A program made the position numbers and the translations under genes. A stretch of DNA of 40,711 bases, taken from NCBI GenBank assembly GCA_017853385.1, contig JAFMJR010000008.1:1-40711 (forward strand). Reading direction: 5' to 3'. The notes under the pieces are model-generated. The model was not told the DNA's origin. It saw nothing but the letters and a program-made list of their open reading frames with translations, and made no database searches. Source of the stretch: Ilumatobacteraceae bacterium (GTDB taxonomy: Bacteria > Actinomycetota > Acidimicrobiia > Acidimicrobiales > Ilumatobacteraceae). This document shows positions 1-40,711 of the stretch, in pieces (the stretch's first letter is position 1; each line of letters starts with the position of its first letter).

Positions 1-411
1 GTAGGAGTGCACGATCGGCAGCTGGACCCAAAGGGTCGCTTGGCTTTGCCTGCATCGTTTCGCCCTCGTTTAGAACCCCGCTGTTTCTTGTCCATTGGAC
101 GTGACAAGTGCGTCGACATTTTGACTTCTGAGGCATTTGAGGCCGCAGCACGCGAGTCGATGGAAAAGGTGCGTAAAGGCGAAATGTCGCTGAACCAACA
201 ACGCGCTCAGGCGAGCAACACCTTTGAGGTCTCCATCGACGCCCAGGGTCGCATCAACATCGAAGAGAAGCTCCGTGAATACGCCGGGCTCACACTGAAC
301 TCACGCGTTGTTGTGAGTGGTTCCTTTGATCGCGTTGAAATCTGGGATCCAGCACGCCACGAGCGCGTGGTGTTGCAGGGCATCGAGCAAATCGCCGGAT
401 CAGGCGAGTAG
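1..411 (+). CDS. mraZ: Transcriptional regulator MraZ (5' end cut by window)
   Basis: MraZ is a DNA-binding protein of the AbrB/SpoVT fold that controls the dcw cluster from its first position. Two DxxxR-type half motifs are visible: DPKGR near the N-terminus and DAQGR about 75 residues later, as expected for the tandem MraZ fold. The reading frame is open to base 1 and reads V-G-V-H before DRQLDPKGR. Family members usually begin M-F-x-G, so the real start most likely lies one or two codons before the window and the GTG at position 7 is internal. Its own promoter and MraZ-binding repeats would be upstream and out of sight. It is followed by rsmH after a structured 221-nt gap. Confidence 0.95.
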   Translation, partial: VGVHDRQLDPKGRLALPASFRPRLEPRCFLSIGRDKCVDILTSEAFEAAARESMEKVRKGEMSLNQQRAQASNTFEVSIDAQGRINIEEKLREYAGLTLNSRVVVSGSFDRVEIWDPARHERVVLQGIEQIAGSGE

Positions 412-466
412 CGAGAAAGGAGAACATCGAACACACACTTTTCGCAGGCGCTTGATATCAAACGCT

Positions 467-586
467 TCGCTGTACTGCAGTCCCTCGGTTAGCAAGATGG
501 ACAGCCCCAACTCCGCCCGCTTCCATTTCGTCGAATCGGGGAGACATCCCGACGACAACGCCGGCCGGGGGGCTGCAGTACAGCGA
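467..586 (+). promoter_or_regulatory. Structured leader RNA between mraZ and rsmH (possible mraW RNA motif)
   Basis: Bases 467-480 are a perfect reverse complement of 573-586 (14 bp). Pairing continues through 481-490 with 563-572 using G-C pairs and four G-U wobbles, giving a stem of 22-24 bp. Inside it, 530-533 plus 536-540 pair with 548-556, leaving a two-base bulge at 534-535 and a 7-nt loop at 541-547. An alternative pairing, 511-515 with 537-541, would exclude that inner hairpin. G-U pairs favour a function as RNA over a DNA palindrome. A conserved RNA called the mraW motif is known from the 5' leaders of mraW (rsmH) in Actinobacteria; the position fits, but I could not test the match to that family. 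Confidence 0.7.
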
Positions 587-610
587 GGTAGATACACAAG
601 ATGTAATTGC

Positions 611-630
611 GAAGTCAGTTCGAAGACTTC
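611..630 (+). promoter_or_regulatory. Hairpin just before the rsmH start codon
   Basis: GAAGTC (611-616) pairs with GACTTC (625-630), a 6-bp stem with an 8-nt loop. It ends 2 nt before the ATG at 633 and occupies the place of a Shine-Dalgarno site, none of which is visible. It could influence translation of rsmH together with the larger leader structure. The stem is short, so chance is possible. Confidence 0.35.
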
Positions 631-632
631 TT

Positions 633-1586
633 ATGAATCTCGCAACAACAGACTCAACGTTTAATCACGATCCAGTAATGGCCAACGAAATTGTTGAATT
701 GTTCGGCGCTGTTCCTCACGGAGTAGTGGTTGATGCAACTTTGGGTGGAGCAGGGCACACCATGCGACTGCTTGAAACGTACCCGTGGATGAGCGTTCTT
801 GGTATTGACCAGGATCCGATGGCAATTGAACATGCACGCAGCGTGGCGCCAAAGTTTTCGGGTCGACTCATGGTTCAGCAGGGTCGCTTTGATGGTGTTG
901 CTGAGTATTTGCGAATTCATGATGTTGCAAAGATTTCAGGTGCCCTGTTTGATCTGGGAGTTTCTTCACCTCAGTTTGATGAAGCAGATCGTGGATTTTC
1001 ATACCGCAATGACGGACCACTCGATATGCGAATGGATACTACGCAAAGCTTTAGCGCTGTCGATGTAGTGAACGGTTATGAGGTTCAACAACTAGCCGAC
1101 GTACTGCGAAACAATGCTGATGAACGTTTTGCGTTTCGTATTGCAAAAGCAATCGTTGCTGCTCGTCCTGTGAAGACAACAGTTGAATTGGCTGAGATTG
1201 TGGCAAGTGCAATTCCGGCGCCTGCGCGCAGAACTGGTGGGCATCCAGCAAAGCGAACATTTCAAGCGATTCGAATTGAAGTGAACAAGGAACTCGAGAT
1301 TTTGCCTAAAGCAATTTCTGAAGCGATTGCCGCAACCGAAATTGGTGGTCGCATTGCCGTGCTGTCGTATCACTCGGGCGAGGATCGCATTGTTAAGCAA
1401 GCATTCCGCGATGCGGAAACCAACCCGTCAATTGCCACTATTGCGTCGCCATTTCAACACCATTCATCGGCAGGCAAGTTGGTGAAAAAGGTTCGAGTTG
1501 CCGAGCACGCTTCGGCTGAAGAAATCGCAAGAAACCCTCGCGCATCATCTGCGCGTTTACGGGTAATTGAAAAGGTCGGCTGCTGA
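633..1586 (+). CDS. rsmH: 16S rRNA (cytosine(1402)-N(4))-methyltransferase RsmH
   Basis: RsmH (MraW) methylates N4 of C1402 in the decoding centre of 16S rRNA with S-adenosylmethionine. The 317-residue protein has the family start FNHDPV near residue 10, the SAM-binding stretch DATLGGAGHT at residues 34-43, and the family motifs DLGVSSPQFD, GPLDMRMD and LSYHSGEDRIVK in order. The length is normal. ATG 633 is the first in-frame start that keeps the N-terminal family motif; no Shine-Dalgarno is visible, and the leader hairpins precede it. The gene ends 1 nt before the next start. Confidence 0.96.
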   Translation: MNLATTDSTFNHDPVMANEIVELFGAVPHGVVVDATLGGAGHTMRLLETYPWMSVLGIDQDPMAIEHARSVAPKFSGRLMVQQGRFDGVAEYLRIHDVAKISGALFDLGVSSPQFDEADRGFSYRNDGPLDMRMDTTQSFSAVDVVNGYEVQQLADVLRNNADERFAFRIAKAIVAARPVKTTVELAEIVASAIPAPARRTGGHPAKRTFQAIRIEVNKELEILPKAISEAIAATEIGGRIAVLSYHSGEDRIVKQAFRDAETNPSIATIASPFQHHSSAGKLVKKVRVAEHASAEEIARNPRASSARLRVIEKVGC

Positions 1587-1587
1587 G

Positions 1588-2079
1588 ATGGCGTTAGCGA
1601 TCAACACCGAGAGGGTGCCACAGCGGCAGCCACGCGGTAGTCAATCGATACCCCCTGAACGCCATCTCACAGTCATACCAGGCACATCCAAGCGAACGAT
1701 TGTGTTTTTCAGCGCAATGGTGCTCGGGTTGTTCGTGGTGGTCTCATCGGTGATTGGTTTGCAGGCTTACATTGCTGGTCAGCAATTGAAACTGGACCGC
1801 TTGACGAGTGAGATTTCACTGGCTCGTCATTATCACGACGAGCTTCGTCAGCAGCGTGCTGCATTGCTTGCACCGGAATACCTGCGCGAACAAGCCAAGG
1901 CGATGATGATGACACCAGGTCTTGGTTCGAAGTTTGCAGAGATCCCTCAAGACGTAGTTGCCTCTGTGGTGATCTCAACAGGAAAAATGAATCCTGAATT
2001 TGCAAACCCTTCACAAATTGCATCACTAAATCCGATTGCAAATCTTGGAACTAACGCAGGTGAGGAGGTGCTGCCGTGA
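1588..2079 (+). CDS. ftsL: FtsL-like septum-formation initiator protein
   Basis: This is a small bitopic membrane protein in the usual place of ftsL, between rsmH and ftsI. From ATG 1588 it has about 35 cytoplasmic residues rich in R, P and Q, one transmembrane helix (residues about 39-60), then an extracellular heptad-like stretch (QQLKLDRLTSEI...) expected to form a coiled coil with FtsB/DivIC, and a low-complexity C-terminus. FtsL-type proteins recruit and activate FtsW/FtsI at the septum. Sequence conservation is weak in this family, so the call rests on topology and position. A TTG at 1567 would give a longer form overlapping rsmH; the ATG one base after the rsmH stop is preferred. Confidence 0.8.
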   Translation: MALAINTERVPQRQPRGSQSIPPERHLTVIPGTSKRTIVFFSAMVLGLFVVVSSVIGLQAYIAGQQLKLDRLTSEISLARHYHDELRQQRAALLAPEYLREQAKAMMMTPGLGSKFAEIPQDVVASVVISTGKMNPEFANPSQIASLNPIANLGTNAGEEVLP

Positions 2080-3947
2080 GTATTGCCGCAGGTTCGCGTG
2101 GGCGACGCCAAGAGCCGGTACGTGCAACAGATGTTGCGCGCGCAGCAGCTCGCCAAACGGTGCGCACGTTTACTGAAGACTTAAAGCCAGGAAAAATCGG
2201 CCATCGATTGTTTTACATTCGCATGGTGGTGTCGCTGTTGCTGGCAGCAATGTTGCTGCGCACTGGCTACCTGCAAACGGTTGGATCGGGTCAGTATCGC
2301 GAAGCCAGCGTTGCACAGCGCACACGAGTGCGAACGATCATTGCAGAGCGAGGTTCGATTCTTGACCGCAATGGTCTTGAACTCGCAATTCCGGTTCCAC
2401 TGCGCACTGTGTTCGCGGATCCGCGTGAAGTAGAAGATGCAATCGGGACTGCACGTGCAATTGCGGCAACTCTTGCCTTGTCTCCAGAAGACGAAGTTGC
2501 ACTTGCTGAAAAGTTGCAAGATAAGACGCGAAGTTTTCTATATATTGCACGCCAAACAACTCAAGAAATTGCAGATTCGCTTCTTGCATTGGAATTGCCT
2601 GGCGTTTCTGCCTACAACGAAGCAGGTCGTGAGTTAACTAGCGACGGATTGCGAGCATTAGTTGGTCGTACCGATCCAGATGGTGCAGGAACTGCCGGAC
2701 TTGAAATGCAGTTTGACATGTTGCTTGCAGGAGTCAATGGTCGACTAGTTCGTGAAGTAAGCGCTAAGGGCCAGTCCATTCCAGCAACTCAAGACAACAG
2801 TGTTCCTGCGATACCAGGCAAAACGTTGGTTACTACCATCGATCGCAATATCCAGTTTCAAGTTGATGGAATCTTGGCGCAACAAATTGCTCGTCTGCAG
2901 GCACGTAGCGGCACAGCAATCGTGATGGACAGCGCGACTGGTGAGATTTTTGCCATGTCAACCCTGCGTCTAAACGAAGATGGCACGTACTCTGCAGATT
3001 CTGGAAATATCGCTGCGGTAGAAGCAAACGAACCAGGTTCGGTGGCAAAGGTGTTCAGCATTGCTGCTGCCATCAATGAAGGGAAGGTAGATGCATCTAC
3101 TTCCTTCAAAGTTCCACCAGTGTTCATCGCTAACGAAGGCACCAAATGGCAGCAGCCAATTAAGGATGCATATCCACACGGCATTGAAGACATGACAGTT
3201 CGCAAGATCATCGTTGATTCGTCGAACGTGGGAACGTTGATGGTGGGGCAGACCATTGGTCCCGACAAATTGCACGACTACCTGAAGTCGTTTGGGTTTG
3301 GTGCGAAGACACCGATTGATTTCCCGGGAGAAACAAAAGGGATTTTGCAGTCAGCAGATAAATGGGCTGGTGCAAAGAAGTTCACGACTTCGTATGGATA
3401 CGGCTACTCAACTACTGCGCTGCAGCTAATTGCAGGCGTGAATGTGGTTGCAAACAACGGAAACTATGTTGCGCCACGTTTAGTGACAGCGACAGTGACC
3501 AAAGATGGCTTGAACGAAGCTATTGCGCCAACTGAACAACATGCGGTAATCACACCAGAGACTGCGGCAATCATGCGATCGCTGATGTCAGATGTGGTGT
3601 GCTTCGGCACGGCAACACTTGGAAAAGTTCCTGGCATGACTGTTGCAGGAAAAACTGGCACCGCCTACAAGCGTCAGGAAAATGGAACCTATGTTGCAGA
3701 TGACGGTTCGCGTTCGTACTTTGCAAGCTTCGTAGGGTTCATTCCTGCACAGCAACCACGTTTTACCGTTTTGGTTTCAATTGACGAGCCAAACGCAGAT
3801 TCAATGGATCGCTTCGGTGGAACTGCAGCAGCGCCTGTGTTTGCAAACATCGCTCAAGTGTTGATTAACGAACTTGATATTCGACCAGACGCAGCCGATC
3901 TTGGCTGTCCAAAAGAGCGTCCAGCAGAGCTCGGGCCAAAGCACTAA
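2076..3947 (+). CDS. ftsI: Septal peptidoglycan transpeptidase FtsI (class B PBP, PBP3)
   Basis: FtsI cross-links septal peptidoglycan and works with FtsW. The 623-residue protein has a basic cytoplasmic N-terminus, one transmembrane helix (about residues 48-66), a PBP dimerisation domain (ERGSILDRNG and following) and a transpeptidase domain. All three active-site motifs are present: S322-V-A-K325, S382-S-N384 and K526-T-G528. No PASTA domains follow the transpeptidase domain. GTG 2076 overlaps the stop of the ftsL-like gene by 4 nt, indicating translational coupling. Confidence 0.96.
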   Translation: MSIAAGSRGRRQEPVRATDVARAAARQTVRTFTEDLKPGKIGHRLFYIRMVVSLLLAAMLLRTGYLQTVGSGQYREASVAQRTRVRTIIAERGSILDRNGLELAIPVPLRTVFADPREVEDAIGTARAIAATLALSPEDEVALAEKLQDKTRSFLYIARQTTQEIADSLLALELPGVSAYNEAGRELTSDGLRALVGRTDPDGAGTAGLEMQFDMLLAGVNGRLVREVSAKGQSIPATQDNSVPAIPGKTLVTTIDRNIQFQVDGILAQQIARLQARSGTAIVMDSATGEIFAMSTLRLNEDGTYSADSGNIAAVEANEPGSVAKVFSIAAAINEGKVDASTSFKVPPVFIANEGTKWQQPIKDAYPHGIEDMTVRKIIVDSSNVGTLMVGQTIGPDKLHDYLKSFGFGAKTPIDFPGETKGILQSADKWAGAKKFTTSYGYGYSTTALQLIAGVNVVANNGNYVAPRLVTATVTKDGLNEAIAPTEQHAVITPETAAIMRSLMSDVVCFGTATLGKVPGMTVAGKTGTAYKRQENGTYVADDGSRSYFASFVGFIPAQQPRFTVLVSIDEPNADSMDRFGGTAAAPVFANIAQVLINELDIRPDAADLGCPKERPAELGPKH

Positions 3948-3949
3948 CC

Positions 3950-5401
3950 ATGGGTGCTTCGCCGGCCGCGACCGGTCAAATGGCGTTGAGCCATTTGGTG
4001 ACGAATTCCCGTATCGCCGAGCACGGAATTACGTTTGAATTTTCTGGTGGAGATGCGCAAATTTGCGACGTCACACATGATTCAAAACAAGTAATACCTG
4101 GTGCATTGTTCTGTTGCATTCGCGGAGCAACATTTGATGGCCATGAATTTGCTCGAGCAGCTGTTGAAGCAGGTGCATCGGCAATTGTCGTCGACCATGC
4201 ATTAGCAATTGATATTCCACAGTTGATTGTGAGCGATGTGCGCGGAGCAATGGGGTACTTGGCTGCCGGGTTACGTGATTTTCCGAGCAAACGCATGCAC
4301 GTAGTGGGCATTACAGGCACCAATGGCAAGACAACCACGGCGCACCTGCTTGCAGAAATATTGAGAGCACACGGGTGGAACACTGAGGTATTCGGAACGC
4401 TGACAGGCGGAAGAACTACTTCGGAAGCTTCGGACTTGCAGCGAAATCTGGCTAGTTGCAAATCGCGTGGAATTCAAGCAGTAGTGATGGAAGTAACTTC
4501 ACACGCTCTTGAATTGCAGAGAGTAAACGGAACAACCTTTGAAGTTGCGGTATTTACCAACCTCTCACAAGACCACTTAGATTTCCATGGGACGTTTGAG
4601 AAGTATTTTGCAGCTAAGGCAAAACTGTTTACTAATCAGTATTCGCTACAAGCAGTGGTGAATCGTGATGATGTCCACGGAAAGTTGTTGCTCGACACGA
4701 TCACCATTGATGCTGTTTCGTTTGGCCTTTCAGATATCAGCAATGTGTCAGTAGATGCACGCCATCATGAGTACGAAATTGCGGGTACGAAAATTTCGGT
4801 GAACTTGGGTGGACATTTCAACGTGATGAATTCACTTGCGGCTGTGAATGCGGCACAAGCCTTAGGAGTTCCGCTTAATGAAATTTCACGCGGTTTAGCA
4901 AATGCATCTGCGGTAGCTGGTCGTTTTGAGTCAATCAGCGCAGGACAAGATTTTGACGTCATCGTTGATTACGCGCACACGCCAGATGCGTTGACGAGGG
5001 TGCTCAATTCTGCGCGTTCGATGATGCAGGGAAACTCGCAATTGATTGTGGTGTTTGGCTGCGGTGGAGACCGTGATATGGACAAGCGCGCCAAGATGGG
5101 GGAGATCGCAGCAATGCTTGCCGATGCAGTGGTGATCACCTCAGACAACCCTCGCTCTGAGTCAGCAGCAGATATTGCAATGCAAATCAATGCTGGAGTG
5201 AGGGACTCGGATTCGCATAAAGTGCTTGGCACCGAATTGGATCGTCGAGCCGCAATAGGTAAGGCAATATCCATTGCTAAAACCGGAGATGTTGTTGTGA
5301 TTGCTGGAAAGGGTCACGAGAGCACTCAAACCATTGGCACAGAAGTTTTTCCATTTAGCGATGCGCAGGTCGCTCGCGAACTATTAGGAGTCCATTCATG
5401 A
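3950..5401 (+). CDS. murE: UDP-MurNAc-L-Ala-D-Glu:meso-diaminopimelate ligase MurE
   Basis: MurE adds the third residue of the peptidoglycan stem peptide in the cytoplasm, using ATP. The 483-residue protein has the N-terminal UDP-binding domain, the P-loop GTNGKTTT, the DHLDFHGT motif and a C-terminal domain. The motif D399-N-P-R402 is the known signature for meso-diaminopimelate instead of lysine, so an A1-gamma type wall is expected. It starts 2 nt after the ftsI stop. The next gene is mraY and overlaps it directly; the usual murF in between is absent. The length is that of MurE alone, so this is not a MurE-MurF fusion. Confidence 0.95.
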   Translation: MGASPAATGQMALSHLVTNSRIAEHGITFEFSGGDAQICDVTHDSKQVIPGALFCCIRGATFDGHEFARAAVEAGASAIVVDHALAIDIPQLIVSDVRGAMGYLAAGLRDFPSKRMHVVGITGTNGKTTTAHLLAEILRAHGWNTEVFGTLTGGRTTSEASDLQRNLASCKSRGIQAVVMEVTSHALELQRVNGTTFEVAVFTNLSQDHLDFHGTFEKYFAAKAKLFTNQYSLQAVVNRDDVHGKLLLDTITIDAVSFGLSDISNVSVDARHHEYEIAGTKISVNLGGHFNVMNSLAAVNAAQALGVPLNEISRGLANASAVAGRFESISAGQDFDVIVDYAHTPDALTRVLNSARSMMQGNSQLIVVFGCGGDRDMDKRAKMGEIAAMLADAVVITSDNPRSESAADIAMQINAGVRDSDSHKVLGTELDRRAAIGKAISIAKTGDVVVIAGKGHESTQTIGTEVFPFSDAQVARELLGVHS

Positions 5402-6444
5402 TCGCAGTCTTAATTGCTGGTGCTGTAGGCATGCTCGTTTCGTTGGCGGCTACTCGCGCATTGATCTCGTTTTTCCAGCGCTTAGGGAAGGGTCAACCAA
5501 TTCTTGGTGCCGAAGATCATGGCCCTGTTCACCAAATGGCAAAACAAGGAACTCCAACCATGGGTGGCATCGCAATCTTGCTTGCCGGATTTTTTGGTTG
5601 GTTAGTTGCGCACTTGCGAGATGGGTTGCCATTTTCGGATCAGGCAGCAGTCATTTGGCTCACGGTTTTTGTGCTCGCTGGAATTGGATTTCTTGACGAT
5701 TATCTGAAAGTTCAACGTCAACACAATCGCGGAATTTTCTGGAAGAAAAAGGGTTGGATCACCTTTGGCATAACTGGTCTGCTGATGTTCGTGCTCGCGT
5801 CAACAACTGGTGTTGCTCAGACCATTTCATTTACTCGTGCATTGAGCCCAGGTTGGGAACTGTCTGGCCCATTGTTCATTGTGTGGACTGCGGTAATGGT
5901 GTGGAGCACTACGAACGCAGTAAATGTGACCGACGGACTCGACGGTCTTGCTGCTGGTTCTGCATTGTTTGGTTTTTTGGCGTTCACCATCATCGCGTAT
6001 TGGGCGTTTAGAAATCCGCGCATCTACGACATCGTGAACCCGCTTGATCTTGCGGTGTTGTCAGCTGCACTTGCTGGTGCCTGTGGAGGATTCTTGTGGT
6101 GGAATGCGGCTCCAGCGCGAATCTTCATGGGTGATGTGGGAGCGCTCGGACTGGGCGCTGCACTCGGAACTCTTGCCGTGACCACTAATACGCATCTCAT
6201 GCTGCCAATCATTTGTGGCATCAATGTTTTTGAAGCGGGTTCAGTAGCAGTTCAGATGGGAGTGTTTAAAGCATCAGGTCGCAAGAAGCGCCTATTGAAA
6301 ATGTCGCCAATTCATCATCACTTTGAACTGAGTGGTTGGCCAGAAACTACGGTCATCATTCGATTCTGGATTATTTCTGGAATCTGTGTTGCAACCGCAG
6401 TTGCAATCTTTATCGCCGACTTCACTAATCAGGTATCACGATGA
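5398..6444 (+). CDS. mraY: Phospho-MurNAc-pentapeptide transferase MraY
   Basis: MraY moves phospho-MurNAc-pentapeptide from UDP to undecaprenyl phosphate, making lipid I at the inner face of the membrane. The 348-residue protein has about ten hydrophobic segments. Catalytic and binding motifs are intact: D100-D101 (LDDYLK), NVTDGLDGLA with D179, FMGDVG with D246, and the HHH motif at 306-308 (SPIHHHFE). The start overlaps the murE stop by 4 nt (ATGA) and the end overlaps murD in the same way, so the three are one translationally coupled unit. Confidence 0.97.
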   Translation: MIAVLIAGAVGMLVSLAATRALISFFQRLGKGQPILGAEDHGPVHQMAKQGTPTMGGIAILLAGFFGWLVAHLRDGLPFSDQAAVIWLTVFVLAGIGFLDDYLKVQRQHNRGIFWKKKGWITFGITGLLMFVLASTTGVAQTISFTRALSPGWELSGPLFIVWTAVMVWSTTNAVNVTDGLDGLAAGSALFGFLAFTIIAYWAFRNPRIYDIVNPLDLAVLSAALAGACGGFLWWNAAPARIFMGDVGALGLGAALGTLAVTTNTHLMLPIICGINVFEAGSVAVQMGVFKASGRKKRLLKMSPIHHHFELSGWPETTVIIRFWIISGICVATAVAIFIADFTNQVSR

Positions 6445-7790
6445 CCCAACGCCCAAGCGCAACCTTTGTGTTTGGGTTGGCGATAGCGGGGCGTGCAGTT
6501 GCTTCGGCTCTGCGTGATAGTGGAGCAACTGTTTATGTAGGCGATGACAAGCTAAACGATGATCATCGTGCGTTTGCTCAAGCAATTGGTGCGCATCTTG
6601 TTGAACACTCAACGAGTGATGCATTCGCCCAAGTTATGCGCGAAGTTGATGTGCTTGCTCCGGCACCTGGTGTGCCTGAAAATCATGCGGTCATTCACTG
6701 CGCGCGTGAGTTTGGTGTACAAATTCAATCTGAAATTGAAATTGGATATCGAATGGAAAGCAAGCGTCTCGGGGGCCCGCGTCCAATGCTTGCGATCACC
6801 GGCACTGATGGAAAGACGACAACAACATTGTTGGTGAACGCCATTCTTGAAGCAGCGGGAATTAGTTGTCAAGCAGTAGGCAATACCGAGGTTCCACTGA
6901 TTGAGGCATTGCAATCTGATGCGCAAGCATTTTCAGTCGAATGCTCTAGCTTTCGACTTGAGTACACAGAACAATTTCGCGCGTTGGCTTCTGCGTGGCT
7001 CAATATCGCGCCAGACCATTTGGATTGGCATAGCAACTATCAGCGATATTTCGATGCAAAGGCAAAGATGTGGGCGAATTGCCTACCAAGTGACATTGCA
7101 GTAGCTCCAATTGACGACGTAAACATTTGCAATGTTGCTCGCGCAAGTGCTGCTCGAGTGGTCACATTTGGTGCGGTAGACGGGGACTATCGAGTAGTTG
7201 GAGATGAATTGTGTGGCCCACGAGGCGCGATTATGAAGGTTTCGCAGATGAAGCGATCGTTGCCACACGATGTCACCAATGCGTTGGCGGCTGCAGCTGT
7301 GTGTTTAGAAAGTGGACTAGTAGAGCCGAAGCACGTAGCGGATGCGCTTGAGCACTTTGAGAATGCGCCCCACCGTATTCAATTTGTTGCCGAATCGAAT
7401 GGAGTGCGTTGGTACAACGATTCAAAAGCAACTAGTCCGCACGCTGCAAGTGTTGCATTGCGTGCCTTTGACAGCATTGTGCTTATCGCTGGTGGAAAAA
7501 ATAAAGGTTTAGACCTTTCTCAAATGGCGTGCGAGCCACAGCGAATGCGTGCTGTTGTTGCCACAGGAGCGTCTGCCAATGAAATAGAGGCAGCATTTTC
7601 AGGGGTTTGTCCTGTACTGAAAGCAAACACCATGAAGGAAGCCGTAACTCATGCGCAGAGCGTTGCACAGAGTGGCGACGTCGTCGTGCTTTCGCCGGGA
7701 TGCACCAGTTACGACTGGTACTCAAACTACGGTGAACGTGGTGATGACTTCATGAAAATCGTGCGCGAATTATTAGGAAACCGTCACTAG
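6441..7790 (+). CDS. murD: UDP-MurNAc-L-alanine:D-glutamate ligase MurD
   Basis: MurD adds D-glutamate to UDP-MurNAc-L-Ala in the cytoplasm. The 449-residue protein has an N-terminal nucleotide-binding domain (GLAIAGRAVASAL), the P-loop GTDGKTTTT starting at residue 121, the APDHLDWH motif and a C-terminal domain with NDSKATSP and LSPGCTSYD. The Asp in GTDGKT replaces the more common Asn and should be tolerated. It overlaps mraY by 4 nt. Confidence 0.96.
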   Translation: MTQRPSATFVFGLAIAGRAVASALRDSGATVYVGDDKLNDDHRAFAQAIGAHLVEHSTSDAFAQVMREVDVLAPAPGVPENHAVIHCAREFGVQIQSEIEIGYRMESKRLGGPRPMLAITGTDGKTTTTLLVNAILEAAGISCQAVGNTEVPLIEALQSDAQAFSVECSSFRLEYTEQFRALASAWLNIAPDHLDWHSNYQRYFDAKAKMWANCLPSDIAVAPIDDVNICNVARASAARVVTFGAVDGDYRVVGDELCGPRGAIMKVSQMKRSLPHDVTNALAAAAVCLESGLVEPKHVADALEHFENAPHRIQFVAESNGVRWYNDSKATSPHAASVALRAFDSIVLIAGGKNKGLDLSQMACEPQRMRAVVATGASANEIEAAFSGVCPVLKANTMKEAVTHAQSVAQSGDVVVLSPGCTSYDWYSNYGERGDDFMKIVRELLGNRH

Positions 7791-7794
7791 GAGG
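7789..7794 (+). promoter_or_regulatory. Strong Shine-Dalgarno site for ftsW
   Basis: AGGAGG begins inside the murD stop region and lies 5 nt before the ATG at 7800. It is one of only three strong Shine-Dalgarno sites noticed in the window and fixes the ftsW start. Confidence 0.85.
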
Positions 7795-7799
7795 TCGAC

Positions 7800-8990
7800 A
7801 TGGCAACAAACGTTTCAACTTCTCTCACACCTGCGCAGCGCCGACGTGCAGTACTCGATAAGCGTGGTGTCGGATCTGCTCGTCGTCTCACCTCTGCAGC
7901 GCCGACAAAAGTTTTTTGGGGAATTCTTGCGGTAACCACATTGCTCACCGTGTTTGGTCTCATGATGGTGCTTTCCGCAACATCAATCGAGGCAGTAAAC
8001 CGCGGCGGTTCGCCATGGGCAATGTTTCAAAAGCAATTGATGTGGGCGATCTTTGGTCTGTTCGCGGGTTGGGCCACATATCGCATGCCGTATCACCAGT
8101 GGCATGGCATCGCGAAGTATGCGCTGTGGGCTTCATATGGGTTAATGGTGTTGCCACGTGTTCCTGGTGTAGGTCTTGAAATCAACGGAGCACGTGCGTG
8201 GGTTGCACTTGGACCGATTCGCTTTCAGCCATCTGAGGTGTTGAAGGTGACTCTGCTGTTGTATTGCGCAAGCGTGCTGTCACGTAGGCGTAAAGAAATT
8301 GCTAATTGGGAACGTTCGTTGAAGCCCGTCATGACAGCGTGGGCGGTAACTGTTGCGTTGTGCATGTTCTTGCAACGAGACTTGGGCGCCGCAATTGTGT
8401 TCACCTGCATTGTTATGGCAACGCTATTTATTGCCGGCGCTCCAATCCGTTGGATGGGTGGCATGGTTACGACTTTCGGCGTTGTTTCGTTTTTTCTCAT
8501 CATGGCAAGTTCGCGGTTGCAGCATCGCTTCTTTGCGTTTTTGGATTTAGAAGGCAACAAAGGACATTGGGCCTATCAGGTATGGCAATCGGTATTGAGT
8601 ATTGCTAACGGTGGAATTGCTGGAGTTGGAGTAGGTCAGGGAACAGGTAAATGGGGGTATGTTCCCCTAGCTCACAGTGACTTTATTTTCGCCATCATCG
8701 CAGAAGAGTTTGGACTCATCGGCACTGTCAGTGTTATTGGTGGGTTTATGGTGTTGCTCACGCTTGGGATGCAAGCAGCACGTGGTGCGCGTGATCATTA
8801 TGGCGCGCTACTTGCCGGTGGAATTACTTCATGGTTGTGCGTACAAGCGCTCATCAATATCGGAGGCGTTATCGGCGCAATGCCAGTAACCGGACTCACA
8901 CTTCCATTGTTGTCATATGGCGGATCGTCGCTATTTATGACAATGGCGGCTGTAGGTCTGTTGCTGAATGTTGCGCGTAATATGAAGTAG
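7800..8990 (+). CDS. ftsW: Septal peptidoglycan polymerase FtsW (SEDS family)
   Basis: FtsW polymerises lipid II into glycan strands at the septum with FtsI as its transpeptidase partner. The 396-residue protein has a basic cytoplasmic N-terminus of about 40 residues and roughly ten membrane segments. SEDS features visible are QRDLGAAIVF, the loop GVGVGQGTGKWGYVPLAHSD with IIAEEFGLIG, and the C-terminal stretch MPVTGLTLPLLSYGGSS. The start is set by AGGAGG at 7789-7794. It sits between murD and murG as is usual for the cluster. Confidence 0.96.
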   Translation: MATNVSTSLTPAQRRRAVLDKRGVGSARRLTSAAPTKVFWGILAVTTLLTVFGLMMVLSATSIEAVNRGGSPWAMFQKQLMWAIFGLFAGWATYRMPYHQWHGIAKYALWASYGLMVLPRVPGVGLEINGARAWVALGPIRFQPSEVLKVTLLLYCASVLSRRRKEIANWERSLKPVMTAWAVTVALCMFLQRDLGAAIVFTCIVMATLFIAGAPIRWMGGMVTTFGVVSFFLIMASSRLQHRFFAFLDLEGNKGHWAYQVWQSVLSIANGGIAGVGVGQGTGKWGYVPLAHSDFIFAIIAEEFGLIGTVSVIGGFMVLLTLGMQAARGARDHYGALLAGGITSWLCVQALINIGGVIGAMPVTGLTLPLLSYGGSSLFMTMAAVGLLLNVARNMK

Positions 8991-8993
8991 GTC

Positions 8994-10142
8994 ATGGTCG
9001 CCCCCAACTCTCACACCTTTGCCGTGATCACTGGGGGCGGTACAAGCGGGCACGTTGTTCCTGCAATCGCAATTGCAGAGTTGCTCGAAGAAGGTGGCCA
9101 TGCAATGTCGTCACTGCACTACATCGGTTCAGATCGGGGAATTGAGTCGACGATGATGCCAGCTTTTGGCATGGCGCACACGTTGCTATCGGTTGATGGA
9201 TTTCAACGGGGCCTCAGCGTGGCAAAAATCAAGCGAAATGTGCTTATGGTGCCCACCATGCTTCGGGCGTTGCGGAAATCAAAAGCAATACTTCAGCAAT
9301 TGAATCCGCAGGTAGTGATTTCCGTTGGTGGGTACGCGAGTATTCCGGCATGTAGGGCAGCGCGAAGTCTTGGAATTCCTGTTGTTGCATGTTCATACGA
9401 TCGAATGCCAGGTTTGGCTACGCGACTGCAATCTCGATACGCGCATCTTTGCGCAATTGCCTATGAGCCAAGTCAATTGCGCAATGCAGTTCTCACAGGT
9501 GCTCCGGTTCGGCGTGAGGTCCGTCAAGCTGATCTGACTTCTTTGCGCGCGGAAGCACGTCGTTCGCTTGGCATTGACTTGCAAGCACGCGTGGTATTGG
9601 TGATGGGTGGATCACTTGGTTCTGCCGTGCTCAATAGGGCAACTGAGTATTTGGTGAAGTCGTTACGAGGCACCGAACATACCTGCGTAATTCATATTGC
9701 CGGTGAGCGATTTATGGATGCTGTGGCTCTGCCCGAAGTGATGCACCATGAAAACGGAGCGATTGCGTATCAGAGAATTGCTTACTCGCACGACATGATT
9801 TCGTTGTATGCGGCTTCTGATGTTGTGGTGTGTCGTGCTGGTGCAAGCACGATTGCCGAAATTTCAACGGTGGGCATTTGTTCAGTGATTATTCCTTGGA
9901 AAGATGCAGCCGAAAATCATCAGCTGATCAACGCGCAGTGGTTGACGAACCACCAAGGCGCGGTGCTTCTGGAAGAGGGTGACTTGACTCAGCACTCTTT
10001 TGCTCAGACGATCACCGAATTGCTTCGCGATGATGAGCAAAGAATTCGCATTGCTCAGCGCGCGCGTGAGCTTGGCAAGGTGCACCGACAAAGCACAATT
10101 GTGCAAGAAATTGATCGAGTGGCAAAGGCGAAGCGCAGATGA
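8994..10142 (+). CDS. murG: Lipid I N-acetylglucosaminyltransferase MurG
   Basis: MurG adds GlcNAc to lipid I, giving lipid II, at the inner membrane face (GT28 family, GT-B fold). The 382-residue protein has the N-terminal GGGTSGHVVPAIA loop, the VGGYASIPA segment that lines the acceptor site, VLVMGGSLGS at the start of the second domain, and CRAGASTIAE for UDP-GlcNAc binding. It starts 3 nt after the ftsW stop and overlaps murC by 4 nt. Confidence 0.96.
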   Translation: MVAPNSHTFAVITGGGTSGHVVPAIAIAELLEEGGHAMSSLHYIGSDRGIESTMMPAFGMAHTLLSVDGFQRGLSVAKIKRNVLMVPTMLRALRKSKAILQQLNPQVVISVGGYASIPACRAARSLGIPVVACSYDRMPGLATRLQSRYAHLCAIAYEPSQLRNAVLTGAPVRREVRQADLTSLRAEARRSLGIDLQARVVLVMGGSLGSAVLNRATEYLVKSLRGTEHTCVIHIAGERFMDAVALPEVMHHENGAIAYQRIAYSHDMISLYAASDVVVCRAGASTIAEISTVGICSVIIPWKDAAENHQLINAQWLTNHQGAVLLEEGDLTQHSFAQTITELLRDDEQRIRIAQRARELGKVHRQSTIVQEIDRVAKAKRR

Positions 10143-11560
10143 AAAGCGAACTGCGCGTAGATCTATCTCGGCCACAACGAATTCATGTTGTAGGAGTTGG
10201 TGGCCCGGGAATGAGTGCTATCGCACAAGTGCTTCACGAAATGGGAAACAGCGTTTCGGGTAGCGATATTAAAGATTCGGTGGTGGTGCAACGGTTACGT
10301 GATCTTGGCGTTGTGGTCAATGTTGGGCACGATGCGCAAGTGGTGAACGGCTGCGATGCAGTTACGGCATCTACTGCAATTCCTCTGACCAATATTGAAA
10401 TGGAGGCGGCGCGAAGTCTTGGGATTGCCGTACTCACTCGAGCGCAAATTCTCGCATCAATTTGTGCGCAAAAATCTGCCATCGGAGTCGCGGGAACTCA
10501 TGGCAAAACAACAACTTCGTCAATGTTGATGACGGTATTGAGGTCGTCTGGAGCCCGTCCAAGTTTCATCATCGGTGGCGATGTGCACGGGTTTGGTACT
10601 GGTGCATCTTGGGATTCGGGGCAACACCTAGTGGTGGAGGCCGATGAAAGCGACGGCACTCACGAACAGTTGCCACTATTTGGAACCATTGTCACCAACA
10701 TTGATATTGATCATCTAGATCATTTTTCAACTTTTGACAATGTGGTGAACAGTTTCGAAAAATATTTATCAAAGATTCATGGTCCCAAAGTTGTGTGCGC
10801 AGATGATCAGCACCTGCAGAAGATGGCGTTGATGCATCATGCGATTACCTATGGAATAGCGCAACCAGCCAATTATGTGGCGAGAAATATTCAACTCGCT
10901 GACGGTGGCTCTCAATTTGATGTAGTCCATTATGGAAAACCTGGACTTGATGGAGTTGAGCTTGGTCGTGTGCAACTGCGATTGCGCGGCAAGCACAATG
11001 TTTCCAATGCGCTTGGAGTTATTGCAATGGCTCACTCACTCGGAATTGATTTCGTGGAAATCAGCAAGTCGCTTTCAGGTTTTAGTGGAGTTGCTCGGCG
11101 CTTTGATTTTCGAGGAGTTGATGATGGCGTGACATTTGTTGACGACTATGCACACCTTCCAACTGAAATTGAAGCCGTGCTCAGTAGCAGTAAAGATTCG
11201 ACAGATACATGGTCGAGGAGAGTGGCTGTTTTTCAACCAAATCGATTTAATCGCATGGAACATATGTCGGGCGCTTATGCAGATTGCTTCACAATGGCTG
11301 ATCACATCGTGATTACCGATATCTATTCATCAGGAACAACCCCCATTCCCGGTGTAACTGGCAAACTGGTCGTTGATGCAATTCTCGATAAACATCCAAA
11401 CGCTTCTGTTGCGTGGAAGCCAACGCGTGGTGAATTGATAGATCACCTTGCTCATACACTTCGCACAGGAGATCTCTGTATCTCTATGGGGTGTGGTGAT
11501 ATTGAATTGCTGCCCGACGAAGTGATTGCTTCACGCATTGCATTAAGAAGTGCCACATGA
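10139..11560 (+). CDS. murC: UDP-N-acetylmuramate:L-alanine ligase MurC
   Basis: MurC adds the first residue, L-alanine, to UDP-MurNAc in the cytoplasm. The 473-residue protein has the N-terminal GVGGPGMSAIA dinucleotide-like loop, the P-loop GVAGTHGKTTTSS, DIDHLDHF, and DDYAHLPTEI. The last motif has Leu where many MurC proteins have a second His. Both ends overlap neighbours by 4 nt (murG before, murB-ftsQ after). Confidence 0.95.
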   Translation: MKSELRVDLSRPQRIHVVGVGGPGMSAIAQVLHEMGNSVSGSDIKDSVVVQRLRDLGVVVNVGHDAQVVNGCDAVTASTAIPLTNIEMEAARSLGIAVLTRAQILASICAQKSAIGVAGTHGKTTTSSMLMTVLRSSGARPSFIIGGDVHGFGTGASWDSGQHLVVEADESDGTHEQLPLFGTIVTNIDIDHLDHFSTFDNVVNSFEKYLSKIHGPKVVCADDQHLQKMALMHHAITYGIAQPANYVARNIQLADGGSQFDVVHYGKPGLDGVELGRVQLRLRGKHNVSNALGVIAMAHSLGIDFVEISKSLSGFSGVARRFDFRGVDDGVTFVDDYAHLPTEIEAVLSSSKDSTDTWSRRVAVFQPNRFNRMEHMSGAYADCFTMADHIVITDIYSSGTTPIPGVTGKLVVDAILDKHPNASVAWKPTRGELIDHLAHTLRTGDLCISMGCGDIELLPDEVIASRIALRSAT

Positions 11561-13788
11561 GCACACCGCATGATTTGCGCAGGCCAGCAACACCAGAAGC
11601 GATAGAGCATGCCGCTGCATTGTTGGGCGGCAAAGCAAAACGTGACGTACAGGTTTCGCAGTACACCACGTACAAAGTGGGTGGGACTGCTGCATTGCAT
11701 ATGCACATCTCATCAATTGATGATTTGTATGCGGTGAGCGCGGCGTTAGCTGAAGTCGAGTTACCGATTTTGGTAATTGGACGAGGTTCTAACTTGCTCA
11801 TTTCCGACTCGGGTTTTTCTGGGCTTGCTCTCACGATGAGTGGACTTGCTGACTATATAGACCTGCCAAATCGGGAAGATGATCCTGAAATGGAACCGAT
11901 TGCATTATTTGGTGGTTCGGTTGCCTTGCCGGTAGCGGCACGTCAGAGCGTTGCACGTGGACTGACAGGTTTTGAATGGGGAGTGGGAGTGCCCGGCTCG
12001 GTCGGTGGTGCAGTTCGTATGAATGCAGGGGGCCATGGTTCAGACATGGCTTCATCGCTGACGTCAGTACGTATGTTTCATTTGCGTAAAGGAATGGAAG
12101 CAAATGTCAACGCAGTTGACCTTGGCCTGCGCTTTCGGGGGTCGGCGCTTGACGATCATCATGTTGTACTGAGCGCAACGGTCGATCTTGAATGGTCAAA
12201 ATCGCCGGAGGCGTCGGAGGCCGAGCTTCAAGAGGTAGTGCGTTGGCGACGTGAAAATCAACCAGGTGGGCAGAACGCAGGTTCGGTTTTTGTCAATCCC
12301 GAGCCAGGCAGGGTTTCAGCTGGTGCCGTCATCGATGAATTGGGTATGCGTGGTTTGCGCATTGGTTCTGCACAGGTTTCAGAGAAGCACGCAAATTTCA
12401 TTCAGGCAGATGAAGGTGGAAGTGCGAGAGATGTCGTTGCTCTTATGGCGGAAGTGCGTCGTCGCGTACGCGAAGAACGCGGGTATGTACTGCGAAGTGA
12501 AATTCGCCTGATTGGTTTCGAAAATGAAACTGATGCCGCAATCGCAGATTTGATTAATAAAGATTCCGAAGTTGGCGTTTCAACGATTCGCTTAGAGCAA
12601 GTGTTTGAAAAGCCAGCGGTTTCAGCTGATGCAACAGATGCATCAATTCCGATCTCTGTGCTCAATGGTGAAGTGGTGCGCATCGTTGATTCGGATGTTT
12701 CTGACGAAGTACTTGAAGAACTTCGAGAAGCATTTGGCAAAGATGCAACGATTGTTCCAATTAGCAGCGCGACTGGTGGACAACCCGTTCAAGTGGCACC
12801 CGAAGGTGGATTAGTTGCTCCACCAACAGAACGTGTGGTGATTGTTGACGATGACCTTCGAATTGTGACAGACGACGATTTCCCTGCAGACACCATGTCG
12901 CAAACGGTGCATCGTGCTCCAACGTCAACACGAGTTGCAATATTTGACGATGAAGTAATTGACGGAGACGAAAGTTTTGGAGGCGACAGCGTTTCTGGCG
13001 CCGTCATTATTGATGGAACGCATTGGACACAGATTGCACCAAGCCGTCGACTGATTAATGCAGTGAAAAAACTTGTCAAATTGCGTGGAGTAAATCGGCG
13101 CAAGCAATTACTGGTTATTGGCGCGTCGTTTGTGGCTGCTTTGTTGCTCACCCTTATTGTGCTGGCATCTCCAATCGTGGCAGTCCGCAATATTGATATT
13201 GAAGGCGTGAAGTACGCAAACGCAACTTTGATTGAAACAGTGTCAAAGAGCCTGCGTGGCAAGTCTGTGCTTACCGTTGACACCAATGCGGCGCAGAAAT
13301 TATTGGAAACCGATCCATGGATCGAATCTGCGCGCATTAAAACCTATTTGCCTGGTCGCGCAGTGATTGAAATCAATGAACGAGTACCTGTCGCATGGTT
13401 TCTTGGCGTGGACAATCAAGGAAGAGTTATTGACCAAGATGGTCGCGTGCTTGCTGTGGTCAATGGCCGCCCAACCGAGTACATGCTGATCGATGGCATT
13501 GGCCCCAATTTGATTGCGGGAGCGATGGCTTCGGAGTCGTACACCGCGGCTGCTCAACTTGCCATGTCGCTTCCAGATGAAATTCGCCCGGTCATCAAAA
13601 ACATGGGTGTCGATGGACCAAACAATGTCACTATGACTCTGATTACAGGCGCTGTTGTGAAGTTTGGTGAGCCAGTGGATCTGCGCAACAAATTGGTCAA
13701 TGTCGTAGTTATTTTGCGCCGCCAAGACATCAACCAAATTGCAGGAATTGATGTCTCTTCAGGCACGCCAGTGGTGTCGTCGCCGTAG
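11557..13788 (+). CDS. murB-ftsQ: Fused MurB (UDP-N-acetylenolpyruvoylglucosamine reductase) and FtsQ division protein
   Basis: One uninterrupted 743-codon frame carries two proteins that are normally separate. Residues about 25-320 are MurB, the FAD/NADPH enzyme that makes UDP-MurNAc: GRGSNLL, GVPGSVGGAVRMNAG, GSVFVNP with catalytic S243, and E315 in the terminal SEIRLIGF. Residues about 320-515 are an acidic, probably disordered linker rich in D, E, V and T. Residues about 517-540 are a transmembrane helix, followed by a POTRA-like domain (VAVRNIDIEGV to INERVPVAWF) and the FtsQ beta domain. Topology fits: MurB and linker in the cytoplasm, POTRA outside. ATG 11557 overlaps murC by 4 nt. No stop, plausible internal start with Shine-Dalgarno, or compositional break was seen between the parts. 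Confidence 0.92.
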   Translation: MSTPHDLRRPATPEAIEHAAALLGGKAKRDVQVSQYTTYKVGGTAALHMHISSIDDLYAVSAALAEVELPILVIGRGSNLLISDSGFSGLALTMSGLADYIDLPNREDDPEMEPIALFGGSVALPVAARQSVARGLTGFEWGVGVPGSVGGAVRMNAGGHGSDMASSLTSVRMFHLRKGMEANVNAVDLGLRFRGSALDDHHVVLSATVDLEWSKSPEASEAELQEVVRWRRENQPGGQNAGSVFVNPEPGRVSAGAVIDELGMRGLRIGSAQVSEKHANFIQADEGGSARDVVALMAEVRRRVREERGYVLRSEIRLIGFENETDAAIADLINKDSEVGVSTIRLEQVFEKPAVSADATDASIPISVLNGEVVRIVDSDVSDEVLEELREAFGKDATIVPISSATGGQPVQVAPEGGLVAPPTERVVIVDDDLRIVTDDDFPADTMSQTVHRAPTSTRVAIFDDEVIDGDESFGGDSVSGAVIIDGTHWTQIAPSRRLINAVKKLVKLRGVNRRKQLLVIGASFVAALLLTLIVLASPIVAVRNIDIEGVKYANATLIETVSKSLRGKSVLTVDTNAAQKLLETDPWIESARIKTYLPGRAVIEINERVPVAWFLGVDNQGRVIDQDGRVLAVVNGRPTEYMLIDGIGPNLIAGAMASESYTAAAQLAMSLPDEIRPVIKNMGVDGPNNVTMTLITGAVVKFGEPVDLRNKLVNVVVILRRQDINQIAGIDVSSGTPVVSSP

Positions 13789-13849
13789 CAAACCCTAGAT
13801 AAGAAGTTGAGGGTCGAGGTGGGTGAGGCTTCCAATGCTGGCCTTGTGG

Positions 13850-13880
13850 GTCAACTAGCCTTTGATGCAACGTCAATTAG
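13850..13880 (+). repeat. Direct repeat GTCAAYTAG in the ftsZ leader
   Basis: GTCAACTAG (13850-13858) and GTCAATTAG (13872-13880) are 22 bp apart start to start, about two helical turns, within the 139-bp gap between murB-ftsQ and ftsZ. The spacing would suit a dimeric regulator on one DNA face, but two 9-bp copies could occur by chance. No confident promoter was found in the gap. Confidence 0.3.
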
Positions 13881-13912
13881 GGCGTGGCAGAGATATCGAG
13901 TAATTCGTTAAC

Positions 13913-13917
13913 GGAGG
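13913..13917 (+). promoter_or_regulatory. Shine-Dalgarno site deciding the ftsZ start
   Basis: GGAGG ends 1 nt before an ATG at 13919 but 10 nt before the ATG at 13928. Only the second spacing works for a ribosome, so the start at 13928 is chosen. Confidence 0.75.
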
Positions 13918-13927
13918 CATGGACAAA

Positions 13928-15031
13928 ATGGCTGGAGCACCGCACAACTTTCTTGCAGTGATCAAGGTGATTGGCGTAGGCGGCGGTGGAATCAACGCAG
14001 TCCAGCGCATGATCGACTCGGGAATGAAGGGCGTTGAGTTCATCGCCATCAACACGGATGCTCAAGCGCTCATGATGAGCGATGCCGAAGTGAAAATTGA
14101 CATTGGTCGTGAATTCACGCGCGGTCTCGGTGCTGGTAGCGATCCTGAAGTTGGTCGCGAGGCAGCAGAGTCAAGCCGCGCAGAAATTGAAGAACTTGTT
14201 GCTGGCGCAGACATGGTGTTCATTACTGCTGGCGAAGGCGGTGGAACGGGAACTGGTGCTGCACCGGTTATCGCAGAAATTTCGCGTGCTGCTGGAGCAT
14301 TGACGGTTGGAATCGTGACTCGTCCCTTCAACTTTGAGGGTCGTCGTCGTGCATTGCAAGCAGAAGCCGGTATTGCAAAGCTGCGCGAAAAAGTTGACAC
14401 TCTGATTGTTATTCCAAATGAGCGCTTGCTCTCTATCTCAAGCGACAAGACAAGTTTGCTTGCAGCGTTTGCATCAGCAGACCAAGTGTTGCTCGACGGA
14501 GTTGTTGGTATTACTGGTCTCATCATGACACCAGGCTTGATCAACACTGACTTTGCAGACGTGAAAATGATTCTGAAAAATGCAGGCACATCATTGATGG
14601 GCATTGGTCGTGGCACTGGAGACAACCGTGCAACAGTTGCTGCAAATGCAGCGATCAATTCACCGTTGCTTGAATCTTCTGTAGAAGGTGCACGCGGCAT
14701 CTTGTTGAATATCGCTGGTCCTTCAGATCTTGGATTGTTCGAAGTAAACACAGCATCTGAAATCATTCATGCAGTTGCGCACCCTGATGCGAACATTATT
14801 TTCGGTTCGGTAATTGATGACGAACTTGACGACGAAGTGAAGATCACTGTGATTGCCGCCGGCTTTGACCGCAACGACAACACCAGCTCGCGTCCACGCG
14901 AGGTTCGCACAGGTGACACTGGTCGCTTGCCAGAGCAGCGGGGAAGTCGTTTGAAGGAGTTGTTCGGTGCAGGTGAAGACCCACTTCGCGACGATGACGA
15001 TGGGCTCGATGTTCCTTCTTTCTTGAAGTAA
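13928..15031 (+). CDS. ftsZ: Cell division protein FtsZ
   Basis: FtsZ is the tubulin-like GTPase that forms the Z ring. The protein (367 residues from ATG 13928) begins [21 protein letters not shown], the usual actinobacterial start, and has the tubulin signature [11 protein letters not shown], the T7 region [10 protein letters not shown] and the conserved C-terminal tail ending DVPSFLK that binds partners such as SepF. A disordered linker of about 50 residues precedes the tail. No ftsA is nearby, consistent with SepF (two genes downstream) acting as the membrane anchor. Confidence 0.97.
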
Positions 15032-15039
15032 ACATCTCT

Positions 15040-15702
15040 TTGGATCAAAACAGCGTCAGTCAAGCTGTTGCCGAAATCCGAGGTCGTATTGACCGTGCGG
15101 GTGGGGCACATGTTGCTCTAGTTGCTGTTACGAAAACTTTTGGCTCTGATGCGTGGCGTTTTGCGCGTGTGGCCGGATGTGATGCGGTTGGTGAAAACTA
15201 CGCTCAAGAGGTGGTGGCAAAAGCTGCCGAGGTGGCGGTCACTGATCGCCTACCCGTTCATTTCATTGGGCAATTGCAAACCAATAAGGTCAAGATGCTC
15301 GCCGACTTTATTGACGTATGGCAGTCGGTCGATCGCGTTTCTGTGATTACCGAAATCGCCAAGCGGTCAAAAAAGCCACTGATTGAGGCGTTCATTCAGG
15401 TGAATCTCACGGATGAGCCTGACAAGGGCGGATGTGACCCATCTGAAGTTGGGTCTCTGCTCGAAGTAGCCCGCGATTCGGGCGTGGCGATTACTGGATT
15501 AATGACTGTTGGTCCAACTAGTGGCGAACCCACGCAAACGCGCCTGGCGTTTCGCAAATTGCGCACTATGGCTAATGACTTCGGATTGCAACAATGCAGC
15601 ATGGGAATGACGGGTGACCTCGAGATTGCAGTTGAAGAGGGAAGCACGATGGTGCGAATCGGTTCAGCCATATTCGGCAACCGTCCATCACCGACTCGGT
15701 AA
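15040..15702 (+). CDS. yggS: Pyridoxal phosphate homeostasis protein (YggS/PROSC family)
   Basis: This family binds PLP without known catalysis and keeps free PLP and amino-acid pools balanced. The 220-residue protein is an alanine-racemase-like TIM barrel: LVAVTKT with the PLP lysine at K32, GENYAQE, HFIGQLQTNK, GLMTVGP, SMGMTGDLEIAV and the terminal RIGSAIFG. TTG 15040, 8 nt after the ftsZ stop, is the first start that retains the whole fold; there is no clear Shine-Dalgarno. In many Actinobacteria a pgeF gene lies between ftsZ and this gene; here it is missing. Confidence 0.93.
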   Translation: MDQNSVSQAVAEIRGRIDRAGGAHVALVAVTKTFGSDAWRFARVAGCDAVGENYAQEVVAKAAEVAVTDRLPVHFIGQLQTNKVKMLADFIDVWQSVDRVSVITEIAKRSKKPLIEAFIQVNLTDEPDKGGCDPSEVGSLLEVARDSGVAITGLMTVGPTSGEPTQTRLAFRKLRTMANDFGLQQCSMGMTGDLEIAVEEGSTMVRIGSAIFGNRPSPTR

Positions 15703-15709
15703 CTTGTTG

Positions 15710-15715
15710 TAACCT
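15710..15715 (+). promoter_or_regulatory. Predicted -10 element for leaderless sepF mRNA
   Basis: TAACCT ends 7 nt before ATG 15723, and sepF has no Shine-Dalgarno. The hexamer begins 8 nt after the yggS stop. This fits the TAnnnT pattern shared by several starts in the window. Confidence 0.55.
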
Positions 15716-15722
15716 CTTGTCG

Positions 15723-16289
15723 ATGTCAATGTTTAGACGAGCAATGGATTACCTGGGTCTTGGACCCGATGACGCCTACGACGATTATGACGCTTCGGTA
15801 GCAGTAGAGCGCCCGTTGCCACGTCGACGACCAGAGCCACGTGGACGCATGGTGCGTCAAGAAGAAGAGTACGACGATTACGAAGAGTACGAAGACGACA
15901 TGGTTGATCCGCGAATGGATCCGCGTGGCCCACGTGCACCTCGCGGAGTGAATACCCGCGCACCTCAGCAGCGCGACGACTCAAGTGTTCAAGTGCGACC
16001 AACTGCGAGTGGTGTGCGTGCACAGCCAACAGTTCGACCACTTTCTGCACAATCTTCGCAACCAGTTGAAGTGCGTCCTACCCGGTACGACCAAGCAAAA
16101 GAAGTTGCAGATTTGTTTAAGAACGGAAACTCGGTGTTGCTCAACATTGGTTCCGCTGACAGCGAAGTTGCACGTCGACTGCTCGACTTCACCAGCGGTT
16201 TGATTTATGGAATGCAAGGAACCATGGAGAAAGTTTCTCCAGGAGTGTTCTTAATCAAACCATTTGGCGCAAGCTCGCCGCGCGGCTGA
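15723..16289 (+). CDS. sepF: Z-ring membrane anchor SepF
   Basis: SepF tethers FtsZ to the membrane and bundles filaments; in Actinobacteria it takes the place of FtsA. From ATG 15723 the protein (188 residues) has an N-terminal amphipathic helix (MSMFRRAMDYLGLG), an acidic D/E/Y-rich and then R/P-rich disordered linker, and a C-terminal SepF core from about residue 115 (YDQAKEVADLFKNG ... RLLDFTSGLIYGMQGTMEKV). A TTG at 15717 would add two residues; the ATG fits a leaderless start. Confidence 0.94.
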   Translation: MSMFRRAMDYLGLGPDDAYDDYDASVAVERPLPRRRPEPRGRMVRQEEEYDDYEEYEDDMVDPRMDPRGPRAPRGVNTRAPQQRDDSSVQVRPTASGVRAQPTVRPLSAQSSQPVEVRPTRYDQAKEVADLFKNGNSVLLNIGSADSEVARRLLDFTSGLIYGMQGTMEKVSPGVFLIKPFGASSPRG

Positions 16290-16290
16290 C

Positions 16291-16530
16291 GTGTTCATCA
16301 TTTGTTCAGCGCTTGAGATTTTCACATTTTTGGTTTACGCACGTGTGATTTTGTCTTGGTTTCCCGCAAATCCAAATGGAGCATTCGGGCAAATTTCACG
16401 AGTTGTGTATCAAATCACTGATCCGGTGTTATTGCCCGTGCGCCGCGCACTACCGCTCGTTGGCCCACTTGACTTGTCGCCAATTGTTGTCGTTATTGGA
16501 TTGCAAATCTTGATGAGCGTTATCTGCTGA
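16291..16530 (+). CDS. yggT: YggT family membrane protein
   Basis: This is a 79-residue membrane protein of the YggT family (DUF167-neighbour type), of uncertain function, often next to sepF. Two hydrophobic stretches flank the family motif ARVILSWFPANP, followed by ITDPVLLPVRRALP. GTG 16291 lies 1 nt after the sepF stop and gives a protein beginning directly with the first membrane segment. A TTG at 16264, overlapping sepF, would add nine basic residues and is less likely. Confidence 0.88.
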   Translation: MFIICSALEIFTFLVYARVILSWFPANPNGAFGQISRVVYQITDPVLLPVRRALPLVGPLDLSPIVVVIGLQILMSVIC

Positions 16531-16558
16531 TAGCAGTGAACCAAGAGTGCCAAAGTCG

Positions 16559-16564
16559 TACACT
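16559..16564 (+). promoter_or_regulatory. Predicted -10 element for leaderless ileS mRNA
   Basis: TACACT ends 8 nt before GTG 16573. No Shine-Dalgarno is present, and the 42-nt gap after yggT is far too short for a T-box leader. Confidence 0.5.
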
Positions 16565-16572
16565 TACGCACC

Positions 16573-19500
16573 GTGACATATCCGCACGTTGATCCGCAGC
16601 CGAATTTTCCGGCTATCGAATCCAAGACTCTGGAGTTTTGGCAAGGTGACGGCACGTTTGCGGCATCAATTGAGCAGCATCCTTCAACAGGAGACGCGTC
16701 TAACGAATTTGTGTTTTACGACGGTCCACCATTTGCTAATGGTTTGCCTCACTATGGTCACTTGTTGACAGGTTTTGTAAAAGACGCAGTACCTCGCTAC
16801 CAAACCATGCGAGGTAAGCGTGTTGAACGTCGTTTTGGTTGGGACTGTCACGGACTTCCTGCAGAAGCCGAAGCCGAGCGTCAACTTGGTATTTCTGGTA
16901 CGCAAGCAATTACCGACTACGGAATTGACAAATTTAACGAGTACTGCAAAGTTTCGGTATTGCAATACACAGCTGATTGGGAGCGATACGTCACTCGACA
17001 AGCTCGCTGGGTTGATTTCACCAACGATTACAAAACTCTCGATATGCCGTACATGGAAAGTGTCATGTGGGCGTTTAAGGCGCTGTGGGACAAGGGTCTG
17101 ATTTACGAGGGTTTCCGCGTGCTTCCATATTCATGGGCGCTAGAGACACCGCTATCAAATACTGAAACGCGCATGGATGATGCGTATAAGCAAGTGCAAG
17201 ACCCCGCATTAACTGTTGCGTTTACTTTGGAGTCCGGAGACAACTTGCTCGCCTGGACAACTACGCCATGGACGCTGCCGAGCAACCTTGCGCTCGCAGT
17301 TGCGCCAGATGTTGAGTATGTACGCGTTGAACATGGTGGCAAGGTGTTTGTGCTGGCCGAGCCACGATTTGGGGCGTACGCAAAAGAGTTGGAAGGCGCA
17401 CAGGTTCTTGGCACGGTGCGAGGTTCGGAACTTGTTGGGCAGCGATATGCGCCGTTGTTTCCATATTTTGCAGATCACGCCAATGCATTCCAAGTGTTGC
17501 CCGGGGCGTTTGTAACGACAGAAGACGGAACCGGGGTAGTGCACATGGCACCAGGTTTTGGCGAAGACGATTATCAAGTGTGCAAAGAAAACGGAATTGA
17601 TCTTGTTGTTCCAGTGAATAGTCGGGGAGAATTCACGAGCGAAGTGCCAGATTTTGCAGGCCTTCAGGTTTTTGAGGCGAATCCATTAATCATCCGAGCA
17701 CTCAAAGATCGCGGTGTAGTACTGCGTCATGAAACTTATGACCACTCATATCCGCACTGTTGGCGTACAGGTAAGCCGCTCATTTATAAAGCAGTGAGTT
17801 CGTGGTTTGTAAATGTGACTGCAGTGAAAGACCGAATGGTGGCACTTAACCAGGAAATCCGATGGGTACCAGAGCACTTGCAGGATGGCAGTTTTGGAAA
17901 ATGGTTAGAAAACGCACGTGACTGGAATATCAGTCGCAATCGATTCTGGGGTTCGCCAATTCCGGTTTGGCGTAGCGATAATCCTGAGTATCCACGAATT
18001 GATGTCTACGGAAGTGTCGAAGATCTTGAACGCGATTTCGGGGTGAAAGTAACCGAACTGCATCGTCCAGTTGTCGATGACTTGGTCCGCCCGAACCCCG
18101 ATGACCCAACGGGGAAGTCGATGATGCGTCGTGTTCCCGAAGTATTGGACTGCTGGTTTGAAAGTGGCTCAATGCCATTTGCGCAGGTGCATTACCCATT
18201 TGAAAATCAAGAATGGTTTGAGCAACACAATCCAGGGGATTTCATTGTTGAATACATCGGCCAAACGCGCGGCTGGTTTTACACCTTGCACGTGTTAGCC
18301 ACTGCATTGTTTGATCGACCTGCCTTTTCAACATGTGTCAGTCATGGAATCGTGCTTGGCGCTGATGGGCAAAAAATGTCAAAGAGTCTGCGCAACTATC
18401 CAGACCCGATGGGCGTGTTTGATAACTATGGCGCCGACGCAATGCGTTGGTATTTGCTGTCCTCATCAATTTTGCGGGGTTCAGACTTTGCAGTAACGGA
18501 AGAGGGCATTCGCGACACCGTTCGCCAAGTAATGCTTCCTCTCTGGAATAGTTGGTATTTCCTCTCGCTGTATTCAAATGCAGAGAACAAATCTGGAAAT
18601 GTTGATTATTCGTCAGAAAATGTTTTGGATAAATACATTTTTGGAAAACTGCATCACTTAGTTGTTGACACAACAGCAAGTATGGACGAGTACGACTTGT
18701 TTAATGCATGCCAGCAGGTGCGCACGTTCCTTGATGTATTGACGAACTGGTTTATTCGGCGAAGTAGAAATCGATTTTGGGCCGGTGATCAGCAAGCAAT
18801 CAACACGTTGCATACCGTGCTTGACGTGTTGACTCGCGTGGCCGCACCACTCCTACCTTTGATTTCCGAGCAGGTGTACAAGGGGCTAACGGGCAATCGC
18901 AGCGTTCACTTGACTACGTGGCCAATTGCTTCTGAAATTCCGGTCGATGAAGACTTGCTCGTGGTGATGGACCAGGTTCGTGACGTTTGCTCAACAACGC
19001 TGTCTCTTCGTAAATCGCACTCACGGCGGGTACGGCTTCCACTTGCCAGCGTCACCGTTGCCTCGCCGCTAGCGCTTGGCCTAGAAAAATTCTCCTCAAT
19101 CATCACGGAGGAAGTAAATGTTCGAGAAGTAAAACTCACGGCCGATGTCGCCGGAGTTGCTCGACATGAACTTCAGGTTGTGCCAGCCGCATTAGGACCA
19201 CGACTTGGTCCCGACACGCAAAAGGTAATCGTGGCAGTGAAGAAAGGTGATTGGAAGCAACAGGGTGATGTGATCGTTGCTGGCGGTTACGAATTGCAGC
19301 CACATGAATACCAACTAAAACTTCTTGCCGCCGTTGGTGACGCGCAAACAACTGCAAGTTCGGCATTGTCCGATGGCCAGGGAATTGTGCTGCTCGATAT
19401 TGCGCTCACCCCGGAATTACTCGCAGAAGGTACGGCTCGAGACATAGTGAGAATCGTGCAGCAGGCCCGGCGAGAAGCCGATTTTGCTGTGTCAGACCGA

Positions 19501-19671
19501 ATTGCCTTAACGCTCGGTTTGCCCGCGGAAATTGCCGATCAGGTGGCGCCATTTGCGGACTACATCTGTGCGGAAACCCTTGCTGAGCGCCTGTCGTATG
19601 ATGCCGATGCGCCGCGGGCTACAGACCTGGATGGGACTCCCATTTATGTTGCTGTGGAACGACTACGGTAA
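16573..19671 (+). CDS. ileS: Isoleucyl-tRNA synthetase, type 2-like
   Basis: IleRS charges tRNA-Ile and edits valine. The 1032-residue class I enzyme has the ATP-binding motif as H60-Y-G-H63, the CP1 editing domain ([28 protein letters not shown]), WFYTLHV, K601-M-S-K-S605 and a long C-terminal domain of the kind seen in IleRS2. Sequence style ([22 protein letters not shown]) resembles the eukaryote-like type 2 enzyme of mycobacteria. Type 2 enzymes are generally less sensitive to mupirocin; that property is inferred here. divIVA, common before ileS in this region of actinobacterial genomes, is absent. Confidence 0.96.
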
Positions 19672-19682
19672 AGCGCCAAGTC

Positions 19683-19689
19683 AGGGAGG
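19683..19689 (+). promoter_or_regulatory. Strong Shine-Dalgarno site for the DksA-like gene
   Basis: AGGGAGG lies 5 nt before ATG 19695, suggesting high translation of this protein. Confidence 0.8.
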
Positions 19690-19694
19690 TATTT

Positions 19695-20837
19695 ATGCCA
19701 TCAAAGCCAGCTAAGAAAAAGCCGGTTGCCAAGAAGTCTGCAGCCAAAAAATCTGCTCCTAAGAAGTCACCTGCCAAGAAGAAGCCGGCAGCAAAAAAGT
19801 CCACTGCGAAGAAGGCTTCTGCAAAAAAGCCATTGAATAATAAGGCGGTGGCGGCAAAGAAGAAGGCCGAGTTGGCTAAAAAGCTTGCGCTGAAAAAGAA
19901 GATCGAAGCGCAGAAGAAAATTGAGGCCAAGAAGAAGGCTGAAGCCAAAAAGAAAGCAGAACTAGCTAAAAAGCTTGCGCTGAAAAAGAAAATCGAACAA
20001 AAGAAGATCGCCGATCGCAAGAAGGCCGAGTTGGCTAAAAAGCTTGCGCTGAAAAAGAAGATCGAAGCGCAGAAGAAAATTGAGGCCAAGAAGAAGGCTG
20101 ACGCAAAGAAAGCAGCTGATGCATTGCGAAAGAAGCAGTTGCGTGAGCGCGAAATAGCCAAGAAGCAACAAGCTGCTGCCAAGAAGAAAGAACTTGCCGA
20201 AAAGGCAAAGGCTAAGGCTATTGCAGATAAAGAACGTGAAAAGGAAAAGGCTCGTGTAGCTGCTGAAAAACAAGCAGCTCGCGAAGCAGCAGAAAAAGAA
20301 AAGATTGCGATTCGTGAAGCGAAAGAAGCCGCTCGTTTGGCTGCGATTGCAGAAAAGGAAGCAGCTCGCGAAGCAGCGTTGCGCGCAAAGCGTAAGCCAG
20401 AGCCACCACCACGTCCGCCAATTATTAAGACTGAATTCCAAGACGGAATTCAGGCAACAAAAGAATTTGATTTCAAGTTCTTGCTTGGTCAGCGTGAAGC
20501 ATTGCTGGAAAAGCGTGCGTTCCTTACCAACCAGGCAGTGCGTTTAGAAGACGAAGCTCATGCACTGATCGAGGACGTGGAAATGGGTGACGTGCAGTTT
20601 GACGAAGAAGGTGGCGAGGGTGACACCATGGTGGTGGAACGCGAACGTGACCTCATGTTGTCTGCGCAGGCGCGTCAAGAGGTGGAAGAAATCGATGCCG
20701 CGCTTGCTCGCATTGCAAGTGGCGAGTATGGATATTCGGTGCACAGTGGAATGCCAATTCCACGCGAGCGTTTGAAGGCCATTCCGTGGACAACTGAATC
20801 AGTACTGGAGCGGGTTGGCGGCATCGGTCGCCGATGA
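19695..20837 (+). CDS. DksA/TraR-like protein with long lysine/alanine-rich N-terminal tail
   Basis: The 380-residue protein has two parts. Residues 1 to about 235 are almost only K, A, E, I and L; the first 50 resemble the PAKK/AAKK tails of histone H1-like and mycobacterial HupB proteins, and the rest should form a long charged helix. Residues about 250-380 match the DksA/TraR C4 zinc-finger family: a coiled coil, RQEVEEIDAALARIASGEYGYS, then SGMPIPRERLKAIPWT. The cysteines of the zinc finger are all missing (YGYSVHSG where YGxCxxCG or similar is usual). DksA-type proteins bind the RNA polymerase secondary channel; the tail suggests added DNA or RNA binding, an inference. The strong Shine-Dalgarno suggests high expression. 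It overlaps lspA by 4 nt. Confidence 0.85.
   Translation: MPSKPAKKKPVAKKSAAKKSAPKKSPAKKKPAAKKSTAKKASAKKPLNNKAVAAKKKAELAKKLALKKKIEAQKKIEAKKKAEAKKKAELAKKLALKKKIEQKKIADRKKAELAKKLALKKKIEAQKKIEAKKKADAKKAADALRKKQLREREIAKKQQAAAKKKELAEKAKAKAIADKEREKEKARVAAEKQAAREAAEKEKIAIREAKEAARLAAIAEKEAAREAALRAKRKPEPPPRPPIIKTEFQDGIQATKEFDFKFLLGQREALLEKRAFLTNQAVRLEDEAHALIEDVEMGDVQFDEEGGEGDTMVVERERDLMLSAQARQEVEEIDAALARIASGEYGYSVHSGMPIPRERLKAIPWTTESVLERVGGIGRR
19860..19942 (+). repeat. 83-bp direct repeat, copy A
   Basis: This 83-bp segment is identical to 20019-20101 as read by eye. It encodes a KKAELAKKLALKKKIEAQKK-type unit of the DksA-like protein. The offset is 159 bp, exactly 53 codons, so the frame is kept. 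A diverged partial copy with synonymous changes lies between them (about 19951-19998). Confidence 0.9.
20019..20101 (+). repeat. 83-bp direct repeat, copy B
   Basis: Second copy of the segment at 19860-19942. Identity without silent differences suggests a recent in-frame duplication or gene conversion within the lysine-rich tail. Confidence 0.9.
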
Positions 20838-21331
20838 CCTTACCGGTTGCGCCTTCGCGCACAATTCGAATAGGCGTTATTGCTGCCAGCATTGTTCTTG
20901 CGCTAGACGCTGTCACTAAATACTGGGCGGTTTCTTCGCTTGCTGATGATCGCAAAATCCAGTTGTTTTGGACGCTTCGTCTTGCGCTTGTTCACAACGA
21001 AGGCATGGCATTTTCAACGGGCACAAATGTCGGTCCATTTATTGGCATGTTGGCAATTTTTGTTATCGGCATGTTGTTTCTCACTTTGAGAAAATCGAGC
21101 AGTATCTACTCGCTGATCGCGACAGGATCCATTATTGGTGGTGCTACTGGCAATGTGCTCGACCGTGTATTTCGCGGAGAAGGGTTCATGGGCGGCGCTG
21201 TAGTTGATTTCATTGATTTTCAGTGGTGGCCCGTATTTAATGTTGCAGACATCGGGATCGTGTGCGGTGCAATTGTGATTGCCTACATCATGCTGACAAC
21301 GAAACCTGAAAGTCTTGAAGGGACTGAGTAA
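20834..21331 (+). CDS. lspA: Lipoprotein signal peptidase LspA
   Basis: LspA cleaves signal peptides of prolipoproteins in the membrane. The 165-residue protein has four hydrophobic segments, the conserved D-x-x-T-K-Y-W near the N-terminus, HNEGMAFS, and the two catalytic aspartates in GNVLDR and FNVADIGI. It overlaps the DksA-like gene by 4 nt and rluD by 1 nt. Confidence 0.96.
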   Translation: MTLPVAPSRTIRIGVIAASIVLALDAVTKYWAVSSLADDRKIQLFWTLRLALVHNEGMAFSTGTNVGPFIGMLAIFVIGMLFLTLRKSSSIYSLIATGSIIGGATGNVLDRVFRGEGFMGGAVVDFIDFQWWPVFNVADIGIVCGAIVIAYIMLTTKPESLEGTE

Positions 21332-22245
21332 TGCTTATTGAAACCATTCCCGCAGCGTTGCATGAACAACGTCTTGATCGTGTAGTTGCACTTATTGCAG
21401 ATATCAGCCGTGCATCAACTGCAACACTCATCGAACTTGGCGGAGTCACCCTTGATGGAGTGGTCGCAACTGCAGGAAAAGTGAAGGTGCGCGAAGGGCA
21501 GGAAGTTACCGTTAACACGGCCATGATTCCTGCCAAGGAGTTACCGCAAGCCGATGCTTCTGTCGTTCTCGATGTGGTGTATGCCGATAGTGATGTCATC
21601 GTGGTGAATAAGGCGCCTGGAATTGTTGTGCATCCTGGTGCTGGAAACGCAGGTGGAACGCTGGTGAACGGAATACTTGCGCTGTACCCAGAAGTAGCGA
21701 CAGTTGGCGACCAACTTCGTCCCGGAGTGGTGCATCGGCTGGACGCAGGAACTAGCGGTCTGATGGTGGTTGCGCGAACACAGGTTGCATATGACGCGCT
21801 CGTGGATGCATTAACTCGACGCGATGTAACTCGTGTGTACACGGCGCTGGTGTGGGGTCACCCTGAAGTTGCAACGGGATTGATCGATGCACCTATTGGT
21901 CGCGATCAACGGGATCCAACAAAAATGGCAGTGGTCGTTGATGGAAAATTTGCTCGCACGCATTACGACGTGAAGAAAACTTTTGAATCTCCTCAACAGT
22001 GTTCACTTGTTGAATGTCAACTAGAAACAGGAAGAACACACCAGATTCGTGTGCATCTTGACTCAATCGGACATCCAGTGGTGGGAGACTCGACATATGG
22101 TGGGGCGCGAAGCTCGCTGTCGTCTCCACGGCCAATGCTTCACGCTGCAAAACTCAGTTTCGAACATCCGGTAAGCGGAGAAACATTGACGTTTGAGGCA
22201 CCAGTTCCTGCAGATATGCAAGCAGTGATAAACCGCTGCGAATAA
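21331..22245 (+). CDS. rluD: RluD-family 23S rRNA pseudouridine synthase
   Basis: The enzyme isomerises uridine to pseudouridine in 23S rRNA. The 304-residue protein has an N-terminal S4 RNA-binding domain (RLDRVVALIADISRASTATLI), the catalytic motif HRLDAGTSGLMVVA with the active aspartate, and the ETGRTHQIRVHL segment. The exact target uridines cannot be read from the sequence, so it might correspond to another RluA/C/D type. lspA-rluD is a common actinobacterial pair. Its stop lies 4 bp from the stop of the convergent rrf2 gene. Confidence 0.92.
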   Translation: MLIETIPAALHEQRLDRVVALIADISRASTATLIELGGVTLDGVVATAGKVKVREGQEVTVNTAMIPAKELPQADASVVLDVVYADSDVIVVNKAPGIVVHPGAGNAGGTLVNGILALYPEVATVGDQLRPGVVHRLDAGTSGLMVVARTQVAYDALVDALTRRDVTRVYTALVWGHPEVATGLIDAPIGRDQRDPTKMAVVVDGKFARTHYDVKKTFESPQQCSLVECQLETGRTHQIRVHLDSIGHPVVGDSTYGGARSSLSSPRPMLHAAKLSFEHPVSGETLTFEAPVPADMQAVINRCE

Positions 22246-22249
22246 CGAA

Positions 22250-22696
22250 TTAGTGGTGTAGTTCAGGCCACTGTGCGGTGCCACGCGCGGCTTGTGCAAT
22301 TTTTGCGAGCGTGTAATCGGCAAGGTGTTGACGCATGTGTTCACCGGCAACATTCCAAATAGCAAGAAGCACACAATGTCCTTCGTGATCACATGCACCG
22401 TCTTGGTGTGGTTGTCCAAAATCGCCAAGGGTGATTGGACCATCGGCGGCGGCAACGATTTCAGAGAGCAATATTTCTTCGGCTGGTCGAGCAAGTACGT
22501 AACCGCCTCCAACGCCGCGTTTAGATTTCACCAAACCAGCACCTTTTAGGACGAGCAAAATCTGTTCGAGGTATGGCTGGGGAAGGGCGGTGCGTGTTGC
22601 AATATCGCGAACAGAAGTTGGCCCTTGATCGTCGGCGTGAAGCGCTAACGACAGCAACGCACGACACGCATAGTCGCCTCGGGTGGATACACGCAC
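22250..22696 (-). CDS. Rrf2 family transcriptional regulator
   Basis: Rrf2 proteins are winged-helix repressors, many sensing iron-sulphur status, redox or nitric oxide. The 148-residue protein has MRVSTRGDYACRALLSLA, the helix-turn-helix with PQPYLEQIL, the wing KRGVGGGYVLARP, and a cluster region with C102 and C108. The position of the third cluster cysteine in IscR-like members is W114 here, so a classic three-cysteine 2Fe-2S site is not present; another ligand or a different signal is possible. It starts with GTG and is divergent from the phosphodiesterase-like gene across only 18 bp. Confidence 0.9.
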   Translation of the reverse strand: MRVSTRGDYACRALLSLALHADDQGPTSVRDIATRTALPQPYLEQILLVLKGAGLVKSKRGVGGGYVLARPAEEILLSEIVAAADGPITLGDFGQPHQDGACDHEGHCVLLAIWNVAGEHMRQHLADYTLAKIAQAARGTAQWPELHH

Positions 22697-22701
22697 TCTT
22701 G

Positions 22702-22707
22702 TAGTGT
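22702..22707 (+). promoter_or_regulatory. Predicted -10 element, phosphodiesterase-like gene
   Basis: TAGTGT ends 7 nt before GTG 22715, fitting a leaderless transcript. It overlaps the opposing -10 of rrf2 by five bases. Confidence 0.5.
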
Positions 22708-22708
22708 A
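22703..22708 (-). promoter_or_regulatory. Predicted -10 element, rrf2
   Basis: On the minus strand TACACT ends 6 nt before GTG 22696. The Rrf2 protein could control both directions from this spot, but no clear inverted-repeat operator was identified. Confidence 0.45.
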
Positions 22709-22714
22709 GATCGG

Positions 22715-23818
22715 GTGCCTATGCCGCGAGTCCCCGACTATCTAGGTGGCTCAATTGCAGGCTTGATTCCGGCGTTGCTAGGGCCGCGAGGAACTGAGGT
22801 TGTTCCTACGTGGATGCCGTCATGCGTCCAGGGCGCTCAGCAAGTGGTGGTGCTGGTGGTTGACGGCCTCGGGTGGCATCAGTTACGAGAGCATGCACAA
22901 CATGCGCCAACTCTTTCTTCCATGCAGGGGTCGTGTATCACCAGCGTTGCTCCAACAACAACGGTTACTGCGCTTACTTCAATTGCTACGGGTCTTACTC
23001 CTGGTGAACACGGAATGATGGGGTATCGCATGGACTTAGGTGGTCATGTGGTGCAGATGTTGCGATGGGGTGACGATAAGGGTGACCTTCGTTCGACGTA
23101 TCCTCCCGACCTTGTGCAGCCGTGCCCGCCATTTATGGGGGCGTCTGTTCCTGTCCTCAGCAAAGCCGAGCTTGAAGGTTCAGCATTTACTGAAGCGCAT
23201 TTGCGCGGATCGAGGCCAATGGGTTGGAGGAGTGCTTCAAGCATTGCGGTGCAAGTTGGGCAACTGCTGCGATCTGGTCAGAAATTTATTTATGCCTATT
23301 ACGACGGCGTCGACAAAATTGCCCATGAGCGTGGTTTTGGCGAGTATTACAACGCAGAACTTCGAAACGCAGACCGGCTTGTAGCTGACGTTGCTGATCA
23401 GCTCGTACCTGGATCGGTATTACTCGTCACCGCCGATCACGGGCAGGTTCATGTGGGCGAAAACACACAGACACCTCATAGTGACGTTCTTGCTCGCATA
23501 ACTCATCAGTCTGGCGAAGGGCGGTTCCGATGGCTGCATGCAAAATCGGGAGCAGCCTCTGACTTACTTGATGCCGCAAAGCAACATCACGGTAAAGATG
23601 CGTGGGTGGTATCACGCGATGAAGCATGTGAGCAACAGTGGTTTGGAAAGCGTGTGACCGATGTAGCCAGAAAGCGACTTGGAGATGTCGCGCTCGTGCC
23701 ATTTACCAACACCAGTTTTGACGAACCGTTGGATTCGGGGACTTATTCGCTGGTTTGTCGTCACGGCTCGCTAACTGACGCAGAAATAGACGTTCCATTA
23801 CTGGCAATTGCTCGCTGA
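22715..23818 (+). CDS. Alkaline phosphatase superfamily / type I phosphodiesterase-nucleotide pyrophosphatase-like protein
   Basis: The 367-residue protein belongs to the metal-dependent alkaline phosphatase superfamily. Metal ligands and the nucleophile region appear in order: VVDGLGW (first Asp), SVAPTTTVTALTS (Thr nucleophile), YDGVDKIAHE (Asp and His), LLVTADHGQ (Asp-His), and CRHGSLTDAE (last His). There is no signal peptide, so it probably acts in the cytoplasm. The substrate cannot be told; nucleotide-sugar, phosphonate or phosphodiester substrates are possible. GTG 22715 fits the leaderless pattern; an ATG two codons later is the alternative. Confidence 0.85.
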   Translation: MPMPRVPDYLGGSIAGLIPALLGPRGTEVVPTWMPSCVQGAQQVVVLVVDGLGWHQLREHAQHAPTLSSMQGSCITSVAPTTTVTALTSIATGLTPGEHGMMGYRMDLGGHVVQMLRWGDDKGDLRSTYPPDLVQPCPPFMGASVPVLSKAELEGSAFTEAHLRGSRPMGWRSASSIAVQVGQLLRSGQKFIYAYYDGVDKIAHERGFGEYYNAELRNADRLVADVADQLVPGSVLLVTADHGQVHVGENTQTPHSDVLARITHQSGEGRFRWLHAKSGAASDLLDAAKQHHGKDAWVVSRDEACEQQWFGKRVTDVARKRLGDVALVPFTNTSFDEPLDSGTYSLVCRHGSLTDAEIDVPLLAIAR

Positions 23819-23824
23819 GATTGC

Positions 23825-23830
23825 CATACT
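23825..23830 (+). promoter_or_regulatory. Possible -10 element for bpa
   Basis: CATACT ends 8 nt before ATG 23839 and begins 6 nt after the previous stop. It deviates at the first base from TAnnnT. Confidence 0.4.
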
Positions 23831-23838
23831 TGCCTGAC

Positions 23839-24330
23839 ATGTCTACGAACGAAACGCCAATCACGCCTGCAAATGGAAACCCAGAAGTAGTTGGGCTTGA
23901 TGCTCCGATGCCGGCTGTTGACGAATCGGTAGGTGTAACTGCGCCAGCCAAAGTGATGCGCATTGGTTCGATGATTAAGCAGTTGCTAGATGAAGTGCAT
24001 TCGATGAACTTGGACGCACCGAGTCGTGAGCGTTTGGCCGAAATCTATGAGCGCTCCATTGTTGAACTCACTGAAGCTTTGTCTCCAGAATTGGGGAACG
24101 AGTTGCGAATGTTGGCGCTTCCTTTCCGTGATGGAGTAGTGCCCTCTGAAGGAGAAATCCGAGTTGCAAAAGCGCAACTTGTTGGCTGGCTTGAAGGTCT
24201 ATTCCACGGAATTCAGGCAACCCTGTTTGCCCAACAAATTGCAGCACGTCAGCAGCTTGAACAAATGCGTCAGCTTCCGGGCTCAGCAGACCCGACTACG
24301 GGCAACGACCGGCCAGGCACGTATTTGTAA
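23839..24330 (+). CDS. bpa: Bacterial proteasome activator Bpa (Rv3780-like)
   Basis: Bpa forms a ring that docks on the 20S proteasome and opens its gate without ATP. From ATG 23839 the protein has 163 residues: a disordered acidic N-terminus of about 40, then a helical core that matches my memory of Mycobacterium Rv3780 closely (PAKVMRIGSMIKQLL, LPF-DGVVPS-E, AQLVGWLEGLFHGIQATLFAQQ), and a C-terminus ending G-T-Y-L. The mycobacterial protein ends G-Q-Y-L, the motif that enters pockets in the proteasome alpha ring. The organism should therefore own a 20S proteasome and probably pupylation. The stop overlaps dnaE by 1 nt. A TTG at 23821 is a less likely start. Confidence 0.92.
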   Translation: MSTNETPITPANGNPEVVGLDAPMPAVDESVGVTAPAKVMRIGSMIKQLLDEVHSMNLDAPSRERLAEIYERSIVELTEALSPELGNELRMLALPFRDGVVPSEGEIRVAKAQLVGWLEGLFHGIQATLFAQQIAARQQLEQMRQLPGSADPTTGNDRPGTYL

Positions 24331-27300
24331 TGGCGGACTCGTTCACCCATTTACACGTCCATACAGAATTTTCGATGCTCGACGGAGCGTCGCGACTAGA
24401 TGAACTTGTAGGCAAAGCAGCTGCGGAAGGTATGCCAGCACTTGGCATGACTGATCACGGCAACATGTACGGAGTTGTCGATTTTTACAAGCAGTGCAAA
24501 GAAAAGGGAATCAAACCCATCATTGGCACCGAGGCGTACATGGCGCACGAACATCGCTCAGAGCGACCATCACGTCGTGGGCGCATTGACGACACTGGAG
24601 GAGAAACCGAAGGTGGCGGGAAGGTGTACTACCACCTCACATTGCTGGCGGAGAACAATGTTGGTTACAAGAACCTCATCAAGTTGTCGAGCTTGGCATT
24701 TCTTGAAGGGTATTACTACCAGCCTCGGATGGACTGGGAATTGTTGCAGCGACATAGTGAGGGGATCATTGCAACAAGTGGTTGCTTGGGCGGTCATGTT
24801 CTGCAGCGACTAATGAAGGGTGATGTTTCAGGCGCCGAAACCTACGCAGGTCGTCTGCAAGATATTTTTGGTAAGGACAACTTCTTTATCGAAATTCAAG
24901 ATCACGGAATTGCTGAACAGCATCAGACCAATCCGCAACTTATTGAACTTGCGAAAAAAATTGGTGCACCATTACTTGCAACCAATGACACTCACTACAC
25001 GCACCGCGAAGACCACGAGGCACACGACGCATTGTTGTGCGTACAAACTGGCTGCACCATTGCCGATCCGAATCGGTTCAAATTCGAAGGAACCGAGCAT
25101 TATTTGAAATCAGCGCAAGAGATGCGTTATCTCTTCCGAGAAGTTCCAGCAGCTTGCGACAACACATTGTGGATTGCTGAACGTGCAGAAATTGATATTC
25201 CTTTCGGTAACTCGGTTTTGCCACACTTTCCAATTCCAGATGGATTCAAAGGTGATGGCGATTATCTACGAAACCTCACCTACAAGGGCGCGCACGAACG
25301 TTGGGGCGAAACGCTTCCCGAATCGGTAAAGCAACGCCTTGATTACGAGCTTGAAGTAATTGGAGGAATGGGCTTTAGTTCGTATTTCCTCATTGTGTGG
25401 GACCTCATTCGATACGCGCGTGAACAAGATATTCGCGTTGGTCCGGGTCGCGGTTCGGCTGCTGGTTGTGCGGTCGCGTATTGCTTGCGCATTACCGACC
25501 TTGATCCAATTAAGTACGACCTCATCTTCGAGCGATTCTTGAATCCAAGCCGCATTTCAATGCCCGATATCGACATGGACTTTGACTCGCGGTACCGCGA
25601 CCAAATGATTCGCTACGCCGCCGACAAATATGGGCGTGACCACGTTGCCCAAATCATCACGTTTGGAACGATCAAAGCGCGCAATGCCGTTCGCGATGCA
25701 GCTCGAGTGCTTGGGTATCCATACCCACTCGGTGACAAAATCGCCAAACTTATGCCGCCACTCGTCATGGGTCGCGATACGCCATTGAAGTATTGCTTTG
25801 AAGAAGACAGCAAACATAAGGCTGGCTTCCAAGCAGCTGCAGACTTACGTGCTTTGTGTGAGGTCGATTCAGACGTAAAGCGCATTGTTGATGTGGCTCG
25901 AGGACTTGAAGGATTGAAGCGCTCTGTTGGTATTCACGCAGCTGCCGTAGTTATTACCAAGGAGCCACTCACGGAGTATTTGCCCATTCAACGTAAGCCA
26001 GAACAAGGGCAATCACCTGAAGATGCTCCGGTGGTGACCCAGTACGAAATGCATGGCGTTGAAGACCTTGGCTTGCTCAAGATGGACATCTTGGGTCTTC
26101 GCAACCTTGACGTAATTTCCGATGCCAACGCGATGATTCGAAAGACCCGCGATGAGCGTTTTTCAATCGATGAAATTCCTATTGATGATAAAGCTACATA
26201 CGAGCTGTTGTCCCGTGGAGACACCATCGGGGTGTTCCAGTTGGAATCAACACAGATGCGGGCTCTATTGCGTTCGCTCATTCCCGAGCGGTTTGAAGAT
26301 TTGTCTGCTGTGCTGGCGTTGTATCGACCGGGCCCAATGAGCGCCAATATGCACAATGACTTTGCTGACTATAAAAACAGTCGCAAAAAGATTCAGTACT
26401 TCCATCCTGATGCCGCAGAAGTTTTGGGTGACACTTTTGGACTCATGATTTATCAAGAGAGCCTCATGCGAGTGTCGCAAAAGTTTGCAGGCTTTTCCAT
26501 GGCCGAAGCAGACAACTTGCGTAAAGCCTGCGGTAAAAAAATTCCAGAAAAAATGGAAGAGGCACGTGGCAGCTTTGTGGCTGGATGTGCGAACACAGGT
26601 TATGGAGTAGATCTTGGTGAGGAATTATTTGACACCATCGTGAAGTTTGCCGACTACGCATTCGCGAAAAGCCATGCGTACGGATATGGATTGATTTCGT
26701 ATCAAACTGCGTATCTCAAGGCTCACTATCCAGTGGAATACATGGCGTGTTTGCTCACCAGCGTGAAAGCAAACTATGAAAAGGCCGCTGTGTATCTTTC
26801 TGATGCACGCACAAGTGGAATCACTGTTCTCACGCCAGACATCAATCGCTCTGGTGTCAACTTTGAACCAGTGATTAACTCTGATGAGCGACAGATCGCT
26901 TTTGGACTAAGTGCCATTCGCAATGTTGGTGAAGGACTTGTGCGTCAAATCATTGAACACCGCGATGCTCACGGTCCGTTTGAGTCGTTCTATGACTTTG
27001 CCGAACGCGTGCCTGAGCAAGCATTGAACAAACGAACTATTGAGTCGCTCATCAAGGCGGGAGCCTTCGACAAGTTGGGTCATCCGCGTAAGGGCCTTCT
27101 GCAAGTCTTTGAATCAATCATTGACAACACCATGGTTCGCCGACGCGAGCGAGACCAAGGAGTAATGAGTCTGTTTGGCGACTTGGGTGAAGAGACCGAA
27201 GGGTTTTCGGAGCGTCAAAATATTCCAGATTTGCAATTCGATAAGACTGAACAATTGAAATTTGAAAAAGAGATGCTTGGTCTGTATGTCTCTGATCACC

Positions 27301-27857
27301 CGCTTATGGGCATCGAAGGTGCGTTGCGGCGTCGGGTTGACTGCTCAATACCCGAGGCTCTTGAACGCGATGATGGTGCATTCATCGTGATTGGTGGAAT
27401 CATCAATGGTCTTTCGCGAAAGTACACGCGTAAGGGCGATCAAATGGCAACATTCCAATTGGAAGACTTGCAAGGTTCGGTGGAAGTCACCTTGTTCCCC
27501 AAGACATTGCAAAAATTTGGCCATCAACTCGCTGATGACATTTTGGTATCAGTGCGAGGACGTCTTGATCGCCGAGACGACAGCCGGATTGGTTTCATGG
27601 CTATGGACATCACGGTTCTCGAGGGTCTGCGGGCCTTTCAGGATTCCCTGCATCTCAAGATTGCGGCACAGGTGTTGTCTGAATCAACTATCGAATCGTT
27701 GAAGGCAACATTGCTTGAGTATCCAGGAACATCGCCAGTGTTTTTGCATCTCGGTCCCGAAAACGTTCTCCGATTGAGCTCTGAGTTCAATGTCAACGTT
27801 GATCGGGCCATTGGGGTACTGCGAACGGAGTTTGGCGAAAACGCCTATATCGAGTAA
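24330..27857 (+). CDS. dnaE: DNA polymerase III alpha subunit DnaE
   Basis: This is the replicative polymerase subunit. The 1175-residue protein has an N-terminal PHP domain (HLHVHTEFSMLDGA, MTDHGNMYG) with its histidines kept, the palm motif P412-D413-I-D415-M-D-F-D with catalytic aspartates, GRGSAAG, the SVGIHAAAVVI segment, the third-aspartate region LLKMDILGLRNLD, a tandem helix-hairpin-helix, and an OB fold near residues 1010-1090. Length and PHP fit DnaE1 of Actinobacteria. ATG 24330 shares a base with the bpa stop, so the two are coupled. Confidence 0.96.
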   Translation: MADSFTHLHVHTEFSMLDGASRLDELVGKAAAEGMPALGMTDHGNMYGVVDFYKQCKEKGIKPIIGTEAYMAHEHRSERPSRRGRIDDTGGETEGGGKVYYHLTLLAENNVGYKNLIKLSSLAFLEGYYYQPRMDWELLQRHSEGIIATSGCLGGHVLQRLMKGDVSGAETYAGRLQDIFGKDNFFIEIQDHGIAEQHQTNPQLIELAKKIGAPLLATNDTHYTHREDHEAHDALLCVQTGCTIADPNRFKFEGTEHYLKSAQEMRYLFREVPAACDNTLWIAERAEIDIPFGNSVLPHFPIPDGFKGDGDYLRNLTYKGAHERWGETLPESVKQRLDYELEVIGGMGFSSYFLIVWDLIRYAREQDIRVGPGRGSAAGCAVAYCLRITDLDPIKYDLIFERFLNPSRISMPDIDMDFDSRYRDQMIRYAADKYGRDHVAQIITFGTIKARNAVRDAARVLGYPYPLGDKIAKLMPPLVMGRDTPLKYCFEEDSKHKAGFQAAADLRALCEVDSDVKRIVDVARGLEGLKRSVGIHAAAVVITKEPLTEYLPIQRKPEQGQSPEDAPVVTQYEMHGVEDLGLLKMDILGLRNLDVISDANAMIRKTRDERFSIDEIPIDDKATYELLSRGDTIGVFQLESTQMRALLRSLIPERFEDLSAVLALYRPGPMSANMHNDFADYKNSRKKIQYFHPDAAEVLGDTFGLMIYQESLMRVSQKFAGFSMAEADNLRKACGKKIPEKMEEARGSFVAGCANTGYGVDLGEELFDTIVKFADYAFAKSHAYGYGLISYQTAYLKAHYPVEYMACLLTSVKANYEKAAVYLSDARTSGITVLTPDINRSGVNFEPVINSDERQIAFGLSAIRNVGEGLVRQIIEHRDAHGPFESFYDFAERVPEQALNKRTIESLIKAGAFDKLGHPRKGLLQVFESIIDNTMVRRRERDQGVMSLFGDLGEETEGFSERQNIPDLQFDKTEQLKFEKEMLGLYVSDHPLMGIEGALRRRVDCSIPEALERDDGAFIVIGGIINGLSRKYTRKGDQMATFQLEDLQGSVEVTLFPKTLQKFGHQLADDILVSVRGRLDRRDDSRIGFMAMDITVLEGLRAFQDSLHLKIAAQVLSESTIESLKATLLEYPGTSPVFLHLGPENVLRLSSEFNVNVDRAIGVLRTEFGENAYIE

Positions 27858-27916
27858 CTATTTGCATCGCAGTAGGCATTGCGACATTGACCCGTCGCAA
27901 ACGCCAATTTTGCTGG

Positions 27917-27922
27917 CAGACT
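27917..27922 (+). promoter_or_regulatory. Possible -10 element, unrecognised gene
   Basis: CAGACT ends 6 nt before ATG 27929; it deviates at the first base from TAnnnT. Confidence 0.3.
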
Positions 27923-27928
27923 GTAGGC

Positions 27929-28594
27929 ATGTCGGTTGAGGTTGAAACGCGAGATTGTGCGTCCCTTACAGAAACCGAACTTGAAGAATTGGCGGCCATG
28001 GGTGGCTACTTTTCGTTAGAAGCCATCACCAAGGCAAAAGAGGACTGGGTACTTTTTACTAGCGCCAAGATCAGCGGAAAAGTACACGGATTTACCTTCT
28101 CCACGCTTGAACGCATTGGTGGCACACCTTGTGTGCTGCTTGGAATGATGAGTGTGAAGCGGACACCAAAGCGAGATTCAATTCTCAAAGGCCTCATGAC
28201 CGAGGCATATCACCGTGCATTGATGGCGTTTCCTGATGAAGATGTTGTTGTTGGCTCACGTTTCCTAAGCGCAGACGGCTTGGAATCGTTTAAAGCATTG
28301 ACTGAGATGATTCCTCGTCCAGGTCATCGCGCAGTTGGCGAAGAGCGAGCATGGGGGAAACGACTCGCTCGACGTTTCGGCGTGGAAGCCACTTACGACG
28401 AACAAAGTTTTATCGTTAAATCAAATGGGCATAGCGGTTTTCTTGATCACGAATCAACGAAGCCGGAAAAAGTGAACCCTGACGTAGCGGCTCAATTCAA
28501 AGGCGTTACGAAGTCGAAGGGTGGAGTACTCATTGTTCATGGTTGGACCATGGCTGAGTCACTTGCCAAGCTTGGCAAACTCGAAAAGCACTAA
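27929..28594 (+). CDS. Conserved-looking protein of unknown function
   Basis: I do not recognise this 221-residue protein. It has no signal peptide or membrane helix and a mixed alpha/beta composition. Alternating strand-like stretches (DWVLFTSAKISGKVHGFTFSTLERIGGTPCVLLGMMSV) followed by a helix and DVVVGSRFL recall a GNAT-type fold, without a clear acetyl-CoA loop; this is a guess. The C-terminal 70 residues are lysine-rich. ATG 27929 is chosen over a TTG at 27887, which adds 14 residues with R/K/Q/C/W content unlike the rest. It lies between dnaE and a nitroreductase gene. Confidence 0.7.
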   Translation: MSVEVETRDCASLTETELEELAAMGGYFSLEAITKAKEDWVLFTSAKISGKVHGFTFSTLERIGGTPCVLLGMMSVKRTPKRDSILKGLMTEAYHRALMAFPDEDVVVGSRFLSADGLESFKALTEMIPRPGHRAVGEERAWGKRLARRFGVEATYDEQSFIVKSNGHSGFLDHESTKPEKVNPDVAAQFKGVTKSKGGVLIVHGWTMAESLAKLGKLEKH

Positions 28595-28605
28595 CGGATA
28601 TCGCG

Positions 28606-29205
28606 GTGGAATTCACCGAACTTGTTCGTGCGCGGCGAATGACGCGAGCATTTACAAGCGAACCAATTCCCGCATCTGCGCTCACTGAATTGTTTGATCT
28701 TGCGCTGCGGTCGCCTTCCGCAGGCAAGACCCAGGGAACTCATTTCGTGGTGTTGCAAGGTGTAGATAAGGATGCGTTCTGGAATGACACATTGCCGCAA
28801 GAAAAGCGCGAGTCATTTCGTTGGCAGCAATTGTTGGACGCCAACGTAATTATTTTGCCATGTGTAGACCCTCAGGCCTATGTCGATCGCTATTCGGAAA
28901 GCGATAAGTCTGCTACCGGTTTGGGTACGACAATTAATGCATGGCCTACACCGTATTGGACAGTAGATGGATCGTTTGCTGTGATGACGTTGTTGCTCGC
29001 TGCACAGGATGCTGGTCTTGGCGCGTTGTTCTTTGCTGTCTTTAACGGCGAGGAAGCCTTGCGAAAGCGATTGGGGATTCCAGATGGAATTCAAATGCTT
29101 GGCGCTGTGGCATTAGGACATCCAGCTGAAAAACAAGAAAAAGGTCGAAGTGCAAGTCGTTCGCGAAAGAAACAAAGCGAAGTTGTGCACCACTCGCGGT
29201 GGTAG
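28606..29205 (+). CDS. Nitroreductase family protein
   Basis: The 199-residue protein belongs to the FMN-dependent nitroreductase fold: the N-terminal RARRMTRAFTSEPIP with FMN-phosphate-binding arginines, LRSPSAGKTQGTHFVVL, and the C-terminal DAGLGALFFAVFNGEEALRKRLGIPDGIQ followed by GAVALGHPAE. An NAD(P)H or F420H2 electron donor is possible; the substrate is unknown. The tail after residue about 178 is rich in S, R and K. GTG 28606 begins 11 nt after the previous stop. Its end lies 6 bp from the stop of the opposing DUF255 gene. Confidence 0.88.
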   Translation: MEFTELVRARRMTRAFTSEPIPASALTELFDLALRSPSAGKTQGTHFVVLQGVDKDAFWNDTLPQEKRESFRWQQLLDANVIILPCVDPQAYVDRYSESDKSATGLGTTINAWPTPYWTVDGSFAVMTLLLAAQDAGLGALFFAVFNGEEALRKRLGIPDGIQMLGAVALGHPAEKQEKGRSASRSRKKQSEVVHHSRW

Positions 29206-29211
29206 CAATTT

Positions 29212-31206
29212 CTAGGCGAGCGCTGCTCGCAAAGTTTCCACAAACTCAACAGCGGATTCAGCTGGCTTCAAGCATGCGTATTCTCTACACACATACGCCC
29301 TGTTGGCATTTCGTTCTGTCCACAATGGGGAGTCGTATGACTCGCCCCACGCAATCACGATGGTGGGCAACCATCTCTTACGCAGTTCTGCAAGCATGTT
29401 TTGCTGATCTCCAGGAAGTGCTACTTCGGTAATGCCTGCATGACGCAAATGCACTGCAGATAATAAATTGCCAAATGCGGTGGGCGCGCTAGTTGTGATG
29501 CGGGCAAGTAGACGCAAGATTTGGTCTGCGTGCTCTGTGTAGCGACCATTCCCGGTGAGTGCACCAAGCCTGTATAACGCAACTGCTGCGGTGGAGTTTG
29601 CCGATGGGGTTGCATTGTCCATGACATCTTTTTGGCGAACGATGAGTTGCTCTCCGTTTTGCGGAGTAGTGAACAAGCCGCCATTCACGGCATCCCAACA
29701 TTGTGTGAGCATTTCGTCTGCGGCTTCTTGGGCATAGGTGATCCAGCGGGCCTGTCCGCTTGCTTCGGAAAGACGTGTGAAGGCGTCAACCAACTGTGCA
29801 AGGTCTGCGGCAAGTGCGTGATGTCGAGCCTGAGGCGAGCCGCCTTCTTGCCAACTGCGCAGCCACGAACCAGTTGTTGTGCGCAATTGTGTCACCAAAA
29901 ATTCACCATTTCGTATAGCTGCCTGCAACCATTTGGGGGAGTCAAAGACAAATGCTGCTTCGGCAAGAGTGGACAGCATCATTGCGTTCCACTCTGTAAG
30001 TACTTTGTCGTCTAATAGCGGACGTGCTCGCAAGTTTCGGTGGCTGAAGAGTATTTCACGCGCTCGTTCAATTTGCGGTGGTCGGACTAAATCGCCGCGA
30101 TGGTGTAATCGAGCTGGAATGTTTGCCCCTTCAAAATTTCCTTCAGAGGTTATTTCGTACCATTCAAGAGCTGGTGCAACAAGTTCGGCGGGGAGCACGC
30201 GCATGAATTCTTCTTTGCTCCAGACGTAGAAATGGCCTTCATGACTGTGTCCTGATTCATTGAGTGAGTCTGCGTCCTCTGCGCTAAAGAAACCGCCGTT
30301 TGCATGTGTGAGATCACGAAGCACATATTCGATGATTTCATGAGCAATTTGCTTCCAGGTTTCGTTGCCAAACAAAACGCCAGCATGCAAATATGTGCGC
30401 GCGAGTAACGCTTGGTCGTACAGCATTTTTTCAAAATGGGGAACTAGCCACTTCTCGTCGACGCTGTAGCGAGAAAATCCGCCACCAATGTGGTCGTACA
30501 TTCCGCCACTCGCCATGGCATCCAGAGACGTTTTCACAATTGACTCGAGTTCTGAGTCTTCGCCGGCAAGTAACTGGCGCAAGAGCACCTCAATGTTCAT
30601 CGTGCTTGGGAACTTTGGTGCCTTGCCAAATCCGCCCCAAGCAGAGTCAAAATTGTTTTTCAATTGCGACACGGCCAGATCAAATGTGGAGTATTCGGCA
30701 ATCGCCGAGTTCTGCTCAATTTTTGCCGTTCGCTCAAGTGCTTCCATGAGCGCATCAATGTTGTTATTAATGTCATCGCGGCGATTCTGCCAAGCGTCTG
30801 TAATCGCGTTCATTAATTGCAAAAACGATGGCTTCGGAAAATATGTGCCACCAAAGAAAGGCTTTCCATCAGGTGAGAGAAAGACGGTCATCGGCCATCC
30901 ACCTCTTCCGGTCATTGCCTGCACTGCATCCATGTAAATGGCATCAACATCTGGGCGCTCTTCGCGATCCACTTTCACATTGACAAACAAGTTGTTCATC
31001 ACCTGAGCAACTTCGTTGTCTTCAAAACATTCGTGTGCCATGACATGGCACCAATGGCATGCCGAATAGCCAACTGAAAGCAAGATTGGCACATTTCGTT
31101 CACGTGCGGTTGCAAACGCTTCGTCGCCCCAAGGAAACCAGTCCACTGGGTTGTCAGCGTGTTGGCGCAAATATGGACTTGTTTGCGAAGCCAGTCTGTT
31201 AGTCAT
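29212..31206 (-). CDS. DUF255 thioredoxin-domain protein (YyaL/SSP411 family)
   Basis: The 664-residue protein has an N-terminal thioredoxin-like domain that opens with the family signature ([19 protein letters not shown]) and contains C50-H-W-C53, then [11 protein letters not shown] and [23 protein letters not shown]. The rest is an (alpha/alpha) toroid of the glycosidase or N-acylglucosamine epimerase type. The biochemical role of the family is unsettled. Length is normal. ATG 31206 agrees with the conserved N-terminus. It follows the subtilase gene by 18 nt. Confidence 0.93.
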
Positions 31207-31214
31207 GAAGAATA

Positions 31215-31220
31215 AATGTA
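31215..31220 (-). promoter_or_regulatory. Predicted -10 element for the DUF255 gene
   Basis: On the minus strand TACATT ends 8 nt before ATG 31206, in the 18-nt gap after the subtilase stop. No Shine-Dalgarno is present. Confidence 0.45.
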
Positions 31221-31224
31221 TGCG

Positions 31225-32724
31225 TTAAGAAACTGTGACATCACCAACAATGGTGAGTCTCGGGTATGGAGAACGTGCTGCCACGGTCATTCGAATAGTG
31301 CAGATGGTCTGGATCGAAGGTGCAATCAGCCTCGAACCGGTGATCTTGCATGAACCATTCAGCACCTTATAGGTACGTGTTCCAAGCGAGGTGCTGCCAA
31401 AGATTTTTGACATTGACGTAGAAGTTCCCGTTGTAACGGAGTTGGAGATCTTCCAGATCATAAAAAATGGTCCAACAGTTGTAGATAGCGCGAATTGATT
31501 TGCACCTGATCGCGAATACGTGATGCCAACGCGAATGGTTTTTCTGGCATCAGCCTTCGTGGTGGTGTAGGTACGAGAATTTGCACTTGTGATGCGAATG
31601 CAATCGGCGGGAATAGTTGCTGTCGCTGGCCCTTCTGCCGTGCAACGAAACCAGTTCACGCTGACCACATTTTGAATGCTGTCAAGATTGGCGATGAGCT
31701 TTTCGCCCACATGACCTACAGCAGCAATTTTTGGTGCAGCAACTGGGGGGAAGAGGCGTTGTAGTTCTGCAATCGCAGCCACCATGTTGACTAGTCCGAA
31801 TCCAAAAGATGTATCTCGCCCTGGCTCGCCAATGTCGGTTGCTGTACGAATCAAAATGTCGCGTACTTGGGCATTGGTAATTCGTGGTTCTGCAGCAAAG
31901 AGCAAGGCAGCTGCACCTGCAACAAATCCTGCAGCCATACTGGTGCCACTCAGTGATAGGTAGTCACCTTTGGCTGTTGAAACGATGCTTGTGCCCGGTG
32001 CGGCGAGATCGATGTAGTCGCCACGCTGGTCAAATGACGTTACGGAGTTAGCAGTATCAACAGCGGTAACGGCAATTGTGAGATCTAATGAGGCAGGCCA
32101 TTTTGGCTTATCGTTTGCGCCACCGTTGCCTGCTGCCGCAATTACAAGTGCGCCTTTGTCGGTGGCATATTGAATCGCTTGGGTGAGGCTTGGGCTTTCC
32201 GTTGTTCCGCCGAGTGAAAGATTGATTACCTTGGCGCCATTGTCTGCTGCATAGCGAACTCCTGCTGCAACATCGCGAGCGTCGCCCTGACCGGCTTGGT
32301 CTAACACCTGAATTGGAAGAATTTTTGCGTTCGGTGCAACCCCTGATCCACCGATGCCATTGTTTGCGGCCGCAGCGATGATGCCGGCAACGTGTGTGCC
32401 ATGTCCGCCTGTGTCAAGGTCGGTTCCATCTTGTGTTTCGACTGCACCAAAAATGGATTTACCAGGCAGCAAATTTTGTGCAAGGTCTGGGTGCGGCCCG
32501 CTTCCACTGTCTACAACTGCAACGATCACATTGACACCAGTAGTAGTGGACCATGCGCGATCAGCACCAATTGCAAACAATCCCCACTGTTGTCCGAGTA
32601 ACGGGTCAGCACCTGCAGCACTAGCTGACGCAGGAGCAATGAGTGTGACCGCAAAGGTTGTTGTCAGCGTGGCGGCAACAAGAGCAGAAAGACTTACTGC
32701 AAGGGAGAGGAATCGTTTACGCAA
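31225..32724 (-). CDS. Secreted S8 family serine protease (subtilase)
   Basis: The 499-residue protein starts with a signal peptide (basic MRKR, hydrophobic core, PASASAAG cleavage region near residue 36). The mature part goes straight into the peptidase domain: catalytic D72 (VVDSGSG), H108 (GGHGTHVAG), the AAGNGG oxyanion region and S262 (LSGTSMAAG). No pro-domain is visible. From about residue 330 to the end there is a beta-rich extension with cysteines, probably one or two Ig-like domains, of unknown binding. It is expected outside the cell. The TTG start is the only one that keeps the signal peptide; it lies 11 nt after the fabI stop. Confidence 0.92.
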   Translation of the reverse strand: MRKRFLSLAVSLSALVAATLTTTFAVTLIAPASASAAGADPLLGQQWGLFAIGADRAWSTTTGVNVIVAVVDSGSGPHPDLAQNLLPGKSIFGAVETQDGTDLDTGGHGTHVAGIIAAAANNGIGGSGVAPNAKILPIQVLDQAGQGDARDVAAGVRYAADNGAKVINLSLGGTTESPSLTQAIQYATDKGALVIAAAGNGGANDKPKWPASLDLTIAVTAVDTANSVTSFDQRGDYIDLAAPGTSIVSTAKGDYLSLSGTSMAAGFVAGAAALLFAAEPRITNAQVRDILIRTATDIGEPGRDTSFGFGLVNMVAAIAELQRLFPPVAAPKIAAVGHVGEKLIANLDSIQNVVSVNWFRCTAEGPATATIPADCIRITSANSRTYTTTKADARKTIRVGITYSRSGANQFALSTTVGPFFMIWKISNSVTTGTSTSMSKIFGSTSLGTRTYKVLNGSCKITGSRLIAPSIQTICTIRMTVAARSPYPRLTIVGDVTVS

Positions 32725-32735
32725 GTAATATTTGT

Positions 32736-33503
32736 CTACACGCCCATTGCGTGGAAGCCACCGTCGACGTGAATAATTTCAGCGGTTGTTGAAGGAAACC
32801 AGTCCGACAACATGGCTACACACGTGCGAGCAACGGCACTTGAATCATTGACATCCCAGCCAAGCGGGGCGCGATCGTCCCATACGTCTTCAAACTTTTG
32901 AAAACCAGGAATCGACTTTGCAGCCATGGTGCGAATTGGCCCAGCGGCAACAAGGTTGCAACGAATTTGCTTGCTGCCAAGCTCTTTCGCAAGATAACGG
33001 TTGGTTGATTCAAGCGCAGCTTTAGCAACGCCCATCCAGTTGTAGGCAGGCCAAGCAACTGTGTTATCGAAATCGAGTCCAACAATCGTTCCGCCGTCGG
33101 TCATGAGCGGAACAAACGAATCGGCAAGAGTCTTAAGCGAGTAGGCGGAAATTTGCATAGCGATTGATACGTCCGACCATTGCGCAGCCATGAAGTCATC
33201 GCCGAGGCAAACTGCGGGGGCAAACCCAATGGCGTGTAAGACGCCATCAACGCGGCCAAGATGTGCTTTTGCTGCTTCGCGGGCTGAAACAATGTGTTCG
33301 TCAACGGTGACGTCAAATTCAACAACTTTGATGTCTGTGCTGAGCTTGCGTGCGGTCCGTTCGGTGATTGATAAGCCACGTCCGGCACCAGTTAAGAGGA
33401 CATTTGCACCTTGCTCAAGTGCGAGTTTGGCCACTCCATAGGCGAGCGATGCATCGGTAAGCACGCCAGTGACCACAATGTTCTTTCCATCCAAAATTCC
33501 CAT
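32736..33503 (-). CDS. fabI: Enoyl-[acyl-carrier-protein] reductase (FabI/InhA type)
   Basis: This NADH-dependent reductase completes each cycle of fatty acid elongation (type II FAS). The 255-residue short-chain dehydrogenase starts MGILDGKNIVVTGVLTD, has the HAIGFAP segment, the catalytic Y154-x6-K161 pair (PAYNWMGVAK), AAGPIRTMA and a terminal HVDGGFHAMG. It resembles mycobacterial InhA (YNWM-VAK, NLVAAGPIRT, WD-RAP-GW), but the stretch between GPIRT and WDDRAP is about 10 residues shorter than I recall for InhA, where it forms the long-chain substrate loop. A longer frame upstream overlaps npdG; ATG 33503 fits the family N-terminus and a leaderless promoter. Confidence 0.94.
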   Translation of the reverse strand: MGILDGKNIVVTGVLTDASLAYGVAKLALEQGANVLLTGAGRGLSITERTARKLSTDIKVVEFDVTVDEHIVSAREAAKAHLGRVDGVLHAIGFAPAVCLGDDFMAAQWSDVSIAMQISAYSLKTLADSFVPLMTDGGTIVGLDFDNTVAWPAYNWMGVAKAALESTNRYLAKELGSKQIRCNLVAAGPIRTMAAKSIPGFQKFEDVWDDRAPLGWDVNDSSAVARTCVAMLSDWFPSTTAEIIHVDGGFHAMGV

Positions 33504-33510
33504 GCCTATG

Positions 33511-33516
33511 ACCGTA
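33511..33516 (-). promoter_or_regulatory. Predicted -10 element for fabI
   Basis: On the minus strand TACGGT ends 7 nt before ATG 33503, supporting that start and a leaderless mRNA. Confidence 0.5.
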
Positions 33517-33536
33517 GTTCCCGAGCGTGGTTTGTG

Positions 33537-33542
33537 TAAGGC
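33537..33542 (+). promoter_or_regulatory. Weak -10 candidate for npdG
   Basis: TAAGGC ends 7 nt before ATG 33550, but the last base is not T. The two divergent promoters would share the 46-bp gap. Confidence 0.25.
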
Positions 33543-33549
33543 TTCACGT

Positions 33550-34242
33550 ATGCGGATTGGAATTATTGGTGGCACCGGGCCTGCGGGGAGTGGGTTGGCC
33601 CTACGAATGAGTGTGGCTGGCCACCAAGTTTTGATCGGTTCACGTTCTGTGGAGCGTTCGCAAGAAAAGGCGGCCGAACTTATCGCTCAGTGGCCAGATC
33701 ATCACCTGAAGTTTGAATCAGGCACCAATGAAGATGCTGCAAATTGTGACTTGGTTGTTGTGGCAACTCCTTGGGATTCAACTGCAACCATTGTTGGCGA
33801 GCATGCTCATGCGCTACGTGGCAAGATCGTTGTCACCATGGCGAATGCTCTCGTGCGAGTGGGCAAAGAGTTTCAACCACTTGTGCCACCGCGAGGAAGC
33901 ATTGCCGCTCACGTGCAAGCAGAAATTCCAGCAAGTCGAGTGGTGGCTGCATTACAGCATCTTCCTGCAAAAGAGTTGGGAAACCTAAATCACCATGTTG
34001 ATTCAGATGTGTTGATTTGTTCAGACTTTCCTGAAGCTATTGAAACGGTGAGCGACATCGTTTCGCAAATACCAGGTTGTCGTCCACTCAACACAGGTCG
34101 CTTGTCAAATGCTCTTGCGCTTGAGGCATTCACCGCTGTGCTTTTGCAACTAAACGTTCGTTATAAAACCCGAGTGGCACCTCGGCTAACTGGTATTCCA
34201 GATGTTGATCCAATTAGCGGTCGAAACATGAGACTGGACTAA
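33550..34242 (+). CDS. npdG: F420-dependent NADP oxidoreductase (NpdG type)
   Basis: The enzyme exchanges hydride between coenzyme F420 and NADP. From ATG 33550 the 230-residue protein begins MRIGIIGGTGPAGSGLALR, the Rossmann start, followed by IGSRSVERSQEKA (NADP 2'-phosphate-binding Ser/Arg), LVVVATPWDST and a C-terminal domain with LEAFTAVLLQLNVRYKTR. This implies that the organism makes F420, as many Actinobacteria do. A frame open upstream to 33469 overlaps fabI antisense and adds residues foreign to the family. Confidence 0.88.
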   Translation: MRIGIIGGTGPAGSGLALRMSVAGHQVLIGSRSVERSQEKAAELIAQWPDHHLKFESGTNEDAANCDLVVVATPWDSTATIVGEHAHALRGKIVVTMANALVRVGKEFQPLVPPRGSIAAHVQAEIPASRVVAALQHLPAKELGNLNHHVDSDVLICSDFPEAIETVSDIVSQIPGCRPLNTGRLSNALALEAFTAVLLQLNVRYKTRVAPRLTGIPDVDPISGRNMRLD

Positions 34243-34252
34243 GCGGCATTCG

Positions 34253-35383
34253 ATGAAACTCTTTGATACTGCTCAGCAGAAAGTTGTTGACTTCATTCCA
34301 AATCCAACGGTGTTGATGTACACGTGTGGCATCACTCCTTATGACGCAACGCATTTGGGTCACGCATTTACGTTTATTTCTTACGATGTCTTGCAACGAA
34401 GGCTTATTGATATGGGCCATCAGGTGAAGTGCGTTCGCAATGTCACCGATGTTGATGATCCGCTGTTTGCAAAAGCACGCGAGCTTGGAGTGCATTACCT
34501 CGATCTTGCTGCTGGAGAGGAAGCGCGTTTCGAGTCCGACATGACGGCTTTGAATGCGTTGCCAGTGCACAGCACGCCACGAGCGTCATCTGCCATACCT
34601 GACATTCGAGGGTTCATTGGCATGGTGATTGATCGAGGATTTGCTTATGTCTCTGGTGGCTCTGTGTATTTCGATGTTGAAAAATTTCCTCAGTTTGGCT
34701 CGGTCTCGCACTACAGCAGAGAAACGATGATTGAACTTGCACGAGAACGCGGTGGAAATGTTGACGATCCGCATAAGCGCAACCCTCTTGATTTCGTGTT
34801 GTGGCATCCATCTGCATCGGATGAGCCATCGTGGGACACCATGTGGGGCGCTGGGCGACCTGGTTGGCACATCGAATGCTCGGCTCTTGCGCTTCGTGAG
34901 TTGGGAACCACCATTGATTTGCATGGAGGCGGAAGCGATTTAATCTTTCCGCATCACGAATGTGAGCGCGCTCAGTCCGAAGCCGCAACCGGTCAACCAT
35001 TCGTGAAGCACTGGATGCATGTGGCAATGGTGTCAATGGATGGACACAAAATGTCAAAGAGTCGCGGAAATTTAGTTTTCGTAGACAAGTTGCGTACGCA
35101 GCATGAGCCAATGGCAATCAGGTTGGGGTTGATTGAACATCACTATCGCACTGAATGGGAATGGGACGATGGGTTGATGCGGCGCAATGAGCAGCGGCTT
35201 GCAAGTTGGAAGAAATCTGCTGTCGTTAGTTCATCTCAAGGTGATGAAGGTTTGCTTGCAGATGTTCGAAGCGCGCTAGACGATGATTTGGATACACCTC
35301 GCGCAGTTGGTCTGATTGATCAAGCCGCTCATAATGGAATCGCAATGGGAAGTAGTGCACGACTCCTAGGGGTCAATATCTGA
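34253..35383 (+). CDS. mshC: L-cysteine:1D-myo-inosityl 2-amino-2-deoxy-alpha-D-glucopyranoside ligase MshC
   Basis: MshC joins cysteine to GlcN-Ins with ATP in mycothiol synthesis. The 376-residue protein is a CysRS paralogue: C25-G-I-T-P-Y-D (CysRS has CGPTVYD), the HLGH motif at 34-37, NVTDVDDPLF, GRPGWHIECSA with the zinc-binding Cys, GGGSDLIFPHHE and K266-M-S-K-S270. It ends LLGV-(D/N)-like as I recall for mycobacterial MshC, and lacks the C-terminal anticodon-binding region of CysRS. The length is nearer MshC (about 410) than CysRS (about 460). It overlaps plsC by 1 nt. Confidence 0.9.
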   Translation: MKLFDTAQQKVVDFIPNPTVLMYTCGITPYDATHLGHAFTFISYDVLQRRLIDMGHQVKCVRNVTDVDDPLFAKARELGVHYLDLAAGEEARFESDMTALNALPVHSTPRASSAIPDIRGFIGMVIDRGFAYVSGGSVYFDVEKFPQFGSVSHYSRETMIELARERGGNVDDPHKRNPLDFVLWHPSASDEPSWDTMWGAGRPGWHIECSALALRELGTTIDLHGGGSDLIFPHHECERAQSEAATGQPFVKHWMHVAMVSMDGHKMSKSRGNLVFVDKLRTQHEPMAIRLGLIEHHYRTEWEWDDGLMRRNEQRLASWKKSAVVSSSQGDEGLLADVRSALDDDLDTPRAVGLIDQAAHNGIAMGSSARLLGVNI

Positions 35384-36093
35384 TGTCGCCGCGGGTCGAC
35401 GCTTTGTATTCGGGTGCAACCGAATTGCAAGCGCGATTGCGACCTGTAGCGCGACTGTTTGCAAACAGATTGTGGAAGTTTGAGTTGCATGGATTTGACC
35501 AATTGCCGGAAACTGGTCCAGCCATCTTGTGTGCAAATCATGTCAGTTTTCTTGACTCTGCTTTTTTAATTATTCAAGCTCCGCGAAATATTTCTTTTGT
35601 AGGGAAGAGCGAATATCTCGATTCGTGGAAAACGAGAAAACTTTTTCCCGCACTTGGCATGATCCCAATAGACCGCGGTGGAGGAGAGAAGTCCAATATT
35701 GCATTAGATGCGGCCGAGCAGGTGTTGCACCGAGGCGAATTATTTGGAATTTTTCCTGAAGGTACGCGGAGCCGAGACGGCATGTTGTACAAAGGCAAGA
35801 CTGGAGCGGCGCGACTTGCATTAAAAATCGGTTGCCCAATTTTTCCTGTAGGCATTGTTGGCACGAAAGAGATTCAGCCGCCCGATGCAAAGCTTCCCAA
35901 ACTTGGTGGTCACGTTTCCATAACGATTGGAAAGCCGGTTTCTCCTGATCGTTATGCGCATCGTTCAGATGACCATTTGCTACTGCGTGAAATGACCGAT
36001 GAGGTGATGTTTGAAATTCAGTCAATAACGGGCCAGCAGTATCGAAATGTCTATGCCTCTAAACAACTAGAACCGCAGGTGTCGCGAACCTAG
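35383..36093 (+). CDS. plsC: 1-acyl-sn-glycerol-3-phosphate acyltransferase (PlsC family)
   Basis: PlsC-type enzymes acylate lysophosphatidate to phosphatidate at the membrane. The 236-residue protein has the catalytic H53-x4-D58 (NHVSFLD), the FVGKSEYLDSWKT block, FPEGTRSRDG with E126 for glycerophosphate binding, and the FPVGIVGTKEIQP block. The exact acceptor is not certain, since the family includes acyltransferases for other lipids. The start overlaps the mshC stop. Confidence 0.9.
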   Translation: MSPRVDALYSGATELQARLRPVARLFANRLWKFELHGFDQLPETGPAILCANHVSFLDSAFLIIQAPRNISFVGKSEYLDSWKTRKLFPALGMIPIDRGGGEKSNIALDAAEQVLHRGELFGIFPEGTRSRDGMLYKGKTGAARLALKIGCPIFPVGIVGTKEIQPPDAKLPKLGGHVSITIGKPVSPDRYAHRSDDHLLLREMTDEVMFEIQSITGQQYRNVYASKQLEPQVSRT

Positions 36094-36096
36094 ACT
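36091..36096 (+). promoter_or_regulatory. Possible -10 element for thrS
   Basis: TAGACT uses the plsC stop codon as its first three bases and ends 9 nt before ATG 36106. Confidence 0.4.
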
Positions 36097-36105
36097 GGGG
36101 TCGCG

Positions 36106-38079
36106 ATGAATGCTGCAACCATTGAAGTCACGCTTCCCGACGGCTCAGTTCGGACGCTGTCCGCAGGTTCAACCGGTTTAGATCTTGCACAAGCAATTGG
36201 GTCACGGTTGGCAAAGGCTGCACTTGCGGCGGTAGTCGACGGAAATGAAGTCGATATTTCTGCGCCTTTGCATAATGGAGCCAAAGTGGCAATCGTTACC
36301 GCTGACTCTGATGCGGGCCGCCATGTGCTTCGACACTCCACTGCTCACGTCTTGGCGCAAGCAGTGCTTCAGCATTTCCCTGGCGCCAAGTTCACAATTG
36401 GCCCAGCAATTGAAGATGGTTTCTACTACGACTTTGAGCTTCCCGACAATAAGACATTTAGCGATAACGACTTAGAGGCAATTACCGAGCGCATGCGCGC
36501 AATCGTGAAGGCTGACCAACCGTTTGTTCGTCACGAAATGAGCGCTGCAGACGCGCTTGCGTTGTTTGTTGATCAACCATACAAACGTGAAATTATCGAG
36601 CGAGTGACTTCAGGCGCTGCAGATGGATCGGACGCGAGCGAAGTCGCTGGCGATGGCTCAGTAAGCGTGTATCGCAATACCGAAAGTTTCGTTGATCTGT
36701 GTCGCGGGCCTCATGTTCCGAGCACTTCGCGACTGGGGCATTTTGCCTTGATGAAAGTTGCAGGTGCCTATTGGCGTGGAAACGAAAAAGGCCCGATGCT
36801 GCAACGCATCTATGGCACTGCATGGGAGTCAAAGTCGGCTCTTGACGAACACATCACTCGTTTGGCTGAAGCAGAAAAGCGTGATCACCGTCGACTTGCA
36901 ACAGAAATGGATTTGCTGTCATTTCCGAGTGAGTTAGGTGGAGGTCTTGCGGTGTGGCATCCAAAGGGTGCGATTGTTCGCAAGATTATGGAGGACTACA
37001 GCCGTTATCGCCACCAAAACGGTGGATACCAATTTGTCTTCACGCCGCACTTGGCCAATGCACAATTGTTCGAAACTTCGGGCCACTTGCATTTCTATAA
37101 AGACGGCATGTATCCGCCAATGGAAATGGACAATGGCACGTATTACCCAAAGCCAATGAATTGTCCAATGCATTGTTTGATCTATCGAGATCGACAACGC
37201 AGTTACCGCGAACTTCCATTGAGGTTGTTTGAACTGGGCACCGTCTATCGCTACGAGCGCGCTGGCACACTGCACGGGTTGTTGCGTATTCGAGGATTCA
37301 CCCAAGATGACAGCCATATTTTCTGCACCGAAGATCAAATGGCCGACGAAATCACTTCATTGCTCGACTTTGTCATGTCGGTGTTGCGCCAATTTGGCTT
37401 TGATGATTTTGAGTTCAAACTGTCTACGCGCGACCCGGAGAAGTCGGTTGGATCAGATGAAATCTGGGAAAAGGCAACGACAGCACTTCGTGAAGCATTG
37501 AATCGACATGGCGTGGAGTACTCCATCAAAGAGGGCGATGCTGCGTTTTACGGCCCAAAGATTGACATCGATGTTCGTGATGCGATTGGTCGCAAGTGGC
37601 AGCTCAGCACCATTCAATGCGACTTCAACCTGCCAGAGCGTTTTGGTTTGGAATACATCGGCACCGATAACGGGCGACATCGTCCAATCATGTTGCATCG
37701 CGCATTGTTCGGATCGGTTGAACGATTCTTTGGCGTGTTGCTAGAACACTACGGCGGAGCATTCCCGGCCTGGTTGGCGCCTGTTCAAGTGAGAGTGCTT
37801 GCAGTGACATCTCAGCACGAAGAGTATGCACAGCAACTGGTGAAGCGTATGCGCGCAGAAGGTTTCCGAGTTGATAGCGCAGAAGCCGATGAACAATTAG
37901 GCAAGCGCATTCGTAGCGCCAAGCTTGAACGCATTCCGTTTGTATTGGTTGTTGGTGACGACGACGTGCAAAACAACACGGTTGGCGTAAACCCTCGAGG
38001 TGGCGATGTAATCCGCGACGTGCAAGTAGATGCCTTCATCGCTCAGCTACACGAAGATACAAAAACCACCCATGCTTGA
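36106..38079 (+). CDS. thrS: Threonyl-tRNA synthetase
   Basis: ThrRS charges tRNA-Thr and edits serine. The 657-residue class II enzyme has an N-terminal TGS domain (about residues 1-65), the editing domain with RHSTAHVLAQAV and DLCRGPHVP, the catalytic core with the zinc-binding MNCPMHC and GTVYRYERAGTLHGLLRIRGFTQDD, and a C-terminal anticodon-binding domain. It overlaps the HIT gene by 8 nt. thrS heads the same gene run in mycobacteria. Confidence 0.97.
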   Translation: MNAATIEVTLPDGSVRTLSAGSTGLDLAQAIGSRLAKAALAAVVDGNEVDISAPLHNGAKVAIVTADSDAGRHVLRHSTAHVLAQAVLQHFPGAKFTIGPAIEDGFYYDFELPDNKTFSDNDLEAITERMRAIVKADQPFVRHEMSAADALALFVDQPYKREIIERVTSGAADGSDASEVAGDGSVSVYRNTESFVDLCRGPHVPSTSRLGHFALMKVAGAYWRGNEKGPMLQRIYGTAWESKSALDEHITRLAEAEKRDHRRLATEMDLLSFPSELGGGLAVWHPKGAIVRKIMEDYSRYRHQNGGYQFVFTPHLANAQLFETSGHLHFYKDGMYPPMEMDNGTYYPKPMNCPMHCLIYRDRQRSYRELPLRLFELGTVYRYERAGTLHGLLRIRGFTQDDSHIFCTEDQMADEITSLLDFVMSVLRQFGFDDFEFKLSTRDPEKSVGSDEIWEKATTALREALNRHGVEYSIKEGDAAFYGPKIDIDVRDAIGRKWQLSTIQCDFNLPERFGLEYIGTDNGRHRPIMLHRALFGSVERFFGVLLEHYGGAFPAWLAPVQVRVLAVTSQHEEYAQQLVKRMRAEGFRVDSAEADEQLGKRIRSAKLERIPFVLVVGDDDVQNNTVGVNPRGGDVIRDVQVDAFIAQLHEDTKTTHA

Positions 38080-38575
38080 TCGTCTCTGGAATGGGTGGCG
38101 TGCGCAATATGTGCAACGCGACTCGCATGGGAAGCATTCGGATGAATCTGTGTTTACTCAGATTCTGAAATCTCAACAGACAGATGAAGAAACGTTCATT
38201 GTCCATCGTGGAGCTACATGTTTCGTCATCATGAACGCGTTTCCGTATGCCTCTGGCCATGTGTTGGTCATTCCGTATCGCGAAGTACCTGATCTGGAAA
38301 TGCTCACTGAAGAAGAAACTTCTGAGATTTGGGCAACAGTTACTCAGGCGGTGAAGGTGATCAAGGCCGAGTATTCGCCACAAGGCATGAATGTTGGTAT
38401 CAATTTGGGTCAAGCTGCTGGTGGCAGTGTTGCGCAGCATTTACACATTCATGTTGTGCCGCGATGGGGCGGTGACTCCAACTTCATGGTTGCCGTCGCT
38501 ACAGCAAAGATTCTTCCAGAAGCGCTTGACGTAACTGCTGACAGAATACGAAAACGATGGAAGGAAATGAAATGA
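38072..38575 (+). CDS. HIT family protein, probable Ap4A phosphorylase/hydrolase
   Basis: HIT proteins act on nucleotide-phosphate bonds. From ATG 38072 the protein has 167 residues with the histidine triad H123-L-H125-I-H127-VV and the upstream strands MNAFPYASGHVLVIPYREV. In mycobacteria the gene after thrS (Rv2613c) is a HIT-type Ap4A phosphorylase, so Ap4A or a related dinucleotide is a fair guess. The start inside the thrS end is the ATG nearest the family N-terminus (MLDRLWNGWRAQYV). Confidence 0.88.
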   Translation: MLDRLWNGWRAQYVQRDSHGKHSDESVFTQILKSQQTDEETFIVHRGATCFVIMNAFPYASGHVLVIPYREVPDLEMLTEEETSEIWATVTQAVKVIKAEYSPQGMNVGINLGQAAGGSVAQHLHIHVVPRWGGDSNFMVAVATAKILPEALDVTADRIRKRWKEMK

Positions 38576-39072
38576 ACGATGCAAATAGCAATGAGATTCG
38601 CGATCAGCTTCCAAGCGACCTTGATGTTTCGGCATTTGTAGGTCCGTACCAATTTCCTGATAACAGCCGTCGCCGAATTCCGGGGTATTTGTATTTAGGA
38701 ATCAGCGCAGTCTGCTTGCTGCTTTGGCTGATAAATGATCAAGCTTCAGGTTTGGTAAATAACGGCTTTCTCGTATTCGCACTTGCCTTGGCTGCATTTG
38801 GTGTATTCGTCCTCACTTCATCATGGAAAATGACGGTGAATGAACGCGACGCTCTTGTGCATGCATCGCGTGCAGTTGATTTTGCTGTTGGTCACGCATC
38901 CGCACAGCAGGTTTGGCGTGGAATCCGCAGTCGTCCGACATGGCGAGTGTTCTGCTACAGCGCGCAGGAGCCGCCAACTCACAGGGGTTTGGTGTTGGTT
39001 GATGCAGTAAATGGTGAGATTGTCGAATGCCTTGTAGAACTCAATCCAGACAACGCTGCAACTGCTCAGTAA
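38572..39072 (+). CDS. Small membrane protein of unknown function
   Basis: This 166-residue protein is not recognised. An N-terminal hydrophilic stretch of about 40 residues (RRRIPGY at its end) precedes two hydrophobic helices (about residues 44-59 and 65-83) separated by a short loop; a C-terminal domain of about 80 residues follows, with VNERDALVHASRAVDFAVG and WRVFCYSAQEPP. ATG 38572 overlaps the HIT stop by 4 nt and has a purine-rich GAAGGAAA upstream; an ATG at 38557 adds five residues. It sits between the HIT gene and pgsA, where the mycobacterial order as I recall it has no gene, so a role in lipid synthesis is possible but unproven. Confidence 0.75.
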   Translation: MNDANSNEIRDQLPSDLDVSAFVGPYQFPDNSRRRIPGYLYLGISAVCLLLWLINDQASGLVNNGFLVFALALAAFGVFVLTSSWKMTVNERDALVHASRAVDFAVGHASAQQVWRGIRSRPTWRVFCYSAQEPPTHRGLVLVDAVNGEIVECLVELNPDNAATAQ

Positions 39073-39083
39073 CTGTCGTTCTG

Positions 39084-39089
39084 TAAGAT
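39084..39089 (+). promoter_or_regulatory. Predicted -10 element for pgsA
   Basis: TAAGAT ends 7 nt before ATG 39097 in the 24-nt gap. No Shine-Dalgarno is visible; a leaderless mRNA is likely. Confidence 0.55.
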
Positions 39090-39096
39090 CACAGTC

Positions 39097-39786
39097 ATGT
39101 TTGACGGCCAATTCAGGACTCAGATCGAACGTTATGTTCGACCAGTAGGCGAGTCATTACGTCGAACTGGATTATCGCCAGATCATTTCACGTTGCTTGG
39201 ACTGTGTGTGGCTGCTGCATCGGCTGTTGCTATTGGCGCAGGGAAAATGCAATTGGGCTTATTGCTTGTTATTTGCTCTGCGCTTCCAGACTTGCTTGAT
39301 GGGGCATTGGCCAAGGCGTCTAATTCCGCTAGCCAACGCGGAGCTTTCTTTGATTCTGTTGTCGACCGCGTGAGCGATTCGTTCTTATTTGGCGGTGTTG
39401 CGTGGTTCTATGCAAGTTCTTCAACGCCGCTTTTTGCAATGGTGCCATTTGCCGCACTTGCGGCATCGCTCATCATTTCCTACGAGCGCGCCAAAGCTGA
39501 GTCGCTGGGGCTAAGTGCAAAAGGCGGTTTGATGGAGCGTGCAGAACGCATCATCTTGTTGTGTGTGGGTTTGTTGTTTGACTCATTGCTGAAATGGGTG
39601 ATGGTGATCATGTTGGTGCTCATCGTGATGACAGCAGTTCAGCGTTTCATCAAAGTTTGGAAGCAAGCAGCTGTTGCTCCACGCACTGCCGAGAAGCAAG
39701 CCATTCGACGTTCACGTCGTGCATCTCGGCGGGCGAGACGAGATGACTATCGTGCGCGTTTTCAACGACGTCGTCGCCTGCAGTAA
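39097..39786 (+). CDS. pgsA: CDP-alcohol phosphatidyltransferase, probable phosphatidylinositol-phosphate synthase
   Basis: The enzyme should join CDP-diacylglycerol and inositol 1-phosphate, giving PIP, the base of phosphatidylinositol mannosides. The 229-residue protein has about six membrane segments and the CDP-alcohol motif D65-x2-D68-G69-x2-A72-K73-x8-G82-x3-D86-x3-D90. All four aspartates are present, but the usual Arg after Ala is Lys73. The C-terminus is very basic (RRSRRASRRARR). The substrate call rests on the neighbours: thrS-HIT-pgsA-acyltransferase matches the mycobacterial Rv2614c to Rv2611c run. Another CDP-alcohol acceptor cannot be excluded from sequence. Confidence 0.85.
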   Translation: MFDGQFRTQIERYVRPVGESLRRTGLSPDHFTLLGLCVAAASAVAIGAGKMQLGLLLVICSALPDLLDGALAKASNSASQRGAFFDSVVDRVSDSFLFGGVAWFYASSSTPLFAMVPFAALAASLIISYERAKAESLGLSAKGGLMERAERIILLCVGLLFDSLLKWVMVIMLVLIVMTAVQRFIKVWKQAAVAPRTAEKQAIRRSRRASRRARRDDYRARFQRRRRLQ

Positions 39787-39795
39787 CGAGTTGCA

Positions 39796-40711
39796 GTGGC
39801 CGATCCACGCGATGCTGGCTTTGATGCATTAACCCTTGCGGGGTACAGGGCGGCATCGCTATTTGCGAAACTCACACCTGGCCCATTAGCGCTTGGGACT
39901 TCGCTTGCATTAGGTGGCCCACTCGCTTTTGGCATGCGTGAAAAACGGGAAATGATTGAACGACATTTGCGTCGGGTAAATCCGTCGCTTAAAGGTTTCG
40001 CATTACGACAAGCAGTGCAAGAAGCGTTTCAGAGTTACACCAGGTACTACTTGGAGACATTTCGATTAGGCACTTTGTCAAAACGACAAATTGCAGCTGG
40101 CTTTTCGGTAGATGGATTTGAACACATTGAAAAGGGAATTGCAGATGGCAAGGGTGTCATCTTGGCTCTTCCGCATCTCGGCGGTTGGGAATGGGCTGGA
40201 AGGTGGCTAGTTGATCAGGGCTACGGCCTTACAGCAGTAGTTGAACGTTTAGATAATGACGAGTTGTTTGAATGGTTTCGGGACATGCGCAGTCGTGTTG
40301 GCGTGAATGTCATTCCGTTAGATGACAATGCAGGGTTACGCGTAAGCACTGCTTTGAAAGACAATCAAGTGGTGTCGCTTCTTTGCGATCGAGATATTCC
40401 GCGCGATGGTGTTCGCTCTGGGGTTGAAGTTGAATTTTTTGGCGAGCGCACAACGGTGCCGGCTGGTCCTGCTTTTTTCGCCCTGCGCACAGGTGCCGCA
40501 TTGTTGCCACTTGCAACGTATTTCACGCGTAAATCAGATGGGCACCATGCAGTCGTGCGACCACCCATTCCAGTGGAACGGCAGGGAAGCCTGCGCGAAG
40601 ATGTTGCACGAATTACACAACTGCTCATCAGCGAAATTGAATTGTTGATTCGACGCGCTCCCGAACAATGGCATCTGTTTCAGCCAAATTGGCCAAGCGA
40701 CCCCGGATTTA
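39796..40711 (+). CDS. PatA-like phosphatidylinositol mannoside acyltransferase (3' end cut by window)
   Basis: The frame starts at GTG 39796, 9 nt after the pgsA stop, and runs open to the window end, giving 305 complete codons. It is a LpxL/HtrB-type acyltransferase: an N-terminal hydrophobic stretch, then LALPHLGGWEWAG with the catalytic H127-x4-E132, a LLCDRDIPRDG block, VEFFGERTTVPAGPAFFA, and the C-terminal APEQWHLFQPNW. In mycobacteria the gene after pgsA1 is patA, which acylates the mannose of PIM, and pimA follows. The same role is inferred here; pimA would lie beyond the window. Confidence 0.88.
   Translation, partial: MADPRDAGFDALTLAGYRAASLFAKLTPGPLALGTSLALGGPLAFGMREKREMIERHLRRVNPSLKGFALRQAVQEAFQSYTRYYLETFRLGTLSKRQIAAGFSVDGFEHIEKGIADGKGVILALPHLGGWEWAGRWLVDQGYGLTAVVERLDNDELFEWFRDMRSRVGVNVIPLDDNAGLRVSTALKDNQVVSLLCDRDIPRDGVRSGVEVEFFGERTTVPAGPAFFALRTGAALLPLATYFTRKSDGHHAVVRPPIPVERQGSLREDVARITQLLISEIELLIRRAPEQWHLFQPNWPSDPGF

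What the first reader, a model, noticed from the sequence alone, without database searches (positions are those of the whole stretch)
11557..13788. MurB and FtsQ encoded as one protein with a long acidic linker
A precursor enzyme and a division-site membrane protein are joined in one open frame. MurB active-site residues (S243, E315) and the FtsQ transmembrane helix and POTRA domain all look intact, so both halves should work. The fusion would anchor UDP-MurNAc synthesis at the divisome, in a cluster where murB and ftsQ are normally separate neighbours. The roughly 195-residue D/E/V-rich linker could be cleaved or act as a spacer. I do not know whether this fusion has been described.
Basis: partly seen in the sequence, partly recalled or inferred. 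Interest (0 to 1): 0.75.

Follow-up and report, generated by a model that had tools for sequence, protein, structure and literature searches.

The report
Cell-wall enzyme fused to division protein
In a group of small freshwater bacteria, the only copy of an early cell-wall enzyme (MurB) is made as one chain with the membrane division protein FtsQ, and close relatives fuse the neighbouring wall genes in other combinations, which suggests that wall-precursor enzymes and the division machinery work as one assembly.

Summary
Window 11557-13788 is one 743-aa frame with MurB (1-322), a 193-residue linker and FtsQ (TM helix 514-537, POTRA, C-terminal domain). It is the only POTRA_1/FtsQ and the only match to this MurB in the genome. 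It is not an assembly error: 33 genomes of three Ilumatobacteraceae genera read here carry it (down to ~50% identity), with no intact exception; 18 other genera of the family have murB and ftsQ separate, usually overlapping. All fused rows form one clade. The linker is no new spacer: it is the old cytoplasmic tail of FtsQ, with motifs shared with stand-alone FtsQ and dN/dS as low as 0.05. I found no Shine-Dalgarno-like internal start. The same gene run murG-murC-murB-ftsQ is fused differently in relatives: MurG-MurC + MurB-FtsQ, MurC-MurB, and MurG-MurC-MurB with FtsQ free; MurG-MurC changes three times on the tree. Best reading: a bifunctional, membrane-tethered MurB held near the divisome by FtsQ's flexible tail. 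Localisation, activity and absence of cleavage are untested. The genus also keeps MreB and RodA, so this MurB must feed elongation too. Mur-Mur fusions are known; I found no published MurB-FtsQ fusion in the open library.

The parts
11557..13788 (+). murB-ftsQ fused gene, 743 aa; starts inside the murC stop (ATGA overlap)
   Evidence: fused in 33 genomes
11557..12522 (+). MurB domain, residues 1-322; catalytic S243 and E315 invariant
   Evidence: Pfam; TIGR00179 167.1 bits over cut-off 144.5; alignment; pLDDT mostly over 90; Foldseek 4pyt/1hsk target TM 0.89-0.90
12523..12702 (+). linker part a, residues 323-382: C-terminal extension of MurB (two predicted helices 327-337, 341-351) and start of the former FtsQ tail; the fusion point lies in this part
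   Evidence: dN/dS 0.09-0.27
12703..12747 (+). short helix motif DVSDEVLEELREAFG region, residues 383-397, shared with the N-terminus of stand-alone FtsQ
   Evidence: 39 of 58 stand-alone tails, shuffled mean 0.05; helix 383-392 in model
12832..12960 (+). acidic motif region, residues 426-468 (RVVIVDDDLRIVTDDDFPADTMSQTVHRAPTSTRVAIFDDE)
   Evidence: dN/dS 0.05-0.06 in the window's genus; VxIxDD-type pattern in 29 of 58 stand-alone tails against 0.5 shuffled
13027..13101 (+). basic juxtamembrane segment, residues 491-515, net charge +8
13096..13167 (+). transmembrane helix of FtsQ, residues 514-537
13180..13383 (+). POTRA domain of FtsQ; only POTRA_1 match in the genome
13414..13755 (+). FtsQ/DivIB C-terminal domain, residues 620-733
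   Evidence: Foldseek to FtsQ 6h9o, 5z2w, 2vh1, 8hhf
10139..11560 (+). murC, separate here; fused to murG or murB in relatives
8994..10142 (+). murG, separate here (4-base overlap with murC); fused to murC in relatives
13919..15031 (+). ftsZ, next gene downstream

Best explanation
One polypeptide supplies both essential functions. MurB lies on the cytoplasmic side as an N-terminal cap on FtsQ; the former FtsQ cytoplasmic tail (disordered, acidic, with a short conserved helix and a basic juxtamembrane segment) is the flexible tether; a single TM helix and the POTRA/C-terminal domains outside join the FtsQ-L-B part of the divisome. It arose once, most simply when the overlapping murB stop / ftsQ start was lost by a small frame change. 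The likely effect is that the second committed step of precursor synthesis is held at the membrane near the division site, next to MurC and MurG, whose genes fuse with these neighbours in relatives. Shown: the fused frame, its conservation, intact catalytic residues and predicted folds, one clade, origin of the linker, recurrent fusions of adjacent junctions. Inferred: full-length protein in the cell, activity of both halves, localisation, any channelling. Because MurB's product is soluble and the genus keeps an MreB/RodA elongation system, the tether probably concentrates rather than confines precursor synthesis.
For: Domains over cut-offs; invariant catalytic residues; model with both halves folded and residues 396-495 disordered and fold matches to MurB and FtsQ; purifying selection along the whole ORF; only one MurB-type match and one FtsQ in the genome; 33 of 33 readable genomes fused; one clade, one change; no SD-preceded in-frame start in the linker and no conserved one except a TTG leucine codon; tail homology to stand-alone FtsQ; MurG-MurC fusion changes three times, AU p 0.0004 against one clade. 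Precedents: in E. coli MurG needs FtsQ to reach mid-cell (PMC2170320); in M. tuberculosis the long FtsQ tail has a basic helix that binds upstream acidic residues, acidic membrane and FtsZ (PMC10036325).
Against: No protein-level data. MreB (two copies) and RodA are present, so wall synthesis is not only septal. FtsQ is scarce in model bacteria (own knowledge), and a 1:1 fusion forces equal amounts. The less constrained, disordered part of the linker could be cut by a protease. The clade is small-genomed, so fusion could be a near-neutral by-product of overlapping genes.
Confidence: 0.58

Rival explanations
1. Neutral fusion. In a streamlined genome the overlapping murB/ftsQ pair lost its frame shift by chance; translational coupling already made the two proteins at a fixed ratio, and the long disordered FtsQ tail made the join harmless. 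The join has no functional gain; it persists because it is hard to undo.
For: In 45 of 58 separate pairs the ftsQ start overlaps the murB stop, so one small indel suffices; fused-clade genomes are mostly 1.2-2.0 Mb; the fused junctions differ between relatives.
Against: Fusions pile up in one clade at three adjacent junctions, while other small-genomed genera (g13, g25, about 2 Mb) with similarly arranged genes stay separate; no intact reversal in three diverged genera.
Confidence: 0.27
2. Processed precursor. The chain is translated as one but cut in the disordered linker (residues 396-490), releasing free MurB; the fusion only fixes the ratio of synthesis.
For: Residues 396-495 have pLDDT under 50; parts of the linker evolve fast (dN/dS up to 0.36 in the window's genus).
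Against: No conserved cleavage motif was recognised; the most conserved linker parts are motifs that free FtsQ also has, so their conservation needs no protease.
Confidence: 0.12
3. Two products by internal initiation: full-length plus a separate FtsQ from a start in the linker.
For: GTG codons lie in the linker, e.g. residues 368, 373, 374.
Against: None is preceded by a Shine-Dalgarno-like sequence, and the only linker column in which at least 60% of the fused genes have a start codon is a TTG leucine inside the helix motif.
Confidence: 0.03

Closest known systems
MurB/C fusion of Verrucomicrobium spinosum (PMC4803751)
   Same: MurB joined to the neighbouring dcw protein in one chain; complements both E. 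coli mutants
   Different: partner is the soluble ligase MurC and MurB comes first; no membrane or divisome part
MurE-MurF of Bordetella pertussis with the MurG scaffold; MurB-MurC, MurG-MurC, MurC-Ddl and MraY-MurG fusions listed there (PMC6420597)
   Same: fusion of wall-precursor genes, read as a sign of a Mur complex; MurG-MurC and MurC-MurB also occur in relatives of the window
   Different: all partners are enzymes of the pathway; no fusion with a divisome protein is listed
M. tuberculosis FtsQ with a long cytoplasmic tail (PMC10036325)
   Same: disordered acidic tail plus basic segment before the TM helix, in an actinobacterium
   Different: no MurB; binding of the window's tail to FtsZ or membrane not tested here
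E. coli MurG recruitment to mid-cell, which needs FtsQ and PBP3 (PMC2170320)
   Same: links a precursor enzyme to FtsQ
   Different: non-covalent, and MurG not MurB

Membership tests
MurB (UDP-N-acetylmuramate dehydrogenase) | match to the equivalog model over its cut-off | tested here: met
   TIGR00179 167.1 bits, cut-off 144.5; a second, stricter model NF010480 gives 237.5 against 259
MurB (UDP-N-acetylmuramate dehydrogenase) | catalytic Ser and Glu | tested here: met
   S243 and E315 invariant in 28 fused proteins and aligned with 4pyt and 1hsk
MurB (UDP-N-acetylmuramate dehydrogenase) | reductase activity | not testable with these tools
   needs assay
FtsQ/DivIB | FtsQ-type POTRA and FtsQ/DivIB C-terminal domain over gathering scores | tested here: met
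   POTRA_1 40.0 against 23 bits, FtsQ_DivIB_C 26.9 against 21; Foldseek to FtsQ structures
FtsQ/DivIB | single TM helix with N-terminus in the cytoplasm, gene next to ftsZ | tested here: met
   predicted helix 514-537 with +8 segment on its N side; ftsZ at 13919; by prediction only
FtsQ/DivIB | NCBIfam FtsQ equivalog cut-off | tested here: not met
   NF004039 68.3 against 353 bits; I take this model to be narrow and do not weigh it heavily
FtsQ/DivIB | binds FtsB/FtsL, works at the septum | not testable with these tools
   needs experiment
Mur fusion enzymes | two peptidoglycan-pathway or dcw proteins in one natural chain | tested here: met
Mur fusion enzymes | both halves are enzymes of the precursor pathway | tested here: not met
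   FtsQ half carries POTRA and FtsQ domains, no enzyme domain

The most novel reading that the evidence does not exclude
MurG, MurC, MurB and FtsQ form one standing assembly at the division membrane in these bacteria, so tight that every adjacent pair has been fused in one lineage or another, and the conserved FtsQ tail motif is its hub; the covalent MurB-FtsQ link ties the start of precursor synthesis to the activator of septal wall synthesis.
Probability: 0.28. Interest if true: 0.8.

Novelty: new variant of a known kind. Interest (0 to 1): 0.62.

Why it matters
Whether the cytoplasmic Mur enzymes act as a membrane-bound complex coupled to the divisome is a long-standing question. Here nature has made the covalent link: a whole clade appears to have no free MurB and no free FtsQ, and its relatives fuse the neighbouring genes in other ways. 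That makes the question testable by localising or splitting one protein, and gives natural scaffolds for channelling tests. It also exposes a recurring motif in the FtsQ tail of Ilumatobacteraceae for which I found no description.

Tried and rejected
Assembly or sequencing error: rejected by 33 separately assembled genomes. Second MurB or FtsQ elsewhere in the genome: none found. A quadruple MurG-MurC-MurB-FtsQ protein in G147, suggested by an open frame of 1596 aa: rejected, MurG-MurC lies in another frame. MurB-FtsQ fusion in genus g13, suggested by a 667-aa frame: rejected, an in-frame stop separates them. Long open frames in other families of order, class and phylum, read as possible MurB-FtsQ fusions: those fetched were long chance frames of GC-rich DNA or MurC-MurB. 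FtsE paper with many MurB mentions (PMC10269673): only gene silencing, no link. Other bacterial phyla were not surveyed systematically: the one scan over all species keeps only the 80 nearest relatives.

Full report
WHAT IS THERE. The frame 11557-13788 (+) encodes 743 aa without a stop. Pfam finds FAD_binding_4 (51-174), MurB_C (222-319), POTRA_1 (542-609) and FtsQ_DivIB_C (620-733), all above their curated scores; TIGR00179 murB is over its cut-off. The gene sits in a dcw cluster: mraZ, mraW, ftsI, murE, mraY, murD, ftsW, murG, murC, murB-ftsQ, ftsZ, a YggS-like gene, sepF. It overlaps the murC stop by four bases (ATGA), as murC overlaps murG. The genome (G000, 1.5 Mb, 122 contigs, 90% complete) has no other match to the fused protein and only one POTRA_1 domain, so the fusion has to supply both functions unless a copy is missing from the assembly.

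IT IS REAL AND CONSERVED. A scan of 200 genomes of the family and direct reading of loci shows the fused frame in all intact loci of three genera (g1, the window's own; g4; g9): 33 genomes read, one more cut by a contig end. Sequence identity falls to about 50%. Record titles place these in Ilumatobacteraceae/acIV freshwater actinobacteria; the contig of G168 has the same length as that of a BACL27 MAG. Pairwise dN/dS in the window's genus is 0.05 for MurB and 0.03-0.06 for the FtsQ domains. The catalytic S243 and E315 are invariant and align with solved MurB structures. An AlphaFold2 model (70 sequences, mean pLDDT 82, pTM 0.54) folds both halves well; the low pTM and disordered linker give no fixed orientation between them. 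Foldseek matches MurB (4pyt, 1hsk, target TM 0.89-0.90) and FtsQ (6h9o, 5z2w, 2vh1, 8hhf).

WHERE THE LINKER COMES FROM. In 18 other genera of the family murB and ftsQ are separate neighbours; in 45 of 58 distinct pairs the ftsQ start overlaps the murB stop. Those stand-alone FtsQ proteins carry a long cytoplasmic tail (median 139 residues) with two recurring motifs: a short helix of the form VL(D/E)ELxxAF near the N-terminus (39 of 58; 0.05 expected from shuffles) and VxIxDD (29 of 58; 0.5 expected). Both are in the linker of the fused proteins: DVSDEVLEELREAFG at 383-397 and RVVIVDDDLRIVTDDDF...RVAIFDDE at 426-468. The second region has dN/dS 0.05-0.06 in the window's genus, as low as the enzyme. 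The patterns were written after seeing the sequences, and many rows are related, so the counts show that the motifs recur, not an unbiased probability. The linker also ends in a basic segment (+8) before the TM helix. So the linker is mostly the old FtsQ tail, preceded by a short C-terminal extension of MurB. M. tuberculosis FtsQ has a comparable disordered tail whose basic helix binds upstream acidic residues, acidic lipid and the FtsZ GTPase domain (PMC10036325); whether this tail does so is untested.

ORIGIN AND NEIGHBOURING FUSIONS. In a tree of concatenated MurB and FtsQ domains (103 rows, quick method) all fused rows form one clade (SH-aLRT 96) and the label changes once. Unexpectedly, the adjacent junctions are fused too, in different ways: g4 and the odd genome G147 have MurG-MurC plus MurB-FtsQ; genus g2 has either MurC-MurB or MurG-MurC-MurB (1164-1185 aa) with FtsQ free; g3 and the rest are separate. 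Pfam domains are complete in the triple and double fusions tested. MurG-MurC changes three times on the tree and one clade is rejected (AU p 0.0004; the group was named after seeing the tree); MurC-MurB changes three times and also occurs in other families. Scans of about 150 genomes each across order, class and phylum, with the long open frames that were fetched checked, showed no MurB-FtsQ fusion outside the three genera. A few long frames in those lists were not fetched, and other phyla were not surveyed.

HOW IT LIKELY WORKS. FtsQ is a type II membrane protein, so an N-terminal MurB lies in the cytoplasm, where its substrates are: the topology fits. The tether of about 190 flexible residues lets MurB reach around while FtsQ joins the divisome. 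In E. coli MurG needs FtsQ and PBP3 to reach mid-cell (PMC2170320), and colocalisation of MurB, C, E, F and MraY with MurG in Caulobacter is cited in PMC6420597, so a precursor complex near the divisome is plausible. The recurrent fusions of exactly these neighbours fit that, but they also fit simple merging of overlapping genes. Its product is soluble, so the tether may concentrate synthesis but cannot confine it. Internal initiation is not supported; cleavage cannot be excluded.

KNOWN OR NEW. Fusions between Mur enzymes are known: MurB/C in Verrucomicrobia (PMC4803751), MurE-MurF in Bordetella, and MurG-MurC, MurC-Ddl and MraY-MurG as listed in PMC6420597. Searches of the open library found no MurB-FtsQ fusion and no fusion of a precursor enzyme with a divisome protein; subscription papers were not searched. 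I rate it a new variant of a known kind.

Noticed in passing
L071, L072, L073 (genus g2): MurG-MurC-MurB triple fusions of 1164-1185 aa, with all Pfam domains present in the two tested (L071, L073); FtsQ separate. Sister species have MurC-MurB only.
   Followed up: partly
L102, L103, L108-L112, L118, L119, L122, L197 (g4 clade): Two bifunctional proteins side by side: MurG-MurC and MurB-FtsQ.
   Followed up: partly
L078, L079, L080, L083, L186, L188: MurC-MurB fusions in other families of the order and class (domain order reversed relative to the Verrucomicrobia MurB/C).
   Followed up: partly
L076 5319-5321 (G013) and L077 (genus g13): murB and ftsQ lie in the same frame separated by a single in-frame stop (TAG in L076), with an ATG four codons later in L076; read-through not tested.
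   Followed up: partly
window 3950-6444: murF is missing between murE and mraY; pieces of a murF-like gene lie on contigs C112 and C23 of the same assembly.
   Followed up: partly
window 1567-2079: 170-aa ORF between mraW and ftsI with no Pfam match; position of ftsL.
   Followed up: no
G000:C18:1889-7871 and G000:C20:4815-5783: MreB and a RodA-type protein together on C18, second MreB on C20: an elongation system is retained.
   Followed up: partly
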